Assembly: GCA_036320915.1 (NCBI GenBank)
Contig: JAXBDG010000012.1
Coordinates: forward strand, 124,001-188,000
Direction: 5' to 3'
From: Linnemannia elongata
Lineage: Eukaryota; Mortierellomycota; Mortierellomycetes; Mortierellales; Mortierellaceae
Length of the DNA: 64,000 nucleotides
Under the pieces are notes generated by a model, which had not been told where the DNA came from, made no database searches, and saw nothing but the letters and a program-made list of their open reading frames with translations. The translations under genes were made by a program, and so were the position numbers. Positions 1 to 64,000 of the stretch are shown here, piece by piece; within the stretch, counting starts at the first letter, position 1; the number at the start of each line of letters is the position of its first letter.

Positions 1-3000
1 AAAAGAGAACAGTGTTGGCTGTTGAGATTCCAATAAGGCAACAGGCCAGTAGTTGTGGGATAGTGATGTTGAATTGGGGTTTGATATCAAAGGATGGTGG
101 TTGGAATGACAAGACCTTGTGAAGATCATCATCCGACCATACTGTTTTGGAGGTGTGTTGCTTAAGGATTGTTTGCCACGCAATGTACTTGGGGGTGCAC
201 TGAAAGGTGTGATGTGCCTTGTCCTCGTGTCGCTCTCGACAACCGGCCATGCTGCAGTGAGGTTCCTGCTTCCAGATCTTGTGACGTAGAGTTCCACAGG
301 GGAGCCAATCCCTTTTAAACCTCCACCACATGGTCCTAGCCCGGTGTGGTATCTTGGCTCTCCAGAATCGGCGCCATTGTTTTAAGGAACCCGCCTCTGG
401 ATGGGTTGATGAGTTTGGGTCTGGCGGTGTGTCCTGTCTCAGAAAGGTTCGAAGATGTTTAGTTGTAGCCAATTCGAGAGTAATGGGATTCTTGGTGTTT
501 GGTAGCAAAACTGAGGAGAGGATGCGTTGTGCCAGGGTGTCCTCCTGTGTGAGCTTGGGGGGGTTCGAGAGTGCTTGTTGCATGTTGTGACGCATCAACC
601 GACGTTCCTGATAGGCTTGGATTCCTAGCTCTGCTTGGATAAGGCAGATCTTGGGGGTTAGGTTCGTTCGCCTAACAAGTCGGAGGAGCCCATTGTCGTT
701 TGTGGAGAACTGGAAAAGGTCTTCCACTCGGAGTCTGAGGGCCTTGATGGTGGTGTCCGTCGTCTCAAACCACCATTCGATCGGTGAGGAGGCGAGAGTT
801 GCGGAGTCGGGTAGAGTGTCGGCAAGGGCCAGTGCTTTAAGGGAAGGAATGGAGGATGCTACAGTCACCAAGCGTTGCAGGCTGGGGAATCCCGCCAGCA
901 GTGATCTGTATTGTCCCTCCACAGGTGCTAGAAGGAATGCAAGGCGGTGAGAGGTTTTGGTTTTCCATCGAATGATGTCGAGAATGATATCCTTACCCCA
1001 AGAGATATTGGTGGCGAGGGCGTTGCGTATGTGTTTGAGTTGAAACACTTGACCTTGAATGGCTGGATCAATAACTCCCAGACCTCCTTTATCTCTCGGG
1101 GTAGTGATCACCTCCCATGATGGTCTTGGTTTGAAGGAGCACACGAAGCTAGAGACGGCGGACTTCACTTTCCGCAGAAAATCTGGCGGGGGTTTGACTA
1201 CCCAAGAAAGGTGCCATAGTCTGGAGAGGATGAGGGAATTGACAATGGTCGCTCGGCCTAGAACGGAGAGGGAGCGGGAAGAGTGAATGGCTATGGTTGA
1301 CTGTATTTTCTTCAGCATCTTGTCCCAGAATCCTTGTTCCTGGTTATGGTTGAAGGGGATCGGGAATCCCAGGTAAATTAAGGCGTTGGCGGAGTTATGG
1401 TCATGCCATTGAATGTGCAGCTGTTCAAGTCGAGTTTGCAATTCAATGGAATAGGAGGGGGCCATTGGGAAGGCTACGGTTTTGGACAGGTTGACTTTGG
1501 CGTTGGATGCGCGGCCATAGGTCTGTAGACAGTTCTCCAATGCTATCCATTCTGCTGTGGTGGATATAATGGTCATTAGGTTGTCTGCATAGGCGCCTAG
1601 TTTGATGGGTTCCGTGCGACCAGGGATTTCGATACCGTGGATGGTTGGGGATTGTTGAATGAAGGCAAGCAACGGCTCAAAGGCGAGGTTGAAGAGAAGG
1701 GGAGATAGCGGATCACCCTGGCGGAGTCCTCTTGATTGTGGGAAGGTATCTGATACGAAGCCGTTGATGTTGAGGGCAATCTTCGTGGAGAAGAAGAGTT
1801 GAACGACCGACTCGATGACACTTGATGGAAATCCAAAACGTCTCAAGACTTGTCGTAGATAAATGGGATGCACACGGTCGTATGCTTTTTCCTGGTCCAG
1901 TAGTATGCCAACATGCTTTGTCTTCCTTGTGTTACAGTACTCCCGAAGGGTGGTAAGCACTAAGCCATTGTCTGCTATGTGTCGTCCTGCCGTGAACCCG
2001 GTTTGGTATGCTCCTGTTAGCTTGGACATGTGTGGCTGAATGCGTAGGGTAAGGATTTTGGTGAATAGTTTGGCGTCCGAGTTGATGAGTGAGAGGGGTC
2101 TCCAGTTAGCCAGTTTTGTTGCGTCTCCTTTTTTGAAGAGGAGGATCATCACTGTCTCCTGCCAGGATGCGGGGAAGGTGGCGTGAGTCAGCGCGTCGTT
2201 GATGATTGTGGTGAATAGTTCCTTGATCCAGGGTATGAGAAGGATGTGTCGGTAAAGCTCGAAAGGCAACCCATCCTTGCCTGGGGCTTTGCTGAGTGGC
2301 GATCTGCTCACTACGTCGTCTATCTCTTCTGGTGTGACGTCCCTTTGGAGACGAATGCTATCCTGATCGGAGAGGATTGCTTGAGGGGGGATAGCGTTCA
2401 GTAGTTGGTTTGTCGCATCCTGGTCTGAGGGGTCACAGGAGTAAAGTTGTGAGTAAAAGTCTGTTGCTACGTTTAGTCGTTCTTCGGTTGTGGTTGTTAG
2501 GGCGTTGGTGGCAGGGTTGAGCAAGTGAGGTACAAGTCGTTTTTTGTTGCGTTGGGAGATCGCTCGGAAGAAGTAGGAGGTGTTGCCTTCCCCTTGTTCA
2601 CGCCACAAAGTTCCCGAACGAAGGGCATAGGCATCCAGGTCTTCCGATGTGTGATGTTGGAGAGTTGATTCCAGGGCTTCCAGTTCCAGTATGATGGTGT
2701 CCTTTGTTGCACCGGAAGCAAGGGAGAGCTGGGCTAGTTTGTTTTGACGTTGTATGTTGAGTTCTCTTATGGCGGATTGTTGATCCTGTTTCCTTTTGAT
2801 GGAGGCAGAGATGCAGAATCGTTTGATTTCGGTCTTGACTCTGTCCCAGTGTTGAGTGTTGCTTTGGTGAGGATGTGGTGAGGAGAATGCGGTCAAGTGT
2901 TCGGTGAGTTCTTTGAGGAAGTCACTGTTGAGGAGCCGGGTATTCATTCGCCATATCCCTCGACCTGTCACAGGGGCGGAGGTGAGGGAGAGTGTCAGTA

Positions 3001-3682
3001 CCAGCATATCGTGGTCCGAGAAGGGAGATGTACAGAGTTGCTCAGATTTAGATACCTGTGAGAGGAAGTGGATAGAGGAGAAAATGTAATCAATGGTATG
3101 GCGGGCTTTGTTTACTGTATGGGTGTGAGTGGGTTTGGGATCAGTGTGGGGTGGAGTGATGCAGTCTACAAGATGAGTGTCAACCCAGTCCTGAAACAGG
3201 GGGTGGGGACGGGGATGAGTGTGGTGTTTGAAGTTGAGGTCGCCTAAAAGAAAGGCCTTTGGAGGAGGGGAGAGAAAGAAGGGAAGTGACAGGCAGTTCA
3301 TCATAAATTGGCGTCGTGCCGTCTTGTTGGCTGGGGCATACATAATGCAGAAGGTGGCCGTGAAGGATGTGGATGAGGAGGAGACAGTAGTAACAATAAT
3401 TCTTCCTTCTTCTGCATAAGAGGTGTTAGAGAAAGAAAGGTCAGGGTCGCGAAGAAGAAGTGCACAGTGAGAAGACCAGACAGAGCTATGAGTGTTGAGA
3501 TATTGATTGTAGTTGGTTTGTTCAGTGGTGGTTGGTGTTGACGGTAGGTTGATTTCCTGAAGTGCCATTATATCAAAATCCGTTTTCCGAAGCCAGGTGA
3601 AAAAGTTAGATGGACCGGTTGCATTGTTGTTCTGAAGGTGTTGCTTTCGCAATCCTCGTACATTCAGGCTCACGATCCGCAT
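1..3682 (-). CDS. LINE ORF2: APE endonuclease, reverse transcriptase, zinc-finger tail (partial)
   Basis: I followed this frame codon by codon from the ATG at 3682-3680 to the window edge: 1227 codons without a stop. The N-terminus is an apurinic endonuclease-like domain, with MRIVSLNVRG at the start, ALQEIN, LLGDLNF and SDHDMLVLTL. The reverse transcriptase follows, with KAPGKDGLPFELY, LLDQEKAYDRV (motif A), RGLRQGDPLSPLLFNLAF and AYADNL (motif C). Motif C normally reads ADD; here the second Asp is Asn (about 1582-1591). A Cys/His segment, CGTLRHKIWKQEPHC then H and C, resembles zf-RVT of plant and fungal LINEs (about 200-300). The only in-frame stop is upstream, at 3703-3701. The protein would nick target DNA and copy the element RNA there. 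Confidence 0.93.
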   Translation of the reverse strand, partial: MRIVSLNVRGLRKQHLQNNNATGPSNFFTWLRKTDFDIMALQEINLPSTPTTTEQTNYNQYLNTHSSVWSSHCALLLRDPDLSFSNTSYAEEGRIIVTTVSSSSTSFTATFCIMYAPANKTARRQFMMNCLSLPFFLSPPPKAFLLGDLNFKHHTHPRPHPLFQDWVDTHLVDCITPPHTDPKPTHTHTVNKARHTIDYIFSSIHFLSQVSKSEQLCTSPFSDHDMLVLTLSLTSAPVTGRGIWRMNTRLLNSDFLKELTEHLTAFSSPHPHQSNTQHWDRVKTEIKRFCISASIKRKQDQQSAIRELNIQRQNKLAQLSLASGATKDTIILELEALESTLQHHTSEDLDAYALRSGTLWREQGEGNTSYFFRAISQRNKKRLVPHLLNPATNALTTTTEERLNVATDFYSQLYSCDPSDQDATNQLLNAIPPQAILSDQDSIRLQRDVTPEEIDDVVSRSPLSKAPGKDGLPFELYRHILLIPWIKELFTTIINDALTHATFPASWQETVMILLFKKGDATKLANWRPLSLINSDAKLFTKILTLRIQPHMSKLTGAYQTGFTAGRHIADNGLVLTTLREYCNTRKTKHVGILLDQEKAYDRVHPIYLRQVLRRFGFPSSVIESVVQLFFSTKIALNINGFVSDTFPQSRGLRQGDPLSPLLFNLAFEPLLAFIQQSPTIHGIEIPGRTEPIKLGAYADNLMTIISTTAEWIALENCLQTYGRASNAKVNLSKTVAFPMAPSYSIELQTRLEQLHIQWHDHNSANALIYLGFPIPFNHNQEQGFWDKMLKKIQSTIAIHSSRSLSVLGRATIVNSLILSRLWHLSWVVKPPPDFLRKVKSAVSSFVCSFKPRPSWEVITTPRDKGGLGVIDPAIQGQVFQLKHIRNALATNISWGKDIILDIIRWKTKTSHRLAFLLAPVEGQYRSLLAGFPSLQRLVTVASSIPSLKALALADTLPDSATLASSPIEWWFETTDTTIKALRLRVEDLFQFSTNDNGLLRLVRRTNLTPKICLIQAELGIQAYQERRLMRHNMQQALSNPPKLTQEDTLAQRILSSVLLPNTKNPITLELATTKHLRTFLRQDTPPDPNSSTHPEAGSLKQWRRFWRAKIPHRARTMWWRFKRDWLPCGTLRHKIWKQEPHCSMAGCRERHEDKAHHTFQCTPKYIAWQTILKQHTSKTVWSDDDLHKVLSFQPPSFDIKPQFNITIPQLLACCLIGISTANTVLF

Positions 3683-5187
3683 TATTTTTTCCAGCTGGTT
3701 CTAGAAGTAGATTTATTGATGGGTCTTCCTCCTTTGGTGTACTTCTTGTTAGTTGCTTTGGGGGTAATCATATCTGTTGTGGCGATCAGAGGTCTGAAAA
3801 CAGTGCGAGCCTTGATGCGAGCTGCTATCGAATTGTTCACCACATCCTTCATAGGCTCATCATTTTCATCAGATGAATTGGTAGGGGGTAAGTTGTTGAT
3901 ATTGTTGGCATCTATGTCCAGGTCTTCCAAGTCAGCCTCCTCCAGACTGACATCACCATCCTGGTCCACTTCTGTTCTGCCCTTACCCTGGCTCTCACTC
4001 ACAGTGATGTCATCGTTGGAGGTGTTGGAGGGAGATTCATTTTCGGTCAAATCCACTACATGGGGCTGGGAGATGACATCAGTAGTGGTCATAGCGGGCT
4101 GATTGGTGTTTGAGGCCAGATTAGGCTGCTGAGAGCCCTCAGGAAGAGGGGAAGAAAGAGAAGAAGGAGAAGAAGGAGAAGAAGAAGAAGAAGAAGAAGA
4201 AGAAGAAAGTTCAGCAGGGGACGTATTGGTGGGTTGCCCTCTCACAGGCATCTTACCTTTCGCTCCCTTTGCATCTCTCGCCGAGAATCTCGAACAAGTA
4301 AAGCTGACATGACCATTGGCGTTGCACGCACTGCATACAATAGCCAGACGCTTGGGACACTGGGGAATGAGGTGCCCATCTCCCTTGCAGTAGTTACAGA
4401 AGGGGGAGGCACCCATCCAGCTGATTCGGCAGGGGGCCTTTTGGCGGCTTCCTAAAGACAGTAGGCGACCGATCTTGCAGTCTTCCGCGGTCTTGTCGCT
4501 TTTGACGTAGACAGTGAACTGACTGCGGGCTTCGTAATTACCGTTGGGGGTGGGGAACATGGGGACCTCGATTTTGATGACTTTGCCCATTTTCATGGTG
4601 TCCTCAAAATACCAAGAGCAGAACTGCTCCAGGGGGACGCCAAAGTCAAGGGAAGAGTGGAATTGATAATCCGTAAAGACGAAACGGGTGATAATGTGGG
4701 AGATTGTGGAAGATAGAGGAGCATACTTGGTGCCATCGTACATGATGGGGGTGGTGGAGAGAATGATGGGATCCAGAGATTCGTGGTAGACAATTTCGAT
4801 GCGGTGGTGGACACCATCAGCGCATGGGTAAGCCATGTTGCTGATGATGTGAAAGGGGTCCAAGTCGCTGTGGGCTTGGAAGAGGGTTGAGTGGGTAGAT
4901 CTGGCAGCGTCCGAAAACGCACCAGGGGAGATTGTTCTGGGGGCGATATAGGCCACTGCTCTTGGGTTCACCAGGTCTCCCAGACGGGCTCCCTTTGGCG
5001 CAAGGGCGGTGGCAGCAAGGTGACCCTCTGCAGGGTCAGTGAACACTGGGTGGAGCTTGAGTTTGTGCATGTTACGGATTCCAGCTGCCTTGGAAGCGTA
5101 AGTGGGAGATGGTGGGGACCCGATTGAGGGCAGGGGTTGGGAGGGTGGGTCTCCATCTCGGTGTTGATGTTGCTCCTGGTTTGGCAT
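3682..5187 (-). CDS. LINE ORF1: gag-like RNA-binding protein with two CCHC knuckles
   Basis: A 501-codon frame whose C-terminal half holds two CX2CX4HX4C knuckles, CNYCKGDGHLIPQC and CSACNANGHVSFTC, the usual ORF1 signature in plant and fungal LINEs for binding element RNA. A serine run (coded by GAA/GAG-rich DNA on the other strand near 4165-4210), an acidic stretch and a basic tail follow. Its stop TAA (3684-3682) shares one base with the ATG of ORF2, giving TAATG. This suggests termination-reinitiation coupling, as known for the insect LINE SART1. The start MPNQEQHQH is the first ATG; no upstream in-frame alternative was seen. Confidence 0.9.
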   Translation of the reverse strand: MPNQEQHQHRDGDPPSQPLPSIGSPPSPTYASKAAGIRNMHKLKLHPVFTDPAEGHLAATALAPKGARLGDLVNPRAVAYIAPRTISPGAFSDAARSTHSTLFQAHSDLDPFHIISNMAYPCADGVHHRIEIVYHESLDPIILSTTPIMYDGTKYAPLSSTISHIITRFVFTDYQFHSSLDFGVPLEQFCSWYFEDTMKMGKVIKIEVPMFPTPNGNYEARSQFTVYVKSDKTAEDCKIGRLLSLGSRQKAPCRISWMGASPFCNYCKGDGHLIPQCPKRLAIVCSACNANGHVSFTCSRFSARDAKGAKGKMPVRGQPTNTSPAELSSSSSSSSSSPSSPSSLSSPLPEGSQQPNLASNTNQPAMTTTDVISQPHVVDLTENESPSNTSNDDITVSESQGKGRTEVDQDGDVSLEEADLEDLDIDANNINNLPPTNSSDENDEPMKDVVNNSIAARIKARTVFRPLIATTDMITPKATNKKYTKGGRPINKSTSRTSWKK

Positions 5188-5579
5188 TGTGGAAAGAAGT
5201 TCCGGTTTTCCCTATCAAGTGAGAAGCAAGCTGAAAAAAAAGGAGATGACTGGCTGTTTCAGTTGTGTTCGTTTACAAAAGTTACTTCATGATCACTTTG
5301 CGAGCTTTGTGATAACAGCATCAGGCCATGAGTGATTGAGCTTTTCATGCCAGACGACGAAGGCACTCTTCTCCAAAGATGGGTGCGAGGGGATCTAGGA
5401 ATAGTCATCATTTCAACATGATTGAACTTTCGAGTTCTATTCTTACGGCGTGTCACCATCTCAGGGGTCGATGTTGAGTGTTGCGGATGAGTTTGATTTT
5501 CACCTCGTACTCAAGTTGGCGGCAGAATGTCGTCTTTTTTTTTGGCACAATGTTGGCGAGGCAATTTGTTGTTTCTTGG
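5188..5579. other. LINE 5' region and short host or spacer DNA
   Basis: This 392-bp stretch separates LINE ORF1 from the left repeat of the pogo-like element. It probably includes the LINE 5' UTR. No protein motif, splice pattern or repeat could be recognised; the small ORFs are not convincing. Confidence 0.4.
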
Positions 5580-5730
5580 TACACTCAATTCCTGCTAAGT
5601 GTCATGAATCATGACACTTAGCAGGAATAACATATTTTGCACAGTCTCATTGGCCAAAAGCCTCTTCAATTCATTCTTTTTATTCAGTTTTTTGGTCATG
5701 TGACAGGTCCAGCCTCTGTATTTTGAACGC
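5580..5730 (+). repeat. Left terminal inverted repeat, with internal palindrome
   Basis: Matches the reverse complement of 8617-8767 over its whole length. Bases 5588-5628 form a 41-bp palindrome with 20-bp arms starting ATTCCTGCTAAG around one central A, so the end itself can fold into a hairpin. The right copy (8719-8759) has the same arms with T at the centre, as expected for an inverted copy. Confidence 0.95.
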
Positions 5731-5829
5731 TAGAATGAACACGACATCTTGTCATACGTCTCATCAACTTGACTTCATCATCCAACCATTACAGTATTAT
5801 CTTTTTTCTACGGATTCTCCTTACTCCTC

Positions 5830-7692
5830 ATGACTGAACCCAAAAACCTCAAACCTGCATCCCAACGCAACACAACCCCCAACATAACCTTGTTAGAGAG
5901 GCTACATCGTCTCCAACAGTGGCTCTCTGACTGTGACACCTGTCGAACCGTATCTGGCTGTGAACTTTCAATAGCAGAGTACGAGCGAGCTCATGGCTGG
6001 ACATCTCACACCATCGAACGGCTTCTGAAGGACAGAGAAATGTTGGAGGCTGTGGATCCCGAGTTTGCCAATAAACCAGGGCTCTGACCGCCTTTATATA
6101 TATGGTTAGACCTTGTCAATTATGAGAATTTTGTTATACAATCCACATGTAATTGACAAGGTCTAGCCATAAAACATAGAAGGCGGTCAGAGCCCTGCAA
6201 TAAACGACGCCGGGCTGTTAAACGTCCATTTTACCCTGTAGAGGTCGTCCTAGTTGACTTGATCAAGGACATTCGGTCACGACACGTACCGGTGGATACG
6301 CTCCTCTTGAGGGCACTGGCTCAAGACTTTTATACAGTACTGGAGAGTCGAATGGGTTTTATGCCCTTCCCGCGCCCTGCCTTTGGTGGCTCATGGGTGG
6401 AAAGCTTCAAGAAGGCGTGGGGCCTGGATTTTCACAAGACGAAAGGTGAGGCGGGTTCAGTGGACTTGGCTCTGATTGCGGGCGATGTTGAGCGACTCAA
6501 GACCATTATTGCCGACTATCCCTTGGAGGATGTTTATAATGCCGACGAGACCGGCCTGTTCCTTCAGGCATTATCTCCCTGGACACTCGACTTTGGTCGA
6601 CAACCCGGTACCAAGTCTTCCTCGACCCGCGTATCTATCTTATTTTGTGTCAATTCGACTGGCACAGACAAGAGAAAGCCTTTTGTTCTAAGTATGTAAT
6701 CTGTAGCTTGCTATGATTAATGGTATGAGTAATATCCGCAACAGTTGAATCTAATATTTTGTAATTATTTAATTTTAATTAAAGGCAGCTCTCTCCCAAA
6801 TGGGTTCAAGACTGCCAAAGGTGCTTCTTTACGCAGCCAGGTTGATGTACTTCCATGGAAGCCGGCTCAGGATGCTGAGCAAGGATGGGGTAGTGGCTGG
6901 AGGGATGAGGTTGTTACAAAGGGCAAAGACAGGAAAAAACGGACGAGGACACAAAGACCGGATTACATGAACGCAGAAGCATTTTTGGCGTGGCTGCGCC
7001 ATACTCATCAGGATATTACGGCCAAGGATCCTGACAGGAGAATTCTTCTGTTGGTGGACAATTGCAGGGCACATACGGTTGCAATGCAATCACATAAGGA
7101 TTTCTCCAGCATCAGGATAGAGGGGTTGCCACCTAACTCTACGTCTGTCACACAGCCCCTGGATGCCGGGGTCATTGCCGATTTCAAGCGCCGCTATCGC
7201 CACCATGTCGCCAGCCGCGCTTATGAAAACAGTCTGCGCACGGGTGATAGGGCTGAAGCCAAAGTCTCGAATTTCGAGGGCTGGGAACTCATTGTTCGAG
7301 CATGGAAAGATGTTAAGCCGATGTCCATCAGGGATTGCTTTGCTCATGTCCCAATTCTGGATGACGTCCAGAAAAAGGAGTTGAGGACCGAGGACAGGAT
7401 TGATCCGGATATATATAACGCTATCACTGATGCATTCCAGGATATGACCATTCGGGCGTCTATGATGGATCAGGATCCGTTGAAGACATTGGAACGAACC
7501 TTTCCTGGAAGCTCTGGAGTAGCTTTTTTTCAATCAACTCAAACGACCAATCTCACTGCAGAATGCATCAGGACTGAGCGGGATTACTATACACAGCTCA
7601 GCACGTGTCGCGTCATACGATACGATCGGTCGACTCTTAGAGTGATCGATCGACTCTTGGCACTTGGGCGCAGTTTGTCTTCGCCCAAGTAA
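5830..7692 (+). pseudogene. pogo/Tigger-like DDE transposase, interrupted by a MITE
   Basis: The first segment, 5830-6076 (MTEPKNLKPASQ start), is an N-terminal helix-turn-helix region. The frame hits a TGA at 6085-6087 inside the MITE and resumes in the same phase at 6206, so removing the MITE and one target copy reconnects it. 6206-6691 holds the rest of the CENP-B-type DNA-binding region and the first catalytic Asp in YNADETGLF. An intron is likely at 6692-6784 (GTATGT to AAAG). The last segment carries the second Asp in LLLVDNCRAH and the third in TSVTQPLDAGVIADF, the DDE_1 pattern of pogo, Tigger and Fot1. With the MITE in place the transposase should be dead. The frame ends at TAA 7690-7692, but a GTAAAC donor at 7689 may splice it to the next segment. 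Confidence 0.88.
6077..6197 (+). mobile_element. hAT-type MITE, 121 bp, with 8-bp target duplication
   Basis: The ends are inverted copies of CAGGGCTCTGACCGCC, and homology continues inward through the GGTTAGACCTTGTCAATTA region, making a hairpin. The flanks are identical 8-mers, CAATAAAC at 6069-6076 and again at 6198-6205. An 8-bp duplication and a CAGGG end are hallmarks of hAT elements. It is too short to code for anything, so it would have been mobilised by a hAT transposase encoded elsewhere. Confidence 0.93.
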
Positions 7693-7874
7693 ACAATTAA
7701 TTAGCATAGCCACGTAAAGATATATATATGTAGTTTGTACCCAGATAGTTTAATCCTTACCTAGTAACTCGAATACACTTTGTCATAACACCTTGCCTCT
7801 CTCCCATTGAAAACCATCTTCCCCCACGCATCCCACTTCCAGCCTCTGCCTTGAGAAAGGTCAACCTCGCCTAG

Positions 7875-8667
7875 TGTCCTAGTCTTGATTCGCGACAGCA
7901 CGCTTCTGGATGGGTCTACTTTTCTCAACGATATCATTACTGAGCAAAAGAAGAATCGGTCTTTTATGCAGTGCTTTGATGTGGAGGAGAGAACAGTGCC
8001 GCTCGACGAACTTTGCCCTGACGACGATGATACCGACGATGAAGACTACGGCCTCGACTCTACAACTACGCAACAACCTGAGACATCGATTCTATCGCCA
8101 GACACGCACGTTTCACCGCAAGGAACACCCGGTTCCAACTCGGCTACAGCATCGTTGCCGATCCAGACAGCAATCAAGGCGGAGGAGGATATGCTTGTAT
8201 CGACCAATGGAGCGATGTTCTTGGCTTCGGAGACGAGTACAGCGCCGCATGGATCGAAGAAGAGAGATCTTCAAACCAGGAAGCAATCCTATTCATGGCA
8301 TGTGGGGGATCTGTGTTCTTCCGACATCTCTGACCCCGACTTTTATCAGTATGATGAGGATGAGAGCTTGGACGAGTCAGGAAGCGAGGATGAACGGATT
8401 GATGTTTTCCATCGAGCTGCTAAGCATCTGCAGGGCGATGAATACAAAACCGTCCGACATGCTCTAGATGTTGCTGCTGAGAAACTAGTCAGTCCTGCAA
8501 TTGGGTTTCCACCACCAGGATTCGCTAAAGAGTATCGCAGCAGACAGCGCAAGAGAATGTTGGAGGTGCACAAGCTTGCGGAGGACGATCAAATGATTCA
8601 AGAAAAGTTTGCACATGCGTTCAAAATACAGAGGCTGGACCTGTCACATGACCAAAAAACTGAATAA
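7875..8667 (+). CDS. Acidic protein of the transposon; probable last transposase exon
   Basis: About 263 codons without an in-frame ATG near the start, so it is more likely an exon than a separate gene. A donor GTAAAC at 7689 and an acceptor CCTAG ending at 7874 would join it in frame to the transposase (intron of 186 nt). The segment has acidic clusters (DDDDTDDEDYG, DEDESLDESGSEDE) and a basic/helical end with RSRQRKRMLEVHKL. The last 17 codons lie inside the right inverted repeat, so transposon end and protein C-terminus are under joint constraint. No domain was recognised. The alternative is an independent accessory ORF starting at a non-AUG codon. Confidence 0.55.
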
Positions 8668-8767
8668 AAAGAATGAATTGAAGAGGCTTTTGGCCAATGA
8701 GACTGTGCAAAATATGTTATTCCTGCTAAGTGTCATGATTCATGACACTTAGCAGGAATTGAGTGTA
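8617..8767 (-). repeat. Right terminal inverted repeat of the pogo-like element
   Basis: Reverse complement of 5580-5730. It includes the palindrome at 8719-8759 and overlaps the 3' end of the acidic reading frame up to its stop at 8665-8667. Confidence 0.95.
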
Positions 8768-9682
8768 CAAGCAATTTTATTCACGGCTCATTGTTATTCA
8801 ATGGCACAATAGGTATTTCTTTACACCAAGAAGTCAGCGCCATTCGTCGTGAAGGATCTTTCAGAGACGTGGTGGGCAAGAGTGGAATGGTCAGTGTGGC
8901 TGAATTGCTGAATGACGTTGTAACATCTTTATAGTGGGTGACGAAAAGAGGGGCGTTGATTCGTCATGGTGGAAAATCATGGACCAGCAGCACAACGCGT
9001 AGGTGCCTTAAAGAAAGAGGATGAGAAGAAAATGACCTTGTTTGCCGCGACGAGATTCAAAAAACATGACTGGCTAGTGGTGGAACGAGTGCGCTCATGG
9101 AAGACAAAGTCGACCAAGATTTTCAAGGAATTGCAGCGCGTTGTCGTCCGGAAGACCGTTAGTATCGCGCACAGGCGAATAATTGAGGCACCGTCTGCTT
9201 TCGGGAGCACCCTCCGTGTCTTCGGTGGCGACACTGGTGGTGAGTGTACAACACCTCGAGATTGTTGTTTTAGTAAAAGGTATAATGCTTCGACCTCGAT
9301 TTCCTGACAACTAATGATTGTTTTAAGGCTCCTTTCATTTGAGCCGCGAGTACCTCTGTATGGTCTACTAGCAGAGATACATGTACTTCGATGCCAGCGC
9401 TAAGGCTTGGTCAGAATCTTGCAATCGAGAGTAGGTATTGTGTACGTACACAAAATGTCTGGATGTTTAGCGTCAGCTAGTCGCAGCAGTTGCATGCTCA
9501 CCTGATAAGAGGAGACTATAAATAGAAGACAGATAGAAAAATAAAGAGGTTACGATACGTTTCTGTTTGGCTCACATCTTTTTTTCCTCTCTTGCATATA
9601 CACTCTCGTTCACTTTCTTACCACTTTCATATCTTTATTATTTGAAACAACACCCATCGGTGAAAAGTGGACAGTCAGACAT
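8768..9682. other. Intergenic; no recognisable gene
   Basis: A 113-codon plus-strand frame (8966-9307, start MVENHGPAAQ) and an overlapping 85-codon minus-strand frame are present. Neither shows a known motif, splice pattern or signal peptide, so neither is called. The segment from 9490 to 9600 is A/T-rich, with TATAAATAG at 9518. Confidence 0.4.
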
Positions 9683-10698
9683 TTATTTTTTGGTGGCGAC
9701 AATAACCCACGAGTGGTACACTCGCAGTGTCTTTGGCTCCTTCAGGGCCTGGTGCAACGCTTCGCTGAATACTCCCATCAAATCTTCAGCTTGGTCCTTC
9801 TTCAACCCGCCGTACTGGACCCACATACTTGTAAACGTGCTGTGGAAAACCGAGGAAAGCATGTCCGCAGTGCGAGTAGCAATAGCGTCCAGCGTGATTC
9901 GTCTTGCTCGATAGTCGGAAGCACCAAGCTCTTCAATGTCTGCAGCTCCATCACGTCGACAGTCCAGTCGGCATCGCTAAATGCACTCACAACTTCGGTG
10001 CGGTTGCGGCTGTAAGTTGGTCCGTTGCAGTATTTCTGCATCCAAGCCAAACTAGCGGCACCACGTTCGGCAACAATCTCATGGACACGCTTGAAATCAT
10101 CAGGGAAGCACGAGTTCATTCCAGATTGACCATCGGGCACACCGGGGAATGACACGGCTAATTTGCCTCCTTGTCGTAGCTCTTGATGACGTGAGGAAAC
10201 ATACGCGGCGAAATCCTCGCGGGCCTGGTTTGCCACCTACGACGGTGAGTGGCCTTTTCCTGCTAACCACGGCGGACTGGTGAGCCAATGAAGACTTGCG
10301 TTGGAATACACCAGGTCTAGGGTGCCGGGTTTCGTCAAAGGCGAGTACATGCTCTTTCCGAGAGTGTGCAAGGTCGGGTTGAAGTCGGCCACGGCAGAAT
10401 TTGAGACCAGGGCTACCACCTTGTCGAAGTCGTTGTCTGGCAGGTCATTAAATATAAAGGAAACGGTAGCAGAGGGGTCCCGGTTCGCAGCAGCTTGGCA
10501 GACGGCAAGAGCGAAATCGACAGAGTTGACACCGTGACTGCATGCGTTCTCGAGGACGCGGACGCATTGGTCGGACGAGAGTCGTGGCAAGTTTCGGGCT
10601 GCCTCGATAATGTACTTGAGCAAGTTGGCCGCTACTTTACATTGGATGGTCGCCTTGTTGTTGTAGTCCACCATTGATTTGACAGTTTGAGCGGGCAT
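9683..10698 (-). pseudogene. SABATH-type SAM-dependent methyltransferase, disrupted
   Basis: The translated pieces resemble the SABATH family (salicylate, jasmonate and juvenile-hormone carboxyl methyltransferases): an N-terminal NNKATIQCKVAANLL, FNDLPDNDFDKV, YSNASLHWLTSPP, then EDFAAYVSSRHQELRQGGKL and a C-terminal YRVL-like ending (TLRVYHSWVIVATKK). Two lesions break the gene. An in-frame TAG (10239-10237) is followed at once by the continuing domain, and a one-base loss near 9924-9936 shifts the frame inside LKELGASDYRARR-like sequence. The span of 1016 nt is one short of a codon multiple, as expected. No intron of plausible size repairs the TAG. If functional it would methylate a small carboxylic acid; as read, it encodes only the N-terminal half. 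Confidence 0.82.
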
Positions 10699-10915
10699 GG
10701 CTGTTAGCTTTTTGTTGGTCTATAGCTGCGAAAAGAATAGCTCCTTGGGGATGGGTAGCTGCACAAGGATGGATAACAAGCGCAAGACCTTTTGGAGATG
10801 ACTTTCAATGAACTTGAAGAAGATAAGCGAGTGTATGGTGTGGGGCTAGTAAAGGTGGCAACCGGGGCGAGGCGAGATCTTGCAGGCACCATATTTAAAT
10901 GGGATTATATTTTCG

Positions 10916-11170
10916 TCGACCCTTAATCTTTTCCATCCTTTGATTTTTTTTCCCACCCTTAGTCAATTTCATCCGAATATGATAATAAAGTTATGAGGCG
11001 AAATGACGAAAAGGTGAAAAAGACTCAGGGTCCAAGGGATGGAAAAGATCAAGGAGTAAGGGATGAATAAGACTAAGGAATGGAAAAATATTAACGGATG
11101 AATAAGGTTTAGGGATGGAAAAGATTAAGGGATGGAAAAAAACCAAAGGGTGAAAATGACCAAGGGAAGA
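10916..11170. repeat. Purine-rich degenerate minisatellite with an inverted partner
   Basis: From about 11020 the motif GGGATGGAAAAGATTAAG recurs six or more times with variation. The opposite orientation of the same motif (CTTAATCTTTTCCATCC) stands at 10920-10940, so the block can fold back on itself. No coding potential was seen. Confidence 0.7.
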
Positions 11171-11344
11171 AAAAAGACACCAACAGTATCTCTCCTGGGA
11201 ATTGGCACAGGAGGCAGGCTACAACGCATACATTCTATCGTGGTCCGCATGCTGGCATTGATCGGTAAGGGATTGCTCTCTGTCGCTGTTTGAAAGGAGT
11301 TGTGCGCTGTTGTTGTTTTGAAGGACTTGCGCTCTATAACAACT

Positions 11345-11704
11345 TTATTGGAGTTGCTTCTGTCGCCGTTTTGAGGGAAGTCCGGTCTGTGTGTCAAACG
11401 AACTCAGCCCCAACGCAAACACCAGAGCTGGTCCCTCGTTCTCCTTGTATTTCCTACCCTCTGATCCACCAACTAGTCCGAGAACCGTCTTGACAGCATA
11501 GTCGTAACATGCCGTTTGTGCCTTGGAAGTCTCCCAAGAGTGTTTCATATACCAACTTCCACGATAGAACTCATGTATCGCCTCCCGAAACTTTGCTGTG
11601 TACTGGATGTATTGGGCCACGTCTCCGAGGTCGAGCGATGGCATCCGGCTGAGAATGAGATCCAGGCCAGACTTCTCCATGCGATCCTGGTACTGCCGCC
11701 CAAA
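11345..11704 (-). pseudogene. Fragment of a Fanzor-family nuclease (RuvC region)
   Basis: The 111-codon frame aligns by eye to residues of the complete locus at 23154-27492. Shared features in order are an ILSRMPSL segment, an EFYRGSW/FYSGDD segment followed by a histidine-tryptophan pair, LGLVGGSEGRK against LGIVGGSLGRR, and FALGLSSFDTQTGLPS against IGVGLGQFSSKSRLSS. The downstream zinc-finger and RuvC-III part and the upstream RuvC-I part are missing or unreadable; a TGA lies just upstream. This is a truncated relic of a second, diverged copy. Confidence 0.72.
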
Positions 11705-12312
11705 GGCCGTCTCTCATCTTCATCCTGACGAAACCAACTCGCCCAACCCAGATGACTGACCAAGAACCCCCCCCCCTCTCTTCATGTCCCCACACCTGGA
11801 ACCCCAGTGACACCGGAGGGGCGAAGAATAGCAGCCTCGTTTCACTTTACAACTCCCCTCCTCCTATTTGGTTAAGCAATAAGTGCTCCAACCAGAACAC
11901 TTACGGCCGACCTGACTGTTATCAGCAGCTTGGCCAACAACAGCACTGCCAACACAATGATGCTCCTGCATTTCAGTCCCGGCCTTAGAGGAGGATGACG
12001 ATCATCAAGTGGCCCAACAAGACCGTTGCTCTGACCATTCGTGTCGCCTCCAGCCCTAAGGAGCGCCAAAAAGTCATTTTTCCATCCAGTACAGTGCCCA
12101 GTGTCTGGCTTCCAGGGTAGAGTTGGATATCGACGATTCGACCGCCGGCCCTCGACGCGTGAGCAGTAACTCATCAGACTTACATCAGTGATTCAATCAC
12201 GTGTGAATGAAAGTCACTCACATCACGTATTCACGTATGGCTTTCCCAGCCATCTCTTATTCGTCACTCTTCCCCTTTCATCTTTCACGACCCATGCGCA
12301 CCATTCCCTACC
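11705..12312. other. Intergenic; decayed sequence and F-box gene promoter
   Basis: Small frames on both strands overlap without motif support. The last 130 bp are pyrimidine-rich, as is common before fungal start codons. Nothing else was recognised. Confidence 0.35.
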
Positions 12313-14190
12313 ATGGACTCCGCATGCAGCACATTCTTTAGCATTCCCGAACTGGTCGCCTGTCTCGCCAACATCCTCTCAACAAAAGATCTGATTCAAC
12401 TCTCCCGGACGAACCGCGCCATCCACACCGTCTGCTCTCCGCTCACATGGCAGGTTGTCAACGTCGAATCAATAAGAGATATTGTTAAACTCCTCAACTC
12501 TCCAGAAGCACTACAGGCCTTTGGCAACAACATCACCTCAGTACGCTCCATCACCCTACGACCAAAGTTCTCATGGTATTACCTCTACTCCCTCTGGGGC
12601 TATCTCAACATAACCGCCTGGCCACCTCACCGGGCCATTTCGATCGACGCCCTCGCTCACAAGCAATGGGGCGGTATGCTCTATGCTCCCTGTCTAAAGA
12701 TCCGGCGCTTACCACCATTGCTCTGTCTGAATCGATTCGAAGCGTCGCTGGCCTATTATAATTCGGACAAGATGGTGCCAGAACTTCCAGCGTATGATCA
12801 CGACAAGCACGTCCATCACCTCATGTGGCTCGTACGACTCAACAGCGGCACCTTGACTCATATGTCATTAATGAACGTGAATCTCAGAGCGAATGGATTG
12901 GTTCGGGATGTATGCAGGACAATATCCCAACTTCACCACCTCCGAACCCTACGACTGAGCTGTGCGCTCTCATACAAGAACTACGAGACCATGTTCCTCA
13001 GTTGTCCGAGCTCCTTGGTTGAGCTCAACTTGGCGTCCAGATTGGACGGTCCAGGATTCTCTATGGCTTCTATTCCAGCTGCAGGAGATTGGGATTTCGA
13101 TCAAGGACCTCTCGTTCTTCGCGACACTCCCCTCCATCATCTCGTGTACCTCGTCCTTCCCGGAATGACTGCTTCTAAGATGACTTCCTTCATCCACACC
13201 ATTTTTGGTCACTCTCCCGCCCTCGAGACCCTAAGATTCCCTAATTTCGATTATTACGACACATCGGCCATCATCAAGGCGATCACCGAACTCTGTCCAC
13301 GTCTCTCACACTTGTCATTCCCGCAAGGCGGCTTTGGCTCTCAAATTACGAGCGTTCTCGAGGGGTTTCCGGTGCAGCGGCTGCAGAGTCTCTTTTGTTC
13401 GCCTCTCCCGGATCCTGACTCGAGGGCGCTGAACGCTACCTGGACAAGACATTCGACCACCCTTAAGACGATCGAATGCATAAACATGACGCGTTTATCG
13501 AGTTCGATCATCAAAGGAGCGCTGACGACTTGTGAGGCCTTGGAGACGTTTAGAGTGGCAGGAAGGGTGACAGGAAGGGTGTCGTGGGATGAAGGTGGCG
13601 TGTGCTTGTCGCTTGCCGATGCGGTCGAGTCCGAATGGATCTGTAAAAGGATCAAAGTGCTGGACATTGTTGTTCTTATCTATGCGCATGACAAGAGCCC
13701 CAAGTTCACAACCGACCCAAGCAAGGAGACATGGACTGAAGACGACCATCGAAAGTGGGAGGTTCTCGGGAAGTTTTATTCTCAAATCGGATCCCTGACG
13801 GAGTTGCAAGAGTTGGATCTCAAAACTGTGTCAAATCACAACAAACCAGCACCATCCTCTGAGACGGCGTTTCCTGGATTGCTCGCCTTGGAGGATCCGG
13901 AGAGTGGGCAGATTGGACACCTGTCGAAGCTTTCTGGGCTGACTAAACTGCGGGTACTTCGAGGATCTGTTTGGTGGACGATTCCAGAAGTGATGGAAAG
14001 AATCGGCAACCATGAGGTAGATTGGGTTGTTGACCACTTGCCTGCTCTCAGGGTGGCGACGTTTGTTCTCCAGAACAACAACGGGATGATTGGAGCGCGT
14101 CCCATTCGTCAACTTCTTCGAACCCTGGAGAAGAAGAGACCTGAGCTCCAGTTCTGCGATACCGTGTTTGCCAAAAAGAAAAAGAAATAA
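12313..14190 (+). CDS. F-box protein with leucine-rich-repeat-like body
   Basis: A single 625-residue frame from ATG in the context CTACCATGG. Residues 9-50 (FSIPELVACLANILSTKDL, then IQLSRTNRAIHTV and a Trp) match the F-box, which binds Skp1 in SCF ubiquitin ligases. The rest has irregularly spaced leucine/asparagine patterns such as LVELNLASRL, LETLRFPNF, LSHLSFPQG and LQELDLKT that suggest LRRs, the usual substrate-binding part. The protein ends in a lysine run. Large families of single-exon F-box/LRR genes are common in Mortierella-type fungi. The substrate is unknown. Confidence 0.85.
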   Translation: MDSACSTFFSIPELVACLANILSTKDLIQLSRTNRAIHTVCSPLTWQVVNVESIRDIVKLLNSPEALQAFGNNITSVRSITLRPKFSWYYLYSLWGYLNITAWPPHRAISIDALAHKQWGGMLYAPCLKIRRLPPLLCLNRFEASLAYYNSDKMVPELPAYDHDKHVHHLMWLVRLNSGTLTHMSLMNVNLRANGLVRDVCRTISQLHHLRTLRLSCALSYKNYETMFLSCPSSLVELNLASRLDGPGFSMASIPAAGDWDFDQGPLVLRDTPLHHLVYLVLPGMTASKMTSFIHTIFGHSPALETLRFPNFDYYDTSAIIKAITELCPRLSHLSFPQGGFGSQITSVLEGFPVQRLQSLFCSPLPDPDSRALNATWTRHSTTLKTIECINMTRLSSSIIKGALTTCEALETFRVAGRVTGRVSWDEGGVCLSLADAVESEWICKRIKVLDIVVLIYAHDKSPKFTTDPSKETWTEDDHRKWEVLGKFYSQIGSLTELQELDLKTVSNHNKPAPSSETAFPGLLALEDPESGQIGHLSKLSGLTKLRVLRGSVWWTIPEVMERIGNHEVDWVVDHLPALRVATFVLQNNNGMIGARPIRQLLRTLEKKRPELQFCDTVFAKKKKK

Positions 14191-15095
14191 AGAGCAGTCT
14201 TATCTGCGGACCAAATTAATGAATGACACTACTGCTCTCAAGCGGAAGTTGGATGGGACAGTTGTCAATTGAATGTTCATTTTCAACGCAATCGGTCATG
14301 CAGCATGCTGAGGTATGTGTTGGGTGTGTAAAAGACATTTTGTTTGTGTGCGCCGTTTCATTCTGCTCTCGTTTCCCTTCTCTCTTCTTTTCCTTTCTTG
14401 TCAAATTGTGGCTGATGTTACACAATGGCCAATAGACCAAAACACATACTCCTCTGCACCTCAGCAAAAATAGCACCGCCCGTATGTTTAATTGTGTCTG
14501 AATCACGCAGTCGCTCACATTTGAGCAAAAAAAAAAAATTCTTCTGCAAGCGAGTTGCAATCCCTTTTTTGATACAATTGAAGCAGTAAGCGGCGTCTTG
14601 CTTCATTGTTTGTTGTTGCCTACCATCTACGATAACAAACATACATGAACGCCGCTTTATTTTGAGTGTCTGAAATGCGTTGGTGAAAAAAAATGCAGAT
14701 GCAGTGTTGAAAGTAAATATTATGCTTTGCGGCTCTATTCCGGAGTCCAACAGTTGAAATTTTATCCGAGCCTTCAGTTTGTTTTTGCTTTCGTGTGCCT
14801 TTACATCTTTTTTTTTTTTATTGTCTACTAACACGAGGGTCTAGACCCTTCTTCCAGAAGCGAAGTGTATACTTGAATTTTTTTTTTTTTTTTTGATGCC
14901 AATAAGCTACTCGGCGGAAGGCAAAATAGACATTAGATGAGATAAACAACAACAATGACACGGCGGAGAAATTTGGTGGATTCGCTGTGAACAAGGAAGT
15001 GCAATGATTGGTTCCTTTCCACTCTAGTCCTGGAGCAGGAAGTGTCATTCCCATTCAGATGTTGTGACATGCCTTGTTCCTACTGTGATCGCGAG

Positions 15096-15168
<73 letters not shown>

Positions 15169-15533
15169 AGCATGCAGTCGAATGTTGTGTTATCGCCGCC
15201 GTCGCAATGAGAGCATCATGAACGCTGTCTGGTATTTGTCAGCGCTTTATTTCATTGTTTTGTTGTACGTTCCCCCAGTCACGTTTTCTTTCTTGTTTCT
15301 GTTTTGTATATAACACCCATGCCTAGGCTTCGAATGTTTATATATTCCACTCCAGACATTCCGTTCCATTTCCATAAAAAATTATATCGCCTTTCAGAGT
15401 AGGTCAAACTTCCCTACTCTACCAGCCCCATTACCATCCTCCACAGCGCTAATACATCCTGCACACTTATTACTCCATCTACCATCGTTTGTCCCCAATA
15501 AAAACGTCCACTCCTACTTCCCTCTATTCAACC
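14191..15533. other. Intergenic, A/T-rich with homopolymer runs
   Basis: Contains several A or T runs (for example 14528-14538 and 14879-14894) and the GA microsatellite listed next. From about 15330 a C/T-rich segment with TATATATTCC near 15340 looks like the promoter and leader of the peptide-precursor gene. No gene is seen. Confidence 0.4.
15099..15165 (+). repeat. (GA)n microsatellite, about 33 units
   Basis: An uninterrupted GA dinucleotide tract. Confidence 0.98.
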
Positions 15534-15851
15534 ATGAAACTTGCCACAACCCTCATCCTGGCCTTGACTCTGGCAACCCTCACCATCCACGCCGCTCCAG
15601 TCGACACTGCTGTTGAAACCGTTGAGAAGCGCGATTTCAGCTGGAACGGAACACCCTCTAAGCCCGAGTCCGAGAACAGCCACTGGAAGAAGCGCGATAC
15701 CGCCTGGAATGGAACGCCCTCCAAGCCCGAGTCCAAGGACAGCCATTGGAAGAAGCGTGCCGAGGCGCAGGAGGCAGAGCTGAGTGGGTGGGGTCAGGAT
15801 TTTCCGGATTCTTCTTCGACTGCCAAGCCTGATGATGGTGTTTGGTTGTAG
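15534..15851 (+). CDS. Secreted repeat peptide precursor with Kex2 sites
   Basis: 105 residues from ATG at 15534 in the context ACCATGAAA; a TTG-initiated extension upstream is not credible. Residues 1-20 are a signal peptide (MKLATTLILALTLATLTIHA). After a short pro-part ending EKR come two 21-residue repeats, at 15633-15695 and 15696-15758. Each contains WNGTPSKPES, then NSHW or DSHW, and ends in KKR. The C-terminal part starts AEAQEAELSGW, reminiscent of the Glu-Ala spacers trimmed by dipeptidyl aminopeptidase in yeast alpha-factor, and ends GVWL. Cleavage by Kex2 after each KR would release two related 18- to 21-residue peptides and a 30-residue tail. Each repeat carries an N-G-T sequon. 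This is the layout of Kex2-processed repeat proteins, which include pheromones and RiPP precursors; which class is unknown. Confidence 0.85.
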   Translation: MKLATTLILALTLATLTIHAAPVDTAVETVEKRDFSWNGTPSKPESENSHWKKRDTAWNGTPSKPESKDSHWKKRAEAQEAELSGWGQDFPDSSSTAKPDDGVWL

Positions 15852-16264
15852 GTGTGTGAACGAAAGAAGAGGATGGAGAAAGGTGGTGATGGTGGTGGTG
15901 AGGGGTCTTTTGAGGTAGAATCCGTTGGGTAACAAATAGTTACCTTTTCTTTTGGTCAGCGATCATGAGAAAAGAGAAGTGCAGACTTCTGGCGCTCTTG
16001 CAAGTGTCAGTCGGAAATAAATAAAAAATAAAAAAATCTCGAACCGACATACTATGCGTTTATTGCGACATTTGAGGGGAACGAATATATGTGGGAGGAA
16101 GGTAGATAAACCCAGTAAGTGAAATATAAAATATCGGCAAACAAGCATCTTGAATATGGGCGACCACTCCTAAATAGAGTAAGAAATGTGAGGGTGAGAG
16201 TGAGAGAGAAAAAGAGACACACACACAAAAAAAAAAAGTGTGCGGAGTGAGAGTGAAATACAGT
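15852..16264. other. 3' regions of two convergent genes
   Basis: Downstream of the peptide precursor (plus) and of the helicase-derived gene (minus). Contains A-rich and GA-rich stretches, including (CA)n/A-run sequence near 16218-16240. No gene is seen. Confidence 0.4.
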
Positions 16265-17568
16265 TCAAATAGGGTTACTAGTATACTTCCCGGGTAGTCC
16301 GGGAATCTCCCCATCTCCAACATAAACTCTCAGATTCCTGTAATCCGCACAACAAGCCATCAAAAAATACAACATCCGATGCCCTGACACATGACGCTTC
16401 AAATCCAACCCCACCAAACCCGGAACAGTCGACCCAACAGCATCTCTTAACGACAGCGCGAACGCGTGCTTGATCGGGAGCTGCGTTCGCGTAAACATGA
16501 TACCGATATCCTGAGCGTTAGGGGACGTAAACGGCATCCGGGGTAGGGTGACGGTCTGACCTTTGAAGGGACCTATTGATACTTCTGCGATGATAGAAAA
16601 GTCGCCAAGGTGGGTGACGATCATTCGGGTTCCCTCGGGGTATGGGTGAAGGTATTTGATGAGGATAACGGGGTGGCCGAGGCGGAGTGTGATTTGGTGC
16701 GGAGGCATCCCGGGTGGATTTAGCCAGTGGGCGGTGACCATATCCTGCATTTCGTAGTCCTCCATGCGGAGGGGTTCTGATATGGCGGTGTAGTCTCTTT
16801 CTTGGTAGCCGAAAACCTGGTTTCCATTTCGTCCCTCATTGACAACTGAACTCCGCTCCCGAGCTTGCGCGGTGGAGAGGTGCTTCTGTAACTCGAGCGC
16901 CTCTTCATTAAACATCCTGGCATCATCATCCCCTTCCGTCAAGATCACATTCGACATCATAGCTTCCGATTTTACAGGCGCCGTCTGGATGTCAGGGAAA
17001 ATCTCCAGGAGAAACTGGCGGCGGACTTCCTCACCTATCAGATATCTTCCAGATGGAGAAGGTCGTGGGGTGAAGAGGAATTGGTCAGGGATGCGGATGA
17101 GGTCCTTGTAGGGGGGGTGAGTTCCTGTTTTGCGGGGGTAAGTGCGTTCTTTTCCGTATTTGATTCGTTCCAGGAATGCGGTGAAGGATTGCTGGCTGTT
17201 GATTTGAGTGTCTGGTGGTATGGATGCTCCTGCTCCTGGGGTTGTTTTGGTTATTGTGGCGGGTCTGCTGATAGTGGCAGAGGATCGTGTTGTTGCGCTG
17301 GTAGTAGTTGTGGGTCGAGTCGCTGTGCTGACAGTGGTGGGTGCAGTAGCAGCTCTGTTGTTGTTTTTGCCTTGCGAGTTATTGTTGTGACTTGGCGCTT
17401 CAGGTCTGTTGTAGGGTGTGGGATGTGTATGGCTCGCTTGGCTGGGTGCATTATTTGACCTAGAATGAACCACACGTAAAAGTGCTCTATTAGAGTTTCT
17501 CTAGACATTTTTTTTTTTTTTTTTTGCGCTATCGTTTAAAACATTATCTATACCGCAAAGCGAGAAAG

Positions 17569-17616
<48 letters not shown>

Positions 17617-17710
17617 AGAGACAGTGTGATGTGTATGTGTGGTTGTCTTACGATGGATGGGATGCGCGTGTTTTCGAGGGCGATGCGAGGTGACTGGGTG
17701 CTTTTGGCAT
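16265..17710 (-). CDS. Protein derived from the C-terminal half of a PIF1/Helitron helicase (copy 1)
   Basis: I propose exon 1 17710-17652 (MPKAPSHLAS start), an intron 17651-17460 (GTAAG to TCTAG) and exon 2 17459-16265, giving 417 residues. The long frame alone has no ATG before its middle, which is why an upstream exon is needed. After a Thr/Ser-rich N-terminus come FTAFLERIKYG, DLIRIPDQFL, WLNPPGMPPHQITLRLGHPV, YPEGTRMIVTHL and RTQLPIKHAFALSLRDA. These match the post-ATPase part of PIF1-type helicases, especially those of Helitrons (normally PPG.PPH.L.LK.G.P, then GTR, then FP...AFA...KAQGQT). No Walker A or B motif is present, and the KAQGQT helicase motif is lost, so ATPase activity is unlikely. 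It may be a domesticated DNA-binding module. Confidence 0.72.
17573..17614 (-). repeat. GA/CT microsatellite inside the proposed intron
   Basis: A clean dinucleotide tract of about 21 units. It lies within the predicted intron of the helicase-derived gene, between donor 17651 and acceptor 17460. Confidence 0.95.
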
Positions 17711-18076
17711 TGTTGTTCTTATGTGATGATGTTAGGCAAAGTTGGTGAATGAGAAGAAAAGGAGACAAGGGAGTGAAAGGACGGATTCCTGCCCATACAA
17801 CACGCCTCTCAGCTATGAATAGTTAGAGCCAGACCCAACTAAGATGTCGATTAAGGGGTGTTCTCAACGTTACTACTACATGACACGAGAGCCAACTATG
17901 CATATGCATGGCGCATGGTCGGTCACCAGTTGCCAAATAAAAATTATAGGGGGAAAAAAGAAAGGGGAACATGTGCTGTTGTTTATTTTTTTGCAGCTCC
18001 AAGGACATTGCGGGTATACTGTCCGTTTAAACCGTTAATCCATGTCTTGCGAATATAAACCTTCAACCTGCTGGGA
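17711..18076. other. Spacer between the two helicase-derived genes
   Basis: Promoter side of copy 1 and 3' side of copy 2, both on the minus strand. No gene motif is seen. Confidence 0.4.
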
Positions 18077-19204
18077 TCACGGCATCGAGGCCGAGTGGAG
18101 TTGCCCAGGCTTATCCATGTCATAGTACAGGTCCAGTCCCAGTCCTTCAAACATCACTCCCTCAGGCACATCATCCACAGCTAACGCAAACGCATGCTTG
18201 ATAGGGAATTGTAGTCGTGTGTAGGAGATAATGGGCCTCACACCATTAGATTCTTTGAAAGGGTGGCGTCCAATCTCAATCACCCTTCCTTCTCTTCCAA
18301 CTCCGGAACCTCCTACAACTACTGCCTCTCTCGCAGTGATAACGTTTTTCTCCAGTTTCTCGACAATCAGCCGGGTGCCCGCACACACCCCGCTGACATT
18401 TTGGAGCAGCATGATCGGACACCCGACCTTGAGCCTCAGACTATGGAGAGGACGTCCTGACCCGATATGCGGAGGCTGCCTCATAAAGTCGCACAATATT
18501 GGATCACGTCTCTTAGGAATGGCAATGCGAACGTCCCGGTAAATCACTTCGTCCGACGCCGAGGTCAGTCTGTGGAATCCCTCCATATTGTACTTTTCCG
18601 CCTGGCGGGGGTACCTGGTCAGGATCATGTGGCTTCCGTACATGCTCGTGTCTGGATAGCATTGGTTGAAAAAATGTGGTTGGAAGGGTGAGCCCAAGGG
18701 TGGGTGAGGGTCGAGGAGGTATTCTTGTGGGATCTGGATATAGTCTTTGTGATTATCACCTCTGTCGAATACGGGCTCTGTGCCTTGTTGGAGCCGGTTG
18801 AGAAAGTCAAGAAAAGCGGTTGGGTTGGCGCTCTTGCTGTTGCTGAGTTCATTTGCTGGAGGTGAGAGAGACGAAGGAAGGTCGCAGATTGAGAGGTTAG
18901 CAAGTTTCTTGGTGATTCCGAGCCCTGGAGTGTTATCCTGAAGGCAAGGAAGGAGGAGAAGAGGAGGAGTGATAATCTCTGTCAAGGACAGAGGTGAGGG
19001 TGAGGGCGAAGGCGAGGACGAAGGCGAGGAAGGAGATCCAACTAGGATATCATTTTTGATGTTGCAAATCTGAAAGCGAGAGGATAATCGACTGCTACGG
19101 CGGAGGGGTTGGTTGTTGCTGGTATGGCGTTCTGCCTTCTTGCGGAGTGGAGGGGGTAGGCGAGGGATAGCAAGGACGTTTTTTCTGCCATGAATGACAG
19201 TCAT
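18077..19204 (-). CDS. Protein derived from the C-terminal half of a PIF1/Helitron helicase (copy 2)
   Basis: An uninterrupted 375-residue frame from ATG at 19204. The N-terminus is basic, then Ser/Pro-rich. The shared core has FLDFLNRLQQGTEP, DYIQIPQEYLL, FMRQPPHIGSGRPLHSLRLK followed by VGCPIMLLQNV, CAGTRLIVEKLEKNVITA and RLQFPIKHAFALAVDDV. The order and spacing match copy 1. VGCPIMLLQN and GTRLIV are close to canonical Helitron/PIF1 helicase sequence, while the ATPase half is absent and the final KAQGQT motif is replaced by VDDVPEG. The two genes lie head-to-tail on one strand, probably from a tandem duplication followed by divergence. Function unknown. Confidence 0.78.
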   Translation of the reverse strand: MTVIHGRKNVLAIPRLPPPLRKKAERHTSNNQPLRRSSRLSSRFQICNIKNDILVGSPSSPSSSPSPSPSPLSLTEIITPPLLLLPCLQDNTPGLGITKKLANLSICDLPSSLSPPANELSNSKSANPTAFLDFLNRLQQGTEPVFDRGDNHKDYIQIPQEYLLDPHPPLGSPFQPHFFNQCYPDTSMYGSHMILTRYPRQAEKYNMEGFHRLTSASDEVIYRDVRIAIPKRRDPILCDFMRQPPHIGSGRPLHSLRLKVGCPIMLLQNVSGVCAGTRLIVEKLEKNVITAREAVVVGGSGVGREGRVIEIGRHPFKESNGVRPIISYTRLQFPIKHAFALAVDDVPEGVMFEGLGLDLYYDMDKPGQLHSASMP

Positions 19205-19369
19205 GGTGGAGAGGTCAGGAAGGTATGATATGTAATGGAAAGGTATGAGATTATGGTAGGCGAATCCGCGTGGATGGAGGAGGATGGAAGGAAGTGGCGA
19301 AAGGAAGGAACTGGTGAAAGAAAGAAAGAGATGATGCTAAGAAAAAGTATACCCAGGGAAAAGAGGGGT

Positions 19370-19660
19370 TCAATTTATAGCGTTCAATGCTCACTCGTTG
19401 GTGCTGTGCTGATGGATGGTTATACTTTAAGGGGAAGGGGGAAAATGGCGAAGGGAAGAGGAGAGCATGGCGAGGATGGAAGACGATGGAGGGAAGAAAG
19501 AAGATGAGGGGAAAAGGGAGAGGATGAAAAGAAACGTGGATACAAGGAGAGCGTGTAGTGCAGTATATGGCGCTCGATGCTCGTTGGTGCTGCCGGTGGA
19601 GGGCTATGCGTTAAGGTAAGAGGGCAAGATGGCGAGGAAGGAGGACGATAGGGGTGCGCC
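19370..19660. repeat. Degenerate direct repeat, about 190-bp unit, purine-rich
   Basis: The segment around CAATGCTCACTCGTTGGTGCTG (19384) with the following TTAAGGGGAAGGGGG is repeated with changes at CGATGCTCGTTGGTGCTG (19573) with TTAAGGTAAGAGGG. It lies upstream of the copy 2 start. No coding sense. Confidence 0.6.
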
Positions 19661-20217
19661 ATGATTTGATAATGTGATGTTCGCACGATATGGATGTCAT
19701 GGGGATATAGTGCTGTGTTGTGTGAATAGGGAGATTGGGGTCTCCATCAATGCTCTTTGCTTTGCCATGGTACAAGAGGAGAAGGGAGAAACGAGAGCAA
19801 AAGGAGGCACTGCCAACAAACACACCCAACAGCCCAGGTTTAAAAATTGAACATCAATTGAGATGTTTAATGTACTAGCCACACGATACAACAACCATTT
19901 TAAAAAAAAGAGCACATGGTGAAACGCCGAAAGGAGGTACTATCGAACGGGTATACTCCTTCACCAACTCCAACATGGAAGTAGATTCCTTGGCGCTAAA
20001 TGAGGAGTTGACGGGTCGGGGAAAATAGGCTGGGTCGACAAACCTCGGATGGGTTCAGTAGTCGGATCTAATATGACTGATATCGATCTCATCGCGCGAT
20101 CAACGTGGCCAACCTAGGAACCTAGCAAAAGTTCCCACCTTCTAATCAAATAGCTTCATCATAGATTTAGAGTGTGCAATTTTATAATGAAGACAAATAC
20201 AACAATAGAATAATAAT
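19661..20217. other. Intergenic; nothing recognised
   Basis: Contains short A-runs and no convincing reading frame, RNA or repeat. Confidence 0.35.
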
Positions 20218-22681
20218 CTAAGATAATAATGAGGCCGGTCGCCAGTTCTGAGGGTTCTCAAGCCCTCCAAGAAGGGGTTTCATGTCCACCGCAGACTGAC
20301 CCCATCGCAAAGGATTGTCAAGCGAATGCAGTCCAAAGGCCCTTGACTCTGCAAGCATATTCCTGTTGAAAATCTCTCTACAGTACTTGACACCACAAGC
20401 CCTGTTCTCACGGACGTACCCAAAGTACGGCTCATAGGCATAGGCCGACTTTTGGGCTGCAGCTGCAGCAACCTCCTGTTCCCGCTCCTGATCCTTCTGA
20501 AGCTCCCGCATAAGGGCGACCACACGGGGCACATCTGCGTAGCGGGGGGCGTCTCGCCAAAAGACCTCCAGGTAGTAATACACTTCCTTGTCGCCATACT
20601 TGTCGACGATGGTTTGTGGCACCTCTGGTCCGATCAAGACGTCTAGTTCCTCCTGGGCGAGCTTTTGTGCAGACGGGGTCTTGGCGACATAATCCCGGAA
20701 CTCCTGTATCACCTCTGGCGTCAATTGATCCAGAGCCTCCTTGCTCCTGTACTCCTTGGCCATCTCGTCAGACAATCCCAGAACAACCTTCTTGCCCCAA
20801 GTCGTGAAGAGTTTGTTAGCCCCGATCACATCCTTGTGATAGGGGCATCTCGTCTTAGTAGCCTCGTCCAGATAACCGTTGGGTCCACAAACCGACTGCA
20901 GGATTCGCTGACCCATCGCAACTGCGGTGTTGATAAACCAAGACTCCGAGTACCGGGAGGCGTCGAGACTGATCAGAGTCGGTACGGGGTTGGATATAGG
21001 CATAAAGACAGATGCTCCGATTGCATTTCCGTGGGGAGTTGCTAAAACGTGAACATCACGCAGGAGGTAGGCCGTTTCTGCTAATCCACAACCATGGTCG
21101 AGGGTGATCCACTTGACACGGAATCCCGCTGCAGCCAAACCCTCCGCCAAAGCATTGTCGTTGAGAAGCCGCCTTGAACCTTCACGCTGAATGACGGCAA
21201 CGACCAACCTCCGCTTTCCGGTTGAAAGGTCCACTTCTGGGTCAACAGTATCCGGAAACAGCTGCCCGACACGGCTCTTGCTCTCCTTCAATGGTGTAAT
21301 AGGGTCCTGACCAGTCGATGGCTCAAAGTTGTAGTAACGAGCCAGGTCAAGACACTTCAGGGGAGTCCTCTGAGGCCGGGCATCGATATTCTCTCCGGCA
21401 GCAGTCTGTTGTTGCCGGATCTTTGCTGCAGCATCGATGCCATCCTGAGAAATTTTGAGGTGTTGTTCCCACGTCTGGGGAGTACGCCAGTAGTAATCCG
21501 AAACAACATCCTGGAAAGAAGTGTAGACCTCAGTGGGAATGTTGAATTCGCAATACTTCAATGCACACTGACTGCCCAATCCAACAACAGCTGAACGGAA
21601 GCAGACTGGTACGTCATCAGGAGGGAGCATCTGGAAGTCTGTGACGAGTTGATCCTGAGAGAGAACCAGTTCGAATCCTGTTTGGAATACATGCCTCGTC
21701 TCCCACCCTTTGCTACGCTTGTATTCGAGGTCGTAGTATGTAACGTCAGCAAGGAACGTCCAAGAGTCCTTTGTCCCGTTGAATCTCTTCATCGTACTAT
21801 GTTATAAATGGAAGAGCATGGCGTCAATAAGCATGATCTGAGAAATGTCAATGAGCAAATAAGTGACGCTAGCCCCTCTCCTCTTTTCCCAGCTGTTTCC
21901 ATACCTGTGCAGTGGCAGCATGGTGTTGTAAAGCCAATGGGAAAAGTGCCCGGGCGAATAGGTTCCATGAACAAACAGTGTCTCGTCAACATAATGCGCT
22001 TTCATCGTCTTTCTTAGGGTACGTTCCACCCTTGGCTTCCAGAATCTGTCCGAGACCACATCCACCGACATCAAGTTAACATCTGGCATGGACTTGGGGA
22101 TTAAACTACTACTCCGAATGAAAGCACCTAAAACCGAAAGAAAGGAAGTGAATTATCGTCAGATCAAGTCGAGGTTCATGCACACAGTGAGACTCTAATT
22201 CCAACTTTACGGATCACACCTGCGTGGGCTGGTGTATTGCCGTCGTTGTTTTGTTACCTTTGCGGTCCACACATAGGTTCTTGACGACACACTGGCGGGA
22301 TCGCTTAATCTTTGTAGTGTCCTTTTCGGTTTGAGATAGTCCATCGTCGGTACAAGTCCATGTTGAGTCAGGAATCTCGATCTCCTTTGCAACGGTGTCT
22401 GCTCTCCAGCGGTTGTTTTGTTCCAGGACTTGGTTTCCATCAATGTCGAAGGTAGGAGCCTTGGGGGGTGTCTGTCTGTCAGGATCAGAGCCCAAGTTGT
22501 TGTTACCACGGGACCGTGAAAGGCGGCCAAGATCAATGGTATCGACGATCTGGGTTGAAAGGATAAGAAAGATACCGACAACAATCGGGATGGCTAGAAG
22601 GAAACGACGACCCCGCCTAGTGGCGAGGCAGGCCTTGACCAGTTGTAAGCATGAGGCCAAGGATGCTCTTAGAGCGTCCAT
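20218..22681 (-). CDS. GT61-like glycosyltransferase, type II membrane protein
   Basis: Three exons: 22681-22258, 22127-21905 and 21796-20218, with introns GTAAC...TTTTAG and GTATGG...CATAG; 741 residues in total. The start MDALRASLASC is the first ATG giving a short basic cytosolic tail before one membrane anchor (LLAIPIVVGIFLILSTQIV, about residues 30-50), as expected for a Golgi enzyme. Exon 2 has YSPGHFSHWLYNTMLPLH, and exon 3 has VVAVIQREGSRRLLND, then ATPHGNAIGASVFMPI. These fit the DUF563/GT61 pattern (EOGT and xylosyltransferase relatives), in which the arginine-rich strand and the PHG motif line the nucleotide-sugar site. Donor and acceptor sugars cannot be told. The protein is longer than most GT61 members, with a charged C-terminal extension. 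Confidence 0.82.
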
Positions 22682-23153
22682 GATGGAGAGGAGGGAAGGA
22701 AGGGAGGGACGGGATGAAGGAGCAGAGGGTGCAAGAAGAGAAGGGGATGAAAGATGTGCGGTTGGAGTGAGAATGAAGAAAAGAAAAAAAAAAAAGAGCT
22801 TAAACAAGATGATGATGAAAAAAGAGCATGCATCACACCCACACACACATCCAAGCAAAAAGTAACGGTTTTTTTTTTTTTTATTTTTCATCCCCCGCTC
22901 CCTCCGCCCTGGCCAATAAGGATAGTCGAAGGTTGTTCTTCCAACTTTGAAAACAAAAAAGGGAATACTTTATATCCATCCTAAGATGTCTCCACTCTTT
23001 TTTACGTGTTCATTGCAGGACAATAAGCCACTGAATCTATTGGGCTGCAGGACAATTGGCGCCAAAATGACGTCACCGAGGTCGCGTCATCGTGAAACCA
23101 ATCCCCACAATCCGTCACTAATGCGTGGTGTCGCACACGCGTAAAATTCTAGT
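22682..23153. other. Intergenic with homopolymer runs
   Basis: Contains an A-run near 22786, a T-run at 22869-22882 and a palindromic TGACGTCA near 23068, a CREB/ATF-type site by sequence only. No gene is seen. Confidence 0.4.
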
Positions 23154-26100
23154 CTAGGCTCGTGTCGATTTCCCACGCCTTCCCTGATCCTGACTGGAGG
23201 CGGCCATGGTTCTCTTGCGACGTCCTGGGGCTCGATCGGCGGAGGTGCTGCTGTTGGCCACACTGCTCGAAGTTGTGCTGGATCCCTCGTCAGAGCTAGC
23301 CTTCCAGGGATATGTACCATCCGCGTTGATAGGCTGGAGGTAATCCGGCCTCTCATGCCTCACCAGGTGTCCTAGAGCGATCTTGCACATGTTCTCGGCA
23401 GCCATGACATCTCTATGATGAAAGATCTGACAGTGGAAGCAGTAGAAGATCCGTAAGGTCACTTGTGCGACAAAGTGGGTGCACCTCGGACACTTCTTCG
23501 ACGTATAGTACTCGTTCAGTCCTACAACCACATATCCTAACGATCGCGCCTAAAATTGTGAATAAAATCATGTTAGTATTTTTTTTTTTTTTTTCATTCA
23601 ACGACATTCACTTACAGTGCTTTGAATCAAAGTTATCAATAAAACAGGCCTACCTTCTGAACGAAATACGAAAGAAAAGTCGAGTGTAGCGACGAGAGCC
23701 TGGACTTGCTTGAGAATTGCCCGAGACCAACGCCAATTAGGATCGGATCTGTGCTCTTGTTATCTTCCACACGCCGACCCAGACTACCGCCAACAATGCC
23801 GAGCAGACTCTCCGCGATGGCTTGGTACTCTGCTTGCCGCGCCCGCCTCATGTCCCAATGATGTCTCTGATACCGATGGTCGTCGCCAGAATAGAACTTT
23901 TTCAGTCGTTGCTCAACCTGCTCAAGCTCTCTCACATACTCAACAACGCTCGCACCTTGTCCTCGAAGGGGTGGTAGATGGGTCTCGATGTACGCAATGG
24001 AGTCGTCCTCCTCGCCTTGTAGTGTAGTCAGTTTCTGATTCTCGAGCCACCTTCTAAAGCGAAATGTTGGCTGATACACAGCTTTCTGTTTCACCGCCAA
24101 GTTATAGAAGGCAGGTTTCGATAGGGTCACGAGCGAATCCGTTACTGGGGGTTGCGCGGAGGTGAAGGTGGAGGCTGACGCGGGAACTGGATTCAAGGTT
24201 GTTGTCCATTGGCTAGCGGGGCTGGTCGATTCCTGATTGGTGGTGACGATTCCGTCCATGCTGGAGCCCTCCTCAGCCTTCTCCTTGCCATCCAGGCCAT
24301 TGGGCAAATATGCAAATGCGCCAACTACGCATGCCTGGCCCCCGTCTAAAGTGAGAATCTTCATCCTGTCCATATCTTTGCCAGGCCAAAGCTCTCTGAT
24401 ATCCTGCTCGCTCCTAATCACGTTCCTGATTTCCTGAAGGAAACTGTTGGTCCCAGCAACGGTTGTTGTGATTCTTGAGGGCATATCCTCCTCGGCTAAC
24501 CTTTTGAAGCGAGCATCCTGCCGTTCTCGTAACTTGAAAGTTAGAACTTGTACCAAAAGCCATCCGTTCGGATCGATCCTTGCGGGATGTAGCCGCCTTG
24601 GTGATAGTCCCTTGGCTTGGTCTCTTCAACTAGCTTCAAATGATCTCGTATCTGGTCCAAGGAGATCAGACTAATGGCCCCGCGATGACCAGCCTTGCGC
24701 TTTTGACGGTTTGACAGTCCAACTGGATCAATGTCTGAGATGAAATGCTTGATAATAACCCCAGGCTCTCGACCTCCAATCCAGTCCTCGAGATCCTTAA
24801 TAGATGTGAGAGTGGTAATGTCTTCGTCCAAGAGGGCCAGCTCGACCAATCGCTGCTTCAACAAAGGTCGCTTCCAAAAGAACGCAGCCAACTCACGTTC
24901 TGAGAAAGTCACAAACGGTTGCTTCGAGGACGTGACGGGGGCGAGACGCCAGCTGTTCGGAATGAGTTCGTTGAGGGCAAGGTAGTTTTCGGCGGCCGAG
25001 ATGTTTTCCTGAATCCGGATATCGATGTGGGCTTCTATTCGTCCCTTGTCCTTCGAAGCTTTGACCTACAGTAAAAAGTCAAGTATTAGCAATAAACTTT
25101 ATAGTAAAAAACTTCAGTGCATTCTTGTTCGCACCACTTGTATCCTTACCTGATCGTGCAAAAGGTGGGAGCCGTTATTATACATCTTCTTCAGTTCCAC
25201 AGAAAGTTGTTCTGCGACGGACCGCACCAGAGTGCTCGCTGAGAACAGCATTGTTTCGTTTAGCTCGCTCCGATTTCTACAGATGTCGAAGAGTTGAAGC
25301 CCTACCAAGATGTTGATGAAAGTGTTGACGGATTTGCCGATTTTGGAGTTCTTGTCTGGAAGATTTCTTGAGTACAGGTACGTCAGGAAAGACCGAAGGA
25401 ACATGGAGTGTTTGTTGTCCTTCCTTTCTGCATCCAAGTCGCCTGAATCCTCCTGGATATCGTCGCCGTCGGCGTCGGCGTCATCACACTTGTTGGTCAA
25501 GGGCTCAATCCTCCCACACAGATAATCCAAAGTATCTCGCTCGTCCACTGTCACCGCATCCCGCCGTGCCTCCAACCGCTCCGACTCCAACATGGTCTTG
25601 CCTGCTTTCCTCAGTTCCTGTCGCTTAGACTCCTCCGCGGCCTTCATACGGATCTGCAACATCTCCAGAAACGCACCAATGAGGCGTTGAGCCTTTCTCT
25701 TGATATCCACTGCTAGCGCTGAGCCCTCGTTGATACAGTTGATCACCTCAAGCTGTAGATCAGGCCGATCGATCAAAGCTCGTTCAACGTTGGTTTTCAA
25801 AGTACCGACCTCCAGCGATGATATGGGGTGGTGTCAGCCGAGAGACCTAATGAGACTCTGCTTGCCCTTCTCTGCGTTCGATTTCGGTCCCTCATCGGAT
25901 GACGTCTTTTTCTGGGTCTTCTTCGCCTTCGCATCCTTCTTTTTGCTGTCCTTCTTGGTGCTGCTGGAGGAGGTGTCGTCGGGGGACTCGGGAACCTTCT
26001 TGGGCGGTTTCCAAACAAGTTGCTTGGCCTTGGGTGGGGGCTCATGAGCCAACTTCCCTTGTCGCTCCTTGAAGGAAAATCGCTGACGATGTCGAGGTAT

Positions 26101-27492
26101 CCGTGTTCTTGTTAATGGTGGATGACTATGGTCTTGCGGATTCGAAGATGTCGAACCAGAAGGCTCCAAACTAGCAATGGATGGCTGCTGAAGGAAGGAT
26201 TCAGAGTTCTTGGTCACCGGTGCTGGGGATTCGATAGTCCGATACCGATTAAAAGATCTCGGAACTCGCAATCGTGCGATAGCATCGTTGGAGGATCTAT
26301 CAATTTTTTTTAAGAAATACAAACATGATGAGGTACGATTCACACATATAGATTGGTCTCGATTGGCGTAACAGTAAATAGTTACCTGGGCTGAGCTCCC
26401 CGTATTTGACTCTGTTTGTGTTGATCATATCGCATGCAGAAATCCTGAAATCGGACCTGTAGTTGCTCGAACATGATCTGAGAACCGGGCCGGGATCCAT
26501 CAGTTTCAAGCCTGGTTTGTTGGAGATCCACAAAGACTCTGGTCGAGTTGGCGAAGTCCTGATTGTTGGTGTTTTTTGAGATAACCCGGTTGTCAGATAG
26601 ATAACCCAACACAATGTCCTTTGGGTCTATTAAGTAACGCAAGATATCAACCACGGTCAGAGCTTCATCTGAAAAAGAAACCAATATCAATGGATAAAAA
26701 ATTTCCCACTTGATCATTACCTGCACGGTCGATTGACTTGATAATAGAAAAATTAGTCGCAGGGCCGAGGGAGTGAATGTTCTTGTTATAGTCGTTACGA
26801 CTCACAGCCGCCAGAGCAGTCAACTGGGAACGAGAGACGCCAAGAGCTTTCAAAAGATCTGGAACGTTGTACACGTGGATGAGACCTCTGGATATGGGAC
26901 GCCATAGAGTTCGGATGGAGGTGTACGCCATCATGTCCGAGTCCCTAGAGATAACAATGTCGTCTGGCTGCGCATCGATCGCAATGGCCAAGTCCGCTTC
27001 GGTGTCGGCAAGTTTAACAGTCCAGCCCGCGTTCTGCATGTACTGAGCAAATCCCGAGCGACTTTCCCGAGACCAGTAAAAAGACGAGGCCAGGCTCGAC
27101 CGAACATCAACAAAGTGATGTTTGCTAATGCGGAGACCGTTGTCCAGACGGGAGTCAAGAGTGTCCAGGGCTGTGGTGGTGCGTTCTAGTGCTCTGTCCC
27201 GTACTCTCTCTCGCTCGGCGGCTGTGTAGCTCTTTTCCACTGCCTAATAGCCGTCGATGTAGAGTGACATATCCAGGGAAGACCCATACCGACGGACTTC
27301 CTCCTCGAGCATGCGGTGTGCGACATCTGGTGGATTGTTGGAGTAATTGTTGCGAATGACCTGGTAGCATGTTCCGAGGACATCAAGTCTGCGATGTTTG
27401 TCTGGAGCGATTTTGGCGATGATCGACTGGTACAATAAAGCAGGGTTGTAACCCTTGCGTCGTATAAATGGGAACCAAAAAGATATACCCAT
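23154..27492 (-). pseudogene. XPG/FEN1-type nuclease fused to a Fanzor (TnpB-like) nuclease, with lesions
   Basis: Five exons join by good splice sites: 27492-26721, 26668-26386, 26296-25150, 25065-23654 and 23549-23154, about 1336 residues. The N-terminal part reads as an XPG/FEN1 5' nuclease: MGISFWFPF, RRLDVLGTCYQVI, SLYIDGY, TEADLAIAID, SRDSDMMAY and SRNDYNKNIHSLG supply each metal-binding acid known in FEN1. A Ser/Lys-rich linker follows. The C-terminal part is Fanzor-like: RuvC-I TLDGGQACVVGAF, the GVGLGQFSSKSR region, LNEYYTSKKCPRC, FYCFHC and HHRDVMAAENM (RuvC-III). Lesions are TAG at 27246-27244 next to the conserved DG, TGA at 25836-25834 in the linker, and a one-base loss in a T-run near 24560. 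The summed exons, 4010 nt, are one short of a codon multiple. The copy is probably dead, unless sequencing error explains the lesions. Confidence 0.78.
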
Positions 27493-28280
27493 AGCGGCTG
27501 TTGCGGGCTCATGGGAGGAAGAAAGGAAAGAAAGAGGAGAGAGAGTTCTTTATTGTGTACGCGCTCAATTTATATGAGATGTTTACCAGTTGATACTTGC
27601 AGGTCGTATCAACTGTATGTTCGATCACGTCACCCAGACGAGACAGTATAAAGATCAGCTATGGGAGCGAGTCATCTCGCACAGGGAAATCGGCTACAGA
27701 CAAAAATAAGCTTAGCTTCTCTTTGGAGACGATACTTTCGCCACAGTTCCTTCTTTAGTGCAGAGGTAGGACTGAAAAGAGAAAGAGGCTGATTTAGTGG
27801 CCAAATAGGCCAAAGCATTCGAGGACAGCAAGGCAGAGTTAATGGCCCTTCTTGAGAAGATATACCATGCACTCGAGGCTAAAATGAAAAGAAAGTGCTC
27901 GTTACAGTACCTCCGAGAAACAGTAGCTTTGCTACACAGCGCCTATCTTCAAGTCAAACGCGTAAATAAGAGTGGTGCTGGACGAATAACTACTGTATTG
28001 TGTCAAATGATCTCATTGAGCCGACTTTCATTGTATTAGGTGTCAAATGAAAGTAAAATCAATCCATATTAGGAAAGATTTCATGCTTAGCTTCAGCCAA
28101 TAGAATTATGGCGTCCATTGTCCTGCACCCTCTATCTGCGGTGACGTAAGTTTGGGGCCAAATGGTCGTTTTCCACTATTGCAAAGCAGATAAAAGGATC
28201 CAATGAATCGTTTCTCTTGTTTCGTTGCTTCGTAGTGATTGACTCCGCCGACCGACAACTCAACTCCAAAGCCGCCCATC
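27493..28280. other. Intergenic; promoter of the fusion gene and of RPB7
   Basis: A short helical frame at about 27806-27995 (AKAFEDSKAELMALLEKIYH, then coil-like sequence) looks coding, but it has no start of its own and only a possible upstream acceptor AAATAG. It could be a gene relic. A GATAAAAGG near 28190 sits upstream of RPB7. GTTGATAC ... GTATCAAC near 27589-27613 is a small inverted repeat. Confidence 0.35.
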
Positions 28281-29414
28281 ATGTTCTTCCTGGTACGGAC
28301 ACATTCTCTGGAACGCGCCTTTGCACACAGGAAGCTGGGAATCAACAAAGGTGGACAAGCAACGATGAGGCACAAAAAGCGAGCAGGATGATGGCCATCA
28401 AGGATAGAGAGAGAGAGAGAAATGAGTGGCGAAGCAGACATCTATTTGTTCCCTGTCCTCTGTGGCGAAGGCATGAAGCAAGAAGGGCTGATCAACAGAG
28501 ACGAGAAAGACAACTGACCCCTGTTTGTTACTCTTCTTTACTTTCCTCGCTTCTTTACTTCTACTTCTATATCAACTCAACCGTGGAAACCACCTCTGCC
28601 TTTTCTCTGCACAAATATACAACAACAAACCTTGGACGCGACAACCACACCATATCAACATAACGCACTCGACAACAACATCATGCACGCAACATAGCGT
28701 AACTTGTCGCATACGATCAACTTGCACCCGTCCTACTATGGACCCCACATGAAAGAGTTCCTTATGAGGAACCTCCACGGAGACGTCGAGGGAACTTGCT
28801 CAGGAAGAGTCGGATTCATCATCTGCGTCCTCACCATCACCAACATCTCTCCCGGGAAAGTCCTGCCCGGATCGGGACTCGCAGAATTTGTTGTCCACTA
28901 CCAGGCAATCGTATTCAAGCCCTACAAGGGTGAAGTTGTCGATGCTATTGTAACTAGTGTCAATCAGATTGGATTCTTTGCGGATGTTGGTCCCTTGCAG
29001 GTCTTTGTTGCCCAGAAGCTGATGCCGAGTGATTTCAAGTTTGATTCGAACGGACCATGCTATCGCGGCGATGATCAGGTACCTTGGCCCTTTGTCTCTG
29101 TTGTTGACGTATCTGTGACTGGACAACGTTAGTAGGAAAATGGAGACACAGGAACACAGGACACTCATTTCTCATCGCCTTTGTGTGTTTTCGTTGATAA
29201 TAGATGATTGAGAAGAACGGACAAGTGCGTCTCAAAATTGTCGGTCTCAAGCATCAAGCAACGCAGATTGTAAGTTGTTTTGTTTATCTTTTCATGCGAC
29301 CGATGAACATGGTTTGTGGTGGCAAGCGTTACTAACTAACTACTGTTATCTCGCTTGAATAAATAGAATGCTGTCGGAACGATAAAGGAAGATTACTTGG
29401 GACAGATTCAATAA
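28281..29414 (+). CDS. RPB7: RNA polymerase II subunit RPB7
   Basis: Four exons: 28281-28292, 28698-29078, 29204-29269 and 29367-29414, giving 168 residues; the family is usually about 170. The first exon codes only MFFL. Joined to RNLSHTINLHPSYYGP it matches the conserved N-terminus of RPB7. Further matches are EGTCSGRVGFIICVLTI, HYQAIVFKPYKGEVVDAIVT, GPLQVFVAQKLMPSDFKFD, NGQVRLKIVGLK and the end KEDYLGQIQ. RPB7 pairs with RPB4 as the stalk of RNA polymerase II, with an N-terminal tip domain and a C-terminal OB/S1 fold that contacts nascent RNA. The first intron (405 nt) is long for this window. Confidence 0.95.
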
Positions 29415-29689
29415 ACTGAAGAGCAGAAGAAGGGAGGCGTGGGGGGGACATAAGGATGTGCCCTGTCACAGCTATTGTACAAATAACTTCTCGTGTATGT
29501 CTGAACTCATATGTGGTGATTTCGTTTGGTTCTCGCGTCCGGCGCGTGTATTAATCTCTTGTAAATGATTTCACACCTTGACAGTGTTGATCCAAATTCG
29601 TACTTAAAATGGCAGCATATTTTTCTCTTTTCCTTCAGCCATCACGGAACAACGACCACAAACCAAGCAAGGCACGCACACTTCACACA

Positions 29690-31027
29690 ATGGCCTCAGG
29701 AGGATCAGGACTCGCATCAAGAACAACCCCTCTCTCAGCACTCGCACAGCCATCGTCATCAACATCGACCTCCAAACCAGGAGCAACCACAGCAACAGCA
29801 TCGTCATCATCATCCACTACCCCTTCGCTCGCTCAATTGGCTGCAAACAGTAATGCACCCCCTCGGAGGTCCCTGGCCAGTCTTGCTACCTCTTCTTCAT
29901 CCACTCCAAGAGCATCTCTCTCATCACTAGCAGCAGCAGGAGTGGGAGGGAGGACAGGGAGCTCGCCGTCGTTATCACAGCTGGCTACCAGTTCTGGTGA
30001 GGGTGTTGGTACTGGTGCGGGTGCTCCTCGGAGGTCGCTTGCCTCCCTTGCCCAGCAGACTTCTACGTCCACAACAACCACGATGGCGTCTCGGACAGCT
30101 ATTTCTGCAACACCAGGAGGAGGAAGAGTATCAGGGTCGTCACTTTCACAACTGGCGAGTGCCAACACCAACAACGCGCCACCTCGGCGGTCCCTTGTCG
30201 GACTTGCATCTTCTTCTTTAGCAGCAGGAGCCAAGACCAACAATGCTACGACCGAACCAGCAACGATACTTTCACAGCCATCAGGATCTCCTGTTACTAC
30301 GACTACTACTGGTTCAAATCTGGGACGTCCAGGAACTGCGGGGTTGACGTTACGTTCTGGTGGAGGGCTTGCGGGGCTTTCGAGGGCTGGCACAGGTAGT
30401 GCAGGTGCAGGTGCAAGTATGGGACTACGGAAAGATGCGGCGAACGGCTCTACTGCGTCATCTCCTTCCCTCGCCGATCTTGCTGCTGGAGGAGGAAAGC
30501 TGGGCACGAGTTCACTTTCGGGATTGGCAGGAGCCAAGGCTTCAAGTACGTCGGGCGAACTGAGGTCATCTGCTGGTAGTGGGTTGAGTCTGGCCGGTTT
30601 GGGTGGTTCGACCACTAGGACATCGGTGAGCTCTTCCGCGACTGAACAGGAAACGAGCAATGCGACAACAACAACCACCACCTCTCCCCAAGAGCTGGCC
30701 TTGTTATCGGCGGAGCTTATTGACTATAGTCATGACGTCTCTATATTTTCAGAAGAATCAGACCCGACGGCGGCAGCATTCTCGTCGCTGATCGCACCTC
30801 CCTCGCACTTTGCGGTATCGATCTTTGAGAAGCTGGAGCCTGTACCGTCGCCGGTGGCAGGGGCGAGGTTCAGGGAGTTGCAAGATGATCCTGCGATTCG
30901 GTATGGTGGATATTCTATTGGTGGAGGTGGAGGAGGCGAAGTGGGGGTGTTTGCTTTTGATGTGCCGAGTCCGGATGATATCGTGTTCAAGGCTCAAGGA
31001 CAACGACCTGCTGCCACTCGGACATAG
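29690..31027 (+). CDS. Low-complexity protein with SLA repeats; possible Ski7/HBS1-type adaptor
   Basis: The frame opens at 29609, but the ATG at 29690 (MASGGSGLASR) follows CACACA and begins the compositional pattern, so it is preferred; 445 residues. The body is Ser/Thr/Ala/Gly-rich with about ten copies of a short motif, such as PSLAQLA, RRSLASLA, SLSQLA and SLSGLAGA. The end is more ordered: an acidic segment with SIFSEESDP, HFAVSIFEKLEPVPSP, and FDVPSPDDIVFKAQ. A PSPDD.V element precedes the GTPase part of HBS1 as I recall it. Together with the SLA motifs this suggests a GTPase-free Ski7-like bridge between exosome and Ski complex. That is a weak inference; otherwise it is an unknown disordered protein. 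Confidence 0.6.
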   Translation: MASGGSGLASRTTPLSALAQPSSSTSTSKPGATTATASSSSSTTPSLAQLAANSNAPPRRSLASLATSSSSTPRASLSSLAAAGVGGRTGSSPSLSQLATSSGEGVGTGAGAPRRSLASLAQQTSTSTTTTMASRTAISATPGGGRVSGSSLSQLASANTNNAPPRRSLVGLASSSLAAGAKTNNATTEPATILSQPSGSPVTTTTTGSNLGRPGTAGLTLRSGGGLAGLSRAGTGSAGAGASMGLRKDAANGSTASSPSLADLAAGGGKLGTSSLSGLAGAKASSTSGELRSSAGSGLSLAGLGGSTTRTSVSSSATEQETSNATTTTTTSPQELALLSAELIDYSHDVSIFSEESDPTAAAFSSLIAPPSHFAVSIFEKLEPVPSPVAGARFRELQDDPAIRYGGYSIGGGGGGEVGVFAFDVPSPDDIVFKAQGQRPAATRT

Positions 31028-32928
<1,901 letters not shown>

Positions 32929-33026
32929 CCTCTTCCCTTTCACATTACACCTCCTTCCTTTCCTCCCCCTCCCTCTAATTCATCCATTCATTCATTTATT
33001 CATTCAAAAACAAAACCTAACGCATC

Positions 33027-36000
33027 ATGGCAGGCCTCTTTTCCTCAAAAAAGAACAAAAAGGACCGGGACGACACAAGCAGCACCAACAGCGGCAGCAA
33101 CTACAACAACAGCAACCAAAGATACCAGCAGGGTGGCGGTCGACCCAGCACAGCAAGCCAGAGCCGAGACAACTTTAGTGCCAACAACAGTACCTCCTAC
33201 TCTCAGTCTGAGTACCCCTACAATAACAACAATGGCTCGTTTCAACAGTCTTCGTCGCAACAGCAGTTGAGTAACTACCAGCACCAACACTCTGCGACCA
33301 GTTTCTCGACACACCACTCGAATGGAACGTCTCTTACCAGCGGGCCGTGGTCGTCAGGGATGGTGATGTCGACCAACCCTTTCCCAAGGTTTTCGCATAC
33401 AGCCAGTTTTGTGAACACGGGGAATGATATCTATATCTTTGGTGGGATTGTCAAGGGTTCTGTCCAGAGGGATGTCCATGTCATCGATACCCGTAAGCTT
33501 TTTTTTTCTTTTCTCTTTTCCTCTTATTCTTTGTCTTGGAATAGTGTGTTTTGTTTGTATCTTTACACCATAAGATGATTCCAGCGTGTGTTTGATTGGA
33601 TTTGTCTCTTCTGCCTTGTCTCTGATCCTCCTCCTCTCCCTCTCTTCTGCCCATCTTTCGAGTGGTATGTCTCTCACTTTACTGTTTTTTGGTGATCAAT
33701 GAAGTCGATACTGATCGTTCCTGAATGTGTTTTCTCCCTTATCACACCATAGAGTCGCTGCATTGCCAGATGCTGCCCGTCGGTGGAGATGCCCCCTCGG
33801 CCGCAAACGGTCATACTGCCGTCTCCCTCGGCCAATACATCATGTGTAAGCATTTCTGTTGCCCAAAGCTTTTTTATTCACAAAGCCAACCGTTTTAATA
33901 CCATTTCATTTCATTTTCGTTGGTCCTCCCTTCTACCGTTTGCTTGGCTCTCGGGGTTCTGCAAATGCTCATTCATCCATTCTTTCATTCTTTCATTGAA
34001 CCTGTTACTGTTTGTGGGTATTGTGTGAAGTTACCTGCTAAACCAATCTTCCTTTTCACATGCTACAATCGCTACATATAGATTTTGGTGGCAAGGACGC
34101 AAAGGGCAAGACAAGCGACACCCTCTACGTCTTCCACACCGGACGCAAGGAATGGAACAAGCCCTCCATCCAAAGTCTTCAACCCGCACCCCGTCACTCC
34201 CATGCTGCCTGTGTCATTGGCACTATTATGTATGTCACCTGTGGACAACTCTCGGGATTCTATATGAACGACATTGTCGCCTTTGACATGAAGACCCGTA
34301 AGTCTCTTTCTCGTCTTTGCAAATACCTTTGCTTGTTGCTGTTTGCAAATGTAACATGCTTGTTGCTATTTGGCGCTAGTTCATGCAGGAAGGCGGGCGG
34401 ACAAAAAAATCCAATTGGATGATTTATGATTAATTTGCTCACTTTATCGATCGTCTTTTATTCACCCCCGATCCGATCCACTATCCTTGCTTTTGCTCCA
34501 CGTTCACCCTTTTCCTTGTCACTTGTCGCTATTCTCAACAGTCAACGGCAAGAACCCTGTGTGGACAATGATTGAGCCAAAGTCATCCATGCCTCCCGCA
34601 CGTGCTGGTCACTGTGCGGCTTCCTACGATGGCAAGGTCTACATGTGAGTTCTCTTTCGTTCATCTGTCGTCATTTTTTATTTTGTCGCTACGATTGTAC
34701 ACCTCGAAATCGATCGTTTTGAACTCAGTTTAAATTTTCAAAACAACCTCTCTGTTCTGCTCTGCGCTAATAGTTTCGGAGGAGCAGACGACAAGTACTA
34801 CTACAACGATATTTGGTGCTTTGATCCTTCTAATAAGAGATGGGAGGCAGTCCCAGCATATGGTACCCTGCCCACAAGTCGTCAGGGACACACCTGCGTC
34901 GTAATCGAGGATACTATGTACATTTACGGAGGCATGAACCATGAAGATCAATTGCTTGGAGACCTCTGCGCCTTCAAGTTTACAGGTACACATCATCGTC
35001 TTCTAGCACGGCGTCGGTATCAGTCGTTTGTTAGAGGGTGTATGAGACTAAATAGTCAGCATTTTTTTCTTTTATGAACATAGAGCGCAGGTGGGTTACG
35101 ATTGGTGTGACTGAAGCAGCCTCAGCCCGTACCGAGCACGCCATGTGTAATGTTGGCGACAGGATTTATATCTTTGGCGGCCAGCTGGATCTGAACGCCA
35201 ACGAAGATTCTGGACTTATTCACGTCCTCGAAACTTGTAGGTTTAATCCCCACCTTTTCCTCTAACTTGCACTTTTTCATGAAACATCTCGTTATTCGAT
35301 AAGTTCGAATTTCTAATTAATATTTTCTTTTTGTAATACGTAGCCAAGATTCGCTGGAGTGACCCATCGGGATCACAGAGATCGGCTTACGACAACGAGA
35401 GCACGTCTCGCACAGACTTGGGTATGGATGACAGGAGTTCATCGTACAGCCGGCCCTCACACACAACGGACTCACAGCGCGGTGCAGGACATGACCAGAA
35501 TAGTCACTCTGGTGACTCTCGACGTGGTCCTCATCAGCAACAACAGCAGCAGCCCATTGACAGGTCGGATTCGTATGTCAGTCAACAACAGCATCATCAG
35601 CAGCCTCCACAGTACCAGCAGCAGCAGCAGCAGAGACACCAGAACCAACCCCAGCAGCTGCAACGTCAGCAGGATCATCAGGACCAAGTGTACTCCCAGT
35701 CTGACATGAACGGATCGCGCTCGAGACTCACCCCCGCAGATGACTCCCAAATCGGCCAGCGCTCGCCCTCTCGTTTGAGTATCGAGTTCAATGAGGCCAC
35801 CCATGTGGCACGCCGTAGGACGATTGGAAAGCCCGTCGGGTATGTTGTACCCGAGGCCGAGGTCCGTGGTACTCAGTCGATTGATGAGGTGCGTCGTCCT
35901 CCAGTCAACGAAAGTTTGGATCTGGAAATGTCTCGTGCTAGCCCTGTACATATTCAACGTGCTTCGCTTCATCAGGGTATCCATGGAGGAGGTTCAACAG

Positions 36001-38918
36001 GAGTAGATCCTGAGGATCGTATTGCCGTCGCATATAGCCAATCGAGTGGAATCCGGCAGCAGAAGAGCTCGGCGTCGATCAATGCCCAGTTCTCGCATCT
36101 TGATTTGAACCGTCAGGGATCGAGTGCCAGCTCAGTGACAGAGACTCTTAACCGCCAGGGATCGTATGCCTCAACCGCGACTGCCAACACGACTCAAGTC
36201 AACGGTCGTTCCACCGACTCACGCTCGCCTTTGAGGGTCGTCAACTCTGATCAGGAGTCCGAGATGGTCAACAGGAACTATCATCAGTCGTCATCTTCGT
36301 CGTCCAACAACAGCAGTAGCGAACTCAAGGATCTCAAGCAGAGGGAGCAGTGGCTGATGGCAGAGGTGTCGATGGCTCGCAAAAGGATTGGTGACCGACC
36401 CCTTAGTATGGCGATCATGGCCCTAGAGGATGAGCTGGAGAATTGTGAGGTCGACAGTGAGAAGTATCGCATCATGCAGGCGCTCTTGAATGTCAAGGCC
36501 GAGTTGGAAAGGTCCAAGACCACTATTGCGACCCAGGCGCAGATCGCATCCAACAAGGTCCGTGAAGCCGAGCGTGTTCGGACCTCGGCTCTGCAGGAGG
36601 CTGCCTATCTCAAGGCCAAGGTCAGTGCATTGGAGTCTGGAGAGGTCTCGGCTTTGGTCTCGACAGAGACTGCGAGGGCGATGGATCTGGAAAAGAGGCT
36701 GACGAATGCCATGGCTCAGCTGGACAAGTACGAAGCCCAGTTTGTGCAGTACGAGACTATCTTGGAACATGAGAAGCATTCGAGGGAAGCGGCGGAGGAT
36801 CGTGAACGCGAAGCGTCCTCAAGAGCTGAGGACGCTCAGATTGCTCACACCCGCGCCCTGACAGAGTTGACCAGCCTCCATGAACGTGCTTCAGTTGCTG
36901 AGGCCTCCCTCCGTGAGACCGTGGCCAAGAGCGCCACCAGCGAAGCAGGACTCTCGAGCTACCAGCAGCAGTCCGCAGCCTTGTTCTCGCAGATTTCGAC
37001 CCTCAAGACCACAGTTGAACATCAGAAAAAGTCGCTGGAGAAGGTCAAGATGGCGTACTCTGTTGCCAACGAACGTGCTGAGCATGCTGACAAGATGTGG
37101 AGCCAGTCACGCAAGGATATGGACGAGACCCAGATGGAGATGGCCAGTGTGCGTGCAGATATGGATCGTGCTCAGCGGGAGTCGGAACATTGGAGGTCCA
37201 AGGCCAGCGAGACGGAACTGCTGTGGCAAAAGGCCAAGAAGGAGAACGAGACGATGCGGGCCTTGCTGGAGGATGATATGAATGCCGCCTACAGCCCTAC
37301 GAGTAAGGACAGGAAGCACGACTCGATCATGGCTATCACTTCAGCCTCTCGACTCGCTGAATTGGAACATGAGCTGACGACTCTTCGTGGCTTGCTCAAG
37401 GAGTCCCAGGATGCTCTTACAGTCGCCAACAGGGATTTGGGTGATACTATGTTGCGTCTTTCGCAGCTTGAGCAGACGTCGATGACTGCCAGAGCCGATG
37501 CTGCGACTGCCCAGCGACAATTGACTGAGCATCGTGGCAAGGTCACGATGTTGCAGGCACAGTTGATCCGGAAAGAGGAAGCAATCGAAGAGATGATCAA
37601 GGAGCAGGAGAACAATGAGGCTCAGCTGGGATTGCTCCGTGGAGTCATGAAAGATAACGGTATGCAGGCGGACGACTTTATTCTGGAGGCTTTGAGCAAG
37701 GGTAGCGCTTCTTCTACCGATGGCAGATCTTCGGCGACTGGAGGTGCTGTCTTGCCGTTGAAGCAGAAGGTTCAAGAGGCCGAGAAGCGTGCGGCAGAAG
37801 CGGAGAGACAGGTCGAGGAGTTGACAAAGTTGAAGGTTGGATTGGAAGGGCGTATTCAGCAGTTGGAGGCCGATTACCAGACAGCTATGCATTATGTCCA
37901 GGGCACTGAGACAACGCTCCAACGTCTCCGCGATGAGGCCCAGGCTACCAAGGGGGAGAAGGATGCCCTTCGTGCCAGCTTGAAGGACCTTGAGGCCAAG
38001 CATGCCCAGTGCGCCTCTGGTTCTGGATCAGAGTCGACTGCAGAGTTGGAAGAGGAGGTTGCGGATCTTCATCGTCAGCTGCACAGTTCCCATGAGCGCT
38101 CTGTTGAGCTGGAGAGGCAGATCAAGGCGCTTTCGAAACAGACAGGATCGTACTCACAGGGCCAGTTGGAGGCTGTGGAGCGGACGTTGGCCGAGACCAG
38201 GAAGCAGTTGGATCTGAGCCAGGAGGAGCTGCAGCATGCGCATGAGCTGAACAAGGTGACAGGACAAGAACTGGAAGATGCCTTAGATGCCTTGAAGAAG
38301 AACAAGTCTTCTCCCAATAGCAGTGCAGGATTGGAGGCGTCGATGGAGAATGCACAGAGGACGATTTCGAATTTGCAGAGGACGAACAAGGATCTGGAAG
38401 AACAGTTACGGGCGTCGGAGAACAAGATTTCGTTGCTGTTGGATAACTTCCAGTCGGCTCCCGAGTCTGTTCGGAACAGCGTTGCTTCTTTGAGCGCATT
38501 GATGGGTATTCATGGTGGGTCTGCGGGTGGGGATGATTATATGCGGTTCATGGAGAGTAGTGGACATGGACATGGGCATGGACATGGTGGGCAACAGCAT
38601 GGCCATGGTCAGTATCGTTCGATGACGAACAACTCTTCTTCATATGCAACATCGCCACCATTGTCCGGAATGAGCTCACGGTCACATATGACGAGCCCGT
38701 CGTCGTCGATGTCGGGAGAGTCAATGCGGTCACCGACTTCTTCATCGTTCCAGAGCAGGATGAATGTACGGAGTCATGGTGCTGGAGGAGGAGCGGCTGC
38801 TGGCGGCGGTTCTTCGAGGTCAGAGGCGGGGTCAGCGATGAGCAACTCGCAAAAGTTGGAAGAGTATGAAAAGATGATTGATGAGATGACCAACGCCCGG
38901 CGCCACTATGACGAGTGA
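33027..38918 (+). CDS. Kelch-repeat, coiled-coil cell-polarity protein (Tea1/Kel1-like)
   Basis: Seven exons: 33027-33492, 33753-33845, 34082-34297, 34542-34644, 34774-34985, 35084-35236 and 35344-38918, giving 1605 residues. A Ser/Asn/Gln-rich N-terminus is followed by about six kelch blades between residues 110 and 430, with signatures such as PRFSHTASF, IYIFGGIV, PAPRHSHAACVI, PPARAGHCAASYDG, VYIFGGADD and RIYIFGGQLD. Most introns fall in the kelch part. Then come Gln/His-rich sequence and, from about residue 730 to 1480, long heptad-patterned coiled coil. A His/Gly patch and a Ser/Gly-rich tail end the protein. This order is that of fission yeast Tea1 and budding yeast Kel1, which mark growing cell ends through microtubules and formins. 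It is longer than either. Confidence 0.9.
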
Positions 38919-39387
38919 GGGCAGTAGAAGGGCGTTGTTTTCTTAGACTAATCCCTTTAGACAATTTAAAGTAAAACCTAATAATATCAACTTTACTTGC
39001 AAATGGAATGTGTGATTTTCCAGGTATGATCAATTGAAGCATTGATTGGGTGAGAAAAGAGGCAGAGACACGGTTGATATTTCAAGCGGTGTTGATGGAC
39101 GCTACGGAATGCCCGATCTGATCCGTTCCTGGAAACAGTCACTTTTTGTTTTTCGCCAGGAGGGGGAAATTCGTTAGAAAGCACAAAGCACACGCCTATT
39201 TTGTACTCAAAAACTCTCTCACGCCTACTCAACCTTCCCGTCGCGACATTTCACATACCCCAGGAAGCAAGCAAAACACGGAATCTCGGAAAGCACCGTA
39301 CAAGGAATCAATTCCCCTGACACACACACACACACACGTCCAACAGACACATTACATTACCATCGACAACAACCAAGACAAAAGAAG
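38919..39387. other. Intergenic; promoter of COQ8
   Basis: The 3' region of the kelch gene and the leader of COQ8, with a CA-repeat (ACACACACACACAC) at about 39320. Nothing else is seen. Confidence 0.4.
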
Positions 39388-42204
39388 ATGTCGGCACGTC
39401 GATTCGCAGATGTGCAAGCCCTCGCGACCGTTGGAGCCAATGTCTCGAGGAAGTTTATGGGTCTCGAGATTCAAAACTTGAAGTCCTATGCTGCCACCTC
39501 GAGCCTCCTCAAAAAGTCCTCTTCTGCTACCACCAACACCACTACCGCTTCCTCAACCACAGGAGAATCGACAGAGGCTTCTTCTGCAGCACAGGGAGCA
39601 ACGACGACGACAACAGGGTCAAAAAGGACGTACCAGCCCCCCGCGACGTCATGGATTGATCAATTGTTTACCTCCCCTACACCCATTAAGGCTGCAGTAC
39701 CGTTGGTGAGCAGTAACAGGAGCGTACAGGGACCAGTGTCGAGCGCGGAGCCGTCGTTGCTGGACCCCGAGTTCTTGGCGACCCCTGCAGCACATGGGTA
39801 TACCCGGCACCCCACCGTCGCCACCACCATCCCCCCACCCCCCTCTTCTTCATCAACATCAGCATCACTACCAGGATCGGGATACACGCCCACACCATCA
39901 ACAACAGTATCAACACCCTCAGGAGCAGCAGGGAAGAAAGAAATCCCCATAAACAAGGACGCGCTGGAGACACTGTTGAGGGAGTCTAGGTGGTTGGACT
40001 CGATGGCTGCTGAGGATACTACGGGGTTGAATTGGGGGACAGCGGATTTGGAGCGGGAGTGGGTCAAGAAGGAGAGGTTGGGACCTGGAATGGTTGTTTA
40101 TGAGTCTTTGAATGAGATTCGGGAGGATGGGGAGATCTTGGAGGATGATGATGGAGCAGGAACAGGAGCAAGGCAGGAGGTAGCGGTTGAAGATGTTTCT
40201 TATGTGGCTTCTGGATCTGGATCGGGAGCTTCTTTTGCAGAGCCTGTAACTCCTACAGCAGCGGCGGCAACTGCGACTGCAACGAGGATTGTGGTGTCTG
40301 AGAAACGCGGTGCAGAACCTGTTGTCAAGGCTACTACGACTGCTACTGCTGCTGTTCATGCTCCTGCTGCTGCTGAAATAGACCCTGCGACACAGTTCTT
40401 AGAGGAGGAGATTCGGGCTGAGCAGGTCAAGAAGAACCTGACTGCTGCCGCCATGCCCACTTCTCGTGTTAGCCGTCTCTTGCATTACGGAGGTATGAAA
40501 CTTTTTTATCCTATCGGATATTTTTGGGAGCAAAATCGGTGCATGTCGGTGTAGGGCTTTGGTGACAACAGATAAGGGAAGATCGAGAACAAATGTTGTT
40601 TATTAGGTTTGCATTTATTTACGACAATATTTTCTTACGCTCTCATACGTAATATAGGACTGGCGGCGTCATTGGGAGTAGGAGCATTTACAGAGACGGT
40701 TAGGAGGTCTGTGGGGAGAGGCACTGCGAATGCCGAGTCACCGGTCTTCTTGACGCCTGCAAATATGGATCGGTTGGTTAGTAAGCTCACCCGGATGCGA
40801 GGCGCTGCTCTCAAGCTTGGCCAGATGTTGAGTATACAAGGTACTAATTGTTGTTGTTTATTCGCTCACTGTGAGGGTTTGTTGTTTGAAGACTTGTAAC
40901 TGACTAGCTTGGAAAATACTTGCTTATTTTTTTGGGGGGATGATAGACAACAAGATGTTACCAGCGGAGTTGGAGGAGGTGTTGTTGCGGGTCCAAAATA
41001 GTGCCAACTTCATGCCAGAGAAGCAGATGCGGGTAACGTCATTTTGTTTTCTCTTTACCGCTCGACCTTGTGGGTGCCACAATGATGTATGGGAGGAAAT
41101 TTGACAAGAAAATGACCTACTAACAAGTGTTTTTGTTTGAATTGACATGAATAGAAAGTGATGAGTCAGACGATGGGGTCGAACTGGGAGAGCGAGTTTT
41201 CAGAGTTCGGGATGACACCGATTGCAGCTGCATCGATTGGCCAGGTGCACAAGGCGATCCATCGCGCCACTGGTATGCCCGTTGCTGTCAAAGTGCAATA
41301 CCCTGGAGTAGCCGCCTCGATTGACTCTGACCTTGCCAACATTAAGACCCTGGTTCTGATGTCTAGTCTCCTCCCACGCGGGATGTATCTCGATAACACG
41401 ATCAAGGTTGCGCAGCGCGAGTTGGGATGGGAGACGGATTATTTACGAGAGGCGGATTGTATTGAGGAGTTTGGGAAGCTGTTGAAGGACGATCCGGACT
41501 TTGCAGTTCCCAGACTTGTCAGGGAGGCGTCCGGGCCTATGGTGTTGACGATGGAGTGGATGCAGGGCGAGACGATGATGAAGGCCATGCAGACGCGGGA
41601 TCAGGCTGTCAGGGACCGGATCGGGACTGCAATCATGAGTCTCTGTCTGAGGGAACTGTTTGATTTCCAGTACATGCAGACGGATCCCAACTGGACGAAT
41701 TTCTTGTATAACCCCGTGTCGACCAAGCTGGAGTTGTTGGATTTTGGAGCAACGAGGGGGTTTGAACAGAGGTTTACGAGTCTGTATCTGAAGACTATCC
41801 TTGCTGGCGCGGCGGGGGATCGGGAAGGGTGTTTGAAGCATTCGAGAGAATTGGGGTTCTTGACGGGGGATGAGACGCCTGTGATGGAAAATGCGCATAT
41901 TGAGTCATTGTTGACGCTCTCGGAACCCTTCCAGGAGAGCGCGCCAGATTTGTATGATTTCAAATACCAGACGATTACGCAGAGGGTCAAGGACCAGATC
42001 CCGACGATGTTGAGGTATAGGTTAACGCCGCCACCGGATGAGACGTATTCGATGCACAGGAAGATGGCGGGTGCGTTTTTGTTGTGTAGTAAGTTGGGGG
42101 CTAGAGTGGAGTGCAAGAAGATGTTTAGGGATATTACGGGAAGATATAGAGAAGATGCTGTTGATGGGCGGAGAGGGGCTGATCAAGGGCGGGGGAGGTT
42201 TTGA
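39388..42204 (+). CDS. COQ8: COQ8/ADCK3 atypical kinase for ubiquinone synthesis
   Basis: Four exons: 39388-40492, 40658-40840, 40947-41032 and 41155-42204, giving 807 residues. The C-terminal half has the whole UbiB/COQ8 signature: KLGQ at about residue 421 (the KxGQ motif that occludes the substrate site), AAASIGQVH (the Ala-rich nucleotide loop), VAVKVQYPGV (invariant Lys), ETDYLREADC, QTDPNWTNFLY and LLDFGATRGF (metal-binding Asp). COQ8 is an ATPase/kinase at the mitochondrial inner membrane that supports the coenzyme Q biosynthetic complex. The N-terminal about 340 residues are Ser/Thr/Ala-rich and longer than usual, presumably including the mitochondrial import signal. Confidence 0.95.
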
Positions 42205-43065
42205 GTTGGTTTGCCCAAGAGAATGAACGTGTGTCGAATAAAAAATAGACGCGTTATTTTCTTCATACATACACGTTGTGTGACGTCAACTGTACGCGCT
42301 GCGTGTTGAATAGCTGGAGCTTTATGGTCTTGCGTTTTGTAGGAACGATGTGGCTCATCCAATGTGCTCTGTCTGCGACCAATATGATTGCCTCTCTCGC
42401 CTCAGGCTAGGCGTGGGCTTGCACGTTTCTCCTCTGGCTCCCTCTTCACTTGATCCCGGTCTTTTTTTTTTTATGTCCCCTCTCTGTATGCTTGATCCCT
42501 TTGTCATTTTAAGGTTTCTGTCCCTGCCCTTGATCTTACTTTGCATTTCTCCTTTCTCACTCTACCCTCGTGTCCCTCCTTTCTCTGCTCTTGACCCTTT
42601 CTAACTCGTTCCTTAACCTGCCTTGTTTATCTCGCGTCCCTCTTTGCTTTCTTTCTGACCTCGAGCCCCTCCTCATTTTCCTGATGCCTTTCGACTCTTG
42701 TCACGAAAAAAAAAACCACTCTTTCTGTCGCTGACAGCCATTTGCCTTTCTCATTACTCCTGTCCGGCAGTTTTTCCTTATGCAACAACAAATCTTCTTA
42801 GTACAATATGAAACATACACGGATCTCACAAACCTACGACACCAACATCCCATTCATAAAACGTCCCGCTCATATGAACTCAACCCCATCGTTTCGACAT
42901 GGATTAATAACAGGTTCAGAGGAACAATTCGCGGTGTCATGATGTTAGTCCGCGTTGCGCATAATTGGGGAGATGAAGAATTACAAGGGGGATATTGATG
43001 TAGTCTTTTATTTTAAGACAGCGTACGCGGTAGAGAAAAGGAAAAAATATCGGCTCGGGGCCAAT
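42205..43065. other. Intergenic; C/T-rich, no gene seen
   Basis: Between COQ8 (plus) and the lectin gene (minus), so it holds two 3' ends. From 42430 to 42700 the plus strand is C/T-rich with no motif-bearing frame. Confidence 0.4.
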
Positions 43066-43479
43066 TTACAGAGGGACGATCTCCCACATCTGCTTGAAAT
43101 CATCGTTATCGCGACGAACCAGGGAGACAGTCGAGCCCTCGGCCTTGGCGTTAACACCAATGACAAGGTCCTCATCGTCCTTGGCGCTGATGGTGTAGTC
43201 GTAGTATTCGTATCTTTGCGCATCGGAACCCTGGCCATGGACCTGGGCAATGCTGACACCGGGGTTGAGACCTCCAGCGGTCAAGACGAGACCACTCTTG
43301 AGGTTCTTGATCTGACCTTCCTCGTAGACCCACTTTTGGTTGTCGTTATCGGACTCGTGACGACGGCTGGGCCAGACGATGATCTCTGCACCGGAATCGA
43401 CGGAGCCTTGCTTGACATCGATCACCAGGTTCTCGTCGCGAAGCTGGATCTGGAAAGGGCCGCTGGGGAAGTTCTTCAT
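43066..43479 (-). CDS. Ricin-B-type beta-trefoil lectin, single domain
   Basis: 137 residues in one exon, the size of one beta-trefoil. MKNFPSGPFQIQLRDENLVI opens a first repeat, and QxW-type signatures appear as NQKWVYEEGQIKN and QMWEIVPL. Hydrophobic spacing such as LVLTAGGL and LVIGVNAKAEGS fits the three-lobed fold. There is no signal peptide, so it probably acts in the cytosol, as many fungal lectins do, often binding galactose-type glycans in defence. No catalytic or toxic chain is attached. Sugar specificity cannot be read. The upstream region has TTTATAGC at about 43620. Confidence 0.85.
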   Translation of the reverse strand: MKNFPSGPFQIQLRDENLVIDVKQGSVDSGAEIIVWPSRRHESDNDNQKWVYEEGQIKNLKSGLVLTAGGLNPGVSIAQVHGQGSDAQRYEYYDYTISAKDDEDLVIGVNAKAEGSTVSLVRRDNDDFKQMWEIVPL

Positions 43480-44741
43480 GATGGATAGGAAGGTGGGGGT
43501 GAGAGGTTGAGGGTGTGGGTAAAGAAGAGGGTGAGAGGTTGAAGGTATAAGTAAAAAAGAGGGTGAGAAGGAAAGGGATTAAGAGAAGAAAAAAAATAGT
43601 AGGGAGAAAAAGGATACGATTTATAGCTATCACCCAGGCAGGGTGAAAAGAGAAAGGGATGGCATCTTTTCCGTGGGAACATTTCAAGTGTCATATCAAT
43701 CCCCTTTCTAAGGTATGGTAAAAAAGAAAAGCGCTGTATGATCCTTGTAGATGCTCGAGTATAGACCCTATGGACCTTGGACGTCACGTCACGAACACTC
43801 TTGTGCGATTTTGCCTTTGGATGAGGGCACAATTGCCACACGTAAAGGGAGTAATTCGTAATCATGCAAGGTGTTCAATTTGTCCTTATAGAGTCATGGC
43901 TCACTGCATCAGGCATTATCCAAGTATAGTCTTTGATGTTTGTCCTTTCCTTTAGGGTCGGGCATGCTCCAGTTGATACTCCAATTGCAGCTTCACGATG
44001 GATGAATGGACACTCTCACCGGTGAATGATTGGACACTCCCAGCTATGCTCCAGTCGATCTAACGTCATCAGTTCTGGGCTCAAATTGTTAACCCACAAA
44101 TCCAGTCACCTTTTCCATCGACTCCGCTGTACTTGCTACTATACCCTCAATTCTCTCCTCAGTTCCCTTGAAATTTTCTTGTGCAACCATAGCAGTCAAT
44201 GCATCTTTTTACCAATCCAATCCAATCCAATCCAAAAAAAAAAAAAAAAAAAAAAAAAAAACATATGCAAAGCAAGAGGTCACAGCGACAATGCAACGCA
44301 AAAATGGTGATAGCAACAAAAAAAAACAAACGCAACGTAAAAGGAAAAGCGGAAAGCATGAAAAAATTTCTTCCTTTTCTAAGTCCCCTTGAAGTGACAA
44401 GCCTTTTAGTCCATGGAGTGGTCCAAAAGCCAAAAAAAACCTATCTCAAGTAAGCACACTTTAATCATTAATTCTATTCTTACACCGGTTTTCACCCCTA
44501 ACCGTACACACCAATTACCACCAAGGATCTTAACGTAGCCTAGATCCTGCTCACCATTACCCCAGTACTCCAAATGAACATACCACCCCCTGTTTTGTCG
44601 GTTGTGTTACCATCCATTTTCCCCCATCATATTCACACTTGATCTCGGAATGTCTACAGTAAATCAGGTTTTGTATTATGCAAAAGGTATCGCTCGACTA
44701 TTAACCCTTGGTTTGTCACGAAAATTTCTGTAAATCTGCGT

Positions 44742-44776
<35 letters not shown>

Positions 44777-45320
44777 AGTACTACTCTCATATACCATCAT
44801 ATGTCCAACAATCAGAAAAGGAGTGGGTTTTTTGTGGGGGACGTTGAGAATCGAATCTTGGGTGTGGGGCCTTTGTTCTTTTTTTTTTTTTTTTTTTGTT
44901 TTACTCTTCAGATCCATTAGGATCACGTGTGTGGGTCGGCTAGGGCCTGGCTATTACTGGATCGACCGTCAATTGCTATGGCATCTTGCAAAGCCATGAC
45001 GAGTATTAAGTATAAAACATGTGCAATATGCAACATAATACTCTAGCTTAAGGTGTTGATAAGGATGATAATGTCAAGGAGTAGCTGAAAAGAATGGGAA
45101 GGCTAACTTATCAGCCTCCTCGGTGGGGGAAGCGACGGTAACTTGAACGTCAGCAATGTCAAGGAGTGAAAGTGAAAAAACTCCCAAGGTCAGGGTTCAT
45201 GAATGGGTCGGGCGAAGTTGAGTAAGTTAATTGAGTCAAGAGATAGAATGGGGGAAGAAAAAAGGTCGATTTCGGGCGAAGGAGTGGTAATAAGACAACC
45301 CGGTAAACCACTCAATAGTA
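43480..45320. other. Intergenic with long A and T runs
   Basis: Contains a CCAAT-repeat (four ATCCA units near 44214-44235) followed by about 30 A at 44236-44261, T-runs at 44743-44775 and 44879-44897, and no convincing gene. Frames crossing these runs are artefacts. Confidence 0.5.
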
Positions 45321-45659
45321 CAGTCGAAAGTGGTTTTTATGGCCAGTTTGATAGTGAAAATGGCCATAAAAATTAATTGGAACATTTGAATCGACCTCCA
45401 TAAAAGATTATTCATAACCAGTGCCAAATATTTAGTGCACATGAGAGAAGACGCCTAGTCGTAAATCTTACTTTCTGAGGAGATTAGGTGAAGGAGGTGT
45501 TGATGGAAGTAAGATTTACGACTAGGCGTCTTCTCTCATGTGCACTAAATATTTGGCACTGGTTATGAATAATCTTTTATGGAGGTCGATTCAAATGTTC
45601 CAATTAATTTTTATGGCCATTTTCACTATCAAACTGGCCATAAAAACCACTTTCGACTG
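45321..45659 (+). mobile_element. Fold-back MITE, perfect 153-bp arms, TA-flanked
   Basis: Left arm 45321-45473 and right arm 45507-45659 are exact reverse complements, separated by 33 nt. The ends read CAGTCGAAAGTGG, and TA dinucleotides flank them (45319-45320 and 45660-45661), so this is a Tc1/mariner/pogo-type non-autonomous element. Within each arm the TATGGCCA segment occurs twice in opposite orientation. Perfect identity implies very recent insertion or gene conversion between arms. Confidence 0.93.
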
Positions 45660-45765
45660 TACGTAAAAAAAAAAAAAAAAAAAAAAAAGGCACGCTGCGT
45701 CGTTTTCGTTGGATGACTAGGGTCCCTCTCCTAACCTATTTTCATGTAAACGTCGTTGAAGCGAG

Positions 45766-45797
<32 letters not shown>

Positions 45798-46184
45798 CGA
45801 GAAAGATGCAAATTGGTATCCTTGACAAACTAAGGGATAATAGGAGCAAAAAGTAAAAGGACATAACAGGAAAATGGAGGGAAGCGAGGTTGCGTTCATG
45901 ACAGTTAGCACGATAGGGGAACTTCAAAGGAAAAAAGAAGGATAAGGTAGAATAAGGACTGGCAACGTGCTGCCATTTATTTTCTTTAGGTTGAACGAGG
46001 GATGTAGCTGTAAGCGGTTGATCAACACAGGTACGCGCCTGGGAGCTCAGCGGACCGGAAATCAACCTGATCATCCGTACACAACCCACTCGCCAAGCTA
46101 TATGTTCGATTGTCCATAACACGCCCGAAAGAAAGAGAAAGAAAGAAAGAGAGAAAGAGAGAGATGTTGCTCATGCAATGATCC

Positions 46185-46235
46185 ACTGAGATTAATCCCA
46201 TTGTTCTAGATCTTTTAGTAAGAGCAACATCTCTC
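46185..46235 (+). pseudogene. Scrap of the large-subunit rRNA 3' end
   Basis: CTGAGATTAATCCCATTGTTCTA on the plus strand matches the terminal bases of LSU rRNA as seen in the larger copy at 61873-62411. The next bases, ending AACATCTCTC, also resemble that copy's downstream flank. The scrap sits in a small inverted repeat made by GAGAGATGTTGCTC and its complement. Confidence 0.5.
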
Positions 46236-47085
46236 CCTATTCCAAGATATTATATGAGCCTCATGACTACTACCCTTAATATAGATGAATTGAGTAAAAG
46301 GAGTGGATCAGCCTCTGAGATGCACAAGAGGGACAGGGTTTCATATGTTTGGCTACGTACCCAATGAGCGCCTTATCTGGATCTACCAATCCTTACGCGA
46401 AAGATATGCCGCGCGTCTTTAAAGTGCACTAACATCACGATGATAAAAAATCTGAGATAGAAGGGTGGGTACTTTGGAGAGCATGTGCGTTTATTGTGGC
46501 AGTGTCATGCGCATAGAGAGCACACTACAACTTCAAGTGATGGAACGACTGTAGAAAAGGAGGAGAGACAGAGTGAGGAATGGTATAAGAAGCGGTGTGA
46601 GATGGAGGGCTGCCTGCAAAGAGTGTGATGGAGCGAATATGTGGGTAGGAAAGAAAGAGAGAGTGTATGTGGGTGGGTAAGAAAGAAGTGTGTGTGCGCC
46701 CCCTCCCCTCTCTCCCTCCCTCCAACCTCCATATCAGTAGATGGGTAGTAGAGAAGAGCAGATGGCAGAAATGGATGGTATTTGTGGTACAGAGGGCTAA
46801 GGTATTTACGTGGGTAATTAACTAGGGGCACGGAATAATGGATGAGGAATGATGGAGCAGAGTAGGGAATAAAGAACTGAGGTATGTATGCATATTATTA
46901 GATCATGCTATGGTCCTGTAACAATACCCTACTTACCCTCCACCCACCAAGCTCCTGCTTCGGACTTCGTCCTCAGAAGACGCAACTGCCCAGCTCCACC
47001 CTAGGGCAGTCACTGTTGTTGCGGGATCAGGGTTCGAGAGCAAGGGATAGTGATCGTTGGGCTTTCAGTTGGAAGGTAAGGTGAG

Positions 47086-47119
47086 AGTTGTTGTTGTTGT
47101 TGTTGTTGTTGTTGATTGT
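47086..47119 (+). repeat. (GTT)n microsatellite
   Basis: About eleven GTT units, slightly imperfect at the end. Confidence 0.9.
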
Positions 47120-47498
47120 TGTATAAGAGTCCTTCTAACGCTTACTCGCATTCACAAAATAACACTGAAATAAAAGAGGTCAGCTAACTTGGCCCAGCGC
47201 AAATTGTCTGTTGAAAGGACAAGGAGCGCAGAACCAGATGGTTGCATTTTTCTAAACGAACGCTATATCTACATTGGTTTAAATACTATGACGGCGTTCA
47301 GGACCATGAGGGCGGATTTTTGCATCACTATTTTCGCTGAACCTCGGTCGTCTCAGCCACATTTCAAGTAAAGCCTCGGTAAATTGATTCAAGCGTATCC
47401 GTACAGAACACGTGCGTTACTTCCTGCTCCTTTTTTTTTATTCTTTTCTTCCATCATCTAATCTCTTCGCACACGCCTCATCACATTGAAGACTGAAA

Positions 47499-48981
47499 AT
47501 GAAATTAGCATCAAATGCGAAGGTAAGAGGAGCTGCACCAGACTAGCCACTTTGGACCGTCCTTCCCACATCTAGGAAATTTTTCTGATGATCACAATTG
47601 AAATAGATGATCCCTCAAACATGAGCTAATTATTAGGTGGTTGCCATCACTTTAGGTCTTCAGACGGTCGTTCTATGCAATCGCATTTACTTTCGGGATA
47701 TTGTCGATGATCCGTGTACACAACATCACTCTCTCTCAACTGACAACCACCAAAAGAATCGAGGGCTACTCGAATCTCAAAGTTGTCGAGAAACCCTCTG
47801 TCTGCCCTTTGCCACGAGGTGTCACAATCTGCGTCCATTCCGAAGCAAACAAGGCTGCCTTAGTCGACATTTGCGGAGACTTCTCAGCTTCGACTGGCGG
47901 CTGCCAGGACAAAACTTATGGATCTATCGTCACCACCAAGGACCACATCGCCGACGTCAGCGAACACACCCTTAGGATCATTGTTCAAGGAGAAGGGTCG
48001 GAACTCGGAGATGCCGTCGACAAGTTTGTCCAACGACGGTCTCGATGGATGGTAGACATCATGCAAGGCCATGGATACGAACTATTGACGACATTCGACG
48101 ACCACCGCCGTATCGCCTTTATGTCACAACTAGATCTTATTCAACACCGATGCTCCAACTTCTTCAACGGGGCAATCAACGACAACGGATTTGGATCTAA
48201 ATGGCATACAGTGGCTCTGGGTCTCTCTTTCGGTCTGTACCATAACATGACCCTGAAGACCCCTGAAGTTCTCAGCAACTTTATACCTCTGACATCATGC
48301 ACCGAGGCGGACATGGAGCGAGCCTTCAAGAAATCCCCTCCAGAGCATCAATTCTCCAACTGGACCAGGTCGACCATCAATTTCCAGACAATTAACTATG
48401 ACCTCACTGATATGGTCGGCCAGTCATACGTCAAGACTAATACGCCGGGATTTGAGGACCAGGACCTATTCTGGTTAAGAGCCATGGTGGCCTACTACGC
48501 CACTCGACCCAATTATCAGTTCCGAGAGCAGTTTCGACAGTATTCTCCTATCCAAACTCCTTGCATGTCTGTTCATGTGCGACACTCTGACAAGCATTCG
48601 GAGGCGCCGCTTTTGGAGTTTCCCGATTACATGAGCAAGGCCGAGGACTACAGGAGGCAGACTGGGGTTTCGAACGTCTACATTATGTCGGATGACGGCA
48701 AAGTCATAAGGTCTACCAAGCAGTACAAGAAGTTCAGATTTCAGTACCTGGACGTGCCTAGGCCGAACGAAGCGTGGTACGCCGAAAAGGAGCGAGGCAT
48801 GCCTGTGGATATGCTCGAGAGAGATTTCCTGCTAGATGTTTACGCTGCTGCCCAATGTGAGCATCAGATCCTCACCTATTCAAGTAATGTTGGCAGATTG
48901 ATCGGCGAGCTCTCCTACGTTTTACGCAATAAGGAGCCGTCCTTGGTTTCGCTAGATTCAGAGTGGTTGATGTGGCCCTGA
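47499..48981 (+). CDS. GT23-like (FUT8-type) fucosyltransferase, type II membrane protein
   Basis: Two exons: a 24-nt exon 47499-47522 (MKLASNAK) and 47656-48981, joined by a GTAAG...TTTAG intron; 449 residues. Adding the small exon gives a basic tail and a signal anchor (SFYAIAFTFGILSMI), which the large frame alone lacks at its start. The catalytic part has CMSVHVRHSDKHSEAP, with the paired basic residues that hold GDP-fucose in FUT8 and NodZ, then NVYIMSDDGKVI and DVYAAAQCEHQILTYSSNVG followed by RLIGEL, the order of the GT23 C-terminal motifs. It should transfer fucose to a glycan in the Golgi. The acceptor is unknown. Confidence 0.8.
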
Positions 48982-49112
48982 GGTGGACTGAAGAAGCGAA
49001 ATAAACGCTACATAAAGGATTTGATAGACTAATCCTGAATTTCCTCAGTAGTGTTGCGAAAGTGATGATCTTGCAAATAATATCTTCTATCCGGACAGGA
49101 GATAGTGATATA

Positions 49113-49564
49113 TGAAGTCGTCTGCCATGAGTTTATCTCTCCAATATTGTAAATTAACATTAGAAGGAACCTCAGAAAGCCTTCCCGCTCTGCAAGTTCG
49201 ACCCTTTGTAGTATGATTTAGGATCGAAAAGATCTATCCGCATTCAACTAAAAATGGCACAAGGCGGTAATCGTCGCGTTGTAGCACGGGTTCTGACTTA
49301 GAGGCGTTCAACCATAACCCCGACGGATGATAGCTTCGGGCCATTGCCTGCTTAGGCAGGCCCAATACCAATTATCCGAACGAACGCTTCCTCTCATACT
49401 AAGCAGTAGGTTAAAGCTAACCTGTTTCATGACGGAGTCTTGTTCTCTATTATTGGGTGAACAATCTAATACGTAATGAATTCTGCTTCCGTTGAATAGG
49501 AAGAGCCGACATTGAAGGATCAAAAAGCAATGTTGCTATGAACCTTAGGCTGTCACAGGCCAGT
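49113..49564 (-). pseudogene. Large-subunit rRNA 3' fragment, copy A (truncated)
   Basis: On the minus strand the sequence runs from AACTGGCCTGTGACAGCC through ATGTCGGCTCTTCCTAT, GGATTGTTCACCC, a sarcin-ricin-like AGTATGAGAGGAAGC, TTCGGATAATTGG, GAACGCCTCTAAGTCAGAAC and onward. This is the order of the last part of 25S/28S rRNA. Changes at near-invariant sites (for example in the sarcin-ricin loop) show it is not a functional gene. Similarity to copy B stops after GACGACTT, about 70 nt before the rRNA end. Confidence 0.85.
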
Positions 49565-50462
49565 TGTAATCCCTACAATCAATTTACTGGCACCACTTCC
49601 TCAATATCCGCCACACCTCAATCCTTCCCCCCCCCCCGCTAGAACGCTAGAACATAGTCCTATGCTCCTTTGAATCTGTTATTCTTTCTTGTCTCTTTCC
49701 TTGTTTCTTGTTTCCTTGTTTTTTTTTTCTTTTTTATTTTCATTTTTCTCTTTCGATCTCTCTTTTTTTGCCTTTTGACTTTTTGTTCTTCTTTTGTTGT
49801 TGTTGTCCTTCATTGGTGTTGTGTTTTCGCCTTTTGTTTTGCTCTATCCACTTGTTTTCCTATTCATTATCTGAGCCCTCACTAAACTTGGTCATGTACC
49901 CTCACCATTGTCTGTACACGCGACTATGTGCGTTTGTCTGGTGTCTGTGTCTGTATCTATGCTTGTACCTGTGTCTGTATCTGAATCTGTGTATGTGTTT
50001 GTGTATGTCTGCGTGTGTCTACGTGTGTCTGTGTGTGTCTGTGTGTGTCTGTGTGTGTCTGTGTGTGTGGAGAATGTCTCTCTCGAGAGAATCCATGGTA
50101 ATGGAGGTGGTGAAAGTCAAAGTGGAGAGGAATGGAGTGAAGAACAATAGAGAGGGAGCGGATGTGGTCGGTGAATTGAGTGCAGAAAATACGAGAGTAA
50201 TGGCGAAAAGGATAATGAGTGGAAGAGTCGAAGTAAGAAAGGGTGTGTGAACGCGAGGAGTGGTGGTGAAGGAAGTGATGGAAAAAGGAAAGAGATTATG
50301 AGTAAAGGATGGAAACAAATCAAGCTACTTGAGAGCAAAAATACAACCAACTCGGTAACACACCATTAAGAATGTAAAAGTGCACTTTTATTGAGTGTCA
50401 AGTAGACAGAGGGAACTGCAGTGAATGTTTAGCCCCTCTGCCTTTTGGAACAGTCCTCGTCG
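49565..50462. other. Intergenic, T-rich then TG-repeat; no gene
   Basis: 49670-49860 is T-rich. From about 49985 to 50068 the plus strand is a degenerate TGTGTGTCTG repeat. Frames here are low complexity. Confidence 0.5.
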
Positions 50463-52262
50463 TCAGCAGAGCGCTTTCGAGCATTCTTTAGTTGTTGTGA
50501 GCAGAGGATCATAAGATCCGACGATCAATTGTTGATAAACCGCTGTTTCTTCCTCCTTCTCCTCCTCCATCTCCTCCCCCTCCTCCTTCTCCTTCGGTAC
50601 ATGCGCTCCTTTAGTGGACACGATCCGGCGGCCTTCAAACTCGAGCGTGTCAGGGTTGAATTGATGTAGTCGAGGCGCGATATCAGGTTGACCGGCAGTC
50701 AGTTCCTTGGACACTGCAAAGTATAGAGAATCCTTGTACCGATCCTCGATCCAAAACTTGGTGAAGCTCCAGAATACCATGCAGGCAACCATGACTCCGA
50801 TCATCGAATAGAACAGCCAGGCTGGGATCTCGTATCCCTTGACGATCTCGACGGTGTCAAAGGTCACATAGAGCATGGATCCGTCCCAGTCCATTACAAA
50901 GTTGTGTCCGAGATCTGCAAAGTAGTTGACTGCTTCCGAAGATGCATTGAAGATCTTGGAGAATGCGAACGACGGCTTCTTTTCGGAGATCATGGGAAGA
51001 TGGTAGAGGAGCATCGCATTGATGACGCCGGTGAACATGGGACTGAGTCTTTTGTTGGTCAAACGCGCGGCAATATCCGGATTCATCGGAGGGAGCTTGA
51101 CAATCAGGACATTAGTGATTGTGTATGAACATGAAATGTGAGGGACCTCAGTTTCTCCCCATCTGCTTCCGATGCATATCAGAGCGGTGGCCTCGGTGCC
51201 TGCGACCTTGACCTCCATGACGAGTTCTTCTTCTCGAATATCCGTCGGTAGGTTCGAAAGAGTGCCGTTATTTATCGAGTCCTGCAAGCCCGCGACGAGT
51301 TCATCTTGGGTCCCAAAGATCGATGTTGCGATGGACAGAAACTGCTGGTGTTCTGGCGCCAGGAAGCGAATGACCGTTGAGGAAAGAATGGCCACATCTC
51401 CCGAGCTGAGCAGGCACTTGGTCAAGGTAGTAATCGGAGAGGAAGTGATACCAGCCTTGGTAGCATTAATGACCATGAAATTGTAGTTGTATGTCGTGCA
51501 TTTCTGGCCGAGGTATATTACTTGGGAACGCACGTCGAAATTAAAAATCGTTGAGGCGATCATATCGAACCTGGCGTCAGTTACACCATACATGACCACC
51601 TTGGCTCGACCCTTGGACTTTTGAACAATGTAGGATCGTGTCAGATCGGGGTCAATCGACGACGTTGAGTTGAACAGGACAGTTGCACAGCCATTATTGC
51701 GGACCACGAACTGATCCTGGTCCGGGTGTGTTCTCAAATCAAACTGATCACAAACAACCTCATATTCGGATTCGGACAGTCGAGGGCTGTAACGTTTTGT
51801 CGGATCTGGCCGTGGGATAATCTTTGAGCTGTTCACCGCCACTGCCAGTGCATCCCTCGTGCTGGTTTCATATCCGACAGGGAAGTTCCACGTCGGTATT
51901 GCCATAAATACGTCAGATACAACAAACTGCCTGGTAGCTACCACTTCTTGCCGAATAATGCCTTCCTGGGTGGCTATATCGGCAAATGTTTTAGATCCAA
52001 CAAGGATGCCAACCAGAGCAAGACTTCCAGCAAGTGTCACAAGCAAGGCAGAAAAGAGCCTCCATTTCCCCTCCCTCCCCAAGCTCTTCAACGCCGCGAA
52101 CATCTCCATGTAGCCGGCCTGCTGGATCCATCGAACACTCTGAGCGTGTCCTCCGTGTCGTCGGGCGATATGCGTCAGGGCCGCCGAGAGAGCTGCTGCC
52201 ACTAAGAGATCCAGGGCAAGGTAAAAGAGGTTCAGGTGGAAGAACGACCAAGGAAGAAACAT
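50463..52262 (-). CDS. Three-TM glycoprotein, orphan family (paralogue 1)
   Basis: The frame opens further upstream, but MFLPWSFFHLNLFYL at 52262 begins a typical membrane helix and is the likely start; 599 residues. Helices lie at about residues 5-30 and 66-90, followed by an ectodomain with many N-x-S/T sequons and cysteines, then a third helix (WLFYSMIGVMVACMVFW, about residue 495). The tail holds HQFNPDTLEFEGRRIV and an acidic stretch. Shared with the paralogue at 53709: IRW near the start, a DLGHN segment (SLGHN there), and a (V/I)xxDTVE(I/F) segment before the last helix. I recognise no known domain. It is probably a surface or vacuolar membrane protein. Confidence 0.75.
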   Translation of the reverse strand: MFLPWSFFHLNLFYLALDLLVAAALSAALTHIARRHGGHAQSVRWIQQAGYMEMFAALKSLGREGKWRLFSALLVTLAGSLALVGILVGSKTFADIATQEGIIRQEVVATRQFVVSDVFMAIPTWNFPVGYETSTRDALAVAVNSSKIIPRPDPTKRYSPRLSESEYEVVCDQFDLRTHPDQDQFVVRNNGCATVLFNSTSSIDPDLTRSYIVQKSKGRAKVVMYGVTDARFDMIASTIFNFDVRSQVIYLGQKCTTYNYNFMVINATKAGITSSPITTLTKCLLSSGDVAILSSTVIRFLAPEHQQFLSIATSIFGTQDELVAGLQDSINNGTLSNLPTDIREEELVMEVKVAGTEATALICIGSRWGETEVPHISCSYTITNVLIVKLPPMNPDIAARLTNKRLSPMFTGVINAMLLYHLPMISEKKPSFAFSKIFNASSEAVNYFADLGHNFVMDWDGSMLYVTFDTVEIVKGYEIPAWLFYSMIGVMVACMVFWSFTKFWIEDRYKDSLYFAVSKELTAGQPDIAPRLHQFNPDTLEFEGRRIVSTKGAHVPKEKEEGEEMEEEKEEETAVYQQLIVGSYDPLLTTTKECSKALC

Positions 52263-53708
52263 GGGAGACGGCGCTGTTACAAGAAATATAGCTGCGTCTG
52301 GTTGATATAGGCAAAGGAATGAGAAGGCTTGAAAGGATGGACAAGAGTGAGAGAGAAAGAAGCAGGTAAGAGTGCGCGAAACAACTGAAAAATACGAGGG
52401 TGATGGCAAGAAATGAAAGAAAGAGAGAAGGCGGAGTCCAAAGTTTAAGAAGGGCGTGAAAAAGAAGTGGGAAGTAAAGACGACGAGAGAGAACAGGACT
52501 CGGGTGTTGTAGAGTACACGGTATGCGTTGTTAAAGCCTCCTCTCGTCCTTTCGATGCTCTTGTTTTGTGATTTGATTGTTTTGTTGTGTTTGCTTAACT
52601 TGTTTCTTTCCTTGTTCGTTTTGTTGGTGTTTCCTTGGCTCCCCTCTTGCTTTGTTTATTTTGCTTGGTATTGTGTTTTCTGTGTCTGTTTACAACAGCA
52701 CATCGATTGCGCACGATAAAGAGCATTCCTTCTTTTGTTAATTTGTTTGTTTGTTTGTTTGTTGTTTGTTTGTTTGTTGTTTGTTTGTTTTTTCTTGCTA
52801 TTCTTTCGTGAGAAAAATTAGAAACCAACATCTACTGATTCCTCGTGTCCGAGTTTGCTGATCCATTCGTCCGATATGTGTGCTTGACGGCATTTGAGGC
52901 ACCAGACTCAACCGACACCCAGCTCATCCAACATCCTCTTCCCATTCACTCTGGAAAGCGAGGCGACAATACTATGCGAACTAAACGTACCTCATTTCTC
53001 ATTCTTCAATCGTCTAACAACATTGTCCACCTTTGTTTATTTGTTGTGACAACTTCACTGCCACATGGGCTCTGTTCTTTCTTCTTCCCTCGGCAATTAG
53101 CAATGTACGCACTGTCCCCTCCATTCTTGTCTCTCATACACACACACTCACACACACAGACACAAACACCAATGATAAGAGGCCCTCTCGATACAGGACG
53201 TAAGGTAATGGCCATGTGTATATTTTCACTGATGGCAACGAGTCGAATGTGTCAAATTGGCCCCCAATAAAATACAAGGTATCTGAAGGCAAAACGGCAA
53301 AACGTCAAAGAGACGAAAAGGTATGTCGCTGCCCCGAGCCCAGAACAACCATGCAGTCGACGATAGATGCTTGTCATGTATTTACTGCGGCTCCATTGTT
53401 AATCATTGACAAAATCATGGCGAAGGTAATGGAATGATAAAAAAAAAACACCTTGCTCAACTAACTTTTGCATGGCGACGACTGGCATAGTATGTCTTGG
53501 TGCATTGTTTTTTTTTGTGCGGGGGAGGGGGTATGCGTGATTCTCGGTAATTGGTTTTTACTTGCCACCCTAAATGTCCAAAAAAATGCTCTCAAGATGC
53601 AACAGAGAAAAGAGAGAGTGAAAGAAGTGTCCCCAGCAGCCTCCATAGAAGATCCAAATACAACAATGAACACCCACCTTTTCTCCTCACTCTTCTTCAT
53701 TTCTCATC
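52263..53708. other. Divergent intergenic region between two paralogues
   Basis: Separates oppositely transcribed family members, so it should hold both promoters. Contains a (TTTG)n tract at about 52736-52790, a CA-rich stretch near 53140 and A/T-runs. No gene is seen. Confidence 0.5.
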
Positions 53709-55805
53709 ATGATATTCTCCTCTCCTTTCTGGATCCCCGCCGTCCTCATCACTCTCGTCAAGATCATACTCTCAGGCACTATCGGGGCCATCATCACCCT
53801 TTATATCGGGCGCTCCCGCGTCAGTGGTTATGCTAGCAGCATCCGATGGTCCCGCACTGGTGGAGTACTCGAAGCGGGTATCCTTCTCCGGAACTCATGC
53901 CGACAGCTGCCGACACGGAGCAGCATCGCCATGGCCATGGTGATAGTTGCCAGTCTTTTCACAATGGTCGTAGGTATTCTTCTTGGTGCTCTGGTCTCCC
54001 GCGCTGAAAAGTCTTTCAACGAAGGTATGCTCGGCGTCTACACTGAGCAGCTCATGTCGACAGACCCTATCTTTTGGACTGCTAATATGGAAGCGGATGC
54101 CAAAATGAATGAGACCTTGATATCGACACTCAACGACACCCGGCGCAACCCAAACCCTTTTCCGCGGACCCGGTACACACCACGCACATACGACTACGAG
54201 ATCGCTTGTGATGAGACGATGGTCATGTTCGGCAGCTCCTCTGAAGATTATCTTGTCTATCCTAGCAAGGCCAACTGCAAGGGGAATATTATAATCGTCA
54301 GCAACACAACCTACAATTGGAATACCAAGAAGACCACATTTCGCGATCTGGTCGCCCCGAATACTATAATAATTGCTGCACCAGTTGTCTACGTCCATGG
54401 CGACAGGTTCTTCGAAATGCCGTGGCCCTTATTTAATGGTGGTTACAAGAGGAACACCTGCTGGCAGTCTCCAGGGAATGACTTTGGAGTGGTTCTCAAA
54501 ATCCGTCCAAAGGACGGTCTGACCTCGCCGCCCATGACGGTAGTCTCCAAGTGCCAGTTCGCTTCTGGCGAATCCACTGTCATGTCAGCAACCTACTTCC
54601 ATTTCGCTGTCAACCACTTGAACGATTTTAACAAAGTAGCGACCTCGATCTTTTACGACGACTCGGCTGCCTTCCCTCTTTTGCAGTATATGAGCGGTGC
54701 CATCAACAACAGAACCTTCTCGGACCCAACAAACAATCGAACAATGGTCATGCTGATCAAGATTTCAACTAGCGTCGACGTTTTAGTGTGTGTCTCGACG
54801 TTATTGAATGCGCCGTCAAATGACACGGGTCTTCTTTGCACGTACATGGCGACGAAAACGATTGTTGTCAAACCGCAGGAGTGGGACCCCATCATGGTCG
54901 CACGTCTCAACCGAACCTCAGCTCCCTCTCTCAAGCCCAACAGTGTCATTAACTCACTTGACTTGACCGTCTACCACTCCTCCAAAACATCAGAACCACA
55001 GGACACTTCGGCAATGTATTCAGCTGCGCACTTGCGCAAGGCAACAACCGATGCAGCAATATATCTCGCCTCTCTGGGTCACAACGTCTTTAAGGATGAC
55101 GAAGGAAGGACGGAGTCAGAGGGCCTTTACATTCTGTACGACACTGTCGAGTTTCAAGATGCATTCGAAGTTCCTACCGTGCCGCTTGTTATCGTAGCCG
55201 TCATCACTCTCATTTGTGCGGTCGTCTGGGGCCTCTCTGATGTATACTACAAAACAGTGTACAATGGATCGCTGTACAAGGTCCTCTATGAACAAATCAA
55301 GCTTCAAGACGAAACAACACCAATGCTCATGGACTGGACTCCTACTCCATTGGCCTTTGGCGGACATCGGGTGTTCCCTGACCCGGACGAGCAACTGACT
55401 CTATCAGCTGAGCACTCTCCTGAGGATGCACTCGACAATGAATCGACACAAGAGATAGCCCTGCAACACCTGCCGACCCAACAACCACCGATGCTACCAG
55501 AGATACCTGTAACCTCATTGCTGATCTCCAAAAGACTCGTAGTGCCCAACATTTCCACCAACAACATCAGCAACTCGTCCCACGCTGGAACAACGCATCG
55601 GTCATCCCATGTACCACATCCGATCAGCCCTCCCTCAATCCCACCAAGGCCAATTGGGAATACGTTCAACCCCATCGTCGCTTCCTCTACTCACGAGCAT
55701 ACTTCTCCTTCGTCTCCTACCCAGACCAATACTCAAGCTTTCCAGATACCGCCGCCTCCTTCGCCTCCTCAAAGATCGACCCTAATTCAAAGTCCTTTTT
55801 GGTAG
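53709..55805 (+). CDS. Three-TM glycoprotein, orphan family (paralogue 2)
   Basis: 698 residues in one exon from MIFSSPFWIP. Helices lie at about residues 8-32 (AVLITLVKIILSGTIGAIIT) and 74-97 (AMAMVIVASLFTMVVGILLG), then a sequon-rich ectodomain. A third helix (VPLVIVAVITLICAVVWGL, about residue 495) follows SLGHNVFKDDEG and YILYDTVEFQDAFEVP, which align with paralogue 1. The C-terminal about 150 residues are cytosolic, Pro/Ser/Thr-rich and end PPPPSPPQRSTLIQSPFW. PPxP-type motifs could bind SH3 domains. WTPTPLAFGGHRVFPDP parallels FNPDTLEFEGRRIV of paralogue 1. Function unknown. Confidence 0.78.
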   Translation: MIFSSPFWIPAVLITLVKIILSGTIGAIITLYIGRSRVSGYASSIRWSRTGGVLEAGILLRNSCRQLPTRSSIAMAMVIVASLFTMVVGILLGALVSRAEKSFNEGMLGVYTEQLMSTDPIFWTANMEADAKMNETLISTLNDTRRNPNPFPRTRYTPRTYDYEIACDETMVMFGSSSEDYLVYPSKANCKGNIIIVSNTTYNWNTKKTTFRDLVAPNTIIIAAPVVYVHGDRFFEMPWPLFNGGYKRNTCWQSPGNDFGVVLKIRPKDGLTSPPMTVVSKCQFASGESTVMSATYFHFAVNHLNDFNKVATSIFYDDSAAFPLLQYMSGAINNRTFSDPTNNRTMVMLIKISTSVDVLVCVSTLLNAPSNDTGLLCTYMATKTIVVKPQEWDPIMVARLNRTSAPSLKPNSVINSLDLTVYHSSKTSEPQDTSAMYSAAHLRKATTDAAIYLASLGHNVFKDDEGRTESEGLYILYDTVEFQDAFEVPTVPLVIVAVITLICAVVWGLSDVYYKTVYNGSLYKVLYEQIKLQDETTPMLMDWTPTPLAFGGHRVFPDPDEQLTLSAEHSPEDALDNESTQEIALQHLPTQQPPMLPEIPVTSLLISKRLVVPNISTNNISNSSHAGTTHRSSHVPHPISPPSIPPRPIGNTFNPIVASSTHEHTSPSSPTQTNTQAFQIPPPPSPPQRSTLIQSPFW

Positions 55806-56125
55806 AGGCCCCATCGTACTTTTCCCTTGTCTTCGGTCAACAAAATATAAACAGTTCTTCTATGTTTTCTTTGTCGTACTTTCTTAAAATACCTTGAATG
55901 ACGGTGTTCAATTGAAGTCAAAATGTCAAAGGTGCAAAGACTGCAAAAAGATACCTCTCCCAGTTCTCGAGTCTTCCTTCTTTTTTCCCTCTGTCATCAA
56001 AAATCACCCTTAATTACCAGAAAAATTACCTGGTTTGGTCGGATTCACCTGTATTGCCCCATCGGGACCGTACCTGAAGGATGGTAAACATCAAAACATA
56101 AGGGAGTGTTAAAACAGACAAAATA
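55806..56125. other. 3' region of paralogue 2
   Basis: No gene, repeat or RNA motif seen. Confidence 0.35.
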
Positions 56126-56254
56126 GCCCTATTCAGAGTTGAAAAAAGATTTCTGTTCGTTTTCCATCTTTGGGAATCGTACATAGGGATTGAAGCTGTT
56201 CGTTTCCCAAACATGGAAAACGGACAGAAATCTTTTTTCAACTCTGAATAGGCC
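56126..56254 (+). mobile_element. TA-flanked hairpin MITE, 129 bp
   Basis: Left arm CCTATTCAGAGTTGAAAAAA with the following GATTTCTGT matches the inverted right arm ending at 56252, with one or two mismatches near the base of the arms and at a Pyr position. TA lies on both sides (56124-56125 and 56255-56256). The size and target suggest a Tc1/mariner-type non-autonomous element. Confidence 0.75.
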
Positions 56255-56435
56255 TAATGGTTAGCTGTCCAAGTAAGGGAGTTTATGATTTGGGCACTGT
56301 GAGAGACAGTGCGGAACTTCTAGACATTGAATCAGATCACGTTGGTTGATGGCAACATAAGGTTGGTGGCGGGTCACGTGATGGATATGATGTGGGGTTT
56401 TTCGGGGAGTTCTCCTAGGTCGGCCGAAGGGTGAG

Positions 56436-57206
56436 ACCTCTTTTTCTCTCCGTTCTTCGATTCCGATTTCAAAGCCCGGCGCATCCGCTCTTCAATCCAT
56501 CACCTTTTATCAAACAACCTATCCATCCATCAATCAGCAACGGTCGACCTAGGTCTTAACAACCTAACCTGCCGGCAGGTCGACACTACGAGCCCGGAGC
56601 CAAGTGAATGTAGCACTATGCGTTGCCGGTACCGTACCAGGCAGGAGGGAGTCGCCGATATGGACGTAAGGGAGGCTGAATTGACGCTACATGGTAACGC
56701 CGCGGTCGGTGGAGTCAGTGGAGTCGGAGGAGTTGTAGAATCAGATGAAGTTCGAATGGTCATTACCTAGACCGTCTGAACTTGCCCCAGAAGGGCAGCA
56801 GTGGTCACCCGGAGGGTCGCGGATGCACTGTGGCCGCACGGAGCATCGCGTGGATGACGGGTTGTATTTCCTCAGTTAATAATTGTCTACGCGAGTTGGG
56901 ACAGGTAGTAGGGCAGCATAGACTGTCAATCGGAAACCCCCGTGCCCAAAAGTGGGCACACCTATCACCCAACCATCTTCCATTCGTTGACGAACGCACA
57001 GCTAGGGCGCCGGTAGTTTATGACAGCAAAGTCTGTCAATTGGAAACCCCGTGCCACGAGGCTGGCACACCTACCACCCAAGCTGTCCTGATTGCCAGGC
57101 GGAAGGAATAAGGCATTATCGAGCTATACTTAGACTTCCATAGAACTGTGACCAATTTATTGGAGCAGTCTCGGATTAAAATCTGACGATACAAAAAAAA
57201 AAAAAA
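56436..57206 (+). mobile_element. Retro-inserted non-autonomous element with poly(A) and 18-bp TSD
   Basis: The 18-mer GGTCGGCCGAAGGGTGAG occurs at 56418-56435 and again at 57207-57224. The second copy directly follows a 14-A run (57193-57206), so the 771 bp between them were inserted by target-primed reverse transcription. A short frame near 56618-56770 (MRCRYRTRQEGVADM start) resembles the first codons of an ORF1. Two related 65-bp segments with GACTGTCAATCGGAAACCCC and GTCTGTCAATTGGAAACCCC (56919 and 57026) lie in the 3' half. It may be an internally deleted LINE (5' UTR joined to 3' UTR) or a SINE. No Pol III A/B boxes were identified. Confidence 0.85.
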
Positions 57207-57362
57207 GGTCGGCCGAAGGGTGAGGAGCAGAGCTTGGTAGGTCGGGGTTGCTTGACGAAGAATAAGGCGATGGAAGAGAGGAATCCCCTCCTACAACCTC
57301 ATCAGACTGGGGCGTGTCTTCAGGACCGGCAGGCATAGTTCAGATAACTGCAGACGCAAGAA

Positions 57363-57411
57363 TGTGTGTGTGTGTGTGTATGTGTGTGTGGTGTGTGTGG
57401 TGTGTGTAGGT
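57363..57411 (+). repeat. (GT)n-rich microsatellite
   Basis: GTGTGTGTGTGTGTATGTGT-type sequence, imperfect, followed by CT repeats at 57421-57436. Confidence 0.85.
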
Positions 57412-57436
57412 ATATGTAGCTCTCTCTCTCTTTCTC

Positions 57437-58137
57437 TAAGACGCAAGTAGAAGACGATCACTCTCACAATCTGCTCGGATTATCAGAAAGGAAGGTCCTG
57501 TTCCTTCTGATCGCTTAAGCGCTTAGCAAAGTGGTCGCATAAGTGCAACGTTGCAATGAACGCTTTGCTGCTGCAAGCAAGTTGGTCTTGTTGACAATGC
57601 AAAAATTGAAGATGTGACAGTTGGCAACGAAAAAGGTGATAAGGTTGCAAACAGAAATGTGGCGGGTGGCAAAACAGCGAAGTTCTCAGTCGATTTTTAT
57701 GTACAGTTGTACGTGATCGTTTGACGGGTACCCTTTCTCTGAAATTTTCTTTGTGTAACAGCTCGATTGGTGGACGAGGAACATGTGAGAGCTATTTTCG
57801 CCCTTATTCGATCAAAGTTCGTCCCGCCGCACTTGAAAAAGTGCGGCCTGTCTTTCCCCCTGTTGGAGTTTCCGTCCTCTCTTGGTGCCTGCGTCGTCCT
57901 GGAAAGGGCCATTCGTTTTTTTTTTTTTTTTTTTTTTTTTTTTTCCTTCCTTTCTATCCCCCTGTCCTCCACTCTCCCTCCCCTCTTCCGCTTGCCTTCC
58001 TTTCACAAAAGAGGTTATTTCCTCTACGTTCGTCTCGACCTCTTTTCGCCAGTATCATCCATCCCCTCACGTTACGACCTCCCCTCACCTTTCATTCTCT
58101 TCCTTCGTATCATCCCTCTTCCTATACTTTTACGAGC
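57437..58137. other. Leader and promoter of paralogue 3
   Basis: The frame of the downstream gene extends upstream through this stretch, but it crosses a 28-T run (57916-57944) and is pyrimidine-rich, so it is treated as non-coding leader. Confidence 0.5.
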
Positions 58138-59907
58138 ATGGCCTTGTATTTCATCACTTTTCAATTCACTGGTTTTATCGGCCTTCTTGGCACCATCCTG
58201 AACGCCCTCTACTTTTTCGCTCTCGGTCTCCTTTTAAACATCATCATTCAACGCACTCGAGGAAATGACCTCCGTCTTCGCATCGCAGGTTCCAGCAGTT
58301 TCTTCTCTTTGTGGTCTGAGTTGAGAGCTGCTGACGGCAAATTTGAGTACACCGACAGATCGTTGATCATGGCCGGAATCTTATTTCTCGTGCTCGCAGG
58401 CAATGCCATACCCTTCATTGTCAACACTGGCATTAAGGCGACCACGTTGGGGGTCCTTCGTTACCCAGCTGCTTCGTGGCGCTTTAGTCACTCTGCAGAA
58501 ATGGGCAGTAATAACCCTGGACACATCATTCAGAGTCGACTCAACTCTACTGATCTGCTCACAGCGGTGTACTTGTATATCGCTGAGCGCAGCGCATTCT
58601 GGTCCTACACTGGTGCGGATTTCAGAGTTCTTTCCGAGGCCACTCCCGTGGCGGTTATTGGTGTCAATACCAACTACGACAGCGCCTTACCCATCGCCAA
58701 TCCAGTTCCCGGATCAGTGTCGCTGACCCGTCTACTCTACATGTTCTCGAAGAACGACACCCCAAGCTGCGACCAGACCTCGCCCAGTTGTGAGCTCACC
58801 TCCATGAGAACGACCCTGGCGCCTTGGGCGGATCTTAGCTACCTCTTTGATCCCCCATGGAAAGTCATCTACAATAATCATGAAGGCAAGCCCATCACGG
58901 TTGCGAACGTGTCAAGTCCGGTCGGTACTGGAAACGCTTTCCGAGATACATATACATATATTGCGGAGAGACCAACGACGCGCATCGCCGGCTACACAGA
59001 GGCCAATGGTATCTCGGCCATGGTCGCAATCACTACGGCCAGTTTCCAGACCAAGTTCTCTTCCGATTATCGATACGGCCTCATCCTTTTTCTTGAGGGT
59101 GCCATAGGCACCATCCAATCAGAGGAACCTCTGTATACCTCCATTTACAGTGCACTGAACGCTTCCGTGGCCTCTCAGCCACAGAACAGGACCGCCGCCA
59201 GCAACAATGTCACCCTAGTTTATAACACACCGTCGGCGACTTCAGACAATTCGACCCATATTTCCTGTGTGCTTTATGAAGCAAACGTGCTGCAACCAGA
59301 CCGACCAGACCGGGTCCAGAACATGGTCTCTTGTCGCGAATTTCACATCTCGGCCAGGTCAAACACAGGAGCGACACCAGCCGTGGGTGACGGCAATAAC
59401 TACGATGTTAAACAGGATTACTCCATGCTTCTCATTTACAATGCCACGTCGCCGTCGCAGACGGCTCTTGGTTTTGGCGACAACACAATCCGTGCTGAAA
59501 ATGTGACCAAGGTGGCGATGCAAACTGCAGACTTGTTGACGAATCTAACAGAGCGCATGTACCCCTTCATGGCCAATTTCACGGGTATCGCCCAACCATG
59601 GGAATACAAGGAAGGGATCTCGGTGGAGCAGTGGTCCTTAGTGTTTGTAGGCGCGTTGGTCGGAGTCGTACTCATTATGGTTGCGGCTGAATGGTTCCTG
59701 GTGGAAGATATCTGGAGAGCAGATGTCCTGGCGCTCATTGAAAATACGACCAAGACGTACCCATCCCGGAAGCGATGGGAAAAGCGGTACGCAGAGTGGA
59801 CGATACTGCAGGAGAACGGATCCTATCAAGTACGGCTAAGAGGAGCGTCGATTCGTTTAGAAGAGGCGAGTGAACGTGAATCTTTGAAGGACCATGACAG
59901 TAGATAA
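58138..59907 (+). CDS. Three-TM glycoprotein, orphan family (paralogue 3, diverged)
   Basis: The open frame starts earlier, but the ATG at 58138 (context GAGCATGGCC) begins MALYFITFQFTGFIGLLGTI, a membrane helix; 589 residues. A second helix is at about residues 78-100 (LIMAGILFLVLAGNAIPFIV), then an ectodomain with over ten N-x-S/T sites. A third helix (LVFVGALVGVVLIMVAAEWFL, about residue 500) is followed by a short charged tail. The topology and spacing match the two neighbours, but sequence similarity by eye is weak, so membership of the same family is inferred. No domain recognised. Confidence 0.75.
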   Translation: MALYFITFQFTGFIGLLGTILNALYFFALGLLLNIIIQRTRGNDLRLRIAGSSSFFSLWSELRAADGKFEYTDRSLIMAGILFLVLAGNAIPFIVNTGIKATTLGVLRYPAASWRFSHSAEMGSNNPGHIIQSRLNSTDLLTAVYLYIAERSAFWSYTGADFRVLSEATPVAVIGVNTNYDSALPIANPVPGSVSLTRLLYMFSKNDTPSCDQTSPSCELTSMRTTLAPWADLSYLFDPPWKVIYNNHEGKPITVANVSSPVGTGNAFRDTYTYIAERPTTRIAGYTEANGISAMVAITTASFQTKFSSDYRYGLILFLEGAIGTIQSEEPLYTSIYSALNASVASQPQNRTAASNNVTLVYNTPSATSDNSTHISCVLYEANVLQPDRPDRVQNMVSCREFHISARSNTGATPAVGDGNNYDVKQDYSMLLIYNATSPSQTALGFGDNTIRAENVTKVAMQTADLLTNLTERMYPFMANFTGIAQPWEYKEGISVEQWSLVFVGALVGVVLIMVAAEWFLVEDIWRADVLALIENTTKTYPSRKRWEKRYAEWTILQENGSYQVRLRGASIRLEEASERESLKDHDSR

Positions 59908-60770
59908 TGAAACACAATTAAAATATGCTTTCAACAAACATGCTTATTATATTATCGTAAGACGAGATGGGCATTAATACAAAAGTCTACAATTATATCT
60001 TACTTTTCACGATAAAACACGTCTGTGTCTTCAGGATGCCTATGGGATCATGTATGAAGAGCTGGCCACCATCCATACGATTCTCTACAGACTTTGCTGT
60101 CGAGATATTGATCATGTAGTCTGTAGCTCGAAGTGCCTAGAAGCTCTCGCCTTCTTGCATGACAATGTCGGCATTGATTTTTTTGTACAAGTCTGGCCGT
60201 CGGGCGTGATGGATGTCCATTGTCGGCAACATGCATGCCATGAATTTCCTTTATCCTGTGACTGCTTAGCGAGTGTCCTGCTGTGAGGTGAAGAATGTAT
60301 GTACTGGCTTGTTGCTGAGGATGATAGCGAGGGTATCAAGCCAGTCTGTGCCGTCATAGTCCTGCACCGAACTCTTGTGCTGCTTGAGTGATCTTTACGT
60401 CTGGTGTCACCGTCTGGTTGTTTGCATCTTCAGGGCCTGCCTAATGTCGATCTCGAGTATTGTGCCAGCCATTGTTGCTGTATAGCGCAGGTCGTTCTGG
60501 CCCTCCACTTTGACCTCCCATGCTTTTCCTACCGCCGACTGGGTTTCCTTGACCGCCTTGTCTGTTGCCACATTTCGCCGCGGTGTCCATCGGCCCATTT
60601 GACAGTTGGGGATCGGGAGTTGGTTTAGTAACAGCCGCGTAATAGAAAATTCCTGGCACATTTGGTCTCTCATTCCAGTACCCCTTCAACATTTCCGCCA
60701 GCATTTCTTGATTTCTAAGTACCCCTTGGTGTAGTTTTGATACTGTCCCTTTGTATTGTCTCTTAGCGTT
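59908..60770 (-). pseudogene. Decayed protein-coding relic, family unknown
   Basis: Minus-strand pieces look coding in alternating frames: ATDKAVKETQSAVGKAWEV near 60560, QTVTPDVKITQAAQEF near 60400, YDGTDWLDTLAIILSNKPVH near 60330 and DIHHARRPDLYKKINADIVM near 60190, then INISTAKSVENRMDGGQLF. At least two frameshifts and an internal TAG separate them. I do not recognise the family. Confidence 0.4.
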
Positions 60771-61020
60771 GTTCCTTGATGTTGTCTCTTGGTGTTGTTT
60801 CTTGGTGTTGTCTCTTGGCGTTGCCCTTTGGTGTTGCCCTTTGGTGTTGTTCCTCGATTTTGTCCCTTGATATTGTCCCTGATAATTGTTCCTTGGTGTC
60901 GTCCCTTTGTGTTGCTCTTTGGCCTTGCCCCTTTGTGTTGTCCCTTGGTTTTGCCCCTTGATGTTGCCCTTGATGTTGCCCCTTGATGTTGCCCCTTGAT
61001 GTTGCCCCTTAGTGCTTTGC
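60771..61020 (+). repeat. Minisatellite of about 15-bp units (CCTTGGTGTTG-type)
   Basis: Tandem variants of TTGGTGTTGTCCC, TTGATGTTGCCCC and similar, roughly 15-18 copies. Valine/leucine/proline-rich frames through it are by-products. Confidence 0.9.
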
Positions 61021-61327
61021 CTTGGTAATTCCCTTGGTTGTATCCTCGATGTTGAATTTAAGACTTATTCTTAACTCCACCATTTGTAAAATGTCGGGGA
61101 TCACCAACACAACATGGGCAGCATTGGGCCAAAGTTTGTCCAATTTTACCGCGATATTATTGCTGCTTCTTCTTGCGACTTACTCGCACTCTTGAATTCA
61201 GATTTGTATTTAAATCTCTTTTTGTCCCCCTTGTTTCCATTCATTCTGGTTCCATTCCATTTCAAGCTCTCACGTTTTCACTCACTTTCACTACGCCGCC
61301 TCAAGTCTTCCAAAACGCTTTTTTATC
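61021..61327. other. Promoter of the small secreted protein gene
   Basis: C/T-rich before the start codon; nothing else seen. Confidence 0.35.
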
Positions 61328-61630
61328 ATGTCGTTTAAAATCCCAACCCTCTTGCTTTCAGTGTCTCTCGCCCTTGTCTACCTATCATCCCTCTCAGTCG
61401 CCAAGCCTGGCGCGGCACCCTTGTTATTTACAAACGTTGACAGCTTGAAGGAGCAAAATAACTTGAAAGCAAGAGCTGCTGGCCTGAGTTCCGCCATAAT
61501 GAATCTCGGCTCGGGAAAGAGGGTCAACACCGCCAAAGAGGACGCTGCGGGAGCACCCATCTATGACTCCCTCACCGTCCAGGTCAACGGCCTCACTCTG
61601 GCAAGTCGCGATGCGACTGACGGTCTCTAG
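61328..61630 (+). CDS. Small secreted protein, 100 residues
   Basis: ATG in the context TTATCATGTCG. Residues 1-25 form a signal peptide (MSFKIPTLLLSVSLALVYLS, then SLSVA). The mature part has no cysteine, a dibasic KR in NLGSGKRVNTAKED and a Leu/Ser-rich end. The single KR could be a Kex2 site. It resembles small secreted proteins of fungi in size only; no family is recognised, so any effector role is speculation. Confidence 0.6.
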   Translation: MSFKIPTLLLSVSLALVYLSSLSVAKPGAAPLLFTNVDSLKEQNNLKARAAGLSSAIMNLGSGKRVNTAKEDAAGAPIYDSLTVQVNGLTLASRDATDGL

Positions 61631-61872
61631 CTCCTACAGACCACGTAACAAGCCAGAGTTATATTTGTTAGTGATTTTCTTGGCCGTGAAGACTTGGTCA
61701 AGCACAGTATCACTTGGCAGGATACGTATTATTAATACATAGTATTTTGCATCAACAGTAAAAATTAATAACTCTTCTTCCAAGACCCACAATCCCAACA
61801 AGTGCTACGCTTAATCCGTGCGCCTGAAAGAAAGAGAAAAAAAGAGAGTGAGGAGATGTTATTATTCGGAAC

Positions 61873-62411
61873 TAATCTATAGAACAATGGGCTTAATCTC
61901 AGCAGATCGTAGCGACAAGGCTACTCTACTGCTTACAATACCCCGTTCAATTAAAGTCGTCTGCAATGGATTTATCTCTTCCAATATTTGAAATTAACAT
62001 TAGCAGGAACCTCACAAAGCCTTTCCGCTCTGCAAGATAACCCCACGTAGTATGATTCAGGATCCGAAGATCTATTCGTATTCAACTAAAAATCGGAAAA
62101 GGCGGTAATCGTCGCGTTCTAGCACGGGTTCTAACTTAGAGGCGTTCAGCCATAACCCAACGGATGATAGCTTCGGGCCATTGCATGCTCAGGCAGGCCC
62201 AAATATCAATTATCCGAATGAACGGTTCCTCTCGTATTAAGCAGTAGGCTGAAACTAACCTGTCTCATGACGGTCTAACCTCGAGGTCTTGTTCCCTATT
62301 AGTGGGTGAACAATCTAGTACTTACTGAATTCTGCTTCAGTACGATAGGAACCGACATCGAAGGATCGAAATGCAACGTCGCTATGAACGCTTGGCTGTC
62401 ACAAGCCAGTT
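61873..62411 (-). pseudogene. Large-subunit rRNA 3' fragment, copy B (reaches the rRNA end)
   Basis: On the minus strand it runs from AACTGGCTTGTGACAGCC to the LSU terminus: AATACGAGAGGAACCGTTCA (sarcin-ricin region), GAACGCCTCTAAGT, GGGGTATTGTAAGCAGTAGA, then GTAGCCTTGTCGCTACGATC and TGCTGAGATTAAGCCCATTG. It starts at the same rRNA base as copy A, and no rRNA sequence precedes it. A base at the conserved AGTACGAGAGG position and small losses argue for a pseudogene. The downstream flank is CT-rich (61820-61850). Confidence 0.88.
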
Positions 62412-63012
62412 ATTTGGTTCCCTCCTACTCTTTCCTTTAATTCGACTCCCTCATACTCACAGTCTCACCTTGTTGCAGTATGAATAAAAGAGACAGAAAA
62501 AGTAGAAGTACCTGAATAACAAGGATGAGACGGAGGTTGAATGAGGCGGGGAGTATGAACAAAGAAACGAAAAGGCGTAGAGGTGCTCACATAAAAAGAA
62601 AGTGAGGAGTTGGCATATGCAAGTGTGAATAAATGAAACAGAGAGAAAGAGAGAGAGAGTGGAGGTGCTTGAATAAAACAAGGATGTGATGGAGGTTGAA
62701 AAAGCCGTGGAATCAAAATAGGAAGGCGAAAAGCATAAAGGTACGCGGATAAAAAGGGGGTACGAGGCCACGAAGGTCAAATCTTAAGCAGCTATGCAAC
62801 TTAAATTGGTAGGAGACTGAAATGAGATTTCCTGGTATTTACCTCTGGTACCTTGAGAGCTACACATGCCCAATCGACTCTTAAGCAACCAACAAAATAG
62901 ATGATAAACAGCCACGCCAAATAGTATAAAAGTATGAGAATTTTATTCCCTTTTTGTTTCTTCCCCTTACACCCCTTCAATTTTGCACCAGGTATGTTAT
63001 CCTCCACCCTTA
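62412..63012. repeat. Degenerate tandem repeat block, purine-rich (main part 62485-62770)
   Basis: A unit of about 170 bp appears twice: AAGGATGAGACGGAGGTTGA at 62521 and AAGGATGTGATGGAGGTTGA at 62680, with similar AAAGAGACAGA/GAAACAGAGAG segments before each. The rest of the stretch has no recognised feature. Confidence 0.55.
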
Positions 63013-63377
63013 CAGTCGTACCCCCCCTATAGTATAATCCCCTATAGTATATCCCTCTCCTATAGTATATTTTTTTTTTTGAAAAGTTGGAATAGGCTTG
63101 CTTATAGTATATTCATATGTAGTTTTCGCTACCTCCCCTATAGTATATTGATCTGGAGGCATCACACAATCACCGTGTAAACTTTCTTGTCAGTGTGAAT
63201 GGATGGACCTCAGGTCCTGCCATCAGCATGGTCATGATGGGGATGAATGGGGATGGAGGGAAAAATTCAACGCATTTAAGGGTACATGGGCCTAGATGAT
63301 GATTCTTATAGCATAACCTCCCCTATAGTATATTTTACCTTGCAGCAGAAGAGTATACTATAGGGGGGGTACGACTG
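63013..63377 (+). mobile_element. TA-flanked MITE, 365 bp, with internal CTATAGTATA repeats
   Basis: The ends are inverted copies of CAGTCGTACCCCCCCTATAG, with TA on both sides (63011-63012 and 63378-63379). The interior carries CCTATAGTATA or close variants at about 63027, 63041, 63059, 63103, 63137 and 63321, in addition to the terminal copies. CAGTCG is also the first hexamer of the MITE at 45321. No coding capacity. A pogo/Tc1-type transposase in trans is the likely mover. Confidence 0.88.
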
Positions 63378-63624
63378 TAGCGTGTTTCTCTCGTGTCAGA
63401 TATAAGAATGTATAAGGCACCTCCTTTCACTATCCCCTCTTGCTTTAAATCAAGATGTTACTCTAGCATCGTGCTTGCTTCGTTGCTCTGGTTGGGCCAG
63501 ATATATTTGCTTTCAATGCAACGGAGATCCATGATTCGGCTACGCAACCACTAACGCCATGCCTATTATTTGTTTTGATCATTTTCACCTTTATCTTTAG
63601 CTCCCTGCCCTATCTCCTATTCCA
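63378..63624. other. Spacer; promoter of the microprotein
   Basis: No feature beyond pyrimidine-rich sequence before 63625. Confidence 0.35.
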
Positions 63625-63798
63625 ATGGCCTTCGATCCATTTGACCTTATCTTTGTCTTCGTCGGTTTAGTAGCGCTTATAATTCTCATCTTTGGAGGAT
63701 GCACATGCTATAGGCTTGCCACTGGTAAATCTATGGGGCAACTTAAAATTGTACGTGACGAGAACGGAGAAGTGGTTGCTGTGAAAACTACACTGTGA
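63625..63798 (+). CDS. 57-residue single-pass membrane microprotein
   Basis: ATG 63625-63627 in the context TTCCAATGGCC; TGA at 63796-63798. Residues 7-26 are hydrophobic (DLIFVFVGLVALIILIFGG), followed by CTCYRLATGK and a polar tail with LKIVRDENGEVVAV. One helix with a short acidic N-terminus and a basic flank is consistent with a tail outside or inside a membrane; orientation is not decided. No family recognised. The coherent hydrophobic-polar layout argues against chance. Confidence 0.5.
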   Translation: MAFDPFDLIFVFVGLVALIILIFGGCTCYRLATGKSMGQLKIVRDENGEVVAVKTTL

Positions 63799-64000
63799 TC
63801 TACAGTCGGCCTCAGCGAAATTTTATTTCCAACAGTTTTAAAATCTTACAAGCAGACACGCGTTTGACCTATATACCAATTGCTTGCAATGGTCATTTTG
63901 ATTGATATTTTACACAGTTCCATTGCATTTTCTCATAAAACCTTCAAAACAACTACACATCGTTTTTAAGCATAACACCACCATGTAAATCACGGACTGA
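63799..64000. other. 3' flank; nothing recognised
   Basis: A/T-rich, no feature seen. Confidence 0.3.

Follow-up and report, generated by a model that had tools for sequence, protein, structure and literature searches.

The closest described systems to the protein reported here are the Fanzor1 nucleases, such as SpuFz1, GtFz1 and PpFz1, the biological role of Fanzors being stated as unknown in PMC10432273. One of them, PpFz1 from the fungus Parasitella, carries an added domain, which PMC11423790 identifies as a cyclophilin-binding insertion in the RuvC domain. In a 64,000-nucleotide stretch of the genome of the soil fungus Linnemannia elongata (hereafter the window), we found a further fungal Fanzor1-like protein with an added domain; unlike that of PpFz1, it is an N-terminal FEN1/XPG-like nuclease, connected by a long basic linker. 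The open-licence literature, judged largely by title, yielded no description of an XPG/FEN1-type nuclease fused to a Fanzor or TnpB protein (one may exist elsewhere). Within the same literature, we found nothing on Fanzors in Mortierella or on XPG domains in Mortierella transposable elements, and no mention of XPG among the Fanzor papers listed.

The fusion is real. The preliminary description had placed both nucleases in a single minus-strand gene of five exons, running from 27492 to 23154: the two parts lie at those positions, and their union in one gene is confirmed by intact paralogues and by independently annotated homologues. Among 11 copies examined in the same genome, seven have one uninterrupted frame of 1322–1328 codons. 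These comprise L010 and L011 from the window copy's own subfamily, and L013, L014, L016, L018 and L019 from a second subfamily, whose coding DNA is 35% different; four introns are common to all seven. The other four are the window copy (L009) and L017, both broken, L015, which has no start, and L012, in which stops come early and the first donor sequence searched for is missing. The earlier figure of about 1336 codons derives from the nearer acceptor of intron 1; the deposited L. elongata model P0034 and relatives use the further one. The earlier joining of the exons after allowing for one base also understated the damage: with in-frame stops at 27244–27246 (TAG) and 25834–25836 (TGA), and the frameshift or stop in exon 4 (Table 1), the window copy cannot make the whole protein. 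An assembly artefact is ruled out by the three subfamilies, the many loci and the presence in other species, and chance resemblance by the agreement of folds, catalytic acids and selection.

Table 1. Parts of the window copy, in window coordinates
Feature	Position	Strand	Basis
DNA transposon, window copy, 5088 bp, TIRs at both ends	23043..28130	-	other-locus copies stop matching at both points
5′ TIR, GGGTGCAGGACAATGGACGCCA	28109..28130	-	TIR pattern search of own genome
3′ TIR, read on + as GGCTGCAGGACAATTGGCGCCA	23043..23064	+	TIR pattern; copies in both subfamilies 1 and 2 end here
Target motif ACGTCAC in 5′ flank, 10 bp short of element	28141..28147	-	position located in flank sequence
Divergent MULE-like transposase gene, last-exon (tail) remnant with stops	27645..27985	+	L036 last-exon ORF matches C4:151755-151985 and C4:151645-151785
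Exon 1, XPG/FEN1-like nuclease domain, TAG-interrupted	26721..27492	-	XPG_I E 0.0015; model of intact paralogue matches FEN1/EXO1
Exon 2, with the acceptor of the deposited models; nearer acceptor 26668 possible	26386..26626	-	
Exon 3, low-complexity basic linker, then the beginning of the Fanzor part, TGA-interrupted	25150..26296	-	
Exon 4, Fanzor part as far as RuvC, with frameshift/stop near 24541	23654..25065	-	fold of relative P0008
Exon 5, TNB domain with alternative RuvC glutamate, zinc finger and final RuvC aspartate; stop codon	23154..23549	-	PF07282 E 4.7e-12
Candidate omega-RNA scaffold, consensus-structure core, ending at element boundary	23043..23113	-	consensus fold and covariation

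Near-full-length homologues are present in other Mortierellaceae. Eight deposited proteins of 1208–1358 aa all match the TNB domain, and seven of them also match XPG_I (E ≤ 0.1; best E = 2.7e-6). At 25 of 27 Fanzor loci an XPG exon lies 1.5–2.2 kb upstream on the same strand, which contradicts the notion that homologues always keep the halves as separate genes. The Pfam XPG_I match of the window's own exon 1 is sub-threshold (19.4 bits against a cut-off of 24.9, with P0004 at 23.5), and a fold search with the model of the intact paralogue predicts a FEN1/EXO1 fold for the first 257 residues. In an alignment of 30 sequences, D80, E165, D167 and D186 are invariant, and D184 and D234 nearly so, bearing out the earlier claim that the first ~260 residues hold all the metal-binding acids. 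When compared with the FEN1/EXO1/XPG-Rad2 family, this half is divergent (~14–16% identity among the top matches listed, the window exon falling under the XPG_I cut-off) and differs in residing on a transposon and in its fusion to a Cas12-type nuclease. It would be expected to cut 5′ flaps.

The C-terminal half is likewise of the predicted type, with the Cas12f1-like TNB domain (PF07282) detected in the window's last exon and in every deposited protein. The last ~800 residues of the protein are predicted to adopt the Fanzor1 fold in the P0008 model, both the first five Foldseek hits and the first seven VIA rows for the Fanzor part being Fanzor1 structures. Using the pattern given in PMC10711439, we found the alternative RuvC glutamate six residues before a CxxC, followed by CxxC and D, in 39 of the 42 zinc-finger-fitting proteins among 163; 21 of 26 aligned models retain this glutamate. 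From RuvC-I to this glutamate there are ~240 residues in L010; the published Fanzor pattern, as given in the same text, has 120–160. In known Fanzors DPG is near exclusive at RuvC1, whereas the XPG-Fanzors mostly show DLG, DAG or DGG: in the 113 proteins readable at this position among the 163 scanned, the middle residue is L in 51, A in 31, G in 26, P in only 3, and R and M in 1 each. This half is probably RNA-guided. In a search of viral contigs for the Fanzor core, 16 stretches matched the pattern and 0 were confirmed.

The window contains a broken copy of a mobile element 5.1 kb long, inserted in the divergent intergenic region between an RPB7-like gene and a GT61-like gene. A search of the genome for its TIRs, which are ~22 bp long (≤2 mismatches allowed), returned 42 matches, including the two for the window copy at C4:147043 and C4:152130 (contig coordinates), and 0 with the reversed control. 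An exact 8-bp target duplication flanks 10 of 17 end pairs, and five, the window copy among them, have no recognisable duplication. Target duplications of MULEs are 8–11 bp long. Of 19 insertions, 10 have CGTCAC exactly at −16 and one more has it at −17; the full ACGTCAC is at a fixed spacing from the insertions, placed as a transposon-associated motif (TAM) would be, although it may instead reflect the preference of a transposase or a host factor. If it is indeed the target motif, its seven bases would also set the XPG-Fanzors apart from Fanzor1. The arrangement parallels that of IS200/IS605 TnpB systems, in which a motif adjoins the left end and an RNA extends past the right end into neighbouring DNA, and therefore the empty site would carry both motif and target. 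Those systems use TnpA and have no target-site duplications, in contrast to the 8-bp duplications seen here.

The XPG-Fanzor elements are probably Mutator-like, judging from a divergent MULE/SWIM transposase gene that adjoins three XPG-Fanzor loci. The three loci lie in C23:420–436 kb, C2:447–456 kb and C4:906–914 kb. At the L036/L084 locus, SWIM scores 22.2 bits (cut-off 19.6) and MULE 25.5 bits (cut-off 27.6, on joined ORF pieces); NCBIfam gave no match for three transposase pieces. MULE-type matches also lie 1.3–1.4 kb away from the XPG-Fanzor gene, and divergent to it, at C2 and C4:907k; at C23 the distance is 8 kb, so that a single element cannot be asserted there. Many smaller elements, the window copy included, retain only the tail of the MULE/SWIM gene at their left end. 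With Mutator-like elements the family shares TIRs and 8-bp duplications and, at the larger loci, probably a SWIM-type transposase gene; it differs in having the XPG-Fanzor as a second gene, in the fixed insertion-site motif and, for the window copy and its near copies, in lacking the transposase. Other transposase-like ORFs beside 5′ ends (L034, L038 and L039) are DDE_1 genes or their kin, of three types with copies elsewhere. They were rejected as the element's own transposase: within 8 kb of 16 of the 20 listed DDE_1-type loci there is neither a TIR match nor a third-subfamily 3′ end nor XPG, and the remaining four are on that account read as nested or neighbouring insertions. The L036/L084 ORFs differ from these in being of MULE/SWIM type and tied to XPG-Fanzor ends.

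At the other end of the element, a sense-strand RNA that terminates at the boundary is a candidate omega-RNA. Its consensus structure has 30 pairs, with 98.0% of cells paired and 21 cells changed on both sides, and folds at −21.6 kcal/mol in sense against −4.9 in antisense, an energy as low being reached in 0 of 100 column shuffles. A mere DNA palindrome is rejected on these values and on the 60 G-U against 2 A-C cells, although, with G-U pairs permitted in the fold, this last comparison leans towards the sense strand. Few independent changes underlie the covariation: the five pairs changed on both sides were equalled in 165 of 500 shuffles, and the pair-type count in 498 of 500. Speaking against the rejection of a palindrome, L013 and L018 taken singly fold better in antisense, and against simple shuffles z is only −0.3 to −1.7 (L010, L012, L013). 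Rfam gave no match near the element in the window.

We propose, with a probability of roughly 0.55, that the dead copy in the window belongs to a Mutator-like DNA transposon of Mortierellaceae that would be retained through RNA-guided cutting with flap trimming. In the ancestral plan, a TIR would have been followed by a MULE-type transposase gene pointing leftward, a FEN1-Fanzor1 gene pointing rightward, the 3′-end omega-RNA and a second TIR; many copies, left with no more than the tail of the transposase gene, would be moved in trans. The Fanzor part would bind the 3′-end RNA, with the flank beyond the element's right end, beginning with the 8-bp duplication, as guide, and with ACGTCAC, 2 bp before the guide-matching sequence in the empty site, as TAM, so targeting sequence behind ACGTCACNN. 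Element-free sites, for example those left after excision, could then be cut; at the cut, the tethered flap nuclease would trim 5′ flaps or the displaced strand, and this trimming would favour restoration of the element by copying from a sister or a homologue. The element would in this way home to sites that lack it. Weighing against this reading are the scarcity of DPG at RuvC1, the five end pairs without a duplication, the MULE match under its cut-off and the 8-kb distance at C23, the small number of independent changes behind the RNA covariation, and the positive but weak correlation between XPG and Fanzor distances (rho 0.36 and 0.39). The fuller version, wherein FEN1-Fanzor, 3′-end RNA and MULE transposase act together, with ACGTCAC as TAM for both site choice and refilling after excision and the flap nuclease processing the ends, we regard as rather doubtful.

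The most serious competitor, which we hold to be a little short of an even chance, is that ACGTCAC is not a TAM but is chosen by the MULE-type transposase, or through tethering by host bZIP proteins at ATF/CREB-like sites (cf. Tf1), with the XPG-Fanzor either serving retention with another TAM or being an undecayed passenger. TGACGTCA is the classical CRE, the window copy sits in a divergent intergenic region, and a further ACGTCAC within the 3′ end of the element would suit a protein-binding site; yet tethering usually gives looser spacing than the base-exact one seen, and a passenger is difficult to reconcile with the purifying selection on both nuclease halves. That the XPG-Fanzor is itself the transposase, needing no other enzyme, might be suggested by its being the only long gene found in window-type copies and intact in 7 of 11 copies; but given the divergent MULE/SWIM gene beside three loci and its tail at many left ends, and as no TnpB or Fanzor is known to transpose DNA, we accord this hardly any weight. 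Slightly less improbable, though still decidedly so, is that each element codes for two separate proteins and that annotation accounts for the fused frame. The deposited L. elongata models do divide the copies, into P0034 (731 aa, XPG side) and P0064 (708 aa, Fanzor side); however, P0034 reaches the end of exon 3 and P0064 begins within it, so the two overlap there, the frame is open over all exon joins in seven copies, and other species have single deposited models of ~1300 aa.

These elements present a Fanzor that related fungi have maintained in fusion with a flap nuclease, with young copies losing the transposase gene and keeping the XPG-Fanzor gene under selection. Because the fusion is so maintained, the insertion motif is clear and a candidate RNA is at hand, the role of a Fanzor in the spread of an element becomes directly testable here. 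Were the joint MULE/FEN1-Fanzor version to hold, the system would constitute a eukaryotic nuclease-assisted transposon with RNA-guided homing and built-in end processing. Genome engineering, too, could draw on an RNA-guided cutter that is paired in nature with a 5′ nuclease for processing ends.

On the minus strand, the sequence reading gives five exons, the first of them XPG-like and the rest Fanzor-like; Pfam finds a Cas12f1-like TNB domain above the cut-off in the last exon (E 4.7e-12) and a sub-threshold XPG_I match in exon 1 (E 0.0015). The preliminary description, which had joined these exons by allowing one base, was right about the exons and their two parts but understated the damage: the frame is broken by an in-frame TAG, an in-frame TGA and a frameshift or stop, and this copy of the gene is dead. 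The element that bears it sits in the divergent intergenic region between a glycosyltransferase-61-like and an RPB7-like gene.

Features of the window
Feature	Position	Strand	Basis
XPG–Fanzor gene, broken copy	27492 to 23154	-	sequence reading
In-frame TAG	27244-27246	-	sequence reading
In-frame TGA	25834-25836	-	sequence reading
Frameshift/stop	near 24541	-	sequence reading
ACGTCAC in the element's 3′ end	23070-23076	+	
Pieces of DDE_1-type transposase gene, separate transposon	6784-8622	+	match to C4:130784-132622
Glycosyltransferase-61-like gene	20218 to about 22680	-	sub-threshold, E 9.9e-5
RPB7-like gene	about 28700-29130	+	
Large-subunit rRNA fragments, eukaryotic (3)	61873-62438, 49419-49565, 49286-49407	- (all)	Rfam RF02543

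That XPG and Fanzor belong to one gene is borne out by other copies and by deposited proteins: once four GT-AG introns are removed, seven of the 11 subfamily 1 and 2 copies read as a single open frame, 1328 codons long in the copy L019 and 1322 in the other six, and eight deposited both-part proteins of 1208-1358 aa display TNB in every case and XPG_I in seven (E<=0.1). Genome-wide, 25 of 27 Fanzor loci (grouped from 92 search rows, 36 of 154 candidates being scored) are preceded on their own strand by an XPG exon 1.5-2.2 kb away. Conversely, 33 of 38 XPG rows were counted as loci, four weaker matches and a second fragment of one locus being set aside; 25 of the 33 are followed by a scored Fanzor part, and in four of the remaining eight the 3′ end is of the third subfamily and lies at 3.7-3.9 kb. 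Beyond this genome, a search with the whole protein yielded 30 matches and the alignment took in 31; the genera of all these outside matches we take to be Mortierellaceae. Deposited models spanning both parts include P0001, P0004, P0005, P0007, P0009, P0010, P0011, P0031 and P0032, some such models being truncated at the N-terminus by as many as roughly 75 residues. P0149, deposited under Apophysomyces sp. on a 1,278-base contig, is an incomplete Fanzor part of this family and reflects transfer or contamination.

The XPG–Fanzor region belongs to a mobile element. Searching the genome from which the window comes (51 Mb, 32 contigs) located it at four places with 96-100% identity, at seven further places with about 65-67% identity, and as decayed pieces. 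Subfamily 1 and 2 copies share a match end at window 23043 (three bases longer in L014). Where their 5′ end is intact, they start at the point equal to window 28130; this end is shorter or diverged in L011, L015 and L017. Each end carries an inverted repeat, GGGTGCAGGACAATGGACGCCA on one side and GGCTGCAGGACAATTGGCGCCA on the other; this pattern has 42 genomic matches at up to two mismatches versus none for the reversed control. L050 and its relatives form a third subfamily, which is more distant and, when uninterrupted, about 5.7 kb long, with the 5′ end and gene order of the others; L050 also bears another repeat in its 3′ UTR, and this piece (L050:6840-6895) matches at least 26 places. An exact 8-bp target duplication flanks 10 of the 17 end pairs compared (6/8 in one set, 4/9 in a second); the other seven comprise one 9-bp match, one pair with a one-base difference and five without recognisable duplication, the window copy among them. 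Recent movement is shown by intact copies that sit at different loci yet are nearly identical, differing at 2 and at 5 of 3966 coding positions. Among genomic TIR matches within two mismatches, no convergent pair closer than 4.6 kb was seen, i.e., no short derivative without the fused gene. At C28:2219048 (L075/L070), a second 3′ end resembling that of L021 (TCTATTCTCCTGCAGCC), the copy on contig C8, directly follows a third-subfamily 3′ end, giving nested or chimeric ends.

Judging from sequence comparison, both enzymes of the fused gene are kept by selection. Between L010 and L013, intact-frame representatives of subfamilies 1 and 2, pN is 0.22 against a saturated pS of 0.82 in the XPG part, and dN/dS is 0.16 in the Fanzor N part, 0.07 in RuvC/TNB and 0.30 in the linker. 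The distance matrix of the XPG part shows a weak correlation with that of the Fanzor part, both across 21 models (rho 0.36; 15/999 permutations as high) and across 14 continuous ones (rho 0.39; 48/1999).

Pfam detected no transposase domain in the fused gene of the window copy or the eight deposited proteins. MULE/SWIM-type ORFs beside the 5′ end at C23:420465 speak against a family without any transposase. Here, leftward exons inside the 5′ end encode a zinc finger of the SWIM type that scores 22.2 bits (cut-off 19.6), and further inward four joined ORF pieces match the MULE transposase domain below its cut-off (E 1.9e-5, 25.5 bits; cut-off 27.6), a single piece alone giving E 0.011. At this locus, the closest XPG in divergent orientation lies 8 kb off. 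The ORF of the last exon of the MULE/SWIM-type gene has 20 matching rows; 19 of them fall at 15 listed 5′ ends, which belong to subfamilies 1 and 3 or are related to these, window copy included. The joined pieces also match C2:453892-455087 and C4:907379-907570, each 1.3-1.4 kb from a divergent XPG exon, as well as C13 and other places with no listed XPG. This gene and its last exon are tied to XPG–Fanzor ends, and we conclude that the ancestral element probably had a MULE-type transposase gene divergent from XPG–Fanzor, the small copies having lost the transposase. In L021, a DDE_1 gene (PF03184; C8:282708-284969) separates the XPG exon from the piece of the 5′ end; as five near-identical copies lie elsewhere in the genome, we take this gene to be a nested insertion.

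The insertion sites share a motif. Twenty of the 26 listed 5′-type ends were analysed (L059, L063, L065, L067, L068 and L069 were left out as degenerate or unrelated-looking), and 19 flanks were counted, L052 being too short. Their consensus at -17 to -11 is (A/C)CGTCAC, with A or C at -17 in every flank and exact CGTCAC at -16 in 10 and at -17 in one; 10/19 has a probability of about 5e-33 at the window's CGTCAC frequency, for a motif noticed in the same data. It is present in all three subfamilies and ends 10 bp before the element, that is, two free bases plus the 8-bp duplication. In the empty site, the sequence following the right end would begin two bases after the motif, a placement like the TAM-then-target order of TnpB/Fanzor systems, and we infer that the motif is a TAM.

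ACGTCAC recurs in the element's own 3′ end, inside a candidate RNA hairpin; the core GTGACGT is invariant in the 13 aligned ends. For 13 distinct copies, the terminal 125 bases fit a 30-pair consensus in which 98.0% of cells are paired and 21 cells are changed on both sides; the covariation score, which rests on few independent changes, is 0.261. Each of these last three values was reached in 0/500 shuffles, while pairs changed on both sides (5) were reached by 165 and pair types (16) by 498; slid controls were far lower. The consensus folds at -21.6 kcal/mol on the gene strand versus -4.9 on the opposite one, and none of 100 column shuffles was as low (mean -5.9, sd 2.7), some single sequences folding no better than shuffles. 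In the longest stem, the terminal repeat pairs with an inner stretch, and both sides co-change between subfamilies. Fanzor1 guide RNAs are likewise reported to include the TIR (PMC10711439).

The mobile element, the intact fused gene of other copies with its conserved active sites, the motif, the RNA structure and the MULE-type neighbour gene could be accommodated in one mechanism: a MULE-type enzyme would move the element, the RNA-guided nuclease would cut the empty site behind ACGTCAC, and the tethered flap nuclease would trim the ends, the break then being repaired from an element-bearing copy. Copies that have lost the transposase nevertheless retain an intact fused gene, which fits a benefit of the fused protein to its own element. 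In the open-licence literature we found no description of an XPG or FEN1 fusion to Fanzor/TnpB; Fanzors occur in many transposon types (PMC10711439), and some with extra domains, such as PpFz1, are already known (PMC11423790). Three relatives (P0056, P0086 and P0094) have DPG at RuvC1 and possibly link this family to typical Fanzors.
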